Assembly: GCF_902506555.1 (NCBI RefSeq)
Contig: NZ_LR732707.1
Coordinates: 582,001-646,000, forward strand
Source: Sphingorhabdus sp. 109
Lineage (GTDB): Bacteria; Pseudomonadota; Alphaproteobacteria; Sphingomonadales; Sphingomonadaceae
Length of the DNA stretch: 64,000 nucleotides
Reading direction: 5' to 3'
The notes below the pieces were generated by a model that saw only the letters and a list, made by a program, of their open reading frames with translations, was not told the origin of the DNA and searched no databases. Made by a program: the position numbers and the translations under genes. Position 1 is the first letter of the stretch; every line of letters starts with the position of its first letter. Below are positions 1 through 64,000 of the stretch, piece by piece.

Positions 1-754
1 CGCTGTCGAATATTTCGCCGAAGGGATCGATCAAAATCCCGACTTTCGCTACGCCGATGGCCTTGCCGCCCAGTTCATGGACGGTGATGTCAAAGGTTTC
101 CCCGCGTTTGACCGAGAGGACGCAATCGCCCTGAATCGGAGCGGGCGGAACCGCAGCGGTGTTGATCAGTCCGACAAAGCGGCCGCTGTTGACCGCAGTT
201 TCGACAATATTGATCTGTTCCCGGTCACCGCTCGGCGTGGTCAGGTAGATGTCGAAATTGTCGATCGCCAGCGGATTGAGATTGCGGTAATCGGCCATGA
301 TCGAGACGATCAGTGGCTCGCCGGCCCGGATATTGTCGGTCGGCATGACCGAAGCAGGGCTTCTGGACGTCCCGGCGAAGGCACCGCTGAGTTCGATCGG
401 CACGCTGCCTTGCGTGCCGCGACACATTGTCTGGCCAATCGGAAATTGCTCGGCCCCTGGCGGATCGGCAAAATGGTAAATCTTGATTTCCAGCGGATCG
501 GCAGGGGGCTGCTCGACCTGGATATCGAAACGGTTGGACGGTTTCTGCAACCGCTGGCCGCCGACATCCCATTCCGCTCGCGCGATATTGCTGATCAGCG
601 GCAGATCCTGCGCCTCTTCGATCGCGAAATCGGGCGCGTGCGGCTGCTCCTCGGCAAACTCGGGTTGGGCGAGTGCCGTAGAGGCCGGCGCGCTGAGGAC
701 GCAAGCAGCCAATGCCAGGCCGACTGGCTTGAAAAAGGTGGTGAATTTACCCAC
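1..754 (-). CDS. Secreted DUF11/Ig-like surface protein, N-terminal part (runs off window)
   Basis: The reading frame is open from a GTG at 752-754 to the left edge, so about 250 N-terminal residues are visible and the C-terminus is missing. The start gives a clear Sec signal peptide (MGKFTTFFKPVGLALAACVL followed by an APASTALAQ cleavage region). The mature protein begins with a strand motif, N-I-A-R-A-E-W...G...SN, which also opens two of the three upstream proteins. No ATG is present near the start. By position it is the last visible member of a four-gene minus-strand cluster of extracellular DUF11-type proteins. In related bacteria the protein at such a place is often very large, with many Ig-like repeats; that is inference here. 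Exact function unknown; an exported structural or adhesive role is likely. Confidence 0.7.
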   Translation of the reverse strand, partial: MGKFTTFFKPVGLALAACVLSAPASTALAQPEFAEEQPHAPDFAIEEAQDLPLISNIARAEWDVGGQRLQKPSNRFDIQVEQPPADPLEIKIYHFADPPGAEQFPIGQTMCRGTQGSVPIELSGAFAGTSRSPASVMPTDNIRAGEPLIVSIMADYRNLNPLAIDNFDIYLTTPSGDREQINIVETAVNSGRFVGLINTAAVPPAPIQGDCVLSVKRGETFDITVHELGGKAIGVAKVGILIDPFGEIFDS

Positions 755-820
755 GGTAATGGCCGGAATTCGGCGGCAAACCGGCGGAAATGCCGGCTTG
801 CCACCAAATTTCACAAAGCG

Positions 821-1930
821 CTATTCAACCGTTACACGGAAGACTAGCGTTTCGGTCGTACCCGCGGCAACAGTGCCGAGGTTACCCGAAACCACGCCGG
901 AGGCTTCCGAACCGGTGCCGGTACCATCTGCATTACAGGTGGATCCGGTGACCGTGCCTTCGGTTACCACGCCAATGACGGCCGGAACCGTCGCCGGACC
1001 GGTGGCCAGGCTGTTATAATAGACCAAATTGGCCGGAATCGTATCCGAAATGGCCACGCCGGTCGCTGCTGCGCCGCCGGCCGCATTGGCGACCGCGATA
1101 CAATATTCGACAATCGCGCCGGGAATGGCTTTCGGATTGGCGCTGCCGTTGACCGGATCCCACAGGACATTGCTGGTCTTGGTAACCGTGATGTCCGCTG
1201 CCGACACTTCATAGGTGTCGGTTGCGCTGTGATAGCCGTCGCCGGCGCCATCCGAGCTGCCTGTTCCTGCCGCGTCGGCAAAGACGTTCTGTACCAGCGA
1301 TGCATCATCGGCATCACCCGAATCGTCCGAGAAAGCAGTACCCTGCACGCCCGAACCGGTCGCGGGAAGACCGCTGCCGCCGTGAGCGGCTGCCTGGCCG
1401 ATCAGAATGAGGTCAGACAGATCGCCTGTGACGACGCCGTTGGGAATATTGGCTACGGCGTGGATCGTGACACTGCTGTCTTCGGCCAGGTTGTCGATAT
1501 AGGTGATCAGCGTGTCACCGGCATCAAAAACGCCGGCGGTGGTACCATTGTCAAGATAGTAGCTGATCGTGCCGGTCACGTCGAAATCGTCGGTGGCCGG
1601 TTGTTCGGAGCTGAGCAACACGTCAATCGTGTCGTTGGTCTGGTTGCTGACCGTGTAGGTTACGGCTTGCTGTGTGGCGTTCGGCGCTACCGACGTATTC
1701 ACGGCATCGCTTTTGGCGACGACAAGATTGACTTTACGGTCGACGACGAAAACGTCGCTGTCGGTTTCCGCGGTCTGGCCGGTTCCTCCGACATTATAGG
1801 CCACGCTAACGGTATTGGTAATGCTCGTTCCTGCATCAGTGCCCAGATCTGCAGCGAACGCCGGGTTTGCACCCAGCGCCGCTACAGAAATGGTACTAGT
1901 GGCAACGAGAAGTTTCAGTATACTGGTCAT
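821..1930 (-). CDS. Secreted DUF11 domain protein
   Basis: This 369-residue protein has a signal peptide (MTSILKLLVATSTISVAALG, cleavage after NPAFA). The chosen ATG at 1928-1930 has AGGAGAC a few bases upstream; an ATG 18 nt earlier lacks a ribosome site. The N-terminal module has the N-T-V-S-V-A-Y...G pattern. The C-terminal ~120 residues (from ITVTKTSNVLWDP to the end) are a DUF11-type Ig-like domain with the typical I-P-G-A-x-V-x-Y and D-x-I-P-A-N-L-V-Y segments, ending on a strand just before the stop. It is acidic and rich in Gly, Thr, Ser and Ala, as expected for an extracellular beta protein. It lies between two similar genes on the same strand and is probably co-transcribed with them. 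No enzymatic residues are apparent. Confidence 0.75.
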   Translation of the reverse strand: MTSILKLLVATSTISVAALGANPAFAADLGTDAGTSITNTVSVAYNVGGTGQTAETDSDVFVVDRKVNLVVAKSDAVNTSVAPNATQQAVTYTVSNQTNDTIDVLLSSEQPATDDFDVTGTISYYLDNGTTAGVFDAGDTLITYIDNLAEDSSVTIHAVANIPNGVVTGDLSDLILIGQAAAHGGSGLPATGSGVQGTAFSDDSGDADDASLVQNVFADAAGTGSSDGAGDGYHSATDTYEVSAADITVTKTSNVLWDPVNGSANPKAIPGAIVEYCIAVANAAGGAAATGVAISDTIPANLVYYNSLATGPATVPAVIGVVTEGTVTGSTCNADGTGTGSEASGVVSGNLGTVAAGTTETLVFRVTVE

Positions 1931-1992
1931 AACTGTCTCCTGTTTCACTTAATTGGATCGCCTAACCCCGCGGCGATCCGGTACGGTTGCGG

Positions 1993-2457
1993 TCACCTCA
2001 CGGTGCCGCGAAAAACCAATTTCCCTCCCGAACCTGCAGAAAGGGCACGATTGAACGTCCATTTCACATGGGTAACATCGGTCATGAGAGCGGGGCGGAC
2101 TTCACCGTTCCCGCCCAGATAGGTGAGGTCCGCAAGCGGTCCCCAGCTTTTGCCTCCGTCAACGGAGACAATTTCAGTGCCATCAGACGTTCCATTGAAC
2201 GCCACCGCCTTCGGTAGCGGATTGGTGACAGAGAAATCCGTAGCCGGCGCGCGGCCGACATTTTTATATTTGACGACGAACACCAGCTTGTCGCCCGGCG
2301 TGACGGTCGTCGGCGGTTCGAGCACAAGGGCGGTGGTGCCGTTGGGCTTCGCTACCTTGCGCTCGACGAAGACATCGCTCGACAGGCTGACGTTATTGGC
2401 GGCTATTGCCGTGCCCGGCATGATCAGCGCTATCGCGAGAGAAATGGCTTTAAACAT
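1993..2457 (-). CDS. Small secreted DUF11-like protein
   Basis: The protein is about 154 residues with a signal peptide (MFKAISLAIALIMPGTAIA, then ANN). One Ig-like DUF11 domain follows: the segment PGDKLVFVVKYKNVGRAPAT is the usual first half, and NPLPKAVAFNGTS the second. An alternative ATG lies at 2476-2478, directly abutting the TGA of the upstream gene (TGAATG), and would add seven residues before the signal peptide. I prefer 2457 for the cleaner signal peptide, but coupling favours the longer form. It sits inside the four-gene surface cluster and is the only single-domain member, so it could be a cap or subunit; this is inference. Confidence 0.7.
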   Translation of the reverse strand: MFKAISLAIALIMPGTAIAANNVSLSSDVFVERKVAKPNGTTALVLEPPTTVTPGDKLVFVVKYKNVGRAPATDFSVTNPLPKAVAFNGTSDGTEIVSVDGGKSWGPLADLTYLGGNGEVRPALMTDVTHVKWTFNRALSAGSGGKLVFRGTVR

Positions 2458-2478
2458 ATTGCTATACCCCGATTGCAT

Positions 2479-3459
2479 TCAGTCGATGGTGACCTGGAAA
2501 GTGATGGTGCGGGTCTGCCCGCCCGGAACCGTGCCCAGCGCCACGGCGATCGCATCGTCCGCGAAGCTGCCGGCATCGCCATCATCGACGGCGTCGGTCA
2601 GCGGTGCGTTTTCGAGCGTGATGGATCCGGCCTTGTATGTGGTGTCGGCCGGAATATCGTCGCTGATCACCAGATTGGTCAGCTCGCCGGAGCCGATCGT
2701 CGTCGCGACCAGTTGATAGACGATGGTCGCGCCGGGAATTGGCTGGTCGCCGCCGGACGGATCGATAACCGTCGCGCTTTTGGTAAGGGTGACATCCGAT
2801 GTCTGGATGACGAAATAGCCGCTGTCGGCATCGCGCGCACCGGTGGAACCGACCACGGCATCACCGCCGCCATCGCCCTCTCCGGCGAATATCGTACCGG
2901 GGGTGCCGCTGCCGGTATTGGCGGTTGCGGAAAGTTCGATTTCGGCGCGGTCCTCGTCCTCGGCGGAGGCGGGTATCGTCGACAGGACGAAAACCACAAT
3001 GCTTTCGTCGGGAGCCAGCACCGGGTCATTGGTGCCGGGCGCATATATAGTGTCGACGCCCGGATCATAGACTCCGTTGCCATTGCTATCGAGAATCATC
3101 TGTTCGAAGCCGGTGTCAAATTCGTCACCGGGCCGGGCGGTGTCGGCCGAGAGGGTAAATGCTTCCGAGCCGTTGCCGCTATTGGTCACCTGATAGGTGA
3201 GCACCTGTGCGGTCAGTCCCGGGGCCGTGGCCACGTCACCCGGATCGCTGGACACCACGGTCACATCGAGCAGTTCGTCGACCTTGATGGTGACCTTGTT
3301 CGAATCAATGGTGATTGGCGTGCCGTCGTCGGGCGATTCATAGGTGGCCTGGGCGACATTGACGATGTCGGTCCCGGCCAATGTCCCCGCTGCCTGCGCT
3401 GCGGTCGATGCCAGCGCAAGCGCGGCCGTGCCCAGCGCCAGCGCCAGACGGCGACTCAT
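2479..3459 (-). CDS. Secreted DUF11 domain protein, first gene of surface cluster
   Basis: The frame extends upstream to 3597, but the signal peptide begins at the Met at 3459 (MSRRLALALGTAALALASTA, cleavage near AQAAG), giving about 326 residues. Earlier ATGs at 3519 and 3528 are possible, and none has a good Shine-Dalgarno. The mature N-terminus carries the same N-V-A-Q-A-T-Y...SN strand motif as its neighbours, followed by an Ig-like module with YQVTNSGNGSEAF. The C-terminal ~105 residues form a DUF11 domain (VTLTKSATVIDPSGGDQPIP through the terminal strand TITFQVTID). The stop is directly followed by the next gene. Probably exported to the cell surface; substrate or partner unknown. Confidence 0.75.
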   Translation of the reverse strand: MSRRLALALGTAALALASTAAQAAGTLAGTDIVNVAQATYESPDDGTPITIDSNKVTIKVDELLDVTVVSSDPGDVATAPGLTAQVLTYQVTNSGNGSEAFTLSADTARPGDEFDTGFEQMILDSNGNGVYDPGVDTIYAPGTNDPVLAPDESIVVFVLSTIPASAEDEDRAEIELSATANTGSGTPGTIFAGEGDGGGDAVVGSTGARDADSGYFVIQTSDVTLTKSATVIDPSGGDQPIPGATIVYQLVATTIGSGELTNLVISDDIPADTTYKAGSITLENAPLTDAVDDGDAGSFADDAIAVALGTVPGGQTRTITFQVTID

Positions 3460-3817
3460 ACCGGAAGCGGCGGGCAAAGATGGCCGGCCTCGAAAATCCT
3501 GTGTTGGTGCGTTTTCCATGCAGGCCATATGCCAAGGAAAGCAAAATATTTGGTAAACGCGCGATAAATGATGTTGGCCCGCCATGGGCCTCAGCAATTG
3601 CGGATTTCAGGCCTTTTTCCTCGGTAAAATTGCCACCGATCCGGAACGGTTAACCCGCTGTTTACCATGAAGGTGCGTAACTTTTTGTAACAATGACCGT
3701 TCATGGCTGTTTTTGCCTGGACAGGAATCAGGCGCCGGCATCGGAGCAGGAAAGGGCTCCGCATGGCGATCGGACAGGTCCCGGAAAGAAATATATCAAA
3801 TAATCGAAAGAGTGTTG

Positions 3818-3846
3818 TTGACAGAAATGCACCGCTCTTATACTTG
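3818..3846 (+). promoter_or_regulatory. Candidate sigma70 promoter of tRNA-Asp
   Basis: TTGACA at 3818-3823 is a perfect -35 box. TACTTG at 3841-3846 is 17 nt further on; an overlapping TATACT at 3839-3844 is a better -10 hexamer but with a 15-nt spacer. The mature tRNA begins about 30 nt downstream, which fits a short 5' leader. Confidence 0.55.
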
Positions 3847-3876
3847 CGCTGCTCCACCGCCTATAGAGGCACATAA

Positions 3877-3931
<55 letters not shown>

Positions 3932-3953
<22 letters not shown>

Positions 3954-4210
3954 TTTCCCTTGTTTTCCGGGAAATGGCGCCAAGACCCCGTATTCATCCA
4001 GATCAGCAACGGACGCATCGGGAAGATCCACGCAATTCCGAGAATCACATAGACTGGCAATTGCAGCCAGAAATGCAGCGCGTCGATCTGTTCGATCAGG
4101 GTGACGGCAATGCCGCACCACAGCAGGATCAGAAACAATATCAGAATCATGCCTGCCGGTTTGCGCCAGCTGGGTTGATCTTTTGGCTTGCCGTCGATTT
4201 CTGCGGTCAT
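3932..4210 (-). CDS. DUF2842 family membrane protein
   Basis: A 92-residue protein with two membrane segments (around MILILFLILLWCGIAVTLI and LQLPVYVILGIAWIFP) and the DUF2842 hallmarks: PSWRKPAGM before the first helix and PMRPLLIWM after the second. The family is small, alphaproteobacterial and of unknown function in the inner membrane. I chose the ATG at 4208-4210 because AGGA lies 7 nt upstream. An ATG at 4226-4228 overlaps the fthC stop as ATGA and would add six residues through coupling. The stop lies inside the tRNA-Asp gene on the opposite strand, an unusual overlap. It is the last gene of the zapA-6S RNA-fthC unit. Confidence 0.85.
3948..3980. repeat. Perfect 12-bp inverted repeat spanning the tRNA 3' end
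   Basis: GCGCCATTTCCC at 3948-3959 is the exact reverse complement of GGGAAATGGCGC at 3969-3980, with a 9-nt loop. The left arm includes the last six bases of tRNA-Asp with CCA. No U tract follows on the plus strand, so a classical intrinsic terminator is not evident. The same bases encode the C-terminus of the DUF2842 protein on the other strand. Confidence 0.8.
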
Positions 4211-4224
4211 GGCTTCATCCTGTA

Positions 4225-4791
4225 TCATTCTATGATTTCACATTCCGTGACGATCATCTGCAAGGGCAGGTCATGCGCTTCGGCCGGTATCTCGTCCGCT
4301 TCCTGCACCGACCAGGCCAGGCCGATGCGCGTTACCTCGGGATATCGGGCAAAGATGCGGTCATAATAGCCGCCGCCCTGGCCAAGACGCTGCAGCGACC
4401 GGTCAAAGGCCACCAGCGGGGCAATAATTACATCGGGATCGACCAGCGGACAGGATTCTCCCGGCTCGGGAATATTGCGGAATCCATGTTCCAGCAGTTC
4501 CGGGCCGGTGACCAGCCGGAATTCCATCGCGCCATTGTCCGTCACGCGGGGAAAGGCAATATTCACGCCGGTCTCGGTCAGATATTCGACCAGCCGCTCG
4601 GTTGGCGCTTCGCTGCCCACGCTGCGGTAAAAGGCAACGGTCTGCTGCGGCTGGAACAGCCGGGCCAGAGGCGAGGGCGGCCGGCGGAAGGACAGATTGC
4701 GGCTGGCCCCGTCCATCTGTCTGACAAAGCTGTCGCGCCGTCTTCTATATTCTTTACGTAGTTTCTGCTTTTTCTCTTTTAAGTTACTCAA
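4225..4791 (-). CDS. ygfA: 5-formyltetrahydrofolate cyclo-ligase
   Basis: A 188-residue protein of the 5-FTHF cyclo-ligase (MTHFS, FthC/YgfA) family, which converts 5-formyl-THF and ATP to 5,10-methenyl-THF in the cytosol. The N-terminus is basic (KEKKQKLRKEYRRRRD), as usual. The ATP- and folate-site signature is present as APLVAFDRSLQRLGQGGGYY followed by DR. Length is normal for the family. It begins 26 nt downstream of the 6S RNA 3' end, and this zapA-ssrS-ygfA order is conserved across proteobacteria, so it is probably made by read-through of the 6S transcript. Its stop overlaps a possible start of the DUF2842 gene. Confidence 0.93.
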   Translation of the reverse strand: MSNLKEKKQKLRKEYRRRRDSFVRQMDGASRNLSFRRPPSPLARLFQPQQTVAFYRSVGSEAPTERLVEYLTETGVNIAFPRVTDNGAMEFRLVTGPELLEHGFRNIPEPGESCPLVDPDVIIAPLVAFDRSLQRLGQGGGYYDRIFARYPEVTRIGLAWSVQEADEIPAEAHDLPLQMIVTECEIIE

Positions 4792-4816
4792 AAGGAAGTC
4801 TTTCTTTGGGAAGGTG

Positions 4817-4991
4817 ACGGGACCGTCTTGGTCGTTTGCCGGAAAATCCTCTGACGCCTATTACGTCAGGTGGGCGCCATATGCACCGGACCCGACTGCC
4901 AAACAGTCCGCAATCCGGGCAGGGACAGCTCCCTAGGAAGTTATATCGCCTCAGGGATGTTCGTATCAGGCTCGTGCCAGACAGTACCCGT
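4817..4991 (-). ncRNA. ssrS: 6S RNA (regulator of sigma70 RNA polymerase)
   Basis: The zapA-fthC interval has no ORF but folds into a 6S-like rod. The 5' end ACGGGUACUGUCUGG (4991 down to 4977) pairs with the 3' end CCAAGACGGUCCCGU (4831 down to 4817) with one bulge and one mismatch. The predicted length of ~175 nt is typical. A promoter is placed correctly in the zapA 3' end (see 4999-5027). In the family, 6S RNA mimics an open promoter and sequesters RNA polymerase in stationary phase. The identification rests on synteny, closing stem and promoter; the central bubble was not modelled in detail. Confidence 0.85.
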
Positions 4992-4998
4992 CACACCC

Positions 4999-5027
4999 TA
5001 TCTAGGCGCGATGGGGGTGTTACTCAA
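4999..5027 (-). promoter_or_regulatory. 6S RNA promoter
   Basis: On the minus strand, TTGAGT (5022-5027, overlapping the zapA stop region) is followed by a 17-nt spacer and TAGATA (4999-5004). The 6S RNA 5' end inferred from base pairing lies 8 nt downstream of the -10, as expected for a sigma70-type promoter. Confidence 0.7.
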
Positions 5028-5343
5028 GGCTGTTCGCCAATTGTTCGGCACGATCTGCCAGTTTTTCCAGGGCAGCAATGGCCTGTTCGTCCATCGGGTC
5101 GGGTTTCGCCGGCGCGCTGGCTTCTGCGGGCGCCGCGGCGCTGCCCTGTGCGCTGTGCAGGTCATCGGCCAGCAGAAGCGAGGTGAACAGCAACATCCGG
5201 CTTTCCGTCAATCCCGCCGGGTCACCGGATTCACGCGCTTTTCCGTCGACCATCGCGGCCAGTTTCGTCAGATGCGCTTCCTCGCCGTCCTGACAGGTGA
5301 CCATGAAGGAACGGCCACCGATTTCCAGTTTCATCTGCGCCAT
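5020..5343 (-). CDS. zapA: Cell division protein ZapA
   Basis: A 107-residue ZapA-family protein, which in other bacteria binds and bundles FtsZ at the division ring. The N-terminal globular part has the family's features: KLEIGGRSFMVTC, then the acidic EEAHLTKLAAMVD, and a helix with ESRMLLFTSLLLADDL. An Ala/Pro-rich linker follows, and the C-terminal EQAIAALEKLADRAEQLANS is the dimerising coiled coil. A small gene lies 4 nt upstream and is probably in the same transcript. Its last codons contain the 6S RNA -35 element. Confidence 0.9.
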   Translation of the reverse strand: MAQMKLEIGGRSFMVTCQDGEEAHLTKLAAMVDGKARESGDPAGLTESRMLLFTSLLLADDLHSAQGSAAAPAEASAPAKPDPMDEQAIAALEKLADRAEQLANSLE

Positions 5344-5347
5344 GCTA

Positions 5348-5536
5348 TCAGTGCTCCTGTCGCTCGATCAGCCCGTCGATCGTGCGGATCGCCTGTTTCA
5401 TCTCCGCTTTCAGCGCTTCGTGGCGCGCCTCCAGCGCCGGGTCGCTCTTGCTTGCCGACCGGTCGATTGACGATTCTATGCGACTGAGCGCCCGCTCGAT
5501 CCGGCCGATGGCCAGGATGACGCGTTCATTGTCCAT
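5348..5536 (-). CDS. Small coiled-coil protein upstream of zapA
   Basis: A 62-residue, almost entirely helical protein (DNERVILAIGRIERALSRIE through IRTIDGLIERQ) with heptad-like Ile/Leu spacing and no membrane segment. I chose the ATG at 5534-5536 because GGA is 8 nt upstream; another ATG lies 6 nt earlier. It is separated from zapA by only 4 nt and probably co-transcribed, so a role near FtsZ/ZapA is possible but unproven. I do not recognise a named family. Confidence 0.65.
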   Translation of the reverse strand: MDNERVILAIGRIERALSRIESSIDRSASKSDPALEARHEALKAEMKQAIRTIDGLIERQEH

Positions 5537-5736
5537 GAGCATTTTCCAAAGCTTGTTCCCAACAGGTCAGTTGCTGTCTTTCATTGCTATCAATCTATTC
5601 TGACCCCGTAAACACCGGATGATGAAAAGCGGTCCTTGACGCCGCCTCGCTGGATCATCAAAGGAGGAGGCAAAATAGCGAATCGCGGCATTCCGTTGCG
5701 TTTTTTCACGCGTCCAATCGAGGGATCAGACTAGAT

Positions 5737-7704
5737 ATGACCGTAACCGAAAAAAGCATGGCAAACGCCATCAGAGCGCTCTCCATGGATGCGGTACAAG
5801 CGGCGAACAGCGGCCATCCCGGAATGCCGATGGGCATGGCAGACGTGGCAACTGTGTTGTTCTCCGATTTCCTGAAATTTGATCCGAAAGCGCCGAAATG
5901 GGCGGACCGTGACCGTTTCGTCCTGTCGGCGGGCCATGGCTCGATGCTGATCTATTCGCTGCTCCATCTGACCGGCTACGCCCGGCCGACGCTGCAGGAT
6001 ATCAAGGATTTTCGCCAGCTCAGCTCGCCCTGCGCCGGCCATCCGGAAAATTTCAAGCTGGAAGGCGTGGAAACGACGACCGGGCCGCTGGGGCAGGGCT
6101 TTGCCACGGCGGTCGGCATGGCGATCGCCGAGCGCCATCTGAACGCGACCTTCGGCGATGATCTGGTCGATCATAAGACCTGGGTGATTGCCGGTGACGG
6201 CTGCCTGATGGAAGGAATCAACCATGAAGCGGTTGGTCTGGGCGGGCATCTGGGTCTTGGAAGACTTAATGTTCTTTGGGATGATAATGGCATAACTATC
6301 GATGGTGGAACGGAATTATCGACCAGCGAAGATATTCCGGCGCGCTATCGGGCATCAGGCTGGCACGTGGTTTCCTGCGATGGCCATGATTTCGACGATA
6401 TCCGCCGGGCGCTGAAAGAAGCGGAGGCCGATCCGCGGCCGTCGCTGGTCGCCTGCAAGACGGTCATCGGCTATGGTGCCCCGACCAAGCAGGGCACCTC
6501 GGCGACCCATGGCGCTCCGCTCGGCGACGAGGAAATCGCTGGCACCCGTGTCGCGCTCGGCTGGGATGCGGAGCCTTTTGTCATTCCCGACGATGTGCTG
6601 GCGGCTTGGCGTCAGTTGGGAGAAAAGGGCGCTGCCGCGCACGCCGACTGGGACAAGCGTCTGGAGAGTCACGCCGAGGCGGCCGAATTCAAGCGGCGAA
6701 TGGCGGGCGAACTCCCCGACGGCACGGCAATGCAAGCCTATCTGGAAGGTCTGGCGAAGGATCCACCGAAATGGGCAACCCGCAAGTCGTCCGAAATGGC
6801 GCTGGGGGCGATCACCGAAGCGCTGCCCGAAATGATTGGCGGCAGTGCTGACCTTACAGGTTCAAACAACACCAAAACTCCTTCGACCAAGCCTTTGACA
6901 AAAGATGATTATTCGGGGCGCTATATCTATTATGGTATTCGCGAATTCGGCATGGCGACGGCGATGAACGGCATGGCGCTGCACGGCGGTATCATCCCCT
7001 ATGGCGGCACGTTTCTGGTGTTTACCGATTATTGCCGGGGTGCCATGCGGCTTTCCGCGATCCAGAACGCGCGGGCCATTTATGTGATGACTCACGACAG
7101 CATCGGACTCGGCGAAGACGGCCCGACCCATCAGCCGATCGAGCATGTACAGAGCCTGCGCCTGATGCCGAACATGCATGTCTACCGGCCTGCGGACGCA
7201 ATCGAAACGGCGGAATGCTGGGCGCTCGCCATCAAGCGCGCCGATGGGCCATCGACCCTGGCGCTGACGCGGCAGGGGCTCGCGCCAATCCGCGATGACG
7301 TCAGCTCAAATCGTTGTGAAAAGGGCGCTTATCGCATCAAGGCAGCAGAAAATGGCAAGCGGGTGGTGCTGATCGCTACCGGTTCGGAAGTGTCGCTGGC
7401 ACTGGCGGTTGCCGAGCAGCTGGAAGCCGCCGGAACCGGTGCGGATGTCATTTCGATGCCTTGCACCGAATTGTTCGACGAACAGTCGGCCGAATATCGC
7501 AATGATCTGCTGGGTGGCTCTGACATCTTGCGCGTCTCGATCGAAGCGGGCACGACGTTCGGCTGGGAGCGGTATACCGGTCTTGACGGACTGCGTTTCG
7601 GTATCGACAGCTTCGGAGCATCGGCACCGATCGACGATCTTTTCGAGCATTTCGGTCTCACCGCAGATGCCATCACGCCGCAGATTTTAGATAAAATTGG
7701 CTGA
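5737..7704 (+). CDS. tkt: Transketolase
   Basis: A 655-residue thiamine-diphosphate enzyme of normal transketolase length that moves two-carbon ketol units in the pentose phosphate pathway. The N-terminal TPP domain has the substrate His in [19 protein letters not shown], and the TPP/Mg motif [13 protein letters not shown] with the later [10 protein letters not shown]. The central domain holds the catalytic Glu in [12 protein letters not shown] and the [19 protein letters not shown] segment. The C-terminal domain has [10 protein letters not shown]. It is the first gene of a plus-strand cluster with gap, pgk and aldolase, and 38 nt separate it from gap. The ~200-nt upstream gap has no ORF and presumably carries the promoter. 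Confidence 0.96.
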
Positions 7705-7742
7705 AAACAGCCACAAAGTTCGCATTCAAAGGAGCAAGATTG

Positions 7743-8747
7743 ATGACAAAAGTAGCAATTAACGGATTTGGCCGGATCGGTCGTCTGGTCGCCCGCGCGA
7801 TACTGGAACGCGATGATGATGGTCTTGAACTGGTCGCGATCAACGATCTTGCGGATGCCGAATCCAACGCGCTGCTGTTCGCCTATGACAGTGTGCACGG
7901 CCGTTTCCCCGGCGAAGTGACCGCTCATGGCGATCATATCATGGTCAATGGCAAGAAAGTCGCCGTCACCTCCGAACGCAATCCCGGCGACCTGCCGCAC
8001 GGCGACATGGGCGTCGACATCGTGCTCGAGTGCACCGGCTTCTTCCAGTCGAAGGATGCGGCGCAACCGCATATCGACGCTGGCGCGAAACGCGTTCTGA
8101 TCTCGGCTCCGGCCAAGGGTGACCTGAAAACGGTTGTCTATGGCGTCAACCATGATGTGCTGACCGCCGACGATATCATCGTTTCGAACGCTTCCTGTAC
8201 CACCAACTGCCTCGCTCCGGTGGCCAAGGTGCTGCACGATACGGTCGGCATCGAGCGCGGCTTCATGACCACGATCCACAGCTATACCAATGACCAGCGG
8301 ATGCTCGACCAGATGCATAGCGACATGCGCCGCGCCCGCGCCGGTGCGGTCAACATGATCCCGACGACCACCGGTGCGGCCCGCGCGGTCGGCCTGGTGC
8401 TGCCGGAACTGAACGGCAAGCTCGACGGCTCGTCCGTCCGCGTGCCGACGCCGAATGTCAGCTTGGTCGATCTGGTGATCACGCCAAGCCGCGACACCAC
8501 GGTCGAGGAAGTCAACGGCGCGCTGAAAGCCGCAGCCGAAGGCCCGATGAAAGGCGTGCTGGTCTTTGAAGACAAGCCGCTGGTCTCGAGCGATTTCAAT
8601 CATCAGCCAGCCAGCAGCTCGGTCGACAGCCTGGAAACGACCGTCATGGACGGCAAGCTGGTCCGCGTCGTCAGCTGGTATGACAATGAATGGGGCTTCT
8701 CCAACCGCATGATCGACACTGCCAAGGTCATGGCGGGCTTGCTCTAA
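7743..8747 (+). CDS. gap: Glyceraldehyde-3-phosphate dehydrogenase, type I
   Basis: A 334-residue enzyme that makes 1,3-bisphosphoglycerate from G3P, phosphate and NAD(P)+. The N-terminal Rossmann motif is [13 protein letters not shown]. The catalytic Cys is C152 in [17 protein letters not shown]. The partner His lies in [14 protein letters not shown]. The C-terminal [12 protein letters not shown] is standard. The ATG at 7743 is preceded by AGGAG at 7730-7734; a TTG immediately before it is in frame but poorer. It lies between tkt and pgk, 19 nt upstream of pgk, in a glycolytic/Calvin-type operon. Confidence 0.97.
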
Positions 8748-8766
8748 CTCACAAAGGTTCTGATTA

Positions 8767-9957
<1,191 letters not shown>

Positions 9958-9982
9958 TATTGAACATATCAGGAAATGAAAA

Positions 9983-10870
9983 ATGGCGAATAGTGAAATG
10001 ATGAGCAAGATCGAGAATGGCCAAGGCTTTATTGCCGCTCTGGACCAGAGCGGTGGCTCGACGCCCAAGGCGCTGGCCGGTTACGGCATCGGCGCGGATT
10101 CATTCTCCAACGATGACGAAATGTTCGGCCTGATTCACAAGATGCGCAGCCGCATCATCACCTCGCCCAGCTTCGGCAATGGCAAGGTGATCGGCGCGAT
10201 CCTGTTCGAAAAAACGATGAACGGTGACGCCGGTGGTAAGCCGGTTCCCGAAGCGCTGTGGGACCGCGGTGTCGTGCCTTTCCTGAAGGTCGACAAGGGA
10301 CTGCAGGACGAGGCCGATGGTGTCCAGCTGATGAAGCCGATTCCCGATCTCGACGAGCAGTGCAAGCTGGCCCTGTCGAAAGGCGTTTTTGGTACCAAGA
10401 TGCGTTCGGTGATCAACAAGGCCAATGCGAAAGGCATCGCGGCGATCGTCGCCCAGCAGTTCGACTTCGGCAAGCAGATCCTGGCCAACGGACTGGTGCC
10501 GATCATCGAGCCGGAAGTGAATATCAAGAGCGACGAGCGGGCCGAATGCGACCAGATTCTGCTCGGTGAACTGACCAAGCATCTTGACGCGCTGGCGGAT
10601 GACCAGCGGGTGATGCTGAAACTGTCGATCCCGGTCGAGGCCAATCTCTACAAATCGCTGGTCGATCACCCCAAGGTGGTCCGGCTGGTAGCCCTCTCCG
10701 GCGGCTATTCCACCGAGGAAGCCTGCGCGGAACTGGCGAAGAACGAAGGCATGATCGCCAGCTTCAGCCGCGGCCTGCTGCAGGACCTCCGGGTCTCGCA
10801 GAGCGACGAGGAATTTGACGCCGTGCTCGGCGGCGCGATCGACCAGATTTATCGCGCTTCGATCGCCTGA
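9983..10870 (+). CDS. Fructose-bisphosphate aldolase, class I
   Basis: A 295-residue protein resembling the short class I (Schiff-base) aldolases of bacteria: IAALDQSGGSTPKALAGYGI near the N-terminus, then RSRIITSPSFG, GVVPFLKVDKGLQ, KMRSVINKAN, GLVPIIEPEVNIKS, and the lysine segment VMLKLSIPVEANLY. Class I aldolases use a lysine and need no metal; the enzyme cleaves fructose-1,6-bisphosphate to DHAP and G3P. It follows pgk by 25 nt and completes a tkt-gap-pgk-fba set. The class is clear; the gene symbol is not settled, so none is given. Confidence 0.92.
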   Translation: MANSEMMSKIENGQGFIAALDQSGGSTPKALAGYGIGADSFSNDDEMFGLIHKMRSRIITSPSFGNGKVIGAILFEKTMNGDAGGKPVPEALWDRGVVPFLKVDKGLQDEADGVQLMKPIPDLDEQCKLALSKGVFGTKMRSVINKANAKGIAAIVAQQFDFGKQILANGLVPIIEPEVNIKSDERAECDQILLGELTKHLDALADDQRVMLKLSIPVEANLYKSLVDHPKVVRLVALSGGYSTEEACAELAKNEGMIASFSRGLLQDLRVSQSDEEFDAVLGGAIDQIYRASIA

Positions 10871-10974
10871 ACTGGGCGCGCGGTTTTGTCCACAACCGAT
10901 CCGGGCCGGTCCGCGGTCGACGATGATATCGTCGGCAGGCGGATCGGCAAGGACGGAGCGCTGGAAGCCCGGCC

Positions 10975-11601
10975 ATGAACGATATCCCCTGCCAGCTTTA
11001 CCTGATTTCACCGCTGGACGTCGGCGGTTCCTTTCCCGACCGCCTGCGCGAGGCGCTGGAGGCGGGGCCGGTGGCCGCCTTCCAGTTCCGGGTCAAGGAT
11101 GTGGACGCCGATGAGGCGACCCGGCTTGCTACCCCGCTGAAAGCGATCTGCGACGAATTTGACGTGGCTTTCGTCGTTAACGACGATGTCGCGCTGGCCC
11201 GGCAACTGGGCGCGGATGGCGTGCATCTGGGGCAGGGCGACGAGAGTCTGAAAAATGCCCGCGAGACTTTGGGCAATGATGTCCAGATCGGGATCACCTG
11301 CCATGACAGCCGCCATCTGGCGATGGAAGCCGGTGAGGGCGGTGCCAATTATGTGGCCTTCGGGGCCTTTTTCCCCACCAGCACCAAGGAAACCGTCTAT
11401 CGGCCGGAGTCCGATCTGCTGGCATGGTGGTCGGGAATGATGGAAATACCATGCGTTGCGATTGGCGGGATCACACCGGGAAATTGCCGGCCGCTGGTCG
11501 AGGCCGGTGCGGATTTTCTGGCGGTGAGCGGCGCGGTTTGGAATGATCCGGACGGCCCGGCCGCGGCGGTCAGAAAATTTGCCGATATATTGGGAGAGTG
11601 A
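10975..11601 (+). CDS. thiE: Thiamine phosphate synthase (ThiE family)
   Basis: A 208-residue TIM-barrel protein of the ThiE/TenI family, which joins HMP-PP and thiazole phosphate. Visible are QFRVKD, VVNDDVALARQLGADGVHLG then QGD, the GITCHDSRHLAMEAGEGGAN segment, AFGAFFPTSTKE, and the phosphate loop VAIGGITPGN with AVSGAVW. It follows the aldolase by ~100 nt. No TPP riboswitch was seen upstream. The Ser/Thr at the usual GxSxH position reads GITCH, so the substrate loop is slightly divergent; a TenI-like role is possible but ThiE is more likely. Confidence 0.85.
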   Translation: MNDIPCQLYLISPLDVGGSFPDRLREALEAGPVAAFQFRVKDVDADEATRLATPLKAICDEFDVAFVVNDDVALARQLGADGVHLGQGDESLKNARETLGNDVQIGITCHDSRHLAMEAGEGGANYVAFGAFFPTSTKETVYRPESDLLAWWSGMMEIPCVAIGGITPGNCRPLVEAGADFLAVSGAVWNDPDGPAAAVRKFADILGE

Positions 11602-11610
11602 TCCGGCCGT

Positions 11611-11856
11611 TCAGGACGAGCTGCGCGTCTTGCCGATATTGGAAGCCAGATATTGGGCGACGAAACTGCTGGCTGAGGGCGGGACAAAATTGGGCATCTG
11701 TTCCATATCGCGCAAATAGCCCTCGGTTTCCTTGAACGAATGCACCCGGCCATCGGCAATCGAATAACCGAAGAGGCCAGCGGCCAGTGCGCATTGTCGC
11801 CGCAAGGGCGGATTTTCGGGATCGCTACGAAGGCGGGAGAGGTCTGTCTGGGCCAT
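11611..11856 (-). CDS. Conserved hypothetical protein
   Basis: An 81-residue soluble protein (starting MAQTDLSRLRSDPENPPLRR) on the minus strand, converging with thiE and divergent from efp. The frame is open further upstream to 11979, but that part (Cys/Trp-rich, no homology feel) is probably not translated, and the ATG at 11856 gives a natural N-terminus. No Shine-Dalgarno is visible. The sequence ends NIGKTRSSS. I recognise no domain; function unknown. Confidence 0.55.
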   Translation of the reverse strand: MAQTDLSRLRSDPENPPLRRQCALAAGLFGYSIADGRVHSFKETEGYLRDMEQMPNFVPPSASSFVAQYLASNIGKTRSSS

Positions 11857-12007
11857 GATTTGACAATAGCGGCTAGGCCTTGCGGCGTATTGTATGAAAA
11901 AGACCTGTGACTGATTGCACAGCCTTTCGGCGTCAGCGGGCTTGCCTATTAACCGCCAGCAGATTACAGCGCCGCACAATCAAACATTCTATCGAGCGAG
12001 ACAAGCG

Positions 12008-12571
12008 ATGAAGATCAGCGGTGTGGATATCCGTCCCGGCAATATTTTGGAATATGAAGGTGGCCTGTGGAAGGTTGCCAAGATCCAGCATACGCAGCCG
12101 GGCAAGGGCGGCGCCTATATGCAGGTCGAGATGAAGAATCTCGTCGACGGTCGCAAGACCAATGTCCGTTTCCGCAGCGCCGACACGCTCGAGAAGGTTC
12201 GTCTGGATACCAAGACGTTCCAGTATCTGTTCGCCGATGGCGATATGCTGACCTTCATGGACAAGGAAAATTACGAGCAGATCACCCTGCCTGCGGATCT
12301 GCTGGGCGATGCGGTCGAATTTTTGCAGGACGGCATGGACGTGCAGCTGGAGCTTTACGAGGAGAAGCCGATTTCCGTTCAGCTCCCCGACCAGATCGAA
12401 GCGGAAATCGTCGAGGCCGACGCCGTCGTCAAGGGCCAGACCGCTTCGTCGAGCTACAAGCCGGCTGTTCTCGACAATGGCGTCCGCGTCATGGTGCCGC
12501 CGTTCATTTCGGCCGGCACGCGGATCATCGTCGATGTCTATGCCCGCGAATATGTTGGCAAGGCCAGCTGA
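12008..12571 (+). CDS. efp: Elongation factor P
   Basis: A 187-residue three-domain translation factor that relieves ribosome stalling at polyproline. The N-terminal KOW-like domain has [19 protein letters not shown] and the loop [12 protein letters not shown], whose Lys (K33) is the position modified in many bacteria. The middle and C-terminal OB folds include TYPICAL segments such as [18 protein letters not shown] and [14 protein letters not shown] with a YVGKAS end. Upstream in-frame codons reach 11915, but the start with homology to EF-P is the ATG at 12008 preceded by GAGCGAGA. A palindromic repeat follows. Confidence 0.96.
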
Positions 12572-12574
12572 CCC

Positions 12575-12690
12575 GATACCCTCCCGCTTGCGGGAGGAAT
12601 CCGGGGCGGGCACGACCAAACCGCTCGCCCGTTCTTTGAAAAACAGATAGACCCACCCCCAGCCCCTCCCGTACACGGGAGGGGGGAGAT
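12575..12690 (+). repeat. Palindromic intergenic repeat between efp and suhB-like gene
   Basis: Two strong hairpins bracket the element: CCTCCCG-cttg-CGGGAGG (12580-12597) and CCCCTCCCG-taca-CGGGAGGGG (12663-12684). The right hairpin ends in GGGGGGAG, which lies about 10 nt before the next ATG and can act as its Shine-Dalgarno. The CCTCC/GGAGG theme matches the repeats in the nuo operon, though the sequence differs. Confidence 0.75.
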
Positions 12691-12696
12691 AAAGAA

Positions 12697-13515
12697 ATGC
12701 CAGCACATTCCGCCCTTATTACCGTCATGGAACGCGCCGCGCGCAAGGCCGGATCGCGCCTGCGCCGCGACTTCGGTGAAGTCGAGCATCTGCAGGTATC
12801 CAAAAAGGGGCCTGCCGACTTTGTTTCCAAGGCCGACATGCGCGCCGAACGGATTCTCTACGACGAGTTGCAGAAGGTCCGGCCCGGCTGGGGCTTCGTG
12901 CTCGAAGAAGGCGGCATGATCGAGGGCGAGGAAGGCAAGCCGCGCTGGATCATCGATCCGCTCGACGGCACTTCCAATTTTCTCCATGGCATCCCGCATT
13001 TCGCCATTTCGATCGCGGTCCAGGAACGCTCGCTCGACGGGCGCGGCTGGGGCAAGATCACCAGCGGCCTGATCTACGAACCGCTGACCGATCTCACCTG
13101 GTGGGCGGAAATGGACAAGGGTGCATGGCTCGGCGAACGCCGTTTGCGCGTCTCGGCTCGCCGCGATCTTTCGGAAGCGCTGATTGCCACCGGCATTCCT
13201 TTCAAGGGGCATGGTGATCTGGGCGAATGGGCGCGGATTTTCGGTGCCGTGGCGCCACAGGTTGCCGGGATCAGGCGCAATGGTTCGGCCGCGCTTGACC
13301 TCGCCTGGCTGGCGGCCGGCCGCTATGACGGTTTCTGGGAAGCTGGCCTGAAAGTGTGGGACGTTGCCGCGGGAATATTGATGGTTCGCGAAGCCGGCGG
13401 CTTTGTCACCGATTATACCGGCGGCGACCAGCCGATCGGGCAGAGCGAGATATTGGCATCGAACGAAGCGCTGCACAGCAAGCTGCACCGGATATTGGCC
13501 AAGTCGCTGCTGTAA
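12697..13515 (+). CDS. Inositol monophosphatase family protein (SuhB-like)
   Basis: A 272-residue Mg-dependent phosphatase of the IMPase/SuhB family. The metal-binding signatures are VLEEGG for the first Glu, IDPLDGTSNFLHGIPHFAIS for the DPLDGT loop, and WDVAAGILMVREAGGFVTDY for the C-terminal Asp. Substrates in the family include inositol phosphates, and SuhB itself also acts in rRNA antitermination; which applies here cannot be told. The ribosome site is supplied by the preceding repeat. nuoA starts 105 nt downstream. Confidence 0.9.
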   Translation: MPAHSALITVMERAARKAGSRLRRDFGEVEHLQVSKKGPADFVSKADMRAERILYDELQKVRPGWGFVLEEGGMIEGEEGKPRWIIDPLDGTSNFLHGIPHFAISIAVQERSLDGRGWGKITSGLIYEPLTDLTWWAEMDKGAWLGERRLRVSARRDLSEALIATGIPFKGHGDLGEWARIFGAVAPQVAGIRRNGSAALDLAWLAAGRYDGFWEAGLKVWDVAAGILMVREAGGFVTDYTGGDQPIGQSEILASNEALHSKLHRILAKSLL

Positions 13516-13560
13516 CTGCGAACGCCTCGCAAATGGCCGCAAATTTAAGCCACTTCGCCC

Positions 13561-13589
13561 TTGCGGCATGGCAAGCCACTGCCTAAAAG
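13561..13589 (+). promoter_or_regulatory. Candidate promoter of the nuo operon
   Basis: TTGCGG (13561-13566), a 17-nt spacer and TAAAAG (13584-13589) lie 32-60 nt upstream of the nuoA start in the only non-coding gap before the operon. The match is moderate; no experimental support. Confidence 0.35.
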
Positions 13590-13620
13590 CGGGCCCGAAT
13601 ATTAGCGAAACGAGTCATTT

Positions 13621-13995
13621 GTGGTCGATCTTTCCGAATATGCACCCATCCTGCTTTTCCTGTTTGTGGCCGCCGGCCTGTCAACAGCCTTTGTGTTTCT
13701 GCCCATGGGCGTCTCCCGGCTGACCGGAACCCATAATCCGAATGCGGAAAAGCTTTCCGAGTATGAATGCGGCTTTCCCGCCTTTGAAGATTCGCGCAGC
13801 CAGTTTGATGTGCGTTTCTATCTGGTGGCGATCCTGTTCATCATTTTCGACCTCGAAGCAGCCTTTCTGTTTCCGTGGGCGGTGTCGCTGGATCTGACCG
13901 GCTGGGTTGGCTGGACGACGATGATGGTCTTCCTCGCCGAACTGGTCATCGGCTTTGTTTATGCCTGGAAAGTAGGAGCGCTGGAGTGGGATTAG
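13621..13995 (+). CDS. nuoA: NADH-quinone oxidoreductase subunit A
   Basis: A 124-residue membrane subunit of complex I with three helices ([19 protein letters not shown], the [20 protein letters not shown] region, and [16 protein letters not shown]). The conserved loop [20 protein letters not shown] contains the Cys and the FDVRF motif. The start is GTG at 13621. It opens the 13-gene nuo operon, and nuoB begins inside its last codons. Confidence 0.95.
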
Positions 13996-14558
13996 AAACT
14001 GGCACCAGTGGTTCGGCCATATTGAACGCAGACGGCACGCCGATGCGTCCTGATACGCAGCCTGACGAGGCGTTTTTCAAGGACCTGAATTCGGAAGTGA
14101 ATGACAAGGGCTTTCTTGTCACCTCGACCGAAGAACTGTTCCAGTGGGCGCGGACCGGATCGCTGTGGTGGATGACATTCGGTCTCGCCTGCTGCGCGGT
14201 CGAGATGATCCACGTCAACATGCCGCGATACGATATGGAGCGTTTCGGTGCTGCCCCGCGTGCCAGTCCGCGCCAGTCCGACGTGATGATCGTCGCCGGA
14301 ACCCTCTGCAACAAAATGGCACCGGCGCTGCGCAAGGTCTATGACCAGATGTCCGATCCGAAATATGTGATCTCGATGGGCAGCTGCGCCAATGGCGGGG
14401 GCTATTATCACTACAGCTATTCGGTCGTGCGCGGATGCGACCGGATCGTGCCGGTTGATATCTATGTGCCGGGATGCCCGCCGACCGCAGAGGCCTTGCT
14501 CTACGGCGTGATGCAATTGCAGCGGAAGATCCGCCGCGTCGGAACGTTCGAGCGCTAA
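13986..14558 (+). CDS. nuoB: NADH-quinone oxidoreductase subunit B
   Basis: A 190-residue peripheral-arm subunit that binds cluster N2, the last Fe-S centre before quinone. The four ligands are visible in [21 protein letters not shown] and [12 protein letters not shown]. The start is GTG at 13986, overlapping the end of nuoA by 10 nt, with AGGAG 7 nt upstream; the frame is open further back but lies inside nuoA. nuoC follows after one base. Confidence 0.96.
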
Positions 14559-14559
14559 T

Positions 14560-15342
14560 ATGGCCCATTCTGCTCCTATAATATCCAGCAACTCCGGTGT
14601 TGCGGCGAAGCTTGGCAAGGCGATCGGCGCGGCACTGATCGACACAGTCGAGGCCTATGGCGAAATCAGCTTTACCGTCGAGCGCAAGAAGCTTGCCACG
14701 GTATTGGAAAAGCTGCGCGACAAGCATGAATATCAGCAGTTGATGGAAATCGCCGGCGTCGACTATCCGGATCGCGCCGAGCGGTTCGAGGTCTGCTATC
14801 ATCTGCTCAGCCTGACGAAAAACCATCGCATCCGCGTCAAGGTCACGACCGACGAAGACAATGCGGTGCCGAGCGTTACCCATATCTGGGAAGTTGCCGG
14901 CTGGCTCGAGCGCGAAGTGTTCGACATGTATGGCGTTCTGTTCGACGGCAATACCGATTTGCGCCGGATCCTGACCGACTATGGTTTTCAGGGTCATCCC
15001 TTCCGCAAGGATTTTCCGCTGACCGGCTATGTCGAGATGCGCTATTCCGAAGAAGACAAGCGCGTGATCTACGAGCCGGTGAAGCTGGCCCAGGATTTTC
15101 GCAGTTTCGACTTCATGTCCCCCTGGGAAGGCGCGGATTATATCCTGCCGGGTGACGAGAAAGTAGGCGGCGAAGCGCCACCTCCAACGCCCAAGACTAC
15201 CGACGACAAGAAAGATACCGGCGCGGGCGCGAAAGCCGACAAGGAAGCGGCCAAGCCGTCGAAGCGGAAGAAGGCTGCAGCAAAGAAACCCGCTCCCAAG
15301 CGGACCAAGTCGGGGACGCAGAAGAAGGGGGAGGGCAAGTGA
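14560..15342 (+). CDS. nuoC: NADH-quinone oxidoreductase subunit C with Lys/Ala-rich tail
   Basis: The first ~200 residues are a normal NuoC, which pairs with NuoD in the hydrophilic arm: EYQQLMEIAGVDYPDRAERF, LNW-type region replaced by RIRVKVTTDEDN, HIWEVAGWLEREVFDMYGVL and GHPFRKDFPLTGYVEMRY. From about residue 200 a 60-residue low-complexity tail follows (PPPTPKTTDDKKDTGAG through PSKRKKAAAKKPAPKRTK), strongly basic and absent from typical NuoC. Total 260 residues. The tail may be disordered or contact nucleic acid or lipid; unknown. A repeat lies between this gene and nuoD. Confidence 0.94.
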   Translation: MAHSAPIISSNSGVAAKLGKAIGAALIDTVEAYGEISFTVERKKLATVLEKLRDKHEYQQLMEIAGVDYPDRAERFEVCYHLLSLTKNHRIRVKVTTDEDNAVPSVTHIWEVAGWLEREVFDMYGVLFDGNTDLRRILTDYGFQGHPFRKDFPLTGYVEMRYSEEDKRVIYEPVKLAQDFRSFDFMSPWEGADYILPGDEKVGGEAPPPTPKTTDDKKDTGAGAKADKEAAKPSKRKKAAAKKPAPKRTKSGTQKKGEGK

Positions 15343-15354
15343 TGAACGTTCCTT

Positions 15355-15445
15355 TCTGTTTTCCTGCGAAGGCAGGAATCCATCTCCTGCCAGTGCCGCT
15401 GGACGCAATGGTCCTGGATGGGCCCCTGCCTGCGCAGGGGCACGT
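15355..15445 (+). repeat. Palindromic intergenic repeat between nuoC and nuoD
   Basis: The gap contains TTTTCCTGCGAAGGCAGGAA (hairpin CCTGC/GCAGG) and GCCCCTGCCTGCGCAGGGGC (hairpin CCCCTGC/GCAGGGG), joined by an imperfect CATTGCGTCC-like arm. It is a different type from the three later nuo repeats. The sequence just after it, GAAGGAGAT, is the nuoD ribosome site. Confidence 0.6.
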
Positions 15446-15465
15446 TCACTCCGAAGGAGATAAAC

Positions 15466-16698
15466 GTGTCTGACTATCTCGACGAAATGGATCATATCGC
15501 AGACGAATCCGATCCGACGGTCGGCGATCTGGAAATCCAGAATTTCACAATCAACTTCGGTCCCCAGCACCCCGCCGCGCACGGCGTTTTGCGGATGGTG
15601 ATGGAACTGGACGGCGAAGTGGTCGAACGTGTCGATCCGCACGTTGGCCTGCTGCACCGCGGCACCGAGAAGCTGATCGAGCACAAGACCTATTTGCAGG
15701 CTTTGCCCTATTTCGACCGGCTCGACTATTGTTCGCCGCTGGCGATGGAGCACAGCTATGTGCTGGCGATCGAGAAATTGCTTGATCTGGAAGTGCCGCT
15801 GCGCGGTCAATATCTGCGGGTGCTGTTCGCCGAACTGACCCGGATCTGCAACCACATGCTCAATATCGGCGCCCATGTCATGGATGTCGGCGCGATGACG
15901 CCGAATATCTGGGTGTTTGAAATTCGCGAGCAATGCATGGGCTTTTTCGAAAGAGCCAGCGGCGCGCGGATGCACAGCGCCTGGTTCCGGCCCGGCGGCG
16001 TGCACCAGGATGTACCGCTGAAGCTGCTCACCGATATCGCCGACTGGCTCGACGAATTTCCAAAGCTGTTCGATGACGCGATGAGCCTAGTCGTCGGCAA
16101 CCGTATCTTCAAGCAACGCAACGTCGATATCGCCACTGTGTCGCAGGATGATGCGATCCGCTGGGGCTTTTCCGGTCCGGTATTGCGCGGCAGCGGTGTC
16201 GCCTGGGACCTGCGCAAGTCGCAGCCTTATGACGTTTACGACCGCATGGACTTCGAGGTGCCTGTGGGCACCAAGGGCGATTGCTATGACCGGTTCATGG
16301 TGCGGGTAGAGGAAGTGCGCCAGAGCGCCCGGATCATGCGCCAGTGCCTCAATGAAATGCCCGAAGGCCCCGTCGCCTCCACCGACCGCAAGATTGTCCC
16401 GCCCAAGCGCGCCGAGATGAAGCAGTCGATGGAAGCGCTGATCCACCATTTCAAACTCTACACCGAAGGCTTCCACGTTCCGGCGGGCGAAGTCTATGTC
16501 GCGACCGAAAGCCCGAAGGGCGAATTCGGCGTCTATCTGGTCAGCGACGGGACAAACAAGCCCTATCGCTGCAAGATCCGGCCGACCGCTTTCTCGCATC
16601 TGCAGGCAATGGATTTCATGACCAAGGGCCATATGCTGCCCGACGCCACCGCCATTTTGGGCGCGATTGATGTCGTATTTGGAGAATGTGACCGATAA
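15466..16698 (+). CDS. nuoD: NADH-quinone oxidoreductase subunit D
   Basis: A 410-residue subunit forming the quinone pocket with NuoB. Motifs include [55 protein letters not shown] and [20 protein letters not shown]. The start is GTG at 15466 with AAGGAGAT upstream; an in-frame upstream Met at 15418 falls inside the repeat and has no ribosome site. The stop TAA overlaps the nuoE ATG by one base (TAATG). Confidence 0.96.
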
Positions 16699-17363
16699 TG
16701 GCTGAAGCACCAACCATCCCTGACGAAATCGAAACCCGCGCCAAATGGGGCGATTTTGCGTTTACGCCGGAAAACGAGAAGCTGGCCAAGTGGCAGATCG
16801 CGAAATATCCGGCTGGCCGCCAGAAATCGGCGGTCATGGCGTTGCTCGACCTGGCTCAGCGGCAGGTCGGTGCGGATACGAAAACACAAGGCTGGCTGCC
16901 GGTTCCGGTGATCGAATATGTCGCCGCCTATCTCGATATGCCCTATATGCGGGCCTATGAGGTCGCGACCTTCTACACCATGTATAATCTCGCGCCGGTC
17001 GGTCGCTATCATGTGCAGGTCTGCGGAACCACGCCGTGCATGTTGCGCGGCAGCGACGATGTGATGGCGGCTTGCAAGAACAAGGGCATGGCAAAGGGCA
17101 AGACCACGCCGGACGGCCTGTTCACGCTGACCGAGGTCGAGTGCATGGGCAATTGCTCGAACGCGCCGATGGGCCAGATCAACGACGATAATTACGAAGA
17201 TCTCGACTATGACATCATGACCCGGATCCTCGAGGATCTGGCAGCGGGCAAGGAAATCCCCGTGGGCTCGCAGATCGGTCGCAAGACCAGCGAAGCGGAA
17301 GGTGGGCCTACCAACCTGCAGGCGATGGTTGAAGAAAATCACGATTACCGGGGGGAATGGTGA
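16698..17363 (+). CDS. nuoE: NADH-quinone oxidoreductase subunit E
   Basis: A 221-residue thioredoxin-like subunit carrying the [2Fe-2S] cluster N1a. The Cys ligands lie in VCGTTPCMLRGSDDV and EVECMGNCSNAP. The middle has the usual VATFYTMYNLAPVGRYHVQV. The C-terminus (AEGGPTNLQAMVEENHDYRG) is a little longer than in E. coli. Start ATG overlaps the nuoD stop. An inserted palindromic repeat and a 30-residue ORF separate it from nuoF. Confidence 0.95.
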   Translation: MAEAPTIPDEIETRAKWGDFAFTPENEKLAKWQIAKYPAGRQKSAVMALLDLAQRQVGADTKTQGWLPVPVIEYVAAYLDMPYMRAYEVATFYTMYNLAPVGRYHVQVCGTTPCMLRGSDDVMAACKNKGMAKGKTTPDGLFTLTEVECMGNCSNAPMGQINDDNYEDLDYDIMTRILEDLAAGKEIPVGSQIGRKTSEAEGGPTNLQAMVEENHDYRGEW

Positions 17364-17373
17364 TGGGCGTTTC

Positions 17374-17519
17374 CTATTTTCCTCCCTGTGCAAAGCACGG
17401 GGAGGTGTCAGTCCGCAGGACTGACGGAGGGGCGGCGACGCACGCTGCGCTCTGCGGATTTTACCCCTCCACCACGCTTCGCGCGGTCTCCCTCCCCAAA
17501 GCTGCGCTTCAGGGAGGAT
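17374..17519 (+). repeat. nuo palindromic repeat, copy 1 (nuoE-smORF)
   Basis: About 145 nt that align with copies at 22464 and 24200. It has a left hairpin (CCTCCCtgTGC-aaa-GCAcGGGGAGG), a second hairpin TCAGTCCgcaGGACTGA, then GGAGGGG that can pair with ACCCCTCC, and a right part CCTCCCCaaagc...ttcAGGGAGG. Its last bases AGGGAGG (17511-17517) sit 11 nt before the small ORF's ATG. Transcribed, it would form a branched structure between nuoE and nuoF. Confidence 0.8.
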
Positions 17520-17528
17520 GTTGATGCC

Positions 17529-17621
17529 ATGCTACTCGACGGATATGCAGGCTGGATCGGGCTCGCCGTGGTCATCCTTGGTATTTTTGGCGGCCTGTGG
17601 GGTCGCTGGAGGAAAAAATAA
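17529..17621 (+). CDS. Small 30-residue membrane protein between nuoE and nuoF
   Basis: The ORF begins ATG at 17529 and encodes [20 protein letters not shown] followed by [10 protein letters not shown]. That is one transmembrane helix with a basic, Trp-containing C-terminus (positive-inside topology predicted). GGAGG lies 11 nt upstream, and the TAA overlaps the nuoF ATG as TAATG, the same coupling used by nuoE, nuoG, nuoM and nuoN in this operon. These features support translation. It is too short for most gene callers. It might be a complex I accessory or assembly peptide; that is inference. Confidence 0.6.
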
Positions 17622-18943
17622 TGGCGTTTGATTTCCTTCAGGACAAGGACCGCATCTTCACCAATGTCTACGGTTTCCAGCACTGGGGGCTGAAAGAGGC
17701 GCAGCATCGCGGCGACTGGGACAATACCGCCGATATCATCAAGCGCGGCAATGACAAGATCATCGAGGAAATGAAGGCGAGCGGCCTGCGCGGTCGTGGC
17801 GGCGCGGGTTTTCCGACCGGTCTGAAATGGTCGTTCATGCCCAAGGAAGCGCCCAAGGATAGCCAGGGCAATCCGCGGCCGAGCTTTCTTGTGATCAACG
17901 CCGATGAATCCGAACCGGGCAGCTGCAAGGACCGCGAAATCCTGCGCAACGATCCGCATAAGCTAATCGAAGGCGCCTTGATCGCCGGTTTCGCAATGCG
18001 CGCGCGCGCCGCCTATATCTATATTCGCGGCGAATATATTTTCGAAGCCAAGGTCATGGAGGCGGCCGTCAAGGAAGCCTATGACGCTGGCCTGATCGGC
18101 AAGAATGCGGCCAAGTCCGGCTATGATTTCGACGTCTTCGTCCACCGCGGCGCCGGCGCCTATATTTGCGGCGAAGAAACCGCGATGATCGAAAGCCTCG
18201 AGGGCAAGAAGGGCCAGCCGCGTCTCAAGCCGCCATTTCCGGCGGGTGCCGGCCTTTACGGCTGCCCGACAACGGTGAACAATGTTGAATCGATCGCGGT
18301 GGTTCCGACAATCCTGCGGCGCGGTGCCAGCTGGTTCGCCAGCTTCGGTCGCGAGGGCAATCACGGCACGAAACTGTTCCAGGTGTCCGGCCATGTCGAC
18401 AAACCGGCGGTGTTCGAGGAAGCCATGTCGATTCCGTTCAGAGACATGATCGAGAAACATTGCGGCGGTATCACCGGCGGCTGGGATAATCTGCTCGCGG
18501 TTATTCCAGGCGGTTCTTCGGTCCCGCTGGTGCCGGCCGAGCAGATCATGGACGCGCCAATGGACTTTGACGGTCTGAAGGATCTCGGTTCCGGTCTTGG
18601 TACGGCTGCGGTCATCGTGATGGACAAGTCGACCGATATCGTCCGCGCGATTTCGCGGCTCAGCTATTTCTACAAGCATGAAAGCTGCGGCCAGTGCACG
18701 CCGTGCCGCGAAGGCACCGGCTGGATGTGGCGGGTGATGGAAAAAATGCGCGATGGCGACGCGGATATCGAGGATATCGATACGCTCTACGAAGTGACCA
18801 AGCAGGTCGAAGGCCACACGATCTGTGCGCTCGGCGACGCGGCGGCCTGGCCGATCCAGGGACTGATCAGACACTTCCGCCCCGAGATAGAGCGGCGGAT
18901 ACACGAACATAAAGGCACGAACGTGCTGGAGGCAGCGGAATGA
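17621..18943 (+). CDS. nuoF: NADH-quinone oxidoreductase subunit F
   Basis: A 440-residue subunit carrying FMN, the NADH site and cluster N3. Visible are [20 protein letters not shown] (FMN/NADH glycine loop), [45 protein letters not shown], and the N3 ligands in [15 protein letters not shown] plus C in [14 protein letters not shown] chose the ATG at 17621, with GGAGG 8 nt upstream; an upstream in-frame start at 17597 would overlap the small ORF more. Its stop overlaps the next gene by 4 nt (ATGA). Confidence 0.96.
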
Positions 18944-19677
18944 AAATCGCATCGGTAATATTGGGTGCCCTCGTGGCTGTCGGCATCGGAAGTCCCGCCC
19001 TTGCGCAGGTCGATCCCGACATCCAGCTCGGTTCGAAGATACCGGTCCGTCCGGAAAAGCCCGATCCGGTCAGGGATGGTCTGGTCAGGGACCGCTATGT
19101 CAGTTGCGCTTATGGTCCGCACCAGAAGCAGATTGATGGCCTGCTGGTCATCAGCGACCCGTTGACCGTCGATTTCGAGGGCGCTGGGATCGAGGAATCA
19201 AAAATGTTCCGCCAGTGGAATATCCGCGAATGTTTTGTCATGCAGGGCGATGCGGTCCAGAGCTCGATTTCATTTTCTCCGTCGGCTTTCCGCTACATGA
19301 TGCTCGAAGCAGCCTATTTGCGCGCGCATCCCAAAGTGCCGGCCAATCACGAGATATGGGCAGCCAAGCCGCGCGACTATGTGACGAGCGGCGATATGTT
19401 GCCAACGGCAAAGGCTCTGGGGATCATGTCCGACTGTATTGCGAGCCAGGATCCGGTAAATGCAGACAAGCTGCTCCGCACGGCTTCCGGTACGAAAGCC
19501 GAAAAGGATGCGGCCGTCGCTCTGGTTCCAGCCCTGAGCGCCTGCATCGTCGCCGGTCAGCAGCTTCAGCTCAAGCCCGCCAATATCCGCGGCTTTGCAG
19601 CCGACGGAATGTGGCAGCGCTTCGTCGTTGGAGCGCCGTCAGCCGGAGAAAATACTCCGCCAGAGGCGCAGGACTAA
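18940..19677 (+). CDS. Secreted protein of unknown function inside the nuo operon (paralog 1)
   Basis: A 245-residue protein with a signal peptide ([20 protein letters not shown], cleavage after LAQ). The mature part contains two tandem ~75-residue modules, each with a Cys pair: C in [11 protein letters not shown] with C in [10 protein letters not shown], then C in [10 protein letters not shown] with C in [10 protein letters not shown]. Each second Cys is followed by a helix such as [17 protein letters not shown]. The downstream gene is a paralog. The ATG overlaps the nuoF stop (ATGA), so it is translationally coupled to complex I genes. A periplasmic location is predicted; function unknown. 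Confidence 0.75.
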
Positions 19678-19747
19678 TGTTTGGGCTCATCATAAATGTC
19701 ATGGGACATGGCCACCCGATCGGGTCAGCTGTGCTGGAGGCGGCCGC

Positions 19748-20434
19748 GTGAAACCGGTCCTTGCATTCATACTCATGGCCCTGATGGCAATCAACGGGTT
19801 TGGTGACCCGGCTTATGCGCAAACTTCGCAGGCCAGCGAGCGGCAGGCTGTTACGCATTTCTGGAGATATGCCAATTGTGTGGCGAAACATGACCGCCGG
19901 CGCGCAGAGGACATTTTGATTGAAGCGGACAACTCGGACGAAAATGTCAGAATGACAAAGTTGCTCGCCACGAAAAATCGCGGCTGCATCCCGGCGGGAT
20001 CGGAAATGAAATTTTCCGGGTCGCTTTTCAGGGCTGCTTTGTCCGGTGCCTTGCTAAGTCGGAAATACCGCAGTGATGCGGTCGGCGACTATTCTTCTGT
20101 CGAGCCCCTCTACCGGGTCACAACATTAGCCGATGGTACGAGCGATGCGATCGTAAAAGCCATCGCCCTGAAGCAGTTCTCCGAATGTGTTTCCCGGATG
20201 GCTCCAGCCAAGACGCTCGCGCTTTTTGGCACAAAGCCATATTCGAACGACGAGGATGCGGCATTTGCATCCCTGCAAGCCGAAATGAGCCATTGTCTGC
20301 CGGTTTCCGAAGGCCAGCAATTCGGTTTCACCCGTCTAGAATTGCGAACGCTTCTTGCAGAAGTTGCTTATGAACTGGATATGAAATTGGCTCTGGGAAT
20401 GGAAGCCACTGAAACAACCGAGGCGCAAAACTAA
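19748..20434 (+). CDS. Secreted protein of unknown function inside the nuo operon (paralog 2)
   Basis: From a GTG at 19748 the ORF encodes 228 residues with a signal peptide (MKPVLAFILMALMAINGFGD, cleavage near AYAQ). The mature part has the same layout as the preceding gene: two Cys-pair modules (ANCVAKHDRRRAEDILIEA...RGCIPAGSEMKFSGSLFR and FSECVSRMAPAKTLALF...MSHCLPVSEGQQFGFTRLEL). The frame is open back to 19595, but that region lacks a signal peptide and overlaps the previous gene. The stop overlaps the nuoG ATG (TAATG). Function unknown; a tandem duplicate retained in the operon. Confidence 0.72.
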   Translation: MKPVLAFILMALMAINGFGDPAYAQTSQASERQAVTHFWRYANCVAKHDRRRAEDILIEADNSDENVRMTKLLATKNRGCIPAGSEMKFSGSLFRAALSGALLSRKYRSDAVGDYSSVEPLYRVTTLADGTSDAIVKAIALKQFSECVSRMAPAKTLALFGTKPYSNDEDAAFASLQAEMSHCLPVSEGQQFGFTRLELRTLLAEVAYELDMKLALGMEATETTEAQN

Positions 20435-22449
20435 TGCCTAAAGTCACCGTAGATGGCGTTGAAATCGAGGTTCCGCAGGGCGCGACTGTGCTGCAGGCGG
20501 CCGAGCTGGCCGGTAAGGAAATTCCACGTTTCTGTTACCATGAGCGGCTGTCCATCGCCGGCAATTGCCGCATGTGTCTGGTCGAGGTAAAGCCGGGACC
20601 ACCGAAGCCGCAGGCGAGCTGCGCGCTGCCCGCTGCCGAAGGGCAGGAAATCCGCACCGACAGCGAAATGGTCAAGAAGGCGCGCGAAGGGGTGATGGAA
20701 TTTCTCCTGATCAACCATCCGCTCGATTGCCCGATTTGCGACCAGGGCGGCGAATGCGATCTGCAGGACCAGGCCATGGCCTATGGCAAGGGCGGCTCGC
20801 GCTACGAAGAGAATAAGCGCGCGGTGACCGAGAAATATATGGGGCCGATCGTCAAGACTGCGATGACCCGCTGCATCCACTGCACCCGCTGCGTGCGCTT
20901 TGCCGAGGAAGTCGCCGGCGTCGAGGAAATTGGTGCAATTGGCCGAGGCGAGGGGATGGAGATTACCTCCTATCTCGAAGGCGCGGTGCACAGCGAACTC
21001 AGCGGCAATGTTGTCGACCTCTGCCCGGTTGGTGCGCTGACCAGCAAGCCTTACGCTTTTGAAGCGCGTCCCTGGGAATTGACCAAGACGCTCGGCATCG
21101 ACGTGATGGACGGCGTCGGCACCAATATCCGCATCGACAGCCGTGGCCGTGAAGTGCTGCGCGCGCTCCCTCGCGTTAACGATGACGTGAACGAGGAATG
21201 GGCGACCGACAAGACCCGCCACGCGATTGACGGCCTGATGGAGCGCCGTCTCGACAAGCCCTATGTGCGCAAGAACGGCAAGCTGGAAGAAGCGAGCTGG
21301 AACGAAGCCTTTCAGGCAATCGCCGATGTGAAGGCCGGTAGCTCTGTTGCCGCGATCGCCGGCGATCTGGTCGATTGCGAAACCATGTATGCGGCGAAAA
21401 AGCTGCTGAAATCGATGAAATCGGACATGCTGGAAGGCCGCCAGACCGGGCTTTCCTATGACGTGTCCAATCTCGCTGCAGTGAATTTCAATTCTACCAT
21501 CGCCGGTATCGAGGAAGCGGATGTGATCCTGCTGGTCTCGACCAACCCGCGCTGGGAAGCGTCTTTGGTCAACACCCGTATCCGCAAGGCCGTGCGCCAG
21601 CGCGGCGCGAAGGTTTACGGCATCGGGCCGGAAGCAGACCAGACCTATCCGGTCGAATGGCTGGGCGACGATATGGGCTTGCTGGCGAAGCTGCCCAAGG
21701 CGCTTACCGATGCGCTGAAAGGGGCAGAGAAGCCCGCGATCATTCTCGGCGGTGGTGCGCTCAGCGTCGAAGGCGCGCATGGCGCGGCGCTCAAGCTGGC
21801 CAGCAAATATAAGCTGGTCCGCGATGGCTGGAACGGTTTCAACGTCCTGCATATCGGGGCCTCGCGCACCGGCGGGCTCATGCTCGGCTATGCCTATGAC
21901 GGCGGGATCAAGGCGATTGCGGCGAAGCAGCCGAAGCTGGTCTTTGCACTGGGCGCGGATGAAACCGACTTTTCCCAATTCAACAAGAGCTTCAAGGTCT
22001 ATATCGGCCATCATGGCGATGCCGGTGCCCATGCGGCGGATGTCATTCTGCCGGGGGCTGCCTATACCGAGAAAAATGGCACCTATGTCAATCTCGAGGG
22101 CCGTGTGCAGCGTTCGAACAAGGCGATCTTTGCGCCGGGTGACGCGCGCGAGGACTGGAGCATCTTGCGGGCCTTGTCCGATGTGATGGGCAAGACGCTG
22201 CCGTTCGACAGTTTTGAAGAATTGCGCGCCAATATGGCGAAGGACCATCCCGAACTGGCCGCAGAAGGTCTGGTGACGCTCGCATGGTCGCCGCCAACCG
22301 GCTTGCCGGACAAGCCAGCAGGGCAGGGCATCCATCCGGTCAAGGATTTCTACCTGACCAACAGCATCGCCCGCGCCAGCGCGACCATGCAGCGCTGTTC
22401 CGCGGAACTGCTGCACGCCGATGACGAGATTATGGAGGCGGCAGAGTGA
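20434..22449 (+). CDS. nuoG: NADH-quinone oxidoreductase subunit G
   Basis: A 671-residue Fe-S subunit related to molybdopterin oxidoreductases. The N-terminal ferredoxin domain has FCYHERLSIAGNCRMCLVEV. The His-Cys3 and 4Fe-4S motifs are HPLDCPICDQGGECDLQDQ and RCIHCTRCVRFAEEVAGVEE followed by IGAIGRGEGMEI. The C-terminal ~450 residues are the molybdopterin-like fold (EVLRALPRVNDDVNEEW, GRVQRSNKAIF-type region). Start ATG overlaps the stop of the secreted paralog. A palindromic repeat follows before nuoH. Confidence 0.95.
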   Translation: MPKVTVDGVEIEVPQGATVLQAAELAGKEIPRFCYHERLSIAGNCRMCLVEVKPGPPKPQASCALPAAEGQEIRTDSEMVKKAREGVMEFLLINHPLDCPICDQGGECDLQDQAMAYGKGGSRYEENKRAVTEKYMGPIVKTAMTRCIHCTRCVRFAEEVAGVEEIGAIGRGEGMEITSYLEGAVHSELSGNVVDLCPVGALTSKPYAFEARPWELTKTLGIDVMDGVGTNIRIDSRGREVLRALPRVNDDVNEEWATDKTRHAIDGLMERRLDKPYVRKNGKLEEASWNEAFQAIADVKAGSSVAAIAGDLVDCETMYAAKKLLKSMKSDMLEGRQTGLSYDVSNLAAVNFNSTIAGIEEADVILLVSTNPRWEASLVNTRIRKAVRQRGAKVYGIGPEADQTYPVEWLGDDMGLLAKLPKALTDALKGAEKPAIILGGGALSVEGAHGAALKLASKYKLVRDGWNGFNVLHIGASRTGGLMLGYAYDGGIKAIAAKQPKLVFALGADETDFSQFNKSFKVYIGHHGDAGAHAADVILPGAAYTEKNGTYVNLEGRVQRSNKAIFAPGDAREDWSILRALSDVMGKTLPFDSFEELRANMAKDHPELAAEGLVTLAWSPPTGLPDKPAGQGIHPVKDFYLTNSIARASATMQRCSAELLHADDEIMEAAE

Positions 22450-22463
22450 ATAATGTGACTGCC

Positions 22464-22601
22464 ATTTTTCCTCCTTGTGCGAAGCACGGGGAGGGGGATC
22501 ATCCGCAGGATGGTGGAGGGGCACCGCGCCACCTCACTGCGTTCGGCCCCTCCGCCACGCCTTCGGCGCGCCACCTCCCCAAAGCGGCGCTTCAGGGAGG
22601 A
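22464..22601 (+). repeat. nuo palindromic repeat, copy 2 (nuoG-nuoH)
   Basis: The element reads TCCTCCTTGTGCGAAGCACG at its left end, then GGGGAGG, the hairpin ATCATCCgcaGGATGGT, GGAGGGG, and on the right CCCCTCCGCCACGCC, CGCGCCACCTCCCCAAAGC and TTCAGGGAGG. It shares these blocks in the same order with the copies at 17374 and 24200. GGGAGG ends 8-9 nt before the nuoH ATG and is its Shine-Dalgarno. Confidence 0.85.
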
Positions 22602-22609
22602 AATATTAG

Positions 22610-23668
22610 ATGACCGAATTTCTCCAATCCACATTTCTTGGCGCTGAGCTCGGCTGGTTCGTGGCCACGCTGGCGTTGATCCTGCTGATCGCGCTGCCGC
22701 TGATGCTGGCTGTCGCGATGATCATCTATGTCGACCGCAAGGTCTGGGCAGCAATGGCGTTGCGGCGTGGTCCCAATGTGGTCGGGCCCTTTGGCTTGCT
22801 GCAATCATTTGCCGATGGTCTGAAAGTGTTCCTGCAGGAAACGATTATTCCGTCGAGCGCCAACAAGGGCCTGTTCCTGCTGGCGCCGATCATCACCTTT
22901 ACCGTGGCCCTGCTGGCCTGGGCGGTGATCCCGTTTGGCGATGGCATGGTGCTGGCCAATATCAATATCGGCCTGCTCTATATTCTCGCGATCAGTTCGC
23001 TCGGCGTCTACGGCGTGGTTATAGCCGGTTGGGCGAGTAACTCGAAATATCCGTTTTTCTCCGCCATGCGCGCCGCCGCGCAGATGATTTCCTATGAAGT
23101 CTCGATCGGCTTCATCCTGATCTCGGTGGTATTGTTCGCGGGGACATTCAATCTTTCCGATATTGTGCTTTCGCAGGAAGGCCATATATTCGGTCTCGTT
23201 AATGCCTATGGCCTGAACCCGCTCTTGTTCCCGATGGCGGTAGTATTCCTGATCGCCTCGATGGCGGAAACCGCGCGGCATCCCTTTGACCTGACCGAAG
23301 CGGAGAGCGAGCTGGTCGCCGGTTACCAGACCGAATATAGCTCGATGAGTTTCGCCCTGTTCTGGCTGGGTGAATATGCCAATATCCTGCTGATGTGCGC
23401 GCTCAACGCGATCCTCTTCTGGGGTGGCTGGTTGCCGCCGCTTGATGTCGACTGGATTCCGTGGTTCGATATTCCGGGTATCGTCTGGCTGTTCGGCAAG
23501 ATGTTCTTTTTCTTCTTCATCTTCAGCTGGGTGATGGCGACGGTCCCGCGCTACCGCTATGACCAGCTGATGCGTCTGGGCTGGAAGATATTCCTGCCGC
23601 TTAGCCTGCTCTGGGTGTTCCTGGTCAGCGGCTATGTGATGATTGACAAGTTTGGATTGCCGCTATGA
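22610..23668 (+). CDS. nuoH: NADH-quinone oxidoreductase subunit H
   Basis: A 352-residue membrane subunit with eight or so helices that forms the quinone entry channel. Signatures: [20 protein letters not shown] and [19 protein letters not shown] near the N-terminus, ISYEVSIGF, and the acidic loop [16 protein letters not shown]-type sequence (here [20 protein letters not shown]). [18 protein letters not shown] precedes the last helix. Its ribosome site is the end of the repeat. The stop overlaps nuoI (ATGA). Confidence 0.96.
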
Positions 23669-24150
23669 GTATTGCACAAACCATCAAGGCCTTCACGCTT
23701 TGGGAATTTATCGGCGCGCATTTGCTGACGCTGAAATATTTCTTCAAGGCGAAGAAGACGATCAACTATCCCTATGAAAAGAACCCGATTTCGCCGCGGT
23801 TCCGGGGGGAGCATGCGCTGCGTCGCTATCCCAATGGCGAGGAACGCTGCATCGCCTGCAAGCTGTGCGAAGCGGTCTGCCCGGCGCAGGCGATCACGAT
23901 CGAGGCCGAACCGCGCGAAGACGGTTCGCGCCGGACCACGCGCTATGACATTGACATGACCAAGTGCATCTACTGCGGTTTCTGTCAGGAAGCCTGTCCG
24001 GTCGATGCGATCGTCGAGGGGCCGAATTTCGAATATGCAACGGAAACGCGTGAAGAGTTGATTTACGACAAGTCGAAGCTGCTCGAAAACGGCGATAAAT
24101 GGGAGCGGGCAATCGCGGCAAACCTTGCCGCCGATGCGCCCTATCGGTAA
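23665..24150 (+). CDS. nuoI: NADH-quinone oxidoreductase subunit I
   Basis: A 161-residue ferredoxin-like subunit with clusters N6a and N6b. The two 4Fe-4S motifs are [18 protein letters not shown] and [20 protein letters not shown], followed by the conserved [17 protein letters not shown]. The N-terminal amphipathic helix ([20 protein letters not shown]) docks on the membrane arm. A palindromic repeat separates it from nuoJ by 211 nt. Confidence 0.96.
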
Positions 24151-24199
24151 TGGGCGCTGTGATGATTGAGATGGGGGCATTTTTGCAAAATTGCGCTGT

Positions 24200-24355
24200 A
24201 TGTTTCTTCCCGATGCGTAGCATGGGGAGGGGGACCAACCGCAGGTTGGTGGAGGGGGCGAGTGCGCAGCGCTCGCTTCGTTCGCGGCCCCTCCGTCACG
24301 CCTTCGCCAAGGCTTCGGCGCGCCACCTCCCCAAAGCTTCGTTTCAGGGAGGAAG
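24200..24355 (+). repeat. nuo palindromic repeat, copy 3 (nuoI-nuoJ)
   Basis: It holds the same block order as copies 1 and 2: CTTCCCGATGCGTAGCATGG then GGAGG, the hairpin CCAACCgcaGGTTGGT, GGAGGGGGCG, CCCCTCCGTCACGCCTTCG, CGCGCCACCTCCCCAAAGCT and TTTCAGGGAGG. An extra CCAAGGCTTCG makes it a little longer. GGGAGG ends about 10 nt before the nuoJ ATG. Confidence 0.85.
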
Positions 24356-24361
24356 TGTATA

Positions 24362-24973
24362 ATGCAAATATTCGCTTTCTATCTCTTCGCATCCATCGTG
24401 CTTGCCAGTGGTGCCCTGTGCATTTTCTCGCGCAACCCGGTGCATAGCGTCTTGTGGCTGATCCTGGCCTTCTTCAATGCGGCGGGACTGATGCTGCTGG
24501 TCGGCGCGGAGTTTATCGCGGCGCTGCTGGTCATCGTCTATGTCGGTGCGGTCGCGGTATTGTTCCTGTTTGTCGTGATGATGCTCGACATTGATTTTGC
24601 CGAATTGCGCGCCGGGTTCATGAAAAACCTGCCGCTCGGTCTGTTGCTCGCGCTGGTGCTGGTGGTCGAGATTATCTTTGGTGTCGGTACCTGGCAGTCT
24701 GCGGGCATGGGCGAGGCCACCGCTGCGGTCGGCCTGCCCGAAGGCGCGCCGTCGAATATCGAGCAGCTCGGCGCCTTGCTGTACAGCAAATATGTCTTCC
24801 TGTTCGAGGCCGCGGGCATGATCCTGCTGGTCGCGATGGTCGGTGCAATCGTGCTGACCCTGCGAACCCGTGGCGGCGTGCGCAAGCAGAATGTCGCCGA
24901 TCAGGTCGCCCGGCGTCCCGAAGACGCGACCCGCAACACACAGCCAGAAGTTGGCAAGGGAGTGGAATTGTGA
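24362..24973 (+). CDS. nuoJ: NADH-quinone oxidoreductase subunit J
   Basis: A 203-residue membrane subunit with five helices. Typical segments are [40 protein letters not shown], and the pi-bulge helix [19 protein letters not shown] with DIDF after it. The helix [20 protein letters not shown] is also typical. The C-terminal ~30 residues are polar. The stop overlaps nuoK, which starts GTG at 24970. Confidence 0.95.
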
Positions 24974-25275
24974 TCGGCATTGAACATTATCTCGTTGTCA
25001 GCTCGATCCTGTTCGTGATGGGCATGCTCGGCATCTTTCTCAATCGCAAGAATGTCATCATCATCCTGATGGCGATCGAACTGATCCTGCTCGCGGTGAA
25101 CCTCAACTTTGTCGCGTTCAGCGCCTTTCTCGGCGATATGACCGGGCAGATTTTCGCCATGTTCATCCTGACCGTGGCGGCAGGCGAGGCCGCTATCGGG
25201 CTGGCCATTCTCGTGATCTATTTCCGTCAGCGCGGCACGATTGCCGTCGATGATGTCAACCGGATGAAGGGATAA
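24970..25275 (+). CDS. nuoK: NADH-quinone oxidoreductase subunit K
   Basis: A 101-residue, three-helix membrane subunit. The conserved helices include [20 protein letters not shown], the Glu-containing [20 protein letters not shown] (proton-path Glu), and [20 protein letters not shown] with the second Glu. Start GTG overlaps the nuoJ stop by 4 nt. Confidence 0.96.
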
Positions 25276-25279
25276 GACC

Positions 25280-27280
25280 TTGGCTATCCAGCTAATCGTA
25301 TTCCTGCCGCTGCTGGCAGCAATCGTCGCCGGTTTCGGCAATCGTATCATCGGCAATGTGCCGGCCAAGATCGTCACCACCGGCGCGCTGTTCGCGTCCT
25401 GTGCGCTGAGTTGGCCGATCTTTCTAGGCTTTCTGGGCGGATCCAGCACCGCCGAGGTCGTGCCGGTCCTGACCTGGCTGATTTCCGGGGACCTGCAATT
25501 TGACTGGGCGCTGCGCGTCGACACGCTGACCGCCGTGATGCTGGTGGTGGTGACCACCGTGTCCGCGCTCGTGCATCTCTATAGCTGGGGCTATATGGAC
25601 GAAGATCCGGACCAGCCACGTTTCTTCGCCTATCTGTCGCTCTTCACTTTCGCCATGCTGATGCTGGTGACCGCCGACAATCTGGTCCAGATGTTCTTTG
25701 GCTGGGAAGGCGTGGGACTGGCCTCCTATCTGCTGATCGGCTTCTGGTTCAAGAAACCGAGCGCCAATGCGGCTGCAATCAAGGCTTTTGTCGTCAACCG
25801 CGTTGGCGACCTCGGGTTCATGCTCGGTATTTTCGCGACATTTCTGGTCTTCGGAACGGTCTCGATCCCCGAAATCCTCGAAGCCGCTCCGGGAATGGCC
25901 GGATCCACGATCACCTTTGCCGGTATGCGTCTCGATACGATGACGATCATCTGCCTGCTATTGTTTGTTGGCGCGATGGGCAAATCCGCGCAGCTCGGTC
26001 TGCACACCTGGTTGCCGGACGCGATGGAAGGGCCGACCCCGGTGTCGGCGCTGATCCACGCGGCCACGATGGTGACCGCAGGTGTGTTCATGGTCTGCCG
26101 CCTGTCGCCGATGTTCGAAACCAGCGACGTCGCGCTGACTGTCGTGACGGTTGTCGGGGCCTGTACGGCGATATTCGCCGCGACCGTCGGTCTGGTCCAG
26201 CATGATATCAAGCGGGTGATCGCTTATTCCACCTGTTCGCAGCTCGGCTATATGTTCTTTGCCGCCGGCGTTGGTGCCTATAATGTGGCGATGTTCCACC
26301 TGTTCACCCACGCCTTCTTCAAGGCTTTGCTGTTCCTCGGCGCCGGTTCGGTGATCCACGCGATGCACCACGAGCAGGACATGCGCTATTACGGCGGCCT
26401 GCGGAAAGAAATCCCGCTGACCTTCTGGGCGATGATGGCCGGTACGCTGGCGATCACCGGTGTCGGTATCTACTGGCTGCACGCGGGCTTTGCCGGCTTC
26501 CACTCCAAGGACGCGATTATCGAGGCGGCCTTCGCCTCGGGCAGCGAAACCGGCCAGTTCGCCTTCTTCATCGGCGTGCTCGCCGCCTTGCTGACCAGCT
26601 TCTACAGCTGGCGCCTGATGTTCCTGACCTTCTGGGGCAAGCCGCGCTGGATCCAGTCCGAGCATATCCAGCACAGCGTTCACAAGACGCCGGAAGAGGC
26701 TGGTGCTGACCAGACCGGTGGCTATCACCCGCATGAAAGTCCGTTATCTATGCTGATTCCTCTCGGCGTTCTCTCCATCGGTGCTGTTTTTGCCGGCTTT
26801 GTGTTCAGCCATGCCTTTATCGACGATGGCGCGTTCTGGAACGGATCCATTGCCTATGACGCCGGCCTGATGCACGCGATGCACGAAGTGCCGCTGTGGG
26901 TGAAATTGTCCGCGACCGTGGCCATGCTGACCGGTCTCGCAACCGCTTATTTCATGTATTTCCGGGGTACAGACCGTCCGGCAAGACTGGCTGCGACCTT
27001 CAGTCCGCTATACAATTTCTTCTTCAACAAATGGTATTTTGACGAGTTGTACAATCTGATCTTCATCCGCCCCGCATTCTGGCTGGGCCGGAAATTCTGG
27101 AAGACCGGGGACGAAGGCACGATCGATCGCTTCGGTCCCAACGGGATCGCATCGGTGATCGCCAGTGGCTCCGGCGTGATGAAACGCTTCCAGAGCGGCT
27201 ATCTCTATAGCTATGCGCTCGTCATGCTGCTGGGTCTGGCGGCTGCAGCGACCTGGGTCATCATGCGGGGAGCCAGCTAA
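25280..27280 (+). CDS. nuoL: NADH-quinone oxidoreductase subunit L
   Basis: A 666-residue antiporter-like proton-pumping subunit with about 16 helices and the long lateral helix near the C-terminus. Recognisable segments: [39 protein letters not shown] followed by [20 protein letters not shown], and [19 protein letters not shown] with the conserved Lys. The start is a TTG at 25280; AAGGG lies ~9 nt upstream. The stop overlaps nuoM by one base (TAATG). Confidence 0.95.
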
Positions 27281-28818
27281 TGAACCAGCTTGACTTTCCT
27301 ATCCTGTCGCTGATGATGGGCCTGCCGATGCTGGCAGCGATTATCTGTCTGTTCCTCAATGCACAGGCGGCGCGCTGGCTGGCGCTGGTGACGACGCTGG
27401 TGCTGTTTGGCCTCGGCGTGGTGCTTTGGGCCAATTATGATATTGGTGGCCCGCAGTGGCAATATGTCGAGCGATCCGATCTGTTCGGCAATTTTGCCTG
27501 GGCCCTGGGTATCGACGGCATCTCGATGATGCTGATCATGCTCACGGTCTTCCTGATGCCGATCTGTATCGGCGCTAGTTGGGAATCGATCCAGACGCGG
27601 GTCGGCGAATATATGGCAGCCTTCCTGTTCATGGAGGTGCTGATGATCGGTGTCTTTGCGGCGCAGGATATCTTCCTCTTCTACATCCTTTTCGAAGCGG
27701 GCCTGATCCCGATGTATCTGATTATCGGTATATGGGGCGGCGCGAACCGGATTTACGCCAGCTATAAATTCTTCCTCTACACCTTGCTCGGATCGGTGGT
27801 GATGCTGATCGCGATGCTGTGGATGGTGCAGGATGCCGGCACCAGCGACATTCCGACCCTGCTCAACTATGATTTTGCGCCGGAGGCACAGACATGGCTG
27901 TGGCTGGCCTTCTTCGCCAGCTTCGCGGTGAAGATGCCGATGTGGCCGGTCCACACCTGGCTGCCCGACGCGCACGTTCAGGCGCCGACCGCCGGTTCGG
28001 TGATTCTGGCAGGCGTATTGCTGAAAATGGGTGGTTATGGCTTCCTGCGCTTCTCGCTGCCGATGTTCCCCGAAGCGTCCGAGCAGTTCATCTGGCTGGT
28101 CTTCGGCCTGTCGATGGTGGCCGTGGTCTACACGTCTCTCGTGGCGCTGGTGCAGCAGGATATGAAAAAGCTGATCGCTTATTCGTCGGTTGCCCATATG
28201 GCGATTGTTACGCTCGGCCTGTTCGCCTTCAACCGTCAGGGTATCGAGGGCGCGGTCGTCGTGATGCTCAGCCACGGTCTGGTATCCGGCGCACTCTTCC
28301 TCTGTGTCGGCGTTATCTACGACCGGCTGCATACGCGTGAAATCGATCGCTACGGCGGGTTGGCGATCAACATGCCGAAATATGCCATTCTATTCATGCT
28401 GTTCACCATGGCCTCTATCGGTCTGCCGGGCACCAGCGGTTTCGTCGGCGAATTTCTCTCGCTGGTCGGCCTGTACAAGGTTAACAGCTGGGTGACGCTG
28501 GTCGCCACGACGGGGATCATCCTCGGCGCCGGCTATATGCTCTATCTCTATCGCCGGGTGGCGTTCGGGGAGCTTGTCCACGAGGACGTAAAAGCCATGC
28601 CGGATCTTTCCGCACGGGAAATGGCGCTGCTCGCGCCGATCGCCGCTGCGGTAATGTGGATGGGTGTCTATCCCGAAAGCTTCATGGCGCCGATCCGCGG
28701 TGATGTTGGCGCGCTGGTTGCGCGTATCGATCGCGCGGCTCCGGAAGGCGATGCGCATCTTAAAATGGGAGAGGCCAAGGCCGTGACCCAGGACGAAGTT
28801 CATGGGGAGGCCCACTGA
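27280..28818 (+). CDS. nuoM: NADH-quinone oxidoreductase subunit M
   Basis: A 512-residue antiporter-like subunit. Segments: [20 protein letters not shown] with the key Glu, [20 protein letters not shown] then [20 protein letters not shown], and [20 protein letters not shown]. The length is normal. ATG overlaps the nuoL stop and its own stop overlaps nuoN. Confidence 0.96.
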
Positions 28819-30272
28819 TGGATATCGGAAATTCCCTTTATCTGGTTGCACCGGAAGTATTTCTCACGGTTTCCAGTCTGATCCTGCTGCTGATTGCGGC
28901 CTGGGGCGGCGAAAAATCGGCGCGCCTGGTGACAATATTGTCGGCCGCTGCGCTGTTTGGCGCCTCGATCCTGTTGATGGTTCTGGCCCATATGCCCGAA
29001 TTCAAGGGCGGGGTGTATGCCTTTGACTGCCAGTATAGTATGGACGCATTCGGCAGTTCCGCGAAATTCCTGATCTATATCGCCGCCATTGTCTCCCTGA
29101 TGATCGCACCGCGATTCTTTCAGGCGGGCGGCAAATATCGTCCGGAATATCCGGTCCTGATCCTGTTTGCCTGCGTCGGCATGGGGATGATGGTGTCGGC
29201 GACCGACATGATGACCCTTTATATCGGTCTCGAACTGAACAGCCTGTCGGCCTATGTTCTGGCCAGCTTCATCCGCACCGATGTGCGTTCGTCCGAAGCG
29301 GGGCTGAAATATTTCGTGCTGGGCGCGCTGGCCAGCGGGATGCTGCTCTTCGGCATTTCCCTGGTCTACGGTTTTGCCGGTTCGACCAGCTTTGCGGTGA
29401 TCGGCGAGACGCTGAGCGGTGATCTGTCCACCGGTCCGCTGATCGGTCTGGTGCTGGTTCTCTCGGGACTGGCCTTCAAGATCAGCGCCGTGCCGTTCCA
29501 TATGTGGACGCCCGACGTCTACGAAGGCGCTCCGACACCGGTCAGCACCTTCTTCGCCAGCGCGCCGAAAGTGGCCGCGGTGGCGCTGACGGCGCGGGTC
29601 ATTATCGAAGCCTTTGGCGGCCAGACATCTGCCTGGCAGCAGATCATCATATTTGTCGCGCTGGCCTCGATCATTCTCGGTGCGGTTGCCGCGATCGGAC
29701 AACAGAATATCAAGCGTCTGCTCGCCTATAGCTCGATCAACAATGTCGGCTTCCTGCTGATCGGCCTGGCTGCCGGTACGCCGGAGGGCATTTCGGCGAT
29801 GATGTTCTATCTCGCCATTTATGTCGCGATGACGCTGGGCAGCTTTATCTGTGTGCTGGAAATGCGCGACAAGGACGGCAGGCCGCTGGAAAGCCTTTCC
29901 AGCCTTGCCGGACTGTCGCAGACGCGTCCCGGTCTGGCTGCCGCATTTGCGGTGTTCATGTTCTCGCTTGCCGGTATCCCGCCGCTCTTCGGTTTCTGGG
30001 GCAAGTTCCTGGTCTTTGATGCCGCCGTAGCCGCCGGCATGTTGCCGCTCGCGGTAATCGGTATTGCGGCATCGGTGATCGGTGCCTTCTACTATATAAA
30101 GGTCGTCAAGATCATCTATTTTGATGATCCATCGGGCGAGATTGTCGCGACCGGGCACAAGACCGAAAACGGTCTGATCGCGCTCATGGCATTGTTTGTC
30201 TCTCCGCTTGGCTATCTGGCAATCCCGTTCATGGCGCCGATAACCAACGCTGCTGCGGCGTCGCTTTTCTGA
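28818..30272 (+). CDS. nuoN: NADH-quinone oxidoreductase subunit N
   Basis: A 484-residue antiporter-like subunit. Segments: MMTLYIGLELNSLSAYVLAS, LAFKISAVPFHMWTPDVYEG then APTPVSTFFASAPKVAA, and NIKRLLAYSSINNVGFLLIG. It is the last nuo gene. Its final codon and stop (TTC TGA) overlap the reading frame of birA, which seems to begin at the CTG inside this stop (CTGA). Confidence 0.96.
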   Translation: MDIGNSLYLVAPEVFLTVSSLILLLIAAWGGEKSARLVTILSAAALFGASILLMVLAHMPEFKGGVYAFDCQYSMDAFGSSAKFLIYIAAIVSLMIAPRFFQAGGKYRPEYPVLILFACVGMGMMVSATDMMTLYIGLELNSLSAYVLASFIRTDVRSSEAGLKYFVLGALASGMLLFGISLVYGFAGSTSFAVIGETLSGDLSTGPLIGLVLVLSGLAFKISAVPFHMWTPDVYEGAPTPVSTFFASAPKVAAVALTARVIIEAFGGQTSAWQQIIIFVALASIILGAVAAIGQQNIKRLLAYSSINNVGFLLIGLAAGTPEGISAMMFYLAIYVAMTLGSFICVLEMRDKDGRPLESLSSLAGLSQTRPGLAAAFAVFMFSLAGIPPLFGFWGKFLVFDAAVAAGMLPLAVIGIAASVIGAFYYIKVVKIIYFDDPSGEIVATGHKTENGLIALMALFVSPLGYLAIPFMAPITNAAAASLF

Positions 30273-30982
30273 CTATATTCGTAGAGACTGTTGCCGAGAC
30301 CGCATCGACCAATGCGGATGTGAAGGCGCTGGCTCTGGCCGGTAGCGCACCGGAAGGCTTCTGGCTGCGCGCCGAGACGCAGACCGGCGGGGTAGGGCGC
30401 CGGGGCCGCAAATGGGAAAGCCCGCAAGGCAATCTCTTTTGCAGCACGATCGTGGATTTGCGGCCCGGGAATCCGGAACCGTCTTCGCTGTCCTTTGTTG
30501 CCGGGCTGGCCGTTCATGCCACCCTTCGCAACTTTCTGCCCGATGCGCCGATGCTCCTCAAATGGCCCAATGACGTGTTGGTGTCGGACGCGAAAATTTG
30601 CGGTGTCTTGCTGGAGCGGGTGAAGGAGCAGGTGGTGGTCGGTATCGGTGTAAACATCGCCCAGGCGCCACAGGTCGAGGGACGGGCGGTGACCAGCCTG
30701 AAACAGGAGGGCGCGATCACCGACGCCGCTGCGTTTCTGGACCGGCTGTCGAAAGAGTTTGAGGCCTGGGTGACGCTCTGGCGCGAAGCGGGGCTGGCCC
30801 GGATATTGAAAGAATGGCAGATGCTGGCGCATCCGGTTGGAATGACGGTCACAACCAGCGACATTGGTGGCGACAAAATCAGCGGCAAGTTCGCCGGCCT
30901 GACCGCCGACGGTGCGCTGCGCTTGAGAAAAGCCGACGGAACGCTTATCGAAATACGCGCCGGTGATATTTCCATCGGCTGA
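30269..30982 (+). CDS. birA: Biotin-[acetyl-CoA-carboxylase] ligase, probable CTG start
   Basis: The frame encodes a monofunctional BirA without the N-terminal DNA-binding domain, which attaches biotin to acetyl-CoA carboxylase. Key motifs are the S-T-N of ETASTNADV, the biotin loop GGVGRRGRKWESP, LLKWPNDVLVSDAKICGVL with the catalytic Lys, and VVGIGVNIAQ. The first ordinary start codon in frame is GTG at 30320, but that removes S-T-N, which lies just upstream in open frame. The only start-like codon that keeps it is CTG at 30269 (overlapping the nuoN stop as CTGA), giving about 237 residues. The start is therefore inferred, not certain; the body of the gene is secure. Confidence 0.85.
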   Translation: MTIFVETVAETASTNADVKALALAGSAPEGFWLRAETQTGGVGRRGRKWESPQGNLFCSTIVDLRPGNPEPSSLSFVAGLAVHATLRNFLPDAPMLLKWPNDVLVSDAKICGVLLERVKEQVVVGIGVNIAQAPQVEGRAVTSLKQEGAITDAAAFLDRLSKEFEAWVTLWREAGLARILKEWQMLAHPVGMTVTTSDIGGDKISGKFAGLTADGALRLRKADGTLIEIRAGDISIG

Positions 30983-30997
30983 ACAGAAGAGTCGCTT

Positions 30998-31780
30998 ATG
31001 CTATTGGCCATAGATGCCGGAAATACCAATGTCGTGTTCGCTCTGTTTGACGGCGACGACATTCGTGCGCGCTGGCGGATCGCCACCGATGCCCGTCGCA
31101 CAGCGGACGAATATGTCGTCTGGCTCAGGCAGCTGCTTGAGCTCGAAGGGCTGGAGCTGGGCGCCGTCGATGCGGTGATCATCGGCACCGTTGTTCCGCG
31201 CGCGTTGCATAATCTGACGGTTCTTTCGGAAAAATATTTTGGCGTGAGCCCGCTGATTGCCGGCCGTGACGCTGCGCACTGGGGTATTGCGCTCGATGTC
31301 GAGCAGCCCGACAGCGTAGGCGCGGACCGCGTGCTCAACGTAATCGCCGCGCACCAAAAATACGGACAGGATATCGTCATCATCGATTTCGGGACGGCGA
31401 CCACCTTCGACGTTGCCGATTATCAAGGCGCCTATAAGGGCGGTGTTATCGCCCCTGGGATCAATCTCTCGCTCGATGCGCTGGTCGGCAAGACCGCGCA
31501 ATTGCCACGGATCGCACTGGAATCGCCGCAAGATGACAATGTGATCGGCACAACCACCGAAAGCCAGATGCTGATCGGCATCTTCTGGGGCTATGTCGCG
31601 ATGATCGAAGGTCTGGTAGCGCGCACGAAAGCACAAATCGGCCGCCCGACGAAGATCATTGCTACCGGTGGATTAGCCGTACTTTTTGACGAACATACAG
31701 ATGTATTCGATCATCTGGAATCGGACCTGACTCTTCAGGGCCTGCATTTCCTCTATCAGCGAGCAACCAGCGCTTCATGA
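30998..31780 (+). CDS. coaX: Type III pantothenate kinase
   Basis: A 260-residue member of the ASKHA-fold CoaX family, the first step of coenzyme A synthesis. Visible motifs are the phosphate loop [31 protein letters not shown], the ATP-site [14 protein letters not shown], and [20 protein letters not shown]. It follows birA by 15 nt and overlaps rnj by 4 nt (ATGA). birA, coaX and rnj thus extend the nuo transcript, a common alphaproteobacterial arrangement. Confidence 0.95.
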
Positions 31781-33417
31781 CAAAAGCAAAAAAAGAACTT
31801 CTCTTCCTGGCCCTTGGCGGTTCGGGCGAAATCGGCATGAACGTCAATCTTTATGGCTGTGACGGCAAATGGGTGATGGTGGATCTCGGCATGACCTTCG
31901 CCGATCCCAGCTATCCGGGGATCGACCTGATCCTGCCCGATCTCGAATTTATCGAGAAAAACCAGAAGGACCTGCTCGGTATCGTGCTGACCCACGGGCA
32001 CGAGGATCATATTGGCGCGGTTCCCTATTTTGCCGCCGATCTGGATGTGCCATTGTTTGCAACGCCGTTCACGGCGGGTCTGATCCGGCGCAAGCTGGAA
32101 GAGGTTGGCCTGCAAAATGATGTCGAACTGAATATCATTCCCAATGAGGGCAGTTTTGATCTCGGCCCGTTCGGTTTCCGCTACCTGCCGATTGCGCATT
32201 CTATTGCCGAGGGCAATGCGATGCTGATTGACACGCCTTATGGCCGGATTTTTCACACTGGTGACTGGAAGCTGGATGACGAGCCGGTGCTTGGCGTGCC
32301 GTCGACTCCCGAGGAATTGCAGAAAATAGGCGACGAGGGCGTCCTCGCGATGGTTTGCGATTCGACCAATGTCTTCAACACCAATGCTTCCGGTTCGGAA
32401 GGCGAAGTCCGTCGCAATCTGATGCGCGTGGTCGATGAAATCGACACCCGCGTCGTGATAACCACCTTTGCCTCCAATGCCGCCCGGTTACAGACCTTGG
32501 GCGAGGTTGCCATCCACGCGGGCCGGAAGCTCTGCGTGGCCGGCCGCTCGCTCGACCGGATCATCGAAAATTGCCGCGAAAACGGCTATCTCAAGAATTT
32601 TCCGCCGACGGTAGATTTCCAGGAAGCAATGAGCCTGCCGCGCGACGAAATCATGATCATAGCCACGGGCGGACAGGGCGAGGCGCGGGCTGCGCTGGGC
32701 CGGATCGCCGGCGACAGCCACCAGATCAAGCTTTCCGAGGGCGATCATGTGCTTTTCTCCTCGAAACAGATTCCCGGCAATGAAATTGCCATCGGCCGAA
32801 TCCAGAACCAGCTGGCGGCCAAAGGCGTGGTTATGATCACCGAACGGCAGGAGCATATCCATGTCTCTGGTCATCCCGGTCAGCCGGAGCTGGCGCAAAT
32901 GTATGACTGGATCAAACCGGAAATCCTGGTGCCCGTCCATGGCGAGATCCGCCATATGAAAACCCAGGCCGCCTTTGGTCTTGAGCACGGTATTCCCAAA
33001 GCGATCTTCCAGCAGAATGGCGATGTCGTCCGGCTGGCGCCCAATGGCCCGAAAATATTGGGGCAGGAGCGGACCGGGCGGCTTGTTGTTGACGGCGATG
33101 TGATCATTCCGGCTGACGGAAAAACCCTGAACGAGCGCCGCAAATCTGCTCATAACGGCCTGATTTCGGTTGCCATCGGCCTCGACCACAAGGGGAAAAT
33201 TTTTGGCCAGCCGGTGCTGAAACTCAACGGCGTTCCGCTGGAGGAAGACGAAGAAGATTTTCTCGACGAGGTCATCGACAAGATTGTTGGCAAATATAGC
33301 CAGCCGGTCGGCGATATCGACAAGTTCAACGAAGCAATCCGGCTGCTGGTGCGCCGCAGTGCAACCGAGTGGACGGGCAAGAAGCCCATTGTTTCGGTAC
33401 TGACGGTGGAGGCTTAG
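31777..33417 (+). CDS. rnj: Ribonuclease J
   Basis: A 546-residue metallo-beta-lactamase/beta-CASP nuclease with endo- and 5'-exonuclease activity in RNA turnover. The zinc ligands lie in [25 protein letters not shown] and [10 protein letters not shown]. The beta-CASP part has [34 protein letters not shown] and [20 protein letters not shown] with [10 protein letters not shown]. It starts inside the coaX stop codon. The length is typical of alphaproteobacterial RNase J. Confidence 0.95.
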
Positions 33418-33423
33418 CGGACT

Positions 33424-33702
33424 TTGGAACTCACTTCGATCATTGCGATTTATGTGCTTTTCTGGGTGACGGCAGCCTTCATCGTGCTGCCCATCGGCAT
33501 CCGGAACCATCATGAATCCGGGGTCGAGATGGTCAAGGGACAGGCGGATGGAGCGCCGGCCAACTTTCGGCCGTTGCGCGTGTTGCTGATGACCACATTG
33601 CTGGCAACGGCGGCGTTCGGTCTCTTCTATCTCAACTATGCCAATGGCTGGATCACGCTCGACACGATCGATATTTTCAACAGCCGGGAACGGATGCGCT
33701 AG
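33424..33702 (+). CDS. DUF1467 family membrane protein
   Basis: A 92-residue two-helix membrane protein from a TTG start at 33424. DUF1467 features are IIAIYVLFWVTAAFIVLPIG, the polar link with ESGVEMVKGQADGAPANFRP, and the second helix LLMTTLLATAAFGLFYLNY. The family is alphaproteobacterial and of unknown function. It follows rnj by 6 nt and is the last gene of the run from nuoA. Confidence 0.88.
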   Translation: MELTSIIAIYVLFWVTAAFIVLPIGIRNHHESGVEMVKGQADGAPANFRPLRVLLMTTLLATAAFGLFYLNYANGWITLDTIDIFNSRERMR

Positions 33703-33712
33703 GCGACCGATG

Positions 33713-36049
33713 CTAGTTGCGCAGGCGCTCGATCGCCTGGGCCAGCGCCACATAGAGCTTGCCGACGTCGGATGACAGCAGGGTCACGCTGATTGCGCTG
33801 CCATCGCGGGTGGCGAGCACGCCGCGCAGCATGGCCTCGAAATCGTGGATATAGCGGTTAACATGCTCGCGGAATTCGTTATTGCCGGAATATTGGGCGA
33901 GGATTTCGCGCACTTCCCGGTTGTCGAGCAGGCGAACCGCCCGACGGGTGAAAATACCGCGATCGCCTTTCAGATAGGCGGCCCATTCGGTGTCGGTAAC
34001 GTCGTTCGACAAAATTTTCCCGACATCGATCGAAATCGAGTTGAGCGACTCGGTCAGCTGCGCGACCCGCCGGGTGAAATTCTCGTCGCTGCTCTGCTCG
34101 GCCTTCTCTTTGGCAAACAGGATACGCTGTTCCAGCTTCGTCGTCATATCTTCGATGGCGGCGAGCTGGTCGGCAAGATGGGCAGCGGTCGACTCGGTGG
34201 TCATGACAGCGCTTGAAACGGCCTGCTCCAGTTTCGGAGCAATCGAGGCGATCTTGTCGTCGATAATCCGGTTCAGCGCCTCTTCGCTCATTTTCTCGAA
34301 CGTTTCGGTCGAGCCGGCAATGGAATTTTCGAGCGCCTGACGCGAATGTTCCGACGCCTGTTTTGCGGTCTCTTTCACCCGCAACAGCGCGGTGATCATC
34401 TTCTCGCCGGCGCTCTCGGCTAGCGATTCATTCTGTTCGCGCACCGCTTCGATGGATTTTGCAATATCATCAATCTGCTCGACCACCGACTTGCTGGTAT
34501 CGTCGCTCCTGTCGCGCAACTTGCCCAGCTGTTCCTGTTGTTTGGTAATCGAATGATCGGTCTGGGCAACCTGCTGGGCGACCCTGCCGGCATCTTCCTG
34601 TGCCTTGCGGGCTTCGCGGGCGATCTGGCTGTAAAGTGCCAGACTTTCCTGCGATTTCTCTGTCACGCGCTCAAAAGCCGTGGGCAGGGTTTCGTCCATT
34701 TCCCGAGCGCTGCTGTCGAGCGCGACCAGCAGCCGCTCCATCCTTTCTATCATGCCATCGGCAACGGCATAGCCATTTTCCAGCGACTGTTTCAGCGCTT
34801 CGCTATTCTGTTCCATGGCGGTCATGGCAAAGGCCAGCTTGGCCGTCTTGTCGCCGCTCTCATTGTCGAGATTTGCGAGATTCTCGGCAATGTCGGTGAT
34901 ATTCCGATCGAGCGTCTCGGCAAGGGTTTTTAGGCGGACTTCTTCTTCGTCGGCTATTTTTCCCGCGCTTGCCAGAGCGGTTTCCAGCGCGTCCAGATCG
35001 GCCCGCATCGCTGTGGTGGAATCCGAAGCTTCCGTGGCGAGGCGTGCCCGTGTCTTGTGGATGGTTTCAACGGTTTCTGATGTGGTTTTCCGCAACAGGG
35101 CTGCCAACTGCTCCGATCCGGCTTCGGCTTCCTGCAACTGTTCCGCCAAGCTGGCCTTGATCCGCTCGGCTTCAACGGCCAGATTTTCAACCGACAGCGT
35201 GGATTTGTCAGTCAGGGTGGTCAGGCTCTTTTCGGCCGCCGTGCCAACCTCACCGATTTTCCTGAGCGTCGAAACCATTGCCGCCATTTCGGTCTGGGCG
35301 GTACGTCCGGCATTGCCGATCTGGTTGGTTACATCCTTGGCGGTGTTGATTACCACCGGCAGATGTTCGCGCAGCTGCTCGAGATTCTTGTAGGCAGCGC
35401 CACCGACATCATCCAGTTTCTGCATCTTGTCCAGCCCGTCATCCAGCGATTTCCGGATCAGGCCAGCAGCGGTGGTGAGCTTGCCCGATGACTGCTCTCC
35501 GAGAAACTCCAGTTCCCGGCTTTCCTGACTGAGAAATTCCCGGGCGACGCTAAGCTCATTATTGACGGTCTTCAATCGGGCTTCGAGCAATTCTGATTCA
35601 GTGCGCAGCGAGAGGCCGACATCGGAAAAGCGGCCGGCTTCACGGGTGCTGTTACGCATGTAGAGCAGATAGGCAATGCCCAGCGTGGCAATAGGCAGGC
35701 ACCATTGGCTGAACAGGTCAATTCCGGCCTTGGGAGTCACCATTGTTGTAAATATGTCGCGGTAGGCCCAGAGGAAAAACGCGGTCCAGCCTATTGCGAT
35801 CATGGTTAACAGCAGCAGCGGCAGCAGGCGCGACCGGGCAGGGTCCGAAGCCGCATCATCGGCATAATAATCCCAGTTGTCATCCGGTGAACCATCGTCG
35901 TTTTCGCGGTTTTCTTCTGAAAGATCATGCGGTTCCGCGGTCAGGTCTGGCGCTTCGCTTTCGATGCCTGCGGTTGATTTTGTCTGGTCCTCGCCGGCAC
36001 TTTCGTCCCGGTCGCGCCACATCCCGATTATCTTTGATTCACCTGCCAT
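33713..36049 (-). CDS. Large membrane-anchored coiled-coil protein
   Basis: A 778-residue protein. Residues 1-75 are acidic and polar. Two helices follow (about 77-98, LLPLLLLTMIAIGWTAFFLW, and 113-130, SQWCLPIATLGIAYLLYM). From residue ~140 to ~660 the chain is predicted coiled coil (for example ESELLEARLKTVNNELSVAR and KQQEQLGKLRDRSDDTSKSV). A compact ~110-residue C-terminal domain follows (VGKILSNDVTDTEWAAYLKG to VALAQAIERLRN). It is divergent from the Hpt-like gene, 69 bp away, and convergent with DUF1467. I know no named family; a scaffolding or envelope role is plausible. The start lacks a Shine-Dalgarno, and an alternative Met follows after nine residues. Confidence 0.85.
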   Translation of the reverse strand: MAGESKIIGMWRDRDESAGEDQTKSTAGIESEAPDLTAEPHDLSEENRENDDGSPDDNWDYYADDAASDPARSRLLPLLLLTMIAIGWTAFFLWAYRDIFTTMVTPKAGIDLFSQWCLPIATLGIAYLLYMRNSTREAGRFSDVGLSLRTESELLEARLKTVNNELSVAREFLSQESRELEFLGEQSSGKLTTAAGLIRKSLDDGLDKMQKLDDVGGAAYKNLEQLREHLPVVINTAKDVTNQIGNAGRTAQTEMAAMVSTLRKIGEVGTAAEKSLTTLTDKSTLSVENLAVEAERIKASLAEQLQEAEAGSEQLAALLRKTTSETVETIHKTRARLATEASDSTTAMRADLDALETALASAGKIADEEEVRLKTLAETLDRNITDIAENLANLDNESGDKTAKLAFAMTAMEQNSEALKQSLENGYAVADGMIERMERLLVALDSSAREMDETLPTAFERVTEKSQESLALYSQIAREARKAQEDAGRVAQQVAQTDHSITKQQEQLGKLRDRSDDTSKSVVEQIDDIAKSIEAVREQNESLAESAGEKMITALLRVKETAKQASEHSRQALENSIAGSTETFEKMSEEALNRIIDDKIASIAPKLEQAVSSAVMTTESTAAHLADQLAAIEDMTTKLEQRILFAKEKAEQSSDENFTRRVAQLTESLNSISIDVGKILSNDVTDTEWAAYLKGDRGIFTRRAVRLLDNREVREILAQYSGNNEFREHVNRYIHDFEAMLRGVLATRDGSAISVTLLSSDVGKLYVALAQAIERLRN

Positions 36050-36089
36050 GGGGACTATTTAACACAATATCGGGCCTTAGAAACCATAA

Positions 36090-36101
36090 GTTAACCATAT
36101 T
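36090..36101 (+). promoter_or_regulatory. GTTAACCATATT element upstream of the Hpt-like gene
   Basis: This 12-nt sequence contains TTAACCAT, which resembles a CtrA half-site, 17 nt before the ATG. A near-identical GTTAACCACATT (38308-38319) lies 16 nt before the DUF2336 start. No second TTAA half is present at the canonical spacing, so CtrA binding is a guess. Confidence 0.35.
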
Positions 36102-36118
36102 GCTTGTAAACGGCTGGA

Positions 36119-36427
36119 ATGTCATTTGATTATGGAGCTCTGGATGCCGCTCTGACGGCTGCGGTGGGGGACGATCAGCCCCTTATTGCAGAATTGCGTG
36201 CGGCGTTTCTGGAGAGCGCGAAGCGGCAGGTTGATTTGCTAGGGAGAGCGCGCTGTGATGCCAATTGGGAATATGCGGCCTGGCGTCTGAAAGGTCTGGC
36301 TGCGAGCTTCTCCGCGACCAGGATCCTGCAACTGGCGGACGAGGCAGCCCATAGCGCACCCGGCGATCCGGTCATCCTGCGAAAACTGGAACGTGCGGTT
36401 TCCGCGGTCGAGGCGCACCGGGACTGA
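36119..36427 (+). CDS. Hpt-like protein lacking the phospho-accepting histidine
   Basis: A 102-residue all-helical protein that matches the Hpt (histidine phosphotransfer) fold: LIAELRAAFLESAKRQVDLL, then a signature helix AAWRLKGLAASFSATRILQL, then a last helix with LRKLERAVSAVEAHR. Active Hpt domains have His in HxLKG; here residue 55 is Trp (codon TGG at 36281-36283). The rest of the signature (LKG, small residues after it) is kept. It therefore probably cannot carry a phosphoryl group and may bind a receiver or kinase non-catalytically. It is separate from a histidine-kinase-like gene about 3 kb downstream that also lacks its His. Confidence 0.75.
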   Translation: MSFDYGALDAALTAAVGDDQPLIAELRAAFLESAKRQVDLLGRARCDANWEYAAWRLKGLAASFSATRILQLADEAAHSAPGDPVILRKLERAVSAVEAHRD

Positions 36428-36555
36428 AATCCTGGCTTCGGCACGTCGAACTCTCCGGCATCGCCCGAATTTAGAGGAATGTCACGGGGCAAGTTTTCGC
36501 TTCTGCCTTTGTTGCACATATTGCCCGGTTCGCATCTTTCAGCCATGAAAGCCCG

Positions 36556-36963
36556 ATGAAATATGCGAAGATAATTCTCACGGCGCTTGTCTTGGTCTTG
36601 TTTGGCTGGTGGCTGCTTATTGAGAACTCGTTCATCGCAGATCCCGGACATCTGTCTGGTTATATACAGTTCGGATCCTAGCTTTCCATTGCGGTTTTAA
36701 CCATTGTTGAGTCGAAGAACAGGCGTGCCAGCGGCAACAAGGAACCATCCGCTGCTTGGAGTGGCACGTGGGTCGTGCTGGCAACCGGCGGGGCAGCGAT
36801 CATATTCCTTGCCGATGAATTCTCATCCCCAAGCAATCTAAACCTGCTTCTAGCCATTGCTGTTCTGACCGCGGTTGCCGCCCTACCGGTATATCGGTTC
36901 GCCAGTCGGCACGATGACGAGATCGGGGAAGCGCAGTTTGATCCACATCCGGACGACCGCTAG
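36556..36963 (+). pseudogene. Small membrane protein interrupted by an in-frame TAG
   Basis: One frame runs from ATG at 36556 to TAG at 36961 with a single interruption, TAG at 36679-36681. The first part (41 residues, MKYAKIILTALVLVLFGWWL then LIENSFIADPGHLSGYIQFG) has one helix. The part after the stop reads LSIAVLTIVESKNRRASGNK, then two more helices around GTWVVLATGGAAIIFLADEF and NLNLLLAIAVLTAVAALPVY. Nothing else disturbs the frame, so this looks like a recently inactivated three- or four-helix protein; a single TGG-to-TAG or CAG-to-TAG change would explain it. The 41-residue first part could also be a real short gene. The end overlaps the start region of the next gene. Confidence 0.5.
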
Positions 36964-38284
36964 TCAGCCAGAAGCAAACTCCAGCCAAAACATTACCGAT
37001 TATCGCTTGGCATGTCCCGACGCCACCATATATGGACAGGAACCTATCGGCACTTCTTCGTTCGGGACTCCCAATCTTGTGAAACTGGCTCTGATTTCTC
37101 TGGCAAAAGACGATCTTGACGGACAGGGGCCGATTGCCCTGCTGCCGTTGTTTGCCGGAACCTTGCTGGACTTGCAGATTCAGGCCGCGCAGCGCATCGG
37201 TTGCGAAAAATTTGTCTTCCTCTGTCCCGCCACCCACGGCGCATTATTGCAGAAAATCGACGAAATGAAGCAGCTGGGCTTCGACGCGGAATATGTCCGC
37301 AGTCCCAGCGATCTCGTGCAATATGCGAGCGAGCAGGATCATATTGTTTACTTGGCCGATGGCATCATCCCCAATGACGAGATCATTGGCCAGCTGGGCG
37401 CCGCGCCGCAAGAATTGCTGTTCACCGTGTTGCATGCAGAGGAATATCAGGAATTCGAGCGCATCGATCTCAACCAGCGGTGGCTCGGCATTCTATCCCT
37501 CAACGCATCGCGGCTGGTGGCGATGATCGATATTCCGGATGAATGGGAGATCGGGTCGGCGCTGCTGCGGACCGCAGTGCAGGCCGATTGTCCGCGCGCA
37601 ATCATCTCGGACCGGCGGATGGGGGCAGGGGCGGTCTCCCATATCCAGAGCGCCCTCAGCGCGGGGCAATATACGCGGCGCAAATTGAAGGAAATGCCTT
37701 GGGGAAAGGACAATTTTCTCAATCGCTTTCTGCTGCGTCCCCTGATCAAGCGCAGTCTTCCCCGGTTGTGGAGAAAAAAGGCCGCACCGCAATATCTGCA
37801 GATTTTTTCGCTGGTGGCCGGACTTGCCGCTATCGGGCTGGCAACCTTTGGCTACGCAATTGCGGCGATCGGGCTGCTGTTTTTCGGCAGCGTCGCCCAA
37901 TTGGCCCGAACCACGATGCTGCAATTTGACGGCACCGCAATGGGTAGGGACTGGACCGCCATGGGGCTGGATCTGATCGTGGCCGCTAGCGTCGCCATCT
38001 TGATGCTGCAGGCTTCCGACGCGGTCACCCTGCTGCCCAATCTGGTGATTTTTGCATTGTTGCTGGCCCATCTGCTGCTGTTGCGGGGTGTATCAGCGAA
38101 TTGCCGTTTCGCACTGATCCGGCCGGATCTGCGGCTGGTGCTGCTGGTGCTGCTCGTTGCCGCTATTTTCGGTCCGATCAGCTATGGCATATATGCCGCC
38201 GCGCTCTACGCCGGCATGACGCTCGTTCTTGATCGCTATCCGGCGAAAAAACCGACGATTTCCAAGGATCGGCGAGGCGGATAG
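36938..38284 (+). CDS. Membrane protein with nucleotidyltransferase-like N-terminus
   Basis: About 448 residues from a TTG at 36938 (GGGGAAG upstream); the frame is open back to 36875. Residues ~60-250 look like a sugar-nucleotidyltransferase-type Rossmann region: ALLPLFAGTLLDLQIQAAQR, CEKFVFLCPATHGALLQKID, then YVRSPSDLV and HIVYLADGIIPNDEII. The C-terminal half has four to six helices (FSLVAGLAAIGLATFGYAIA, LIVAASVAILMLQ, LVLLVLLVAAIFGPISYGIY). The canonical GxGxRxxPxT loop is absent, so catalytic activity is unclear. Possibly a membrane lipid or polysaccharide enzyme; I cannot name it. The next gene starts 51 nt downstream. Confidence 0.75.
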   Translation: MIHIRTTASQPEANSSQNITDYRLACPDATIYGQEPIGTSSFGTPNLVKLALISLAKDDLDGQGPIALLPLFAGTLLDLQIQAAQRIGCEKFVFLCPATHGALLQKIDEMKQLGFDAEYVRSPSDLVQYASEQDHIVYLADGIIPNDEIIGQLGAAPQELLFTVLHAEEYQEFERIDLNQRWLGILSLNASRLVAMIDIPDEWEIGSALLRTAVQADCPRAIISDRRMGAGAVSHIQSALSAGQYTRRKLKEMPWGKDNFLNRFLLRPLIKRSLPRLWRKKAAPQYLQIFSLVAGLAAIGLATFGYAIAAIGLLFFGSVAQLARTTMLQFDGTAMGRDWTAMGLDLIVAASVAILMLQASDAVTLLPNLVIFALLLAHLLLLRGVSANCRFALIRPDLRLVLLVLLVAAIFGPISYGIYAAALYAGMTLVLDRYPAKKPTISKDRRGG

Positions 38285-38307
38285 CGGAATAATCGACTTA
38301 GCGGCTT

Positions 38308-38319
38308 GTTAACCACATT
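38308..38319 (+). promoter_or_regulatory. GTTAACCACATT element upstream of the DUF2336 gene
   Basis: It is the partner of 36090-36101, with 11 of 12 bases identical, 16 nt before the ATG at 38336. It carries TTAACC, resembling a CtrA half-site. Its placement at the same distance in front of two genes suggests a shared control element. Confidence 0.35.
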
Positions 38320-38335
38320 AGGGTACAGCCTGGCT

Positions 38336-39397
38336 ATGGCAGAGCGAGTTTTTCCGATGGATCCAAGCAAGCACAACGATATTGTCCGCCGCGCGACCGC
38401 GATGGCCGACAAGGCCTCGTTCGTGGCTGATGATTTTTCGCATGCCCTGTTCCCCAGAACCGACATCGTTTTCAACGACCGTATGCGGTCCAATGCGCAG
38501 CAATATTTGCGCAGCGTCGTGGACCAGATTGAAAGGCGTATCTGTACCATCGCGACCGAAGATATGGGGCTCCGGCAAGAGGTGCTGCTCGGCATCGCGC
38601 AGGGCGGCAAAGGCCAGAGCTATGCCATGCTGGAGCAATCCGGCCTGCTCAAGACCCCCGAGATTGTCCGGCATCTGTTTGTCAAGACGCAGCAAAGCGA
38701 ACTGGCAGCAAGATTGCTGCAGAAAATTTCGCAGGAAGATCTCGAGTCCACGTTGACGCGCCATCTGGATCACGAGGATGCTGCCGTTGCCGAAGCCGCC
38801 ATGGGATTGCTGGTGGCCCAGTCCAAAACAACCGGTGCTGCCGGAGAAATCGCCGCCAGTCTCGCGGATCTACCGCCGGAAATCGCTTATGCCTTTGCCT
38901 GGCCGGTAACCGCCGCGCTCGCCAGCCGGTCCGGCCATGCCAGTCTTCAGTTGCAGCAGGCAACCGAGAGGCTGCTTGCCGCGCATGATGAAAGCGCAGG
39001 CGTGGCCCGCAAGGCCGAGCGGCTGGCCCAGTTGCTCGACCAGTCCCCCGCCGACCGGAAGTCGGTTCCCCATCCGATGACGGATGGTCTGACCCTGTTC
39101 GTGGCGCGCCTCGCCCGGCGGACCGGCCTGACCAGCGACCAGATTATAAGCTTCACCGCTGAACCCGATATGGTGCGTCTTGTTGTAGTCATGCGGGCGG
39201 CGGACTTTCCGGTACAGGAAGCGCTGTCGATTTTTGCCGCGCTTGACGGCGGCGACCATATATTGACCGCCGCAACCTATGGCGAGACCGACCAGGATCG
39301 CTGTCAGGGCCTGGTGTCGCGCTGGGCCTCGCCCGACGCTTTTCAGAATGCCGCGCGGCTGCTTTCCGACGATTTTCCGGATATTCCCGGTAGATGA
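38336..39397 (+). CDS. DUF2336 family protein
   Basis: A 353-residue soluble helical-repeat protein of the alphaproteobacterial DUF2336 family (HEAT-like repeats, unknown function). Visible are repeated helices such as DIVRRATAMADKASFVADDF, VVDQIERRICTIATEDMGLR and LIARLLQKISQEDLE-type runs, with ADRKSVPHPMTDGLTLFVAR near the middle. I chose the ATG at 38336; an upstream TTG at 38306 and an ATG at 38357 are alternatives. The stop overlaps the kinase-like gene by 4 nt (ATGA), so the two proteins are probably made together and may act together. Confidence 0.82.
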   Translation: MAERVFPMDPSKHNDIVRRATAMADKASFVADDFSHALFPRTDIVFNDRMRSNAQQYLRSVVDQIERRICTIATEDMGLRQEVLLGIAQGGKGQSYAMLEQSGLLKTPEIVRHLFVKTQQSELAARLLQKISQEDLESTLTRHLDHEDAAVAEAAMGLLVAQSKTTGAAGEIAASLADLPPEIAYAFAWPVTAALASRSGHASLQLQQATERLLAAHDESAGVARKAERLAQLLDQSPADRKSVPHPMTDGLTLFVARLARRTGLTSDQIISFTAEPDMVRLVVVMRAADFPVQEALSIFAALDGGDHILTAATYGETDQDRCQGLVSRWASPDAFQNAARLLSDDFPDIPGR

Positions 39398-40794
39398 CCA
39401 CGGATGGTAAATTGACCGCGCCGGTGCAGGGACAGGTGGACGCCGACGGATTGCTCCTGTCGGCTGATCCGCTGCTCTTGCGGTTGCATTTGCACTGCGG
39501 TGGCAAGGAGGGCGGCCCTCTGGCCGTTCCGGAATTGGCAGAATTATGCCGCCTCAGCCGGCGGTTGGGAATGAATCTCTCTCGGCCGGTTCATGCTTCG
39601 GATAATGAGTCACGTATTGAAATGTGGGTCGAGACCTGGCTCAGCACGCCGGAAAAGGCGGAGCCGCTGAGCCTGTCGATCATCGACTGGAAAGAATATC
39701 CGCAAGACGAGAGCGAGAAAATCGACCCGGCGCGGGAGCGCGATTTCGACCGGCTCGAAGGTCGCGGGGCGATCCGCACTGATGCTGCGCTACGAATCAT
39801 CGCCCAGCAACTGTCGGGTGAGGCGGGCCAGGATTATGATGTCATCGGCCAGTCCCTGCTCGATATATATGACGTGATTCCGCCATCGGCCAATGCCGGA
39901 CTGCTGGAAGCCGTGGCCGAGCGGCAGCCGATACGCAATCAGCGAATGCGCCAGAAGGGCGGTGCCCAGCGGCTGTTCGTGTTGCAGGGCAATCCGCTGA
40001 TCGACAAGACAGGGGCGTTTGCCGGCTATCGATTCACCGCGACCCCGGATGATACAGATGCTGATATGGTGACTCAGGGAACAGAGCCAAAGCGGCCGGG
40101 CGGCAAACTGATCAGCGACAGCCTGTTCGGCATGCAACTGGGGCCGGCGCTGCGCCAGCCGCTGGGCAAGATCATCGCCAACGCTGAAACGATCAGCAGC
40201 AAGCTGGAAGGTCCGCTACGCGGTGACTATGCCAGCTATGCCAAGGATATCGCTTCGGCGGGGCGCCATTTGCTCGATCTCGTCAATGACCTGTCCGATC
40301 TCGAGGCAATCGAACGGCCCGAATTCACCGTCGCCGGGGACGAAATCGATCTGGTTGATCTGGCCCACCGGGCGGCAGGCCTGCTGGCGGTCAAGGCGGC
40401 GGACCATCACATTCGTCTGGATCTTCCGGACGAAGGCGCGAAATGCCCCGCCAGTGGTGAATTTCGCCGGACGCTGCAAATTCTTGTCAATCTGATCGGT
40501 AACGCGATCCGCTATTCACCCGACGGCTCGGTGATCAAGCTGCGGGTTTCAACCGAAGACGGCTTTGCCCGGATTGCCGTGAGCGATCAGGGGGACGGTA
40601 TCGCCACCGAAGACCAGCAGCGGATATTCGAGAAGTTCGAACGGCTGGGCCGGTCCGGGGACGGCGGCAGCGGTCTGGGGCTGTTCATTTCCCGCCGCCT
40701 GGCCGGCGCGATGGGCGGCAGCCTGACCGTGGCCAGCGAAGCCGGGAAGGGGGCGACCTTCACCCTGTCCTTGCCGGAACGGAAGCCAGCATAA
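39394..40794 (+). CDS. Histidine-kinase-like protein lacking the H-box histidine
   Basis: A 466-residue soluble protein. The C-terminal ATPase domain is intact: N box LVNLIGNAIRYSPDGSVIKL, G1 box SDQGDGIATEDQQRIFEKFE, and G2 box GSGLGLFISRRLAGAMGG. The dimerisation helix precedes it (IIANAETISSKLE through HLLDLVNDLSDLEAIE). Its start reads LGPALRQPLGK, where kinases have SHELRTPL, so the phospho-accepting His is Pro (codon CCG at 40144-40146). It may be a phosphatase, an allosteric regulator or a DivL-like pseudokinase. The N-terminal half has no recognised sensor domain. It is coupled to DUF2336 and ends at a bidirectional terminator. Confidence 0.85.
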   Translation: MTTDGKLTAPVQGQVDADGLLLSADPLLLRLHLHCGGKEGGPLAVPELAELCRLSRRLGMNLSRPVHASDNESRIEMWVETWLSTPEKAEPLSLSIIDWKEYPQDESEKIDPARERDFDRLEGRGAIRTDAALRIIAQQLSGEAGQDYDVIGQSLLDIYDVIPPSANAGLLEAVAERQPIRNQRMRQKGGAQRLFVLQGNPLIDKTGAFAGYRFTATPDDTDADMVTQGTEPKRPGGKLISDSLFGMQLGPALRQPLGKIIANAETISSKLEGPLRGDYASYAKDIASAGRHLLDLVNDLSDLEAIERPEFTVAGDEIDLVDLAHRAAGLLAVKAADHHIRLDLPDEGAKCPASGEFRRTLQILVNLIGNAIRYSPDGSVIKLRVSTEDGFARIAVSDQGDGIATEDQQRIFEKFERLGRSGDGGSGLGLFISRRLAGAMGGSLTVASEAGKGATFTLSLPERKPA

Positions 40795-40822
40795 AAAAGG
40801 GGAGCGAAACGCCCCCCTTTTT
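40794..40822. terminator. Bidirectional intrinsic terminator between kinase-like gene and gltA
   Basis: AAAAAGGGGaGCG-AAA-CGCcCCCCTTTTT forms a hairpin with a GGGG/CCCC and GCG/CGC stem (one mismatch), flanked by A5 and T5. The A run on one side and the T run on the other serve both strands. It lies between the convergent stops at 40794 and 40840. Confidence 0.85.
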
Positions 40823-40839
40823 GCAAATTTCAATCAAAA

Positions 40840-42123
40840 TTACCGTTTGTCGATCGGTACATAGTCGCGCTTTGCCGGGCCGGTGTAGAGCTGGCGAGGG
40901 CGACCGATGCGCTGGCCGGGATCGGAAATCATTTCGTTCCACTGGGCAACCCAGCCGACGGTGCGGGCAAGGGCGAACAGCACGGTGAACATCGAGGTCG
41001 GGAAGCCGATCGCCGACAGGATGATACCCGAGTAGAAATCGACGTTCGGGAACAGCTTCTTGTCGATGAAATAGGGATCGTTGAGCGCCATTTCTTCCAG
41101 TTGCAAGGCTACGTCAAAGACGGGGTCCTTGACCTTGAGCGTTTCAAACACTTCGCGAACCGTTTCCTGCATCACCGATGCACGCGGATCGTAATTTTTG
41201 TAAACCCGGTGACCAAAGCCCATCAGGCGGAACGGATCGTCCTTGTCCTTGGCGCGCTTGATATATTCCGGAATGCGGTCAGGATGGCCAATTTCGTGCA
41301 GCATGTTGAGCGCCGCTTCATTGGCGCCGCCATGGGCAGGGCCCCACAGGCAGGCGATGCCGGCGGCGATGCAGGCAAACGGATTGGCGCCCGAGGAGCC
41401 GGCCAGCCGGACTGTCGAGGTCGACGCATTTTGTTCGTGATCGGCATGGAGGATGAAAATCCGGTCCATCGCTTTTTCGATTGCCGGGTGCACTTCATAT
41501 TCCTCGGCCGGAACACCAAAGGTCATGCGCAGGAAATTGCCGGTGTAGGACAGTTCGTTGTCGGGATAGACGAACGGCTGACCGATCGAATATTTATAGG
41601 CCATAGCCGCGATGGTAGGCATTTTCGCGACAAGACGGTGGCTGGCGATCATCCGCTGGGCGGGATCGTTGATATCCGTGCTGTCATGATAGAAAGCCGA
41701 GAGCGCACCGACCACGCCGCACATGATCGCCATCGGGTGGGCGTCACGACGGAAGCCCTGATAGAAACCGCGCAGCTGTTCATGCACCATGGTGTGGCGG
41801 GTGATCGTGTTGGTAAATTCGGAATATTCGTCCGCCGTCGGCAACTCGCCGCGCAGCAGCAGATGCGCGACTTCCATGAAGCTGCTGTTTTCGGCGAGCT
41901 GTTCAATCGGATAGCCGCGATGCAGCAAAACGCCTTCGCCGCCGTCGATAAAGGTCAGCTCTGATTCGCAGCTGGCGGTCGAGGTGAAGCCCGGGTCATA
42001 GGTGAAGGCACCGGTCTGGCCATATAATTTGCGGATATCGACCACGTCGGGACCAATGGTGCCCTGTAGAACCGGATATTCGAAATTGTCGCCATCGATG
42101 CTGAATTTTGCGTTATCGCCCAC
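40840..42123 (-). CDS. gltA: Citrate synthase
   Basis: A 427-residue type II (hexameric) citrate synthase, which condenses acetyl-CoA and oxaloacetate. Visible signatures: [20 protein letters not shown] and [20 protein letters not shown] near the N-terminus, [20 protein letters not shown] with the catalytic His, and [14 protein letters not shown]. The C-terminal [19 protein letters not shown] is typical. It is transcribed away from gltX, which lies just upstream on the same strand (27 nt gap). Confidence 0.97.
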
Positions 42124-42150
42124 GATATTGTCCTTTCTGCTCCTGAAAAC

Positions 42151-43554
42151 TCAGGTTTTTTCTATTTGATCTGCAAGACGTCCCAATGATTCTTCTTTCC
42201 CAAGAAGTATCAGAACGTCAAAAATTCCGGGTGAACTGGTGCTTCCAGTCAGGGCCGCGCGCATAGGTTGTGCGAGCTTCCCCAGCCCCAATTCGGCAGA
42301 CTCCGCGATCGCTTTTATGGTTTCTTCCGTTGTCTCGAGCGTCCAGTCTTCCAGATCGGTCAAGCCAAGGTGAATCGATTTCAGCAGCGTCCGTGCGGCA
42401 GCCTCTAGCAGATTTTCTGCCCGTTCGTCGAGGCCAAGTGGGCGTTTTTTAAAGAGAAAAAGACTGCTTTGCGCCAATTCGATAAGATTTTTTGCGCGGC
42501 TCTTCAAAACCGGCATGGCCTGGCCGAGCAAATCGCGGTCCGAAGCGGATAAAGGCGCTCCCAGATCCTGTTCGATCCACGGTGTGGCCAGCCGCACCAG
42601 ATCCGCATCATTGGCCTCCCGCATATAGTGACCATTGAGATTCTGCAGCTTCTTGGTGTCGAATCGCGAAGGCGATTTGCCGACGCCGGAGATGTCGAAC
42701 CATTCTATCGCCTGTTCCCGCGAAATGATCTCGTCATCGCCATGGCCCCAGCCGAGACGCAGCAGATAGTTGAACATCGCATCGGACAAGATGCCCATGT
42801 CGCGATAGGCCTCGACGCCCAGCGCGCCATGCCGCTTGGACAATTTTGCGCCGTCATTGCCGTGGATCAGCGGGATATGAGCATAGGCGGGTTCATCCCA
42901 GCCCATCGCGCGGATCAGCGCCAGCTGGCGAAAGGCATTGTTGAGATGATCGTCGCCGCGAATCAGATGGGTTACGCCCATGTCATGGTCATCGACCACC
43001 ACCGCGAGCATATAGGTCGGCGTGCCGTCCGAACGCAGCAGGATGAAATCGTCAATCTCGCTATTCTGGACCGAGACATCGCCCTGGACCATATCGGCAA
43101 TGGTGACCTTGCCGGCGGTTTCGGTTTTCAGCCGGATCGCATAAGGCGCGCCTTCCGGCGCTTCCGACGGATCGCGATCGCGCCAGCGGCCGTCATAGCG
43201 CATCGGCTTTTTCTCGGCCCTCTGCTGTTCGCGCATGGTGGCCAGTTCTTCCTGGGTGGCGAAACATTTATAGGCATTGCCCGATGCCAGCAGCTCGTGG
43301 GCGACTTCAGCGTGGCGGGCAGCGCGTTCGGACTGGAAAACGGTTTCTCCGTCCCAGTCAAGACCGAGCCATTCGAGCCCTTCGGAAATCGCATCAATTG
43401 CTTCCTGGGTAGAGCGCGCCTTGTCGGTGTCTTCGATCCGCAGCAACGCTTTTCCGCCGTGGTGCCGGGCAAACAGCCAGTTGAACATGGCGGTGCGGGC
43501 GCCGCCGATATGCAGGAAGCCGGTCGGGGAGGGGGCAAAGCGGGTTACGACCAT
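42151..43554 (-). CDS. gltX: Glutamyl-tRNA synthetase
   Basis: A 467-residue class I aminoacyl-tRNA synthetase. The HIGH-type motif is [20 protein letters not shown]. The KMSKS-type motif is [13 protein letters not shown]. Further landmarks are [20 protein letters not shown] and [21 protein letters not shown] chose the ATG at 43554, where the conserved [11 protein letters not shown] begins; the frame is open back to 43695, but that part overlaps the divergent comEC start. RBS AAAGAGAC precedes it. Confidence 0.96.
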
Positions 43555-43624
43555 ATTTGTCTCTTTCGGCTGTTCAGCATCATTTGAATTCACGCTTGCA
43601 TGATCCCTGTGATAGGATTTTGAA

Positions 43625-45838
43625 ATGCGGGATGGATTGAGCCCGAATGGCACCACAGGCACCGGTTCCGGTTCGACTGGCACCGCCCTTAGCACGCTGT
43701 TTCACCCGCGACAATTGTCTGATTTCTGGCGCGATATACAACTCTCCAAATTGATTGAAAGGCAGCTGGAAAAGGAGCGGGACCAACTGCCTCTATGGGT
43801 GCCGGTGGCGCTTGGTTTCGGCATCGCCTGCTGGTTCAATCTGGCCACTGGCGCGCGGTGGCTGGCCTTTATCAGCCTGTGCGGCGGAATTGTGCTGTTC
43901 GCGGTCACGAGCGGCGGCACGCGGCTCGGCAAGGTCCTGTTCTGGTTCGCGCTGTTGGCCGGAATCGGCTGCGCGCTAATCTGGCTGCGTTCTTGGAGCG
44001 TTGCCGCGCCAGTGCTGGAGCGACCGATCGTCACCACGTTCAATGCGGAAATCGAACGAGTCGAACCGGTGTTGGCGCGTGATATGGTCCGGCTGACATT
44101 GAGTACCGGTGACAATTCCGGGTTGCCGCCGCGCGTCCGGGTGAACGTGCCACTGGATCGCACCAGCCCCGGTTTGCAGGATGGCGCCCTGATCCAGCTG
44201 CGCGCGCGGTTGATGCCACCGGCGATGCCGGCGCTGCCAGGCGCTTATGACTTTTCCGAGCGCGCCTGGTTTCAGGGTCTCGGCGCGACCGGACAGGCGC
44301 TGGGAGAGATACGGATATTGCGCGCTGCGGACCCGGTTTTCGCGCTGTCCCGATACCGGCAGATGCTTTCGGCGCATGTCCAGTCGCAGATGGCCGGTGC
44401 AGCCGGTGCGATTGGAGCGACCCTGGCCACCGGAGATCGCGGCGCGATTGATGAAGAAGATGCCGAAGCGATGCGGCGCAGCGGGCTGGCGCATCTGCTA
44501 TCGATCAGCGGGCTGCACGTCACCGCAGTGGTCGGGGCGGTCTATCTGCTGATATTGAAGACGCTTGCCCTGTCGCCTGCGCTGGCGCTGCGCTTCCGCC
44601 TGCCGATTGTGGCGGCCGCCGGCGCGGCGCTGGCGGCGGTTGCCTATACGCTGATGACCGGGGCGCAGGTGCCGACGATCCGGGCCTGCGTGGCCGCCCT
44701 GCTGGTGCTGGTGGCGCTGATGATGGGGCGCAGCGCGATCACTCTGCGGATGGTCGCGGCGGGGGCGCTGTTCGTTCTGATTTTCTGGCCCGAATCGCTG
44801 GTCGGTCCCAGTTTTCAGCTGAGTTTTGCAGCGGTGACCGCGATCATCGCGTTGCACGAGCATCCGCGGATCAAGGCGCTGCTGATGCTGCGCGAGGAAA
44901 GCCTGATGCGGCGCGCCGGACGGTTCGTCTTTGCTCTGTTCCTCACCGGACTGGTGGTGGAAATCGCGCTGATGCCGATCGCGCTTTACCATTTCCACAA
45001 GGCCGGCCTCTATGGCGCGCTCGCCAATATCATCGCCATCCCGTTGACGACCTTTTTGATCATGCCCCTGGAGGCGCTGGCCCTGGTGCTCGACGGCTTC
45101 GGTCTCGGCGCGCCCGTCTGGTGGCTATGCGAACAGGCCCTCAGCAGCCTGATCGCGCTGGCCCATTTTGTTTCCAGCCGGCCCGGCGCGGTGACCATGT
45201 TGCCAACCATGCCGGTGATCGCCTTCGGTCTGGTGCTGCTTGGCGGTCTGTGGCTTTGCCTGTGGCGGGAGCCCTGGCGCTACTGGGGGCTGGGCCCGAT
45301 GCTGGTCGGCGGGCTGGTCATCGCCACCACCCGCGCGCCCGATCTCTATATCACCGGCGACGGGCGCCATGTCGCCATCCGAAACGAGCAGGGCGAGCTG
45401 GCGATGCTGCGCAACCGTAGCGGCGACTTTATCCGAGACATGGTCCGCGAAAATGCCGGGGTAGAGGGGGAGCCGCAGGCGCTGGAAGACTGGCCCAACG
45501 CCACGTGCAATGGTGACAGCTGCCTGGCGACTGTATCGGCAGGCGGGCGCGACTGGCAGATATTGGCGACGCGCAGCGGTCACTATATCCCGGCGCTTGC
45601 GCTGTCGGCAGCTTGCCGCCGCGCCGATATCGTGGTCAGCGAAAGGCGGCTGCCGGACGGCTGTCAGCCGCGCTGGCTGAAAGCCGACCGCAACCTGCTA
45701 TCGCAAGTCGGCGGCATGACGATTGATCTGGAAAACCGGCAAATATCCACGGCGCTCGGCTGGACCGGCAGGCATATCTGGACCCGCTATCGCGTTGCCG
45801 CGAGAGGCAATGCGGCCAGCGCCCGTCCCGATCAGTAG
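43625..45838 (+). CDS. comEC: ComEC/Rec2 family DNA uptake channel protein
   Basis: A 737-residue polytopic membrane protein of the ComEC family, the channel for DNA entry in competent bacteria. After a 60-residue cytoplasmic N-terminus come two helices and a DUF4131-like OB region ([20 protein letters not shown]). The competence core follows with [20 protein letters not shown] and [20 protein letters not shown], and [20 protein letters not shown]. The C-terminal ~150 residues ([40 protein letters not shown]) resemble the degenerate beta-lactamase-like domain. It diverges from gltX and its end overlaps lexA's end by 7 nt in convergence. Confidence 0.9.
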
Positions 45839-46524
45839 CGGCGCAGCAATCCGGCCATTTTGCCCTGGATACGCACTTCACCCGCACCATAGATTTGCGG
45901 TTCATAGGCGGCATTGGCGGGATCAAGCCGCACTTGTGCGCCCTGTTTGTGAAGATATTTCAGCGTCGCCTCTTCCTCGTGGATCAAAGCCACGACGATC
46001 TCGCCATCGCGCGCCACTTCGGTTTTCTGGATCAGCGCATAATCGCCATCGAGAATACCGGCCTCCATCATCGAATCGCCGGACACTTCCAGCGCATAAT
46101 GTTCGCCGGGGCCAAGCAGGGCGGCCGGCACGCTGAGCGCCGACTGGCCTTCCATCGCCTCGATCGGCGCGCCGGCGGCGATCCGGCCGTGCAAGGGAAT
46201 TTCCAGCACATCATTATTAGCTGCCGGAGCAGGATTGGAGACCACTTCGCGCACCGGCGTTTCCGGATGCAGCGCAACAACATTGGAGGGTTCCGCTTCG
46301 TGCAGGCCGCCCTCGGGCAGTTTTAGCACTTCGAGCGCCCGCGCCCGATTGGGCAGGCGGCGGATGAAGTGCCGCTCCTCCAGCGCGCTTATCAGCCGGT
46401 GAATGCCCGACTTGGACTTGAGCCCGAGCGCTTCCTTCATTTCCTCGAACGAGGGCGAAACGCCGCTATCCTTCAGCCTGTCATCGATGAAACAGAGGAG
46501 TTCATGTTGCTTTTGCGTGAGCAT
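45832..46524 (-). CDS. lexA: LexA repressor
   Basis: A 230-residue SOS repressor. The N-terminal winged helix has [20 protein letters not shown] and [20 protein letters not shown]. Self-cleavage occurs at Ala117-Gly118 in [12 protein letters not shown]. The Ser/Lys dyad is S151 in [11 protein letters not shown] and K189 in [11 protein letters not shown] chose ATG at 46524; the frame is open 12 codons further but runs into the SOS box. Autoregulation is expected from that box (46544-46558). An insertion sequence begins 69 nt upstream of the start. Confidence 0.96.
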
Positions 46525-46543
46525 GTCCAGTGTCCTGTTCTGG

Positions 46544-46558
46544 GAACGAATAAAGAAC
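46544..46558 (-). promoter_or_regulatory. LexA operator (SOS box)
   Basis: On the minus strand the sequence is GTTCTTTATTCGTTC, exactly the alphaproteobacterial SOS box GTTC-N7-GTTC. It lies 20 nt upstream of lexA and overlaps the candidate -10, as expected for autorepression. Confidence 0.9.
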
Positions 46559-46586
46559 AATTAAGAAACAAAACGGGGGAAGTCAA
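46558..46586 (-). promoter_or_regulatory. lexA promoter abutting the IS element
   Basis: On the minus strand TTGACT (46581-46586) is the -35, a 17-nt spacer follows, and TAATTG (46558-46563) is the -10. Two bases of the -35 belong to the 8-bp target duplication of the insertion sequence, so the insertion left the -35 intact. Confidence 0.65.
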
Positions 46587-46592
46587 GCGGGA
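46585..46592. repeat. Target site duplication, left copy
   Basis: AAGCGGGA lies directly outside the left inverted repeat and recurs exactly at 48757-48764 outside the right one. Eight bases is the duplication length known for the IS1595 family. Confidence 0.85.
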
Positions 46593-46634
46593 AGTGATTA
46601 TCCCCTTGCCATACGTAGTCAAATCTGCTACATA

Positions 46635-47531
46635 ATGGACATGAAACAGAAACCTCTCACGATCGCTCAATTCTTTAAGCAGTTTCCCGATGATGAAACC
46701 TGCTTGCAGCATATCTTTGATGTTCGTTTTGGACAGGGCTACGAATGCCCAAAGTGCGAAAAGGCTTCCAACTGGTATCGGATCAAAGCCGAGCGCGCTT
46801 ATTCCTGCCAGTGGTGCGGTCATCACTTGCACCCTACTGTGGGCACTCCGTTTGAAAAGAGCCGGACGCCATTGCAGCTTTGGTTCTATGCAATCTATCT
46901 GTTCACCACCACGCGCCACGGCGTTGCAGCCAAAGAATTGGAACGCCAGCTAGGCGTCACATACAAGACGGCATGGCGCATGGCTGGCCTGATCCGTGAA
47001 CATATGGCCGATGTGGACGGTGAAAATCCCCTTGGCGGCTTTATGAAAATCGTTGAAGTGGACGAAACCTATATCGGCGGCGTCAATCATGGCGGCGGTC
47101 CGGGCAACAAAGACGGCAAGACAGCGATCATGGGCATGATGCAGCGTAACGGCGAAGTCATGACGGTTGTCATCCCCAATCGCCGCAAATCGACGCTACA
47201 GGGCAATATCGTTGCCAATGTGCTGCCACATACCGAGATCCACACCGACGATTTTATGAGCTATGCTGGCCTTGACGGAACCGGCCACAAATATTGGCAC
47301 AAGACGGTCAATCACAGTGCTGGCCAATGGGTAACTCCTACCGGCACGACCACCAACGGCATTGAGGGTTTCTGGTCACAGTTGAAGCGCGGTATCTTTG
47401 GCACTCACATTCACGTTTCGCCGCAGCATCTTTGGAAATATGCCAAGGAAGCGGAATATCGCTTCAATCGTCGCCACCGTCCCGAGACGATGTTTTCGGA
47501 ACTGGTTTCGACTTACCAACCATTGACCTAA
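46635..47531 (+). CDS. IS1595 family transposase
   Basis: A 298-residue DDE-type transposase. The N-terminal zinc ribbon has CPKCEKASNW and CQWCGHHLHPTVGTPFEKSR. The middle has RQLGVTYKTAWRMAGLI, a helix-turn-helix-like part. The catalytic domain has VEVDETYIGGVNHGG for the first Asp, HTDDFMSYAGLDGTGH for the second, and TTNGIEGFWSQLKRGIFGTH for the third position, with the C-terminal HLWKYAKEAEYRFNRRH typical of the family. A second Met two codons in is an alternative start. The gene appears intact, so the element may still be mobile. Confidence 0.93.
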   Translation: MDMKQKPLTIAQFFKQFPDDETCLQHIFDVRFGQGYECPKCEKASNWYRIKAERAYSCQWCGHHLHPTVGTPFEKSRTPLQLWFYAIYLFTTTRHGVAAKELERQLGVTYKTAWRMAGLIREHMADVDGENPLGGFMKIVEVDETYIGGVNHGGGPGNKDGKTAIMGMMQRNGEVMTVVIPNRRKSTLQGNIVANVLPHTEIHTDDFMSYAGLDGTGHKYWHKTVNHSAGQWVTPTGTTTNGIEGFWSQLKRGIFGTHIHVSPQHLWKYAKEAEYRFNRRHRPETMFSELVSTYQPLT

Positions 47532-47634
47532 GCGTGGCCTCAATGGCGGCTTTATCGCCGTCATTGTCGGTCGCATGTTCTTTGATGAACTCTTTGAGTT
47601 TGCCCTTTTCTCGGGCTTCTTTAAGTGTGGTCAT
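47464..47634 (-). CDS. Small IS passenger ORF (56 residues)
   Basis: A minus-strand ORF from ATG at 47632-47634, starting MTTLKEAREKGKLKEFIKEH, then acidic ATDNDGDKAAIEATLRSMVG, and ending KPVPKTSSRDGGDD. It overlaps the transposase 3' end by 68 nt in antisense, and its start overlaps the end of the next passenger. I recall similar short ORFs next to IS1595 transposases in other alphaproteobacteria, but without a function. Charged, soluble, no domain known. Confidence 0.6.
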   Translation of the reverse strand: MTTLKEAREKGKLKEFIKEHATDNDGDKAAIEATLRSMVGKSKPVPKTSSRDGGDD

Positions 47635-47959
47635 GGTCACCTTGATTGTCAGTTTTTTGCCCTCTCTCTAAAACATTCAGAAGCCCATCGAGGGATTTTA
47701 CAGACCAAGGACGATAAGGCCTTGGTGACCCTGTATAGACCAAAGCGCCAACATACGCCAATATCGCGAACAAGAACAAACCAAAGAACCAGAGCGGTGA
47801 CATAAGAGAAGATACCTCTATAAAAACCCCTTGTGCCCACATTTTGACTTCGGTCCATACCGCCGCAAGGCCAGCGATAGTGAGTAATGCGGTGCAAAAC
47901 CCTCCAAAGACCGTGGGGCCTGCCCATAGTAGAAATTTGTGTGTTCGTGGATGGCGCAT
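47621..47959 (-). CDS. IS passenger membrane protein (112 residues)
   Basis: A two-helix membrane protein: KFLLWAGPTVFGGFCTALLT with continuation IAGLAAVW, a short loop, then LMSPLWFFGLFLFAILAYVG. The C-terminal ~40 residues are charged (DGLLNVLERGQKTDNQ) and cytoplasmic by the positive-inside rule. The stop overlaps the start of the 56-residue ORF, so the two are probably coupled. I do not recognise the family. Confidence 0.65.
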   Translation of the reverse strand: MRHPRTHKFLLWAGPTVFGGFCTALLTIAGLAAVWTEVKMWAQGVFIEVSSLMSPLWFFGLFLFAILAYVGALVYTGSPRPYRPWSVKSLDGLLNVLERGQKTDNQGDHDHT

Positions 47960-47999
47960 TTCGCAAACATAGCCAAAAGAAATAAATTGGCGAGTTTAT

Positions 48000-48674
48000 T
48001 CACACATCATCGCCAAATAAGAAGCGCGGCCGTTCATTTATTTTCTCCGCAAATTTAATCAATGATTGCCTGTCTGTTTCGGTTGTATCTGGTATCTCAA
48101 TAGCTTTTGAGTTCATGCCAAATGAAACCGCAGGCACCATCAATAACCACTGCCTCTTTTTATTGTCTAAGTCATCAAAAAGAGCGAGTTCGCTATTTAT
48201 GACGCCGAATTTAAGTTTCTGTAATATTGGCAGCGCCTTGTGATGCATTGCGTCGGGACTCATTGGTGGTGAGACCTCAGCCCAAAGGCTAGCCGCCTGG
48301 AACAGCTGTAGGCAGTTCACATCATCCCATTGATGGACATCAAATGCGATCTCATCAACTTGAAATTTCATCTTCTCGTCGAGCGCAATAGAGGCATTTT
48401 GATAAAGCTGATAAGGTGCCACAAAAAGTAGATTAATTGCAAAAACAAGCCCGAATCCCAATAGGGCGGCGTATAATACTGTTTTAGTGATGCTCAATTC
48501 ATCGTCGAATGCTCTGTAACCATCAGGACTGTCTGACGCGAAATACAGCACGCCCAGAATCAAAACCGCTGACAATCCCTTCCCAGCCAAATCTGCCCAA
48601 CTATGGGCGATCATAGTTCGCCACGCGTTGGCCCAAGACATTTTGAGAACGAATAGGATGTATTCTCTAACCAT
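48000..48674 (-). CDS. IS passenger membrane protein (224 residues)
   Basis: The protein opens with MVREYILFVLKMSWANAWRT, followed by two helices (LAGKGLSAVLILGVLYFAS and VLYAALLGFGLVFAINLLFV), and then a ~120-residue soluble part (ALDEKMKFQVDEIAFDVHQW to ERPRFLFGDDV). It lies 41 nt upstream of the 112-residue gene on the same strand and near the right IS end. The helix layout suggests an inner-membrane protein with a cytoplasmic domain. No function can be assigned. Confidence 0.7.
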   Translation of the reverse strand: MVREYILFVLKMSWANAWRTMIAHSWADLAGKGLSAVLILGVLYFASDSPDGYRAFDDELSITKTVLYAALLGFGLVFAINLLFVAPYQLYQNASIALDEKMKFQVDEIAFDVHQWDDVNCLQLFQAASLWAEVSPPMSPDAMHHKALPILQKLKFGVINSELALFDDLDNKKRQWLLMVPAVSFGMNSKAIEIPDTTETDRQSLIKFAEKINERPRFLFGDDV

Positions 48675-48756
48675 CCCATCTCTTTATCACAATCAATCAT
48701 GATTGCACTCCGAGATTGGCGCCCGCGTCTTTACGTATGCAAGGGGGATAATCACT

Positions 48757-48764
48757 AAGCGGGA
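48757..48764. repeat. Target site duplication, right copy
   Basis: AAGCGGGA matches the left copy at 46585-46592. The next eight bases, AGTGATTA, also match the IS tip, giving a 16-bp direct repeat in total. Confidence 0.85.
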
Positions 48765-48980
48765 AGTGATTAGGCCGTTGGTGGAGCGACAGGCAACACA
48801 GACGGAATTGATCCGCTGCCTTGATGGCGGCTGTTTGCATTTTCCGTCGAAAAGCGGTCAGTCGGCTAACGACCCAATTGCAGTCATTCAACCTGACGAT
48901 GGCCAACGGCAGAATAGGGCGCAAAAGCGGACACTAGCTTAGACTTGTCCGACACGCCTTAACTAGTTATGTGACCCACC

Positions 48981-49388
48981 ATGTTTCGATCCATTCTTGT
49001 TTTGAGTTTTATTGGAAGTCTGGTCGCTTGCAGCAATGGCGTACAGAATGCCGAGAAGTGTCCATTACTTTCGGCGGGTTGGAGCCAACCAAAAGATGGA
49101 GTCCCAACATTCGCATTGGTGAACATCGTTGCTTGGTCCGATTCCTCGATCACTTGGAACGGCGTACCGGTTAAAGAAAGCCAACTGACTGGCTTCTTTG
49201 CAGAAACAAGAAACATGGTTCCTGAACCTTTGACAGTATATGATCCAGTTGGCGCACCGAATTGCGATAGAGCAACCGAACTGCGAGATATCATCGACAA
49301 AGCAGTTGATTGCAAACGAGGCTGGATGTGTGGCTTAGGCGCGGAGGTTGATTGGAATAATGCAACCCCAGCTAAGGATGCACTCTGA
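48981..49388 (+). CDS. Putative lipoprotein
   Basis: A 135-residue protein with a lipoprotein signal (MFRSILVLSFIGSLVACSNG; lipobox L-V-A-C, Cys at residue 17). The mature part contains SITWNGVPVKESQLTGFFAE and AVDCKRGWMCGLGAEVDWNN, with further Cys in NCDRATELRDII. The layout of a WNGxPV motif followed by a polar helix recalls ExbD/TolR-like periplasmic domains, but this is weak. No close partner gene is nearby. The gene lies between two poorly conserved stretches. Confidence 0.6.
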   Translation: MFRSILVLSFIGSLVACSNGVQNAEKCPLLSAGWSQPKDGVPTFALVNIVAWSDSSITWNGVPVKESQLTGFFAETRNMVPEPLTVYDPVGAPNCDRATELRDIIDKAVDCKRGWMCGLGAEVDWNNATPAKDAL

Positions 49389-49648
49389 AGGCAATGCAGT
49401 TGCTGTCGCTTAGTCCGCCAAAGTTTTGGTTAGCAATCCTTATGTCCGCTTTCGGGCTAGTTTTTGCCGTCAGCCTTCGTCGGACTCAATGTCCGCTTAC
49501 CACCCATTTTCAGACATTCGATCGCCTCGCCGCATTGCCTAAAAGCTGACCGGCTGCTCTGCGACGTTTTTCGACAAAAGCCGCCTGTCTTCTCACGACC
49601 CAATTGTCGCCGTCGAACTCAGAATTGAATGCTCATAGAAGCGGACAT

Positions 49649-50095
49649 TCAACCGAACTGGCGGCCGTGCAAATAACGCAACAAATCTCGGGCGTGTGTG
49701 CCCCAATGGAAAAAGAGAAGCCGAAATGACCAATGAGCATCGTCCAAACTAACGTTATTTGCCAGCCAGACGACTTCGTTCATATCGAGCGTAATGTCGC
49801 CAAGATCATCGATTGCGTCACCCCCACCCAATTCCGCATTTGGTCCATCAGTTGGGTCCGCACACGGATAAAGACCGTAATCTGGAAATCGGGCGGCAAC
49901 TCTTTGAAACAAAGCAGGACCGCTATCGCGGGGTGCCTCAAAATCACCCTCTGAGGGCCCACCATTGGGAGTTATATGGTAAGCCGTGATGAGGCGATCG
50001 AGAGCCGCCGTTAGCTCAGCGTCTGTTGGAACGGGACCATCCCACGCAATAGACAGAAATTGGCGAGCTGCGTGAATGGCGGGCGATGTATCCAT
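49649..50095 (-). CDS. DUF5063 domain protein
   Basis: From the ATG at 50095 (frame open to 50179) the protein has 148 residues. The DUF5063-like segment is ARFPDYGLYPCADPTDGPNA, then AIDDLGDITLDMNEVVWLAN and WSFRLLFFHWGTHARDLLRY. The family is small, soluble and of unknown function. The start lacks an obvious Shine-Dalgarno. It is isolated in the accessory stretch upstream of moeA. Confidence 0.65.
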   Translation of the reverse strand: MDTSPAIHAARQFLSIAWDGPVPTDAELTAALDRLITAYHITPNGGPSEGDFEAPRDSGPALFQRVAARFPDYGLYPCADPTDGPNAELGGGDAIDDLGDITLDMNEVVWLANNVSLDDAHWSFRLLFFHWGTHARDLLRYLHGRQFG

Positions 50096-50288
50096 GACTT
50101 CAGAATGGCATATGGGTTGGTGGCGTTCAAGGTCCGTTTTCACAAAATGCCGCCTTGAAGGAGCCAGTCCGCTTCCCACTCCAATATTAGCCTTTCAGCG
50201 TGCTCCAGCAGGATGCTGATAGCGGACTGCCACAGATCAGGAGGCTTCATTTGCCGCTAACGAAATATCCTCTCGCGGCTGTTGGTCA

Positions 50289-51473
50289 CTAAACCTCAAT
50301 ATAAGGCACCATCTCACCCACATCAGTCGCTTCCGCATGAGCAGGCCGGAAGAGCAAAGCATTGGACGCGGCCAGAACCGAAAGCTTGGCGCTGTCCTGG
50401 CTGCCAAAAGGCGTAATCCCGTCCTGATCAACCTTCGCCCGCAGGAACTGCGCGCGGGGGCCGTTGGCGGGGAGGGCTTCGGTGGTCGGGGCGCTTTGAT
50501 ATTCTGGCAGGTGATGCGCGGCTCCGGCCATGAAGCGGATTAGCGGTAGCAGGAACAGGGTCGCCGCGACGAACGCCGAGGCCGGGTTGCCGGGGAGCGC
50601 CAGGATCACCGTCTTGCCGAGCGTTCCGGCCATCACCGGCTTGCCCGGTTTCATCGCGATCTTGTAGAAGTCGATTTCCGCGCCGAGCCGCTCGAATGCG
50701 GGGCCGACCAGATCATGGTCGCCGACCGATGCGCCGCCGATGGTGACGATGATATCGAAGTCTTTTGCGCTTTCCAGCGCTTTGCAGAGGATTTTCATAT
50801 CGTCTGGAATGCGGCTCAGGCTGCGGGTTTCGGCGGTCAGGCCGGAGAGCATGGCGGACAGCATGACGTCATTGCTGGCGGGTATCTGGTGGGGCAGGGT
50901 GTCGCTGCCCGGCGCGACCAGTTCGTCGCCGGTAGAGACCACCGCCACGCGGGGCTGTGTGCCGACCGATAGCTCGCCATAGCCGGCGATTACCGCTTCG
51001 CCGAGCGCCGCCGCATTGAGCAGGCTGCCTGCGGGCAAACCGACGCTGCCCTCCTTGAAATCGCCACCCTGATGCCGGACATGGCGGCCTTTTTCGGGTG
51101 AGGGTTCTGCGGTCAGGCGGATGGTGGCACCATCGGCTTCGACATTTTCTTGCATGACCACGGTATCGGCGCCTTCGGGCAGCAAGGCACCGGTAAAAAT
51201 ACGGGCGGTTTCTCCCGGTTGCAGCGCGCGGCAGGGCGGGTTGCCGGCGGCGCATTCGCCGACCAATGTCCATGGGCCGTGGCGGTCTGCAAAGCGGATC
51301 GCATAGCCGTCCATCGCCGACATATCGGCGGCCGGTTGTTCGCGCCTGGCGATCAGGTCGTCGGCAATATAGCGGCCGAGCGCCTCATGAACGGAAAGCG
51401 TTTCGGCGGGCAGGCGGGACGCCAGTGCGATCAGTCGCTGCTGGGCTTCGTCGAGAGGCAGCAAGCTGCTCAT
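50289..51473 (-). CDS. moeA: Molybdopterin molybdotransferase
   Basis: A 394-residue MoeA protein that inserts molybdate into adenylylated molybdopterin. Visible: AAVSPL-type start with [75 protein letters not shown], and [20 protein letters not shown]. Its start overlaps the moaC stop by 4 nt. The pairing with moaC and with trp genes is a recurring sphingomonad/alphaproteobacterial arrangement. The 3' side ends near the accessory region. Confidence 0.94.
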
Positions 51474-51940
51474 TCCGCTGTCCAGTCTCCCGATTTGCCG
51501 CCGCTTTTCGAGAGCAGGCGGATATCGCTGATCTCCATGTCCTTCTGTATCGCCTTGGACATGTCATAGATTGTGAGGAGTGCGACAGAACAGGCTGTCA
51601 AAGCTTCCATTTCCACCCCGGTCTTTCCGGTCAGTCGGGCCATGGACGAGACCTTGATGCCGTCCTCCAGAAAGGTGAAATCAACCGCCACCTTGGTCAG
51701 CGCCAGCGGGTGGCACAGCGGGATAAGATCGCTGGTCTTTTTCGCCGCCATGATCCCGGCAATGCGGGCCGTCGCCAGCACATCGCCTTTCTTCATGGCG
51801 TTCGCTTTTATAGCTTCCAATACTTCCATCTTCATCGTGATCCGGCCCTCGGCATGGGCCTCGCGGACCGTGTCGGCCTTGCCGCCCACATCGACCATAT
51901 GGGCCGCGCCGTCGCCGTCGATATGGGTCAATTTGCTCAT
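51470..51940 (-). CDS. moaC: Cyclic pyranopterin monophosphate synthase
   Basis: A 156-residue MoaC enzyme that acts after MoaA to form cyclic pyranopterin monophosphate. Signatures are [53 protein letters not shown] with the catalytic His, and [20 protein letters not shown]. Both ends overlap neighbours by 4 nt (trpC upstream, moeA downstream). Confidence 0.95.
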
Positions 51941-52728
51941 TGGGTTCCTGTCAGAAGCTCGCGGGTCGCGGCCTCGACATTATCCTGTCGCATCAGCGAT
52001 TCACCTACCAAAAAGGCGCGGGCGCCGGATTTTGACAATCGCTGGCAATCTTCGTGGGTGAAGATACCGCTTTCCGACACCATGATCCGGTCGTCGGGCA
52101 ACAGTTTCGCCAGCCGTTCGGTCTGGTCGAGGCTGGTTTCGAAGGTCTTCAAATTGCGGTTGTTGATGCCGAGCAGGGGCGATTGCAGCTTCAGCGCCCG
52201 TTCCAGCTCCGCTTCGTCATGCACCTCGATCAGCGCGTCCATGCCGAGCGCCAGCGCTTCCGCCTCGATTTCCGCCGCCAGAGCGTCGTCTAGCACCGCC
52301 ATGATGATCAGGATCGCGTCGGCCCCCAGCGCCCGCGATTCGGCGATCTGCCAGGGATCGACCATGAAATCTTTGCGCAGGCAGGGCAAGTCGACCGCAG
52401 CGCGCGCCGCGACCAGATATTCGTCCGCGCCCTGAAAATAGGGCTGGTCCGTCAATACCGACAGGCAGGCCGCACCGCCGGCCTGATAGGCGCGGGCATG
52501 AGCCGGGGGATCGAAATCCTCGCGGATCAGGCCCTTGGAGGGGCTGGCTTTCTTGATTTCCGCGATTAGGGCGAAACCGGTGGCCGATTTTGCGCGGATC
52601 GCTGTGGCAAAGCCTCGCGGCGCGCTTTGAAGAGCGATGTCCTCGCTCAGCTTCGACGCCGGGACATCCGCTTTGCGTTGCCGGACATATTCCCGCGTCG
52701 TTGCGCAGATTTCTTCAAGCTTGTTCAT
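51937..52728 (-). CDS. trpC: Indole-3-glycerol phosphate synthase
   Basis: A 263-residue TIM-barrel enzyme of tryptophan synthesis that closes the indole ring. Landmarks: [20 protein letters not shown] with catalytic Lys, [60 protein letters not shown], and [20 protein letters not shown]. It is monofunctional, without fused TrpF. 4-nt overlaps join it to trpD and moaC. Confidence 0.96.
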
Positions 52729-53711
52729 TGATTGGCGATCCAGCAGTTGAGCATGGCGTTGGCAAGACCCTTGTCGAGCACCTCGGCGGCTTCCTCGACG
52801 CCTTCCTCCCAGCTATCGACTTCGCCCGCGACCATCAGCGCGGCGGCGCTGTTGAGCAGCACGGCATCGCGATAGGCCGATTTCTCGCCCTGCAATAGCG
52901 CCTTGAGCGCAGCGGCGTTATATTGCGCATCACCGCCCTTTATCGCTTCCGCCGGATGGCGGGTCAGGCCTGCATCTTCCGGGGCGATCCGGCTGATCGT
53001 GACGCTGCCGTCGCTGATCATGGCAACGCGGCTGGGGCCGGAGATGCTGAGCTCGTCGAGCCCTTCTTCGCCGGAGACGATCATCGCCTTGTCATAGCCC
53101 AGTTGCAGCGCCGCTTCGGCATAAGTCTCGACCAGATCGGGAGAGGCTACGCCGATCAGCTGGCGCTTGACCTTCGCGGGATTGCACAAGGGGCCGAGCA
53201 GATTGAAGATCGTCCGGCGACCGATGGCCTTGCGGATCGGTCCCAGCGGCCCGAGCGCCGGATGGTGATTGGGTGCAAAGAAAAAGGCGATGCCGATATC
53301 GTGCAGGCTCTGCTCGGCCTTGCTCGCCGCTTTGGCCAGATCCAGCCCGAGCGCCTCCAGCGTATCCGCAGCCCCCGATTTGCTCGAGGCAGCGCGGTTG
53401 CCGTGTTTGGCCATCGGGATTTCGCAGGCGGCGACCACCAGAGCGGTGGCGGTGGAAACATTCAGGCTGTGGCTGCCATCGCCGCCGGTGCCGCAGACAT
53501 CAATCGCATTGGCCGGCGCGTCGACGCCGATCATCCGCGCGCGCATTTCGGTGGCGGCTGCTGCGATTTCCGTCGCTGTCTCACCCCGGTCGGCCAGCGC
53601 GACCAGAAATTTCGTGATCTCCTCTGCCGAGCAGGAGCCGTCCAGGATTGCGGAAAAGGCTGCGCGGGCCGATGCTTCCGACAGGGCGCTCGCCGTATCA
53701 GGCAAGGTCAT
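52725..53711 (-). CDS. trpD: Anthranilate phosphoribosyltransferase
   Basis: A 328-residue type III phosphoribosyltransferase. Landmarks: [20 protein letters not shown] for the PRPP loop, [20 protein letters not shown], and [20 protein letters not shown] with [20 protein letters not shown]. The start overlaps trpG and its stop overlaps trpC by 4 nt. Confidence 0.96.
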
Positions 53712-54292
53712 GCTGCTTCCTTCGCTTCAATCCCCGCAATCGCCATGAAATTGGCCAGCAAGGCATGGCCATGTTCCGTGGCGATGCTCTCGGGGTGAAA
53801 TTGCACGCCGTGGATCGGCAGGCTTTCGTGACGGAAGCCCATGACCGAACCGTCGTCGGCGGTCGCATTGACCGGCAGGCAGGCGGGAATATCCTCGACG
53901 ATCAGCGAGTGATAGCGGGTCGCGGTATAGGGTGAGGGCAGGCCGGCAAAGACGCCGCTGCTGTCGTGGGTGACCGGCGATGTCTTGCCGTGCATCAGAC
54001 CGCCGCGCACCACCTTGCCGCCGAAATGCTGGCCGATGCTCTGATGGCCTAGACACACGCCAAGCAATGGCTTCTCCGCATCGGCACAGGCCGCCACCAG
54101 ATCGAGCGATATGCCCGCTTCATTGGGGGTGCAGGGACCCGGAGAAATCAGGAAGGCCTGCGCGCCGGTGGCCAGAGCTTCGCTGGCGGTCAGCGCATCA
54201 TTGCGCTCCACGCGAACCTCGGCGCCCAGTTCCATCAGATAATGGACCAGGTTGAAGGTGAAGCTGTCATAATTGTCGATAACGAGGATCAT
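53708..54292 (-). CDS. trpG: Anthranilate synthase component II (glutamine amidotransferase)
   Basis: A 194-residue GATase class I subunit that supplies ammonia to TrpE. Landmarks: [32 protein letters not shown], the nucleophile Cys in [20 protein letters not shown], and the His-Glu in [15 protein letters not shown]. It could also serve para-aminobenzoate synthesis (PabA). It is separated from trpE by about 2.6 kb of other genes, so the trp set is split. Confidence 0.95.
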
Positions 54293-54434
54293 GCGATGCT
54301 GCCTAATCGGAAATTATCGGCAGGCCAAGTGTTTCCGCGAATGGTTTGACGTGGGCGCGAGCGGTGATAGGGAATTTGCCAACAACAGACCGTGGGTACT
54401 GAGCCGGACCAAGAGCGTGGCGCATCGACCGATG

Positions 54435-54460
54435 CCCTTCGACAGGCTCAGGATCAACGG
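54435..54460. repeat. Copy of a dispersed CCCTTCGACAGGCTCAGG-type repeat
   Basis: This motif recurs widely in sphingomonad intergenic DNA by general knowledge. Only one copy is in this window, so the call is weak. Confidence 0.35.
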
Positions 54461-54491
54461 TAAAAACCAGATATCCGATTGGAGAATCAGC

Positions 54492-54794
54492 ATGGCCGAG
54501 CCCGTCACCGTCAATATCCCGCACAAACTGGGGCTCGAAGAAGCCAAAAGCCGTATCGGCAGCGGCATCCACACGCTGGGCGACATCATCCCCGGCGCCA
54601 ATCTGACCGACCATCACTGGGAAGGCGATCATCTCCACTTCACCCTGGAAGCCATCGGTCAGCGCATCAAAAGCGACATGCATGTCCGCGATGACGAGGT
54701 CTATGCCGTGCTCGACCTGCCACCGATGCTGGCGATGTTCGCCAACAAGATCAAGGCGAAGCTGATAAAGGAAGCGCCGAAGATGCTGGAGTGA
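54492..54794 (+). CDS. Polyhydroxyalkanoic acid system family protein
   Basis: A 100-residue protein with ATG at 54492 and GGAG upstream. The segment VNIPHKLGLEEAKSRIGSGI and HFTLEAIGQRIKSDMHVRDD match the small PHA-granule-associated family (TIGR02610-like). The last helix MLAMFANKIKAKLIKEAP is amphipathic. The frame is open further upstream, without support. Convergent with the SDR gene. Function in the family is not well defined. Confidence 0.75.
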   Translation: MAEPVTVNIPHKLGLEEAKSRIGSGIHTLGDIIPGANLTDHHWEGDHLHFTLEAIGQRIKSDMHVRDDEVYAVLDLPPMLAMFANKIKAKLIKEAPKMLE

Positions 54795-54844
54795 CAGGAG
54801 AAGTCAAGAACCGGAACGACGGTGCCATTTTACACCGGACGATG

Positions 54845-55792
54845 TCAGATATTCCAATGATAGCCGGTTTCCCGCTCTGACCGATCCCACAGCTTTTTCA
54901 TGACCGACTTGTCGTGGGCGAAGGATTCGAGCGTGCCCTCGCCGACCGGACCGACCCATTCCATGCGCCCGGTCGGTCCATAAAGCGCGCGCTGCTTCAG
55001 CCGCTCCTCGGTCGCGCACATTATTTCGGGATAGGCACCTTTTTCGGCCGATTGCACCAGAGGAGATTTTGCCATCAGCCCGAATATGAGGCGGGTGAGC
55101 AACCCGCCGCTTGTCTCGATCAGGGAAGTGGCCGACGATCCGGGATGGCAGACATGAACCGTAACATTACGGTCCGCCGCAGCGATCCGGTCCTGCAATT
55201 CGTAAGCAAACATCATCTGTGCCAGCTTGCTTTGGCTGTAGGCCGGATTGGCCTTGTAATTCCGTCCCCAGTTCATGTCTTCGAACTGGATCGTTCGCAG
55301 TCCCATCTTATAGCCGAGACTGGCGACGACCACGATCCGGCCTGCCGATTTTTCGATGGTTTCGAAAAGCTCGCCGCAAAGCAGGAAATGGCCATAATGA
55401 TTGGTGCCGAGCTGGCTTTCGAATCCGTCCTTGGTCAGTTGCCGCGTCGGTACCTGCGCGATAGCCGCATTACAGATGAGTGCATCGATTTTCGAGATGC
55501 TGTCACGGACCTGCCCGGCCGCCGCGCGCACGCTGGCGAGATCAGAAAGGTCCATCCGGATGAAGCTGACCGGCGCATCGGCACCGAACTCCTGTTTCAG
55601 CGTCGCGATAGCGGCGGCAGATTTTTCTTCATTGCGGTTCAGCATGACCACCTGCGCGCCTTTTGCGAGAAAAATGCGGGAGGCCTGAAAACCCGTGCCC
55701 GAATTGGCACCGGTGATCAGATAGGTTCTGCCTTCGAGCGAGCCGAGCCTGGCGGGGGTCCAGCCATCGGGACCGAATTGTGTATCTGTCAT
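54845..55792 (-). CDS. SDR family NAD(P)-dependent oxidoreductase
   Basis: A 315-residue short-chain dehydrogenase with the nucleotide loop LITGANSGTGFQASRIFLAK, a conserved ICNAA, and the catalytic tetrad in VVVASLGYKMG (Ser) and PAYSQSKLAQMM (Tyr-Lys). It resembles the retinol/protochlorophyllide-like long SDRs. The substrate is unknown. The AraC-type gene is divergent from it, 172 nt away, which suggests AraC controls this gene. Confidence 0.88.
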   Translation of the reverse strand: MTDTQFGPDGWTPARLGSLEGRTYLITGANSGTGFQASRIFLAKGAQVVMLNRNEEKSAAAIATLKQEFGADAPVSFIRMDLSDLASVRAAAGQVRDSISKIDALICNAAIAQVPTRQLTKDGFESQLGTNHYGHFLLCGELFETIEKSAGRIVVVASLGYKMGLRTIQFEDMNWGRNYKANPAYSQSKLAQMMFAYELQDRIAAADRNVTVHVCHPGSSATSLIETSGGLLTRLIFGLMAKSPLVQSAEKGAYPEIMCATEERLKQRALYGPTGRMEWVGPVGEGTLESFAHDKSVMKKLWDRSERETGYHWNI

Positions 55793-55964
55793 TCTTCATT
55801 CTCCTTCAGCGTGCGCTCCGCGGATCGCATTGCTCGTTGTAACAATGGTTGAATGAGCATATAAATCTCGCAATGATGATAAAACAGGCGAGATCGTCGC
55901 AAATGCTTGCCTATTTGTATCAACTGGATTGCAGCGGCCCGATGCAGACATTAGAGCTGACAGC

Positions 55965-56858
55965 ATGAGCAAGCAACAGATCAGGGATATTATCGAAAAT
56001 CGTGTCCGGGACGACGGCATGGTCGAATCCGGCATTTCCGGGGTGAAACTCTTTCGCGCGACCGAGGCGATACCCTGCGCCCCTGTAGTTTATGAGCCTT
56101 GTGTCATAGCCATTGTCAGCGGGTCCAAAGAGGCCGCACTGGACGGCAGGCGGCTCATCTATGACGATAGCCGCTATCTGTGTTGTCCGATGTCGATGCC
56201 GGTGGAGGCAGGGACCCCCCGTGCAACGCCGGACAATCCGCTTTATGGCGCCTATATCTCGCTCGATCCGCGGATGATGACCGAGCTGGCGGTGGAAATG
56301 GAGAATGCAGAACCTGTCAGGCCAGCGGCAACCGGCGGGCGGGAGGCGCCGGCGATCGGGCTGGCAAGATGGGATGACGACTTTATGGGTTCGCTGCTGC
56401 GGCTCCTGCAGCTGGGGCATAGCGAAGTGGACATTGCCGTGCTTGGAAAGTCCCGTTTGCGCGAGCTATATTTCGCTGTGCTGAAAGGCGAAGCCGGATA
56501 TTCTGCAAGGCAAGCGTTCGGCGTCGGCAACGCCATCGCGCGTTCGATCGCGCATGTCTCTTCCCAGCTCAGCGAACCAATATCCGTCGAGGATCTGGCA
56601 ACCCGTGCCGGCATGAGTCGCGCGGTATTCCATCGCAAGTTCAAGTCCGCGACGACCATGTCTCCCGTCCAGTTCGTGAAATCGATGCGCCTCAACAATG
56701 CTGCGTTGAAAATTGCGGCCGGCATGCCGGTCAGCCAGGCAGCAATGGAGGTTGGGTATGTCAGTTCGTCTCAGTTCAGCCGGGAATTCAAGCGCTTGTA
56801 CGGCGAATCGCCGCGGCAATGGAGTGAAGGGGAAATTGCTCTCGCAAAAGCAATTTGA
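55965..56858 (+). CDS. AraC family transcriptional regulator
   Basis: A 297-residue protein. The N-terminal part (KLFRATEAIPCAPVVYEPCV and IAIVSGSKEAALDGR) matches the AraC_N ligand-binding module. The C-terminal HTH pair is EPISVEDLATRAGMSRAVFH with RKFKSATTMSPVQFVKSMRL, then VSQAAMEVGYVSSSQFSREF with KRLYGESPRQW. I chose the ATG at 55965; an upstream in-frame Met at 55929 is possible. It probably regulates the divergent SDR gene. Confidence 0.88.
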   Translation: MSKQQIRDIIENRVRDDGMVESGISGVKLFRATEAIPCAPVVYEPCVIAIVSGSKEAALDGRRLIYDDSRYLCCPMSMPVEAGTPRATPDNPLYGAYISLDPRMMTELAVEMENAEPVRPAATGGREAPAIGLARWDDDFMGSLLRLLQLGHSEVDIAVLGKSRLRELYFAVLKGEAGYSARQAFGVGNAIARSIAHVSSQLSEPISVEDLATRAGMSRAVFHRKFKSATTMSPVQFVKSMRLNNAALKIAAGMPVSQAAMEVGYVSSSQFSREFKRLYGESPRQWSEGEIALAKAI

Positions 56859-56946
56859 CGATTTCCCCGCCTTTCCGGACGGAAACCGGATGACCGGAGG
56901 GACCGGCTGGCCAGGATACCGCTTCAGTTACCGACGGTCTGGTTGA

Positions 56947-58488
56947 TCATTGCCCGAAACCGACATCCTGCGCTCGTCTCACCGCCTCTTTTGCGGCAGC
57001 CAGCAATGCGCCGGCCTTGGCCCGGCATTCGGCCAGTTCATAGTCCGGATCGCTGTCCGCGACGATCCCGGCGCCCGCCTGCACGTGCAGCGTGCCGTCT
57101 TTCACAATCCCGGTGCGCAGGACGATACAGCTGTCCATGCTGCCATCGGGCGAGAAATAGCCGACGCCGCCGGCATAGGCGCCGCGGGTTTCGGGTTCGA
57201 GTTCGGCGATGATCTGGCAGGCGCGGACTTTCGGTGCGCCGCTGACCGTGCCGGCGGGGAAGCCGGCGAACAGGGCGTCGAGCGCATCCTTGTCCGGGGC
57301 CAGTTCGCCAACGACGTTGGAGACGATATGCATGACATGGCTGTAAAATTCGACCGTATAGCTGTCGGTGACCTCGACGCTGTGCGCGCTCGCTACCCGG
57401 CCGACATCGTTGCGACCGAGATCGAGCAGCATCAGGTGTTCGGCTCTTTCCTTCGGATCGGCCAGCAGGCTTTCCCGGTTTGCCTTGTCTTCGGCAGCAT
57501 TGGCACCGCGCGGACGGGTGCCGGCAATCGGGCGAATGGTTACTTCGCCATCGCGCGCGCGGACCAGGATTTCCGGGCTGGAACCGGTGAGGGCAAAGCC
57601 GGGCAGGTCGAGAAAGAACAGGAAGGGCGAGGGGTTGATTCGGCGTAATGCGCGATAGAGTTCAATGGGTGGCAGCGTGAATGGCGTGGTGAACCGCTGC
57701 GCCAGCACCACCTGAAAGATATCACCGGCCTCGATATAATCTTTGGCGCGTAACACCATCTCGCCATATTTTTCGGCCGGGACCTGGGGGATGAATTCCG
57801 GTTCGCCGGGATTGAGCCCCGCCTTCGGAGTGCCAGACAAGCGTCCTTCGGCAAGTTCGGGAGGAACGGGTCTGGAGAGGCCCCGCTGAGCTTCATCCAG
57901 CCGGTTTTCCGCCGCGATGATTTTTGCATCGCCATTCCCGTCGGTCTCCGGCCACACCGGTGCCACCAGAAACAGCTCGTCGGCCAGCCGGTCGAAAATC
58001 AGGATCACGGTCGGCCGGACGAACAGCATGTCGGGGAGGTATAGCTCGGACTGCGGCGCGCGGGGGAGCTTCTCGACCAGACCGATGGTTTCATAGCCGA
58101 AATAGCCGACCAGACAGGCGAGGGCACGCGGCAATTCTTCCGGCACGTCCATCCGGCAGGCCTTTACCAGAGTGCGCAGGGCGGAGAGACTGTCGCCGCT
58201 TTCCGGAGCAAAAGCTTCGCGGTCCTGCAGCCATATCGGATTGATAGCGGCTTGCTCGCCATCGGCACGAAACACCAGATCGGGGGCGAGGCCAATCATG
58301 CTATGACGCCCTCGGGTCTCGCCGCCTTCCACCGATTCCAGCAGATAATCGCCGCGGCCTTCTTCCATCAGCTTCAGGGCGGCGGACACCGGCGTCTCGG
58401 TGTCTGCCACCTGTCGCCGCCAGATCAGCGCCGGCTTGCCGTTATCCAGCGCCGCGCGCGCCGCGTCCGTTCCGAAACTGCCCGTCAT
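56947..58488 (-). CDS. trpE: Anthranilate synthase component I
   Basis: A 513-residue chorismate-using enzyme that makes anthranilate with TrpG ammonia. Landmarks: HSMIGLAPDLVFRADGEQ near the N-terminus, DIFQVVLAQRFTTPFTLPPI, NPSPFLFFLDLPGFALTGSS, IRPIAGTRPRGANAAEDKAN, MLLDLGRNDVGRVASAHSVE, and SGAPKVRACQIIAELEPETR. It lies 6 nt after ppiD on the same strand. The pabB alternative cannot be excluded without phylogeny, but length and context favour TrpE. Confidence 0.94.
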   Translation of the reverse strand: MTGSFGTDAARAALDNGKPALIWRRQVADTETPVSAALKLMEEGRGDYLLESVEGGETRGRHSMIGLAPDLVFRADGEQAAINPIWLQDREAFAPESGDSLSALRTLVKACRMDVPEELPRALACLVGYFGYETIGLVEKLPRAPQSELYLPDMLFVRPTVILIFDRLADELFLVAPVWPETDGNGDAKIIAAENRLDEAQRGLSRPVPPELAEGRLSGTPKAGLNPGEPEFIPQVPAEKYGEMVLRAKDYIEAGDIFQVVLAQRFTTPFTLPPIELYRALRRINPSPFLFFLDLPGFALTGSSPEILVRARDGEVTIRPIAGTRPRGANAAEDKANRESLLADPKERAEHLMLLDLGRNDVGRVASAHSVEVTDSYTVEFYSHVMHIVSNVVGELAPDKDALDALFAGFPAGTVSGAPKVRACQIIAELEPETRGAYAGGVGYFSPDGSMDSCIVLRTGIVKDGTLHVQAGAGIVADSDPDYELAECRAKAGALLAAAKEAVRRAQDVGFGQ

Positions 58489-58494
58489 CCAGGG

Positions 58495-60438
58495 TCAGTT
58501 TCCGCCGAGCAGCTGCTGTTTCAGCGCGGTCAGCGTATCCTCGTTGCGCTCGACGCCGACATCCGCCTTCATCGCGTTGATAAATTGCGCGGTATATTCG
58601 TTACCGAACACCTGTTTGAACTGGGCCCTCGTCGCAGTCAGCAAATCTTCCCGTTTCGAGGCATCACCGCGATTAAGCTTGTCGAGCACGACCACATACC
58701 ATCCCTGGTCGCGCGGTGCTGCCAGCGATTTCGCAGTGCCCTGCGCCATGCTGAACATCAGGCTGAGCGGCGCGGGGACCTGTCCCTGCTGGCTCTGCCG
58801 GGCAAGTTCGGCCCGGGTGGCGCTGATCTTCTGGACATTGGGCAATTTTACTCCGGCATCCGCAACCGCTTTCGACAGGGATGTGCCGCTGCTGACCGCC
58901 TTGGCGATCTTGTCCGCAACCGCCTTTGCCTTTTTCGCACCCTGATCCAGCATATAGTCGCGGGTTACGAGTTGCTCGATCTGTGCCAGCGGTGGCGGGG
59001 CGGATTCAGTGATTTCCGAAACATCGATGGCAGCATATTTCTCGCCGGGAACGATTTCGACAATCTGCGGATCGCTGTCTTCATCGACGGCGAAGGCCAC
59101 CGGCAAAATCCGCTGCATCTCGGGGATTGGCTTGTAATTCTGGTCATTGGGATTTTGACCATTGGCGAGGAGCGGCGGCGTGGATTCGATCTTGAGTTCT
59201 TCCGCCTTGGCAATATCGCCCAGCGTTGCACCGTCGGCAAATTCGTCTTCCAGACGGACGGTCAATTCCGCGATCGCTTCTTCGATCTTCTCGCGCGTCA
59301 GTTCGGTGACGATTTCAGCGCGGACCTGATCCAGCGAGCGAGCCGGGATTTGCTTGATATTCCGAACCTTGACGATGTGCCAGCCGAGCGCGCTTTGCGC
59401 CGGCCCGGCAATCGCACCTGAGCTGGCCGAAAAGGCGGCATTGGCTACGGCTTGCGACGCGCTTTCGGCAAAGTCGGCCTTGTTGACCGGTCCCACAGAC
59501 GACGCAGAAAGGCCAACCGACTGGGCGGCCTGCTCGATCGTGGTGCCAGCCTTGATCTTGTCGGCAAGTGCCTTGGCAGCGGCCTCGGTTGGCAGGATGA
59601 CCTGATCCAGAGTGCGGGTCTCGCTGGCCGAATAGCGGGCGTTGTTCAGCTTGTAATAGCCGGCGATTTCCTTTTCGCTCGGCTTGATCTTGTCATTGAA
59701 CCGCGATTTTTCAAACAGTGCATAGCGGATCGTCCGCCGTTCGGGGATGGTGTAACGGGACGCGTTCTTGGCATAAAAGGCTTCGACGGCGGCCTTCGCC
59801 GGTTTGCTGTTTTCGATGAAGGCAACCGAAGGGACGGTTGCGATCTGCCCTTCACGCGATTCCAGCAGCAATGAGGCATAAGGCGTGACAAGCTTTTGCG
59901 GTACCGCCGCGCCGAAACCGGCTGTGGTCAACAGCTGGTCGGCCATCAGGTTGCGGGTAAAATCGTCACGCAACTGGGTTTCGTTAATGCCCTGCTGCTG
60001 CAGGGCGCGGCGGAAATTTTCCTCGCTGAACTGGCCGTCGGCACCCTGGAAAGTGGGGATGCCGGCGATCTCTCCATCGACCAGACGCTTGCCTGCGGCC
60101 ATGCCATATTTGGAGCCAAAATCGGCAATGGCGAAGCTGTTGATCAGCCGTTCGAGAACATCGTCAAAACCGCCACCATTGATGAAGGTCTTGAGGTCCA
60201 GACCGGTATTCTCGCGCTGTTCGCCGCGGAAGGCATTGTTGACCGACTGGCCGAGTTCCGCGCTGGTTAACGCGCTGTCGCCAATCTTGGCGGCCGTACC
60301 CGATCCGGTCACTCCGCCGAATGTGCCGCTGCTCGACACGTCGGCCGTGGCAAAGGCAATGGCGATCAAACCGACGAAACAGAAGGTCAGAAAAAGGCCC
60401 AGTTTCGAAGAAAAAATACGGCGGAAAAAACTGATCAT
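58495..60438 (-). CDS. ppiD: Membrane-anchored peptidyl-prolyl isomerase (PpiD/SurA-N type)
   Basis: A 647-residue periplasmic chaperone with one N-terminal membrane anchor (KLGLFLTFCFVGLIAIAFAT). The SurA-type N-terminal helices follow (LERLINSFAIADFGSKYGMA). A parvulin domain appears around residues 290-360 (DQVILPTEAAAKALADKI, AIAGPAQSALGWHIVKVRNI). A second parvulin-like part lies near the C-terminus (LMFSMAQGTAKSLAAPRDQG WYVV region). Residues of the catalytic site are only partly conserved, as usual for PpiD. It is divergent from tpiA and is followed by trpE. Confidence 0.88.
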   Translation of the reverse strand: MISFFRRIFSSKLGLFLTFCFVGLIAIAFATADVSSSGTFGGVTGSGTAAKIGDSALTSAELGQSVNNAFRGEQRENTGLDLKTFINGGGFDDVLERLINSFAIADFGSKYGMAAGKRLVDGEIAGIPTFQGADGQFSEENFRRALQQQGINETQLRDDFTRNLMADQLLTTAGFGAAVPQKLVTPYASLLLESREGQIATVPSVAFIENSKPAKAAVEAFYAKNASRYTIPERRTIRYALFEKSRFNDKIKPSEKEIAGYYKLNNARYSASETRTLDQVILPTEAAAKALADKIKAGTTIEQAAQSVGLSASSVGPVNKADFAESASQAVANAAFSASSGAIAGPAQSALGWHIVKVRNIKQIPARSLDQVRAEIVTELTREKIEEAIAELTVRLEDEFADGATLGDIAKAEELKIESTPPLLANGQNPNDQNYKPIPEMQRILPVAFAVDEDSDPQIVEIVPGEKYAAIDVSEITESAPPPLAQIEQLVTRDYMLDQGAKKAKAVADKIAKAVSSGTSLSKAVADAGVKLPNVQKISATRAELARQSQQGQVPAPLSLMFSMAQGTAKSLAAPRDQGWYVVVLDKLNRGDASKREDLLTATRAQFKQVFGNEYTAQFINAMKADVGVERNEDTLTALKQQLLGGN

Positions 60439-60591
60439 GAAGGAAATGTTCCATTGCGCGAGGTGGATTTGGGCCTGCTTTAGGCGGCTTGGCTTTGCGG
60501 TTCAAGCAAAAGACTGCGGAAGGAAATTGGCAAGCGGGAGGATATTTGTTAGCGGGCGCAGATTGGAAAAACGGAAAAGGCTAAGGGTATT

Positions 60592-61338
60592 ATGGCAAAC
60601 CGCAAATATATTGTCGGCAACTGGAAAATGAACGGGCTGCGCGCGCAGCTGTCGGATATCGCCGCGATTGCCGCGATTGCCGCCAATAATGAAGGCGCCG
60701 ATGTCGGAATCTGTCCTCCTGCCACACTGATCGCCGCAGCGGCCGAGGCCAATCCCGGCTTTGCCATCGGTGCGCAGGATTGCCATTTTGCCGAAAGCGG
60801 CGCGCATACCGGATGTCTATCCGCTGCAATGCTCAAGGAAGCGGGCGCAACCTATTCGATTCTCGGCCACAGCGAGCGCCGCGCCGACCAGCAGGAAGGC
60901 GACGCCGAGGTGAAAGCCAAAGCCGAAGCGGTCCATGCGACCGACATGGGGGCGATTATCTGCGTCGGCGAGACCGAAGAGGAACGCGATGCCGGTCAAG
61001 CGATTGAAATCGTCACCATCCAGCTCGCCCGATCCTTTCCCTCTGGGGCCAGCGCCGACTGGCTGACCATCGCCTATGAACCGGTATGGGCAATCGGCAC
61101 CGGCCGCGTCCCCGCCGCCAGCGATGTCGAGGAAATGCACGCCGCAATCCGGGTGAAGCTTGGAGAATTGATGGGGCAGGGCAGTGACGATGTGCGCATT
61201 CTCTACGGCGGTTCGATGAACGGCGGCAATGCGGCAGAATTGCTGGCGATTCCCAATGTCGATGGCGGGCTGGTTGGCGGTGCGAGCCTGACGGCAGCCA
61301 AATTCGGGCCGATTATCGAAGCGGCGGCGTCGAGCTGA
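60592..61338 (+). CDS. tpiA: Triosephosphate isomerase
   Basis: A 248-residue TIM barrel that interconverts DHAP and G3P. Landmarks: KYIVGNWKMNGLRAQL with the catalytic Lys, IGAQDCHFAESGAHTGCLSA, the His in SILGHSERRADQQEGD, the Glu in TIAYEPVWAIGTGRVPAASD, and RILYGGSMNGGNAAELLA. It starts plus-strand transcription after the divergent ppiD; the 257-nt gap to secG has no ORF I can support. Confidence 0.96.
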   Translation: MANRKYIVGNWKMNGLRAQLSDIAAIAAIAANNEGADVGICPPATLIAAAAEANPGFAIGAQDCHFAESGAHTGCLSAAMLKEAGATYSILGHSERRADQQEGDAEVKAKAEAVHATDMGAIICVGETEEERDAGQAIEIVTIQLARSFPSGASADWLTIAYEPVWAIGTGRVPAASDVEEMHAAIRVKLGELMGQGSDDVRILYGGSMNGGNAAELLAIPNVDGGLVGGASLTAAKFGPIIEAAASS

Positions 61339-61596
61339 CAGGCACGCCGGACGCAAGGCAAATGTTGCGGCCGCGAGGGGACGGGCTGTCCAATGTGCCG
61401 GCCAGTGTGCCGGATCGGTAGTTTTTTCTTTCGCCTACGCTTTCCCGCAGCGTGCAAGTCCCCGCTTCTTTTGCCGGTATTTTGCAAGACTCTGGCGACG
61501 ACAAGGGGAGTGGATCATTGCTTGAACTCCGGCGGGGCAATCGCTATGTGCGCTGCACGTCGGAGCGCATGCTCGTTAAATTAGTTCGGAAAACCC

Positions 61597-61989
61597 ATGT
61601 TTCTTTTTGTCACCGTCCTTCAAGCCATTGTCGCCGCCATGCTGGTGGGCGTCATTTTGATGCAGAAATCCGAAGGCGGCGGATTAGGTGTGGGTGGCTC
61701 GCCATCGGGCATGATGTCGGCGCGCGGCGCGGCGGATTTGCTGACGCGAACGACGTCCATTCTGGCGGTATTATTTGTCGCATTGTCGATCACCCTTGCG
61801 GTTATGGCGGCTGCGGAAGGCAAGATTGAAACGATCGACCAGAGTCTGCAGCGCGATACGGCACCAATATCTGCACCGGCTGACGATGTGCCTCTGGTCG
61901 GTGACGATCCATTGGCCGCAGCGGCTGCCGCTGCGGCAGAAGAAGCGCCGGCGGACAGCCCCGACGGGGCCGTCCCGCTCGACCAATAA
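61597..61989 (+). CDS. secG: Preprotein translocase subunit SecG
   Basis: A 130-residue protein. The first helix is LFVTVLQAIVAAMLVGVILM, followed by QKSEGGGLGVGGSPSGMMSA, the SecG signature loop, and the second helix TTSILAVLFVALSITLAVMA. The C-terminal ~55 residues are acidic and Ala/Pro-rich, longer than in E. coli but common in sphingomonads. It assists SecYEG. pyrG follows 176 nt downstream. Confidence 0.93.
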   Translation: MFLFVTVLQAIVAAMLVGVILMQKSEGGGLGVGGSPSGMMSARGAADLLTRTTSILAVLFVALSITLAVMAAAEGKIETIDQSLQRDTAPISAPADDVPLVGDDPLAAAAAAAAEEAPADSPDGAVPLDQ

Positions 61990-62165
61990 GACTTTCCAGC
62001 AGCATCTTCACTCCTGTTTTCGCGAAGATCGCGACCTTTGGTCGTGCGCGCGGAACATGGCCGCTCACCCAGCAAATGATGAACGCTGTCAAATAATATT
62101 TATTTCGCTTTTCCGGATTCGCGGGATTGCCATTTGGGCCTAACAGGCCTTAAGCCTCTCCTCCC

Positions 62166-63797
62166 ATGGCGCGATATATTTTCATTACCGGCGGTGTGGT
62201 TTCCTCTCTTGGCAAAGGTCTGATGGCGGCGAGCCTCGGTGCTCTGTTGCAGGCTCGCGGATATTCCGTGCGAATCCGGAAACTTGACCCCTATCTCAAC
62301 GTTGATCCGGGCACGATGTCGCCTTATCAGCACGGCGAAGTCTATGTTACCGACGACGGGGCGGAAACCGACCTTGATCTCGGCCATTACGAGCGCTTTA
62401 CCGGCGTTCCGTCGCTGCAATCCGACAATGTGACTTCGGGCCGAATCTATCAGTCGATCATCACCAAGGAGCGACGTGGCGATTATCTCGGCGCAACCGT
62501 CCAGGTCATTCCGCATGTCACCGATGCGATCCAGGCCTTTGCCGAAGACAAGCTCGACGGTATCGACTTCGTCCTTTGCGAAATTGGCGGAACCGTGGGC
62601 GATATCGAAAGTCTGCCGTTTATCGAAGCGATTCGGCAGTTGCGCAACAAGGTCGGCCGGGACAATGCGATTTCGGTACATGTCACTCTCGTGCCCTATA
62701 TTGCCGCAGCTGGTGAACTGAAAACAAAGCCAACCCAGCATAGCGTCCGGGAATTGACCTCGCTGGGCATCCAGCCGGACATCCTGCTCTGCCGTTGCGA
62801 ACATCCGCTGCCCGATTCCGAACGGGCAAAAATCGCCCAGTTCTGCAACGTCCGCAAGGAATCCGTGATCCCGGCGTTGGATGCCAGCAATATCTATAAT
62901 GTGCCGTTGCAATATCATCAGGAAGGTCTGGACAGAGAGGTGCTGCGCGCCTTCTCGATCGACGATGCGCCGGAACCGGACCTGTCGCGGTGGAATGACG
63001 TAATGGAGCGGATCGAGCATCCGGAAGGTGAAGTCATCGTCGGCGTGGTCGGCAAATATGTCGGCCTGCAGGATGCTTATAAATCGCTACAGGAAGCATT
63101 GTTTCACGGCGGTCTCGCCAATCGGGTTAAAGTGCAGGTCCGCTGGCTTGATGCGGAACTGTTTGAAAATGAAGAAGACCTTGCTTCCAAACTGGAGCCG
63201 CTTCACGCGATTCTGGTGCCCGGCGGTTTTGGCGAACGGGGCAGCGAGGGGAAGATCGGTTCGGTCAAATTCGCTCGCGAAAACGATATCCCGTTTTTCG
63301 GCATCTGTCTGGGCATGCAAATGGCGTGCGTCGAAGCGGCTCGCAATCTGGCCGGCATAGCCAGTGCATCGACCACCGAATTTGGCGAAACCGATGAACC
63401 GGTGGTCGGCCTGATCACCGAGTGGATGACCGAAGAAGGCCTGCAGAAGCGCGAGGCCGGCGGAGATCTGGGCGGTACCATGCGCCTGGGCGCCTATGAC
63501 GCGGTGCTGCAGCAGGGATCGAAAATCAGCGAAATTTATGGCAGCCGCGAAATCAGCGAACGTCATCGCCATCGCTATGAGGTGAACAAGGGCTATGTCG
63601 AGCGGCTGCAACAAACCGGTCTGATGTTCTCAGGAATGTCACCCGATGGCGAGCTTCCCGAAACAGTCGAACGGCCCGATCACAGCTGGTTTGTCGGCGT
63701 ACAGTTCCATCCGGAACTGAAGAGCAAGCCTTTTGATCCGCATCCGCTATTTGCTTCCTTCATAGCCGCAGCGTTGCAGCAAAGCCGTCTCGTTTAG
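62166..63797 (+). CDS. pyrG: CTP synthase
   Basis: A 543-residue amidotransferase that converts UTP to CTP. The synthase domain has [40 protein letters not shown] and [20 protein letters not shown]. The GATase domain has [20 protein letters not shown], the Cys in [20 protein letters not shown], and the His/Glu in [20 protein letters not shown]. Length and order are standard. Confidence 0.97.
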
Positions 63798-63864
63798 GGA
63801 CGCCAAGCTATAGTTTTGGCTAGATTCCGGTACATGTCGAATTTGTCCAATATATTTTACGAGA

Positions 63865-63880
63865 TGTGACTATTGTCACA
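63865..63880 (+). promoter_or_regulatory. CRP-like palindromic operator
   Basis: TGTGACTATTGTCACA matches the CRP consensus TGTGA-N6-TCACA exactly in both half-sites. It lies 56 nt upstream of the GTG at 63937, in the gap after pyrG. Confidence 0.6.
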
Positions 63881-63936
63881 ATTATGCGGCATAAAGAAGT
63901 TAGTGGAAACTTCGAATTAGGCCGGGGGCGGGTGCA

Positions 63937-64000
63937 GTGAAAGTCGAAGAATTAGCAGATCTTTTGGCTGAACACAGCCTATTTGCTGACTGCGACGACG
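63937..64000 (+). CDS. Start of an unidentified gene (possibly Crp/Fnr family)
   Basis: From GTG at 63937 the frame reads MKVEELADLLAEHSLFADCD and is cut by the window end after 21 codons. GGGGGCGGGTG precedes it. The LLAEHSLF start resembles the cap of Crp/Fnr-type regulators, where a short amphipathic helix precedes the cyclic-nucleotide domain. A CRP-like site lies just upstream. The evidence is thin. Confidence 0.45.
   Translation, partial: MKVEELADLLAEHSLFADCDD

Follow-up and report, generated by a model that had tools for sequence, protein, structure and literature searches.

The IS1595 family of insertion sequences comprises the ISPna2, ISH4, IS1016, IS1595, ISSod11, ISNwi and ISNha5 groups and, as the relevant passages of the source have it, an N-terminal zinc ribbon is found in all groups except IS1016 (PMC8101967). 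Members that carry passenger genes are referred to as transporter IS (tIS), for example ISNha5 (Siguier, Gagnevin and Chandler 2009, cited in PMC11891212), whose passenger is described in the citing passage as a transcription regulator. Like ISNha5, as far as the citing passages describe it, the element analysed here has a single transposase of the IS1595 type, inverted repeats at its termini, target duplications of 8 bp and what would be passengers, genes without a direct part in transposition. It is set apart from ISNha5, compared through those same passages, by a small antisense gene at a fixed place (here gene A) and by strong turnover of cargo between the closest relatives.

Two other systems show a likeness. 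Unit transposons of the Tn3 family hold a transposase and passenger genes between inverted repeats, as does the present element; here, however, no resolvase was found among the matched families, the right part is only 0.6–2.1 kb and the cargo region appears to be exchanged whole, up to a single fixed border. Integron gene cassettes combine a constant platform with interchangeable short genes, which is also the likeness to our element group. Unlike integrons, the group has no integrase among its matched families, it usually has one cargo unit aboard, and its cargo border is formed by a start codon and the transposon end. Relative to the transporter IS known from the citing passages, A as a core gene and the exchange of cargo in blocks may be new, and on their account we have filed the element as a variant of transporter IS. 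No title or abstract within our literature coverage, outside which most subscription papers lie, describes either A or the cargo turnover.

The whole element occupies 46593–48756 (2164 bp) of the window, that is, of the whole stretch of 64,000 nucleotides that was analysed. Its features are:

46585–46592, no strand: left 8-bp target duplication AAGCGGGA, present as a single copy in the empty-site genome L201
46593–46617, + strand: left terminal inverted repeat, containing a −35-like TTGCCA as in relatives
46635–47531, + strand: IS1595-family transposase, 298 aa, with zinc ribbon and DDE domain, intact (ORF and domain search)
47464–47634, − strand: gene A of the conserved core, 56 aa, starting with ATG at 47634 and covering 68 nt of the transposase 3′ end in antisense
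47621–47959, − strand: cargo gene B (112 aa), with two hydrophobic segments and without convincing relatives
48000–48674, − strand: cargo gene C (224 aa), hydrophobic in segments of its N-terminal half and without relatives in the genome, plasmid and viral sets searched
48732–48756, − strand: right terminal inverted repeat (comparison of the terminal repeats)
48757–48764, no strand: right 8-bp target duplication AAGCGGGA
48765–48780, + strand: end-like sequence outside the right duplication, 13 of 16 bases resembling the element's own end

A preliminary description of the locus had read it as a complete IS1595-type element, and this was borne out. Its two inverted repeats, 25 nt each, are complementary at 22 positions (88%), the 8-bp duplication AAGCGGGA stands on both sides, the transposase is intact and three ORFs of 56, 112 and 224 residues run antisense to it. 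The transposase matched DDE_Tnp_IS1595 (PF12762, 4.2e-32) and Zn_ribbon_IS1595 (PF12760, 3.1e-10) in Pfam and NF033547 (1.8e-54) in NCBIfam, all over the cut-off; it therefore has the N-terminal zinc ribbon and, with its 8-bp target duplication and terminal inverted repeats, the window element belongs to the IS1595 family. B and C sit between its ends, and the passenger ORFs matched no transposition family in Pfam or NCBIfam, in line with the earlier proposal that they are not transposition genes. The window element is likely a transporter IS.

Only one copy of the element was found in the host genome by DNA search, and only one IS1595 transposase by domain search. In L201, a genome of the same genus, we found the empty site, with a single AAGCGGGA and 98% identity over 168 bp; there was no transposase match, and the insertion site lies upstream of a likely lexA, named by eye from its translation. 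The evidence for movement of the window copy is limited to this empty site. Movement of a whole unit together with its cargo is indicated for a relative by L145 and L151, two 2434-bp copies of the same sequence that sit at separate sites of one genome and are flanked by different duplications. An end-like sequence directly outside the duplication was present in three of 84 complete elements, the window copy included (re-paired mean 0.125, maximum 2). In some sister genomes that lack the element, the position equivalent to 48765–48780 resembles an intact terminus.

A transposase scan with one genome per species gave 76 loci, mostly from Sphingomonadales, with others from Rhodobacterales, Caulobacterales, Gamma- and Betaproteobacteria, Verrucomicrobia and further groups. 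Many of these records are metagenome bins and, because each species is represented by one genome, recent copies are undersampled. With further surveys added, and short first versions of loci skipped, 162 loci with a transposase match were examined for ends. Strict ends, defined as an inverted repeat of at least 14/22 and a duplication of at least 7/8, were found at 94 loci; after removal of 10 repeats (nine loci fetched twice and one second copy in one genome), 84 distinct complete elements remained. The 68 loci without strict ends were cut contigs, members of other IS1595 groups or loci with mismatched duplications. Of these, 20 with good ends and poor duplications were added for cargo clustering, giving 104 curated elements.

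The 84 complete elements are 1564–3038 bp long, with matching ends and duplications of 7–8 bp that are 73.5% A+T. Together with the empty site in L201, these ends indicate that the inverted repeats of the window copy are not due to chance. In all 84 elements there is at least 641 bp of sequence to the right of the transposase match, and all but one (83 of 84) carry a cargo ORF that reaches 80 aa; L193, the one without, belongs to a sister clade. Our search would have permitted a bare insertion sequence without cargo, and none was seen among the 84 complete copies; this result covers the complete elements and not the 68 loci without strict ends.

An ORF corresponding to A (58 residues in the window copy if the upstream GTG is used) lies antisense across the transposase 3′ end at 66 of the 76 scan loci (E<1e-8). 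In six of the other 10 the transposase is shortened or at a contig end (L049, L058, L061, L065, L070 and L077), two have a weaker A match (L060 and L068) and two have none (L069 and L072). Of the 104 curated elements, 83 hold an ORF that falls into the A cluster. The overlap between the frame of A and the 3′ end of the transposase has a median length of 74 nt and a fixed phase. Codon positions were compared in the 67 elements whose A match reaches E<1e-8. In close pairs, divergence outside the overlap was 0.224, 0.175 and 0.486 at positions 1, 2 and 3, so that A is, on the evidence of its codons, a selected protein that evolves under purifying selection. In 63 elements the divergence of A tracked that of the transposase, with Spearman coefficients of 0.48 outside the overlap and 0.72 inside it. 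Having the same cargo did not make the A proteins of a pair more alike than expected from their transposases (residual −0.011, permutation p 0.75).

A survey of 385 genomes of the class gave A at 19 places, which lie in 17 genomes, the window included. At 16 places a transposase lies antisense to it, at one (L115/L152) A is accompanied by a cargo-sized sequence and an end-like motif with no transposase seen, and two are partial matches of 28–30 positions inside larger frames. On these distributions A is part of the constant core of the element and travels with the transposase. As a control, 30 IS1595 transposase loci from a survey of the family gave an A match (E≤0.05) in eight cases; A thus marks the element group and not the whole IS family. 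Among the 84 complete elements A was not detected at E≤0.05 in 18; with ORFs that chaining had placed in the A cluster taken into account, the number falls to 13. A sister clade with TATATA ends has no detectable A and still keeps 1.1–2.1 kb to the right of the transposase, so obligatory cargo cannot be explained by A in that clade, and this argues against A as the only cause.

A had no family at the cut-offs used in Pfam, NCBIfam, PADLOC and PHROGs; its single Pfam hit, at 0.12, was under the curated cut-off. Sequence comparison with solved structures gave only partial matches, the best at 0.0017 over 31 residues. The predicted model has three short helices and a loose tail (pLDDT 79), and a search for fold relatives found none (best E 9.1). 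Being antisense to the transposase, A is easily overlooked. For a Sulfitobacter plasmid the PLSDB gene table lists the transposase and the cargo and omits A, which our A model finds at 2.8e-18; since that table is incomplete and the original record may list A, this is only a hint that annotation misses the gene.

Between A and the right end there are usually one to three genes on the strand of A, and these differed greatly between elements. The closest relative of the window copy, L003, has a transposase 97% identical to that of the window and carries unrelated cargo; at the DNA level the two elements are 92% identical over element positions 1–1043, from the left end to the start of A, and then share only the last 26 bp. 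Among the 104 curated elements, 29 ORF clusters besides A span at least two elements, with many singletons. Pair counts were made with the 97 elements whose cargo ORF is 80 aa or longer. A common cargo family was found in 2 of 24 pairs with transposases at least 90% identical, 8 of 120 pairs at 80–90% and 22 of 267 at 70–80% (the pairs overlap and are not independent), and the nearest neighbour had the same cargo family for six of the 97 elements. As families were joined by single-sequence phmmer (E<1e-4), remote relatives will have been split, and these values are lower bounds on cargo sharing.

The borders of the replaced block were examined in 90 pairs, drawn from 54 elements, with transposases at least 75% identical and no common cargo. 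Similarity from the left ended at a median of −42 nt from the start of A and never extended more than 13 nt beyond its start codon. At the right end the block of similarity had a median of 28 bp (range 0–82, with 0 in five pairs).

To place the cargo families on a transposase tree we used 98 of the 104 curated elements; L066, L067, L071, L072, L073 and L149, with short or stop-bearing transposase matches, were dropped. This was a quick tree in which 30 of 95 inner branches are unsupported. The 23 cargo families on 62 labelled rows need 40 changes, compared with a least possible number of 22 and a mean of 49.9 for shuffled labels; none of 200 shuffles was as low as 40. The labels are therefore more clustered than shuffled ones and some inheritance exists, and the cargo history appears to be one of some inheritance and mostly turnover. 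Individual families recur across the tree, with seven changes for the eight rows of c2, 7/7 for c1, 5/5 for c3 and 4/4 for c5 (changes/rows). Two routes of exchange were considered and gained no support: tandem fusion, as no internal remnant ends were seen above background (although three of 84 elements have the end-like sequence outside the duplication noted above and two seem to hold stacked cargo units), and crossover dragging A along, as same-cargo pairs showed no extra similarity in A.

We noted an asymmetry between the two ends. TTGACA was matched at five or six of its six positions in 55 of 84 left ends and 18 of 84 right ends, and at least 4/6 matches in both promoter hexamers were found at 43 left ends and eight right ends. 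This enrichment of a −35-like hexamer suggests that the transposase promoter probably lies at the left end; the cargo probably brings its own promoter. A stricter sigma-70 scan of 46400–48900 gave 0 sites (3.7 in shuffles). The spacing of A to the cargo was examined in 55 of the 84 elements, 54 of which have an upstream cargo ORF. In 36 of the 54, no more than 20 nt separate the start of A from the stop of the cargo gene before it, with a 4-nt overlap in seven, and in 10 A lies 108–387 nt away; a motif like a ribosome site precedes A in 28 of 55. In the window copy the end of B overlaps the start of A by 14 nt. This spacing suggests that A is translated at the end of whichever operon is aboard.

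In the reading that we favour, with a probability of about 70%, the element is a transporter IS built of two modules, a constant core of transposase and A and a swappable antisense cargo operon. This reading draws on the architecture, the conservation and selection of A, the lack of cargo-free complete copies and the turnover of cargo with its borders, as they emerge from sequence comparison. The core would consist of the left inverted repeat, in which the transposase promoter probably lies, together with the transposase and the antisense A; the cargo module would run from about the start codon of A to the right inverted repeat, as a short operon read towards the transposase. A would be the last gene of whatever cargo operon is aboard. 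Between lineages the cargo module would be replaced as a block while the core and the right terminus stay. A may lack a promoter of its own and be translated by coupling to the preceding cargo gene, and the convergent transcription of the cargo operon, the A protein or both may restrain the transposase. Such coupling and restraint would make cargo obligatory but interchangeable. The stronger proposal, that this is a distinct transposon design in which the core needs a short operon with a promoter of its own and can swap it freely, A being made only when such an operon reads into it and convergent transcription or A checking transposition, is one we make tentatively and think rather doubtful.

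The nature of the cargo was examined by family searches. The L024 cargo matched PDC-S42 in PADLOC (8e-114), a 'LAPAL motif-containing putative phage structural protein' in NCBIfam (1.4e-77) and, as a family, phrog_3243 in PHROGs; the L011 cargo matched the same NCBIfam model at 6.5e-17, barely over the cut-off, and PDC-S42 at 4e-6. L018 carries an ImmA/IrrE-like peptidase (Peptidase_M78 2e-20; PADLOC capP 2e-25) with a membrane partner. A Cas2-like protein with a partner is found in L163, L185 and L186; that of L163 (PADLOC 8.5e-10, Pfam under the cut-off) we take to be VapD-like. The L017 cargo is DUF7946+DUF7947. DUF7946 had three matches over the cut-off in 240 genomes of the class, one (L213) inside the element L137, one (L212) adjoining a transposase with no A match, and one (L214), near a contig end, with neither transposase nor A on its stretch. 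The L024 family was also found in 35 plasmid records, and on four plasmid stretches carrying it the transposase of this group was not found; as judged from these stretches, some cargo families live outside the element. Overall, four of 16 distinct proteins matched in PADLOC. A, B and C were among those tested and none matched, so by this measure they would not belong to a known or candidate defence family. Most of the cargo families tested match no model, and a few match defence-like ones (PDC-S42, ImmA/IrrE, Cas2-like).

B and C of the window copy each have two hydrophobic segments by a crude hydropathy count, in agreement with the preliminary description of two membrane proteins. A length of 224 aa is reached in only one of 2000 Markov shuffles, so that C is longer than expected by chance; the length of B alone is not, as 389 of 2000 shuffles reach 112 aa. 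No relatives of C were found in 297 other genomes of the family, 249 other genomes of the class, 72,556 plasmids and viral contigs. For B, five matches (E 6e-4 to 8e-3, 29–41% identity over 53–94 residues) were obtained in 256 genomes of the order and are not counted as relatives. Neither protein had a match at the cut-offs used in NCBIfam, PADLOC and PHROGs, and Pfam hits lay only above 0.1. The structure predicted for C from one sequence (pLDDT 46.9) was not used. B and C are most likely a membrane-linked accessory or defence-like pair; as neither has convincing relatives, this reading of function is by analogy. In the cargo clustering both were singletons, present in none of the other 103 curated elements. 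The preliminary description had taken A, B and C to be a trio travelling as one cargo, and this has to be given up: A is a core gene, and L003, the closest element, has different genes in place of B and C. The linked, overlapping antisense arrangement to which it drew attention is kept by selection in the element group as a whole. Its phrase 'selected cargo rather than debris' is supported for the group, and the trio as a unit is refuted by the description's own test, its absence from other copies.

These data can be set against several other explanations. That the window holds an ordinary IS1595 copy enclosing chromosomal debris, with meaningless antisense ORFs, would fit with B and C having no convincing relatives in any set searched and with B being no longer than chance. 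However, A is under selection and conserved, and in 62 of 83 A-bearing elements the longest ORF between A and the right end runs antisense to the transposase. Some cargo families turn up in more than one transposase lineage, cargo is tightly spaced to A and only one of 2000 shuffles has an ORF as long as C; we consider debris very improbable. Hardly more probable is that A is an antitoxin or immunity partner of the cargo and not part of the transposition core. The position of A, last in the cargo operon and close by, would suit such a role, as would L152, which keeps A, cargo-sized sequence and an end-like motif with no transposase seen, but the same A family is found with many unrelated cargos and shows no extra similarity between same-cargo pairs.

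The other two explanations concern what the cargo does. Cargo operons, including B and C, might be small phage-defence modules (abortive infection or exclusion) for which the element is a shuttle, a possibility that we take seriously and place below even odds. It is suggested by the PDC-S42 matches of L024 and L011, by the ImmA/IrrE-like and Cas2-like proteins, by the occurrence of the L024 family on plasmids with its match to phrog_3243, and by the cargo ORFs with hydrophobic segments in 57 of 83 A-bearing elements, a crude count without a control. Against this, PADLOC matched only four of the 16 proteins, neither B nor C has a match in any of the four libraries at the cut-offs applied, and PDC-S42 is itself only a candidate, its family bearing the NCBIfam name 'putative phage structural protein'. 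A toxin-antitoxin or addiction module stabilizing the element seems unlikely. Two-gene cargo operons are common, and the Cas2-like protein with its partner (L163, L185 and L186) and the ImmA/IrrE-like protein with its membrane partner (L018) would be in keeping with addiction; yet many elements carry a single cargo gene of about 300 aa, B and C match no family, and a transposon would presumably profit less from addiction than a plasmid does.

If the two-module reading is right, it would explain why no cargo-free member of this group of small transposons turned up here, and it would give a rule for finding short unknown operons, namely to look between A and the right end. It would also offer a simple system for studying how transposons swap cargo while keeping their ends, and it points to a conserved small gene, A, that has no match in four family libraries. 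The group would be a natural shuttle for short, mostly unknown and possibly protective gene sets. Should the distinct design also hold, the group would act as a sampling device, spreading many small, mostly undescribed and partly defence-like operons among Alphaproteobacteria and on to other phyla.

A profile comparison of cargo covered 3375 of the 3655 pairs of 86 clusters. Common ancestry of the cargos of about 300 aa received a weak hint only (46% for clusters c1 and c13), although c1 and c13 do fall into one NCBIfam family. We did not accept as relatives an ORF of L131 for C (40% probability over 33 columns) or other cargo for B (21% over 51 columns). Two elements, L055 and L021, seem to carry two stacked cargo units.

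In the element-free sister genomes L206, L209 and L210, a terminus-like sequence directly follows the single AAGCGGGA; in L209, for example, the sequence that resembles the element's own terminus is AGTGATTATCCCCTTGCCA. A decayed version directly adjoins the window copy of the element (window 48765–48780). An end-like neighbour of this kind is present in 3 of the 84 distinct complete elements with matching ends and target duplications. Two readings are offered: these 8 bp were already the target of an earlier insertion, or the element is attracted to its own ends.

A likely lexA, identified by eye, has its start codon at 46524, and the insertion is located 68 bp upstream of this codon (window 45832–46592). 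The window also has a GAAC-N7-GAAC motif at 46544–46558, which we take to resemble the alphaproteobacterial SOS box, and the element begins 34 bp beyond it. The insertion may change lexA regulation. Two further ORFs were found beside the element, for neither of which was a family found in Pfam:

Window 48981–49388: lipoprotein-like ORF, 135 aa (by eye).
Window 49649–50179: ORF, 176 aa.

In two other elements, the cargo looks like a stack of two units: in L055 (element 1010–2829) the ORF cluster c22 with a Peptidase_M78 (ImmA/IrrE-like)/membrane pair, and in L021 (element 1022–2730) a membrane/zinc-ribbon pair with DUF7946. Each of these units was also found elsewhere, alone or in similar form. 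For the cargo gene of L024 (element 1033–1947), the database names of a single protein family disagree: PADLOC gives PDC-S42, a defence candidate, and NCBIfam gives NF053583, ‘putative phage structural protein’.

An IS1595 sister clade has TATATA-type ends (L081, L082, L083, L189, L190, L192, L193, L195 and L199). Its elements are 2.0–3.0 kb long, with 1.1–2.1 kb to the right of the transposase. The small core gene A, antisense to the transposase 3′ end, was undetectable in these nine loci, and L193 has no cargo ORF of at least 80 aa. L152 4516–5310, where no transposase was seen, is a decayed element, with an intact A, cargo-sized sequence and an end-like motif.

In the family-level genome survey, the IS1595 transposase domain was matched 25 times in the genome G017; these matches are mostly of equal score and equal frame length, and look as if they were copies of a single element.
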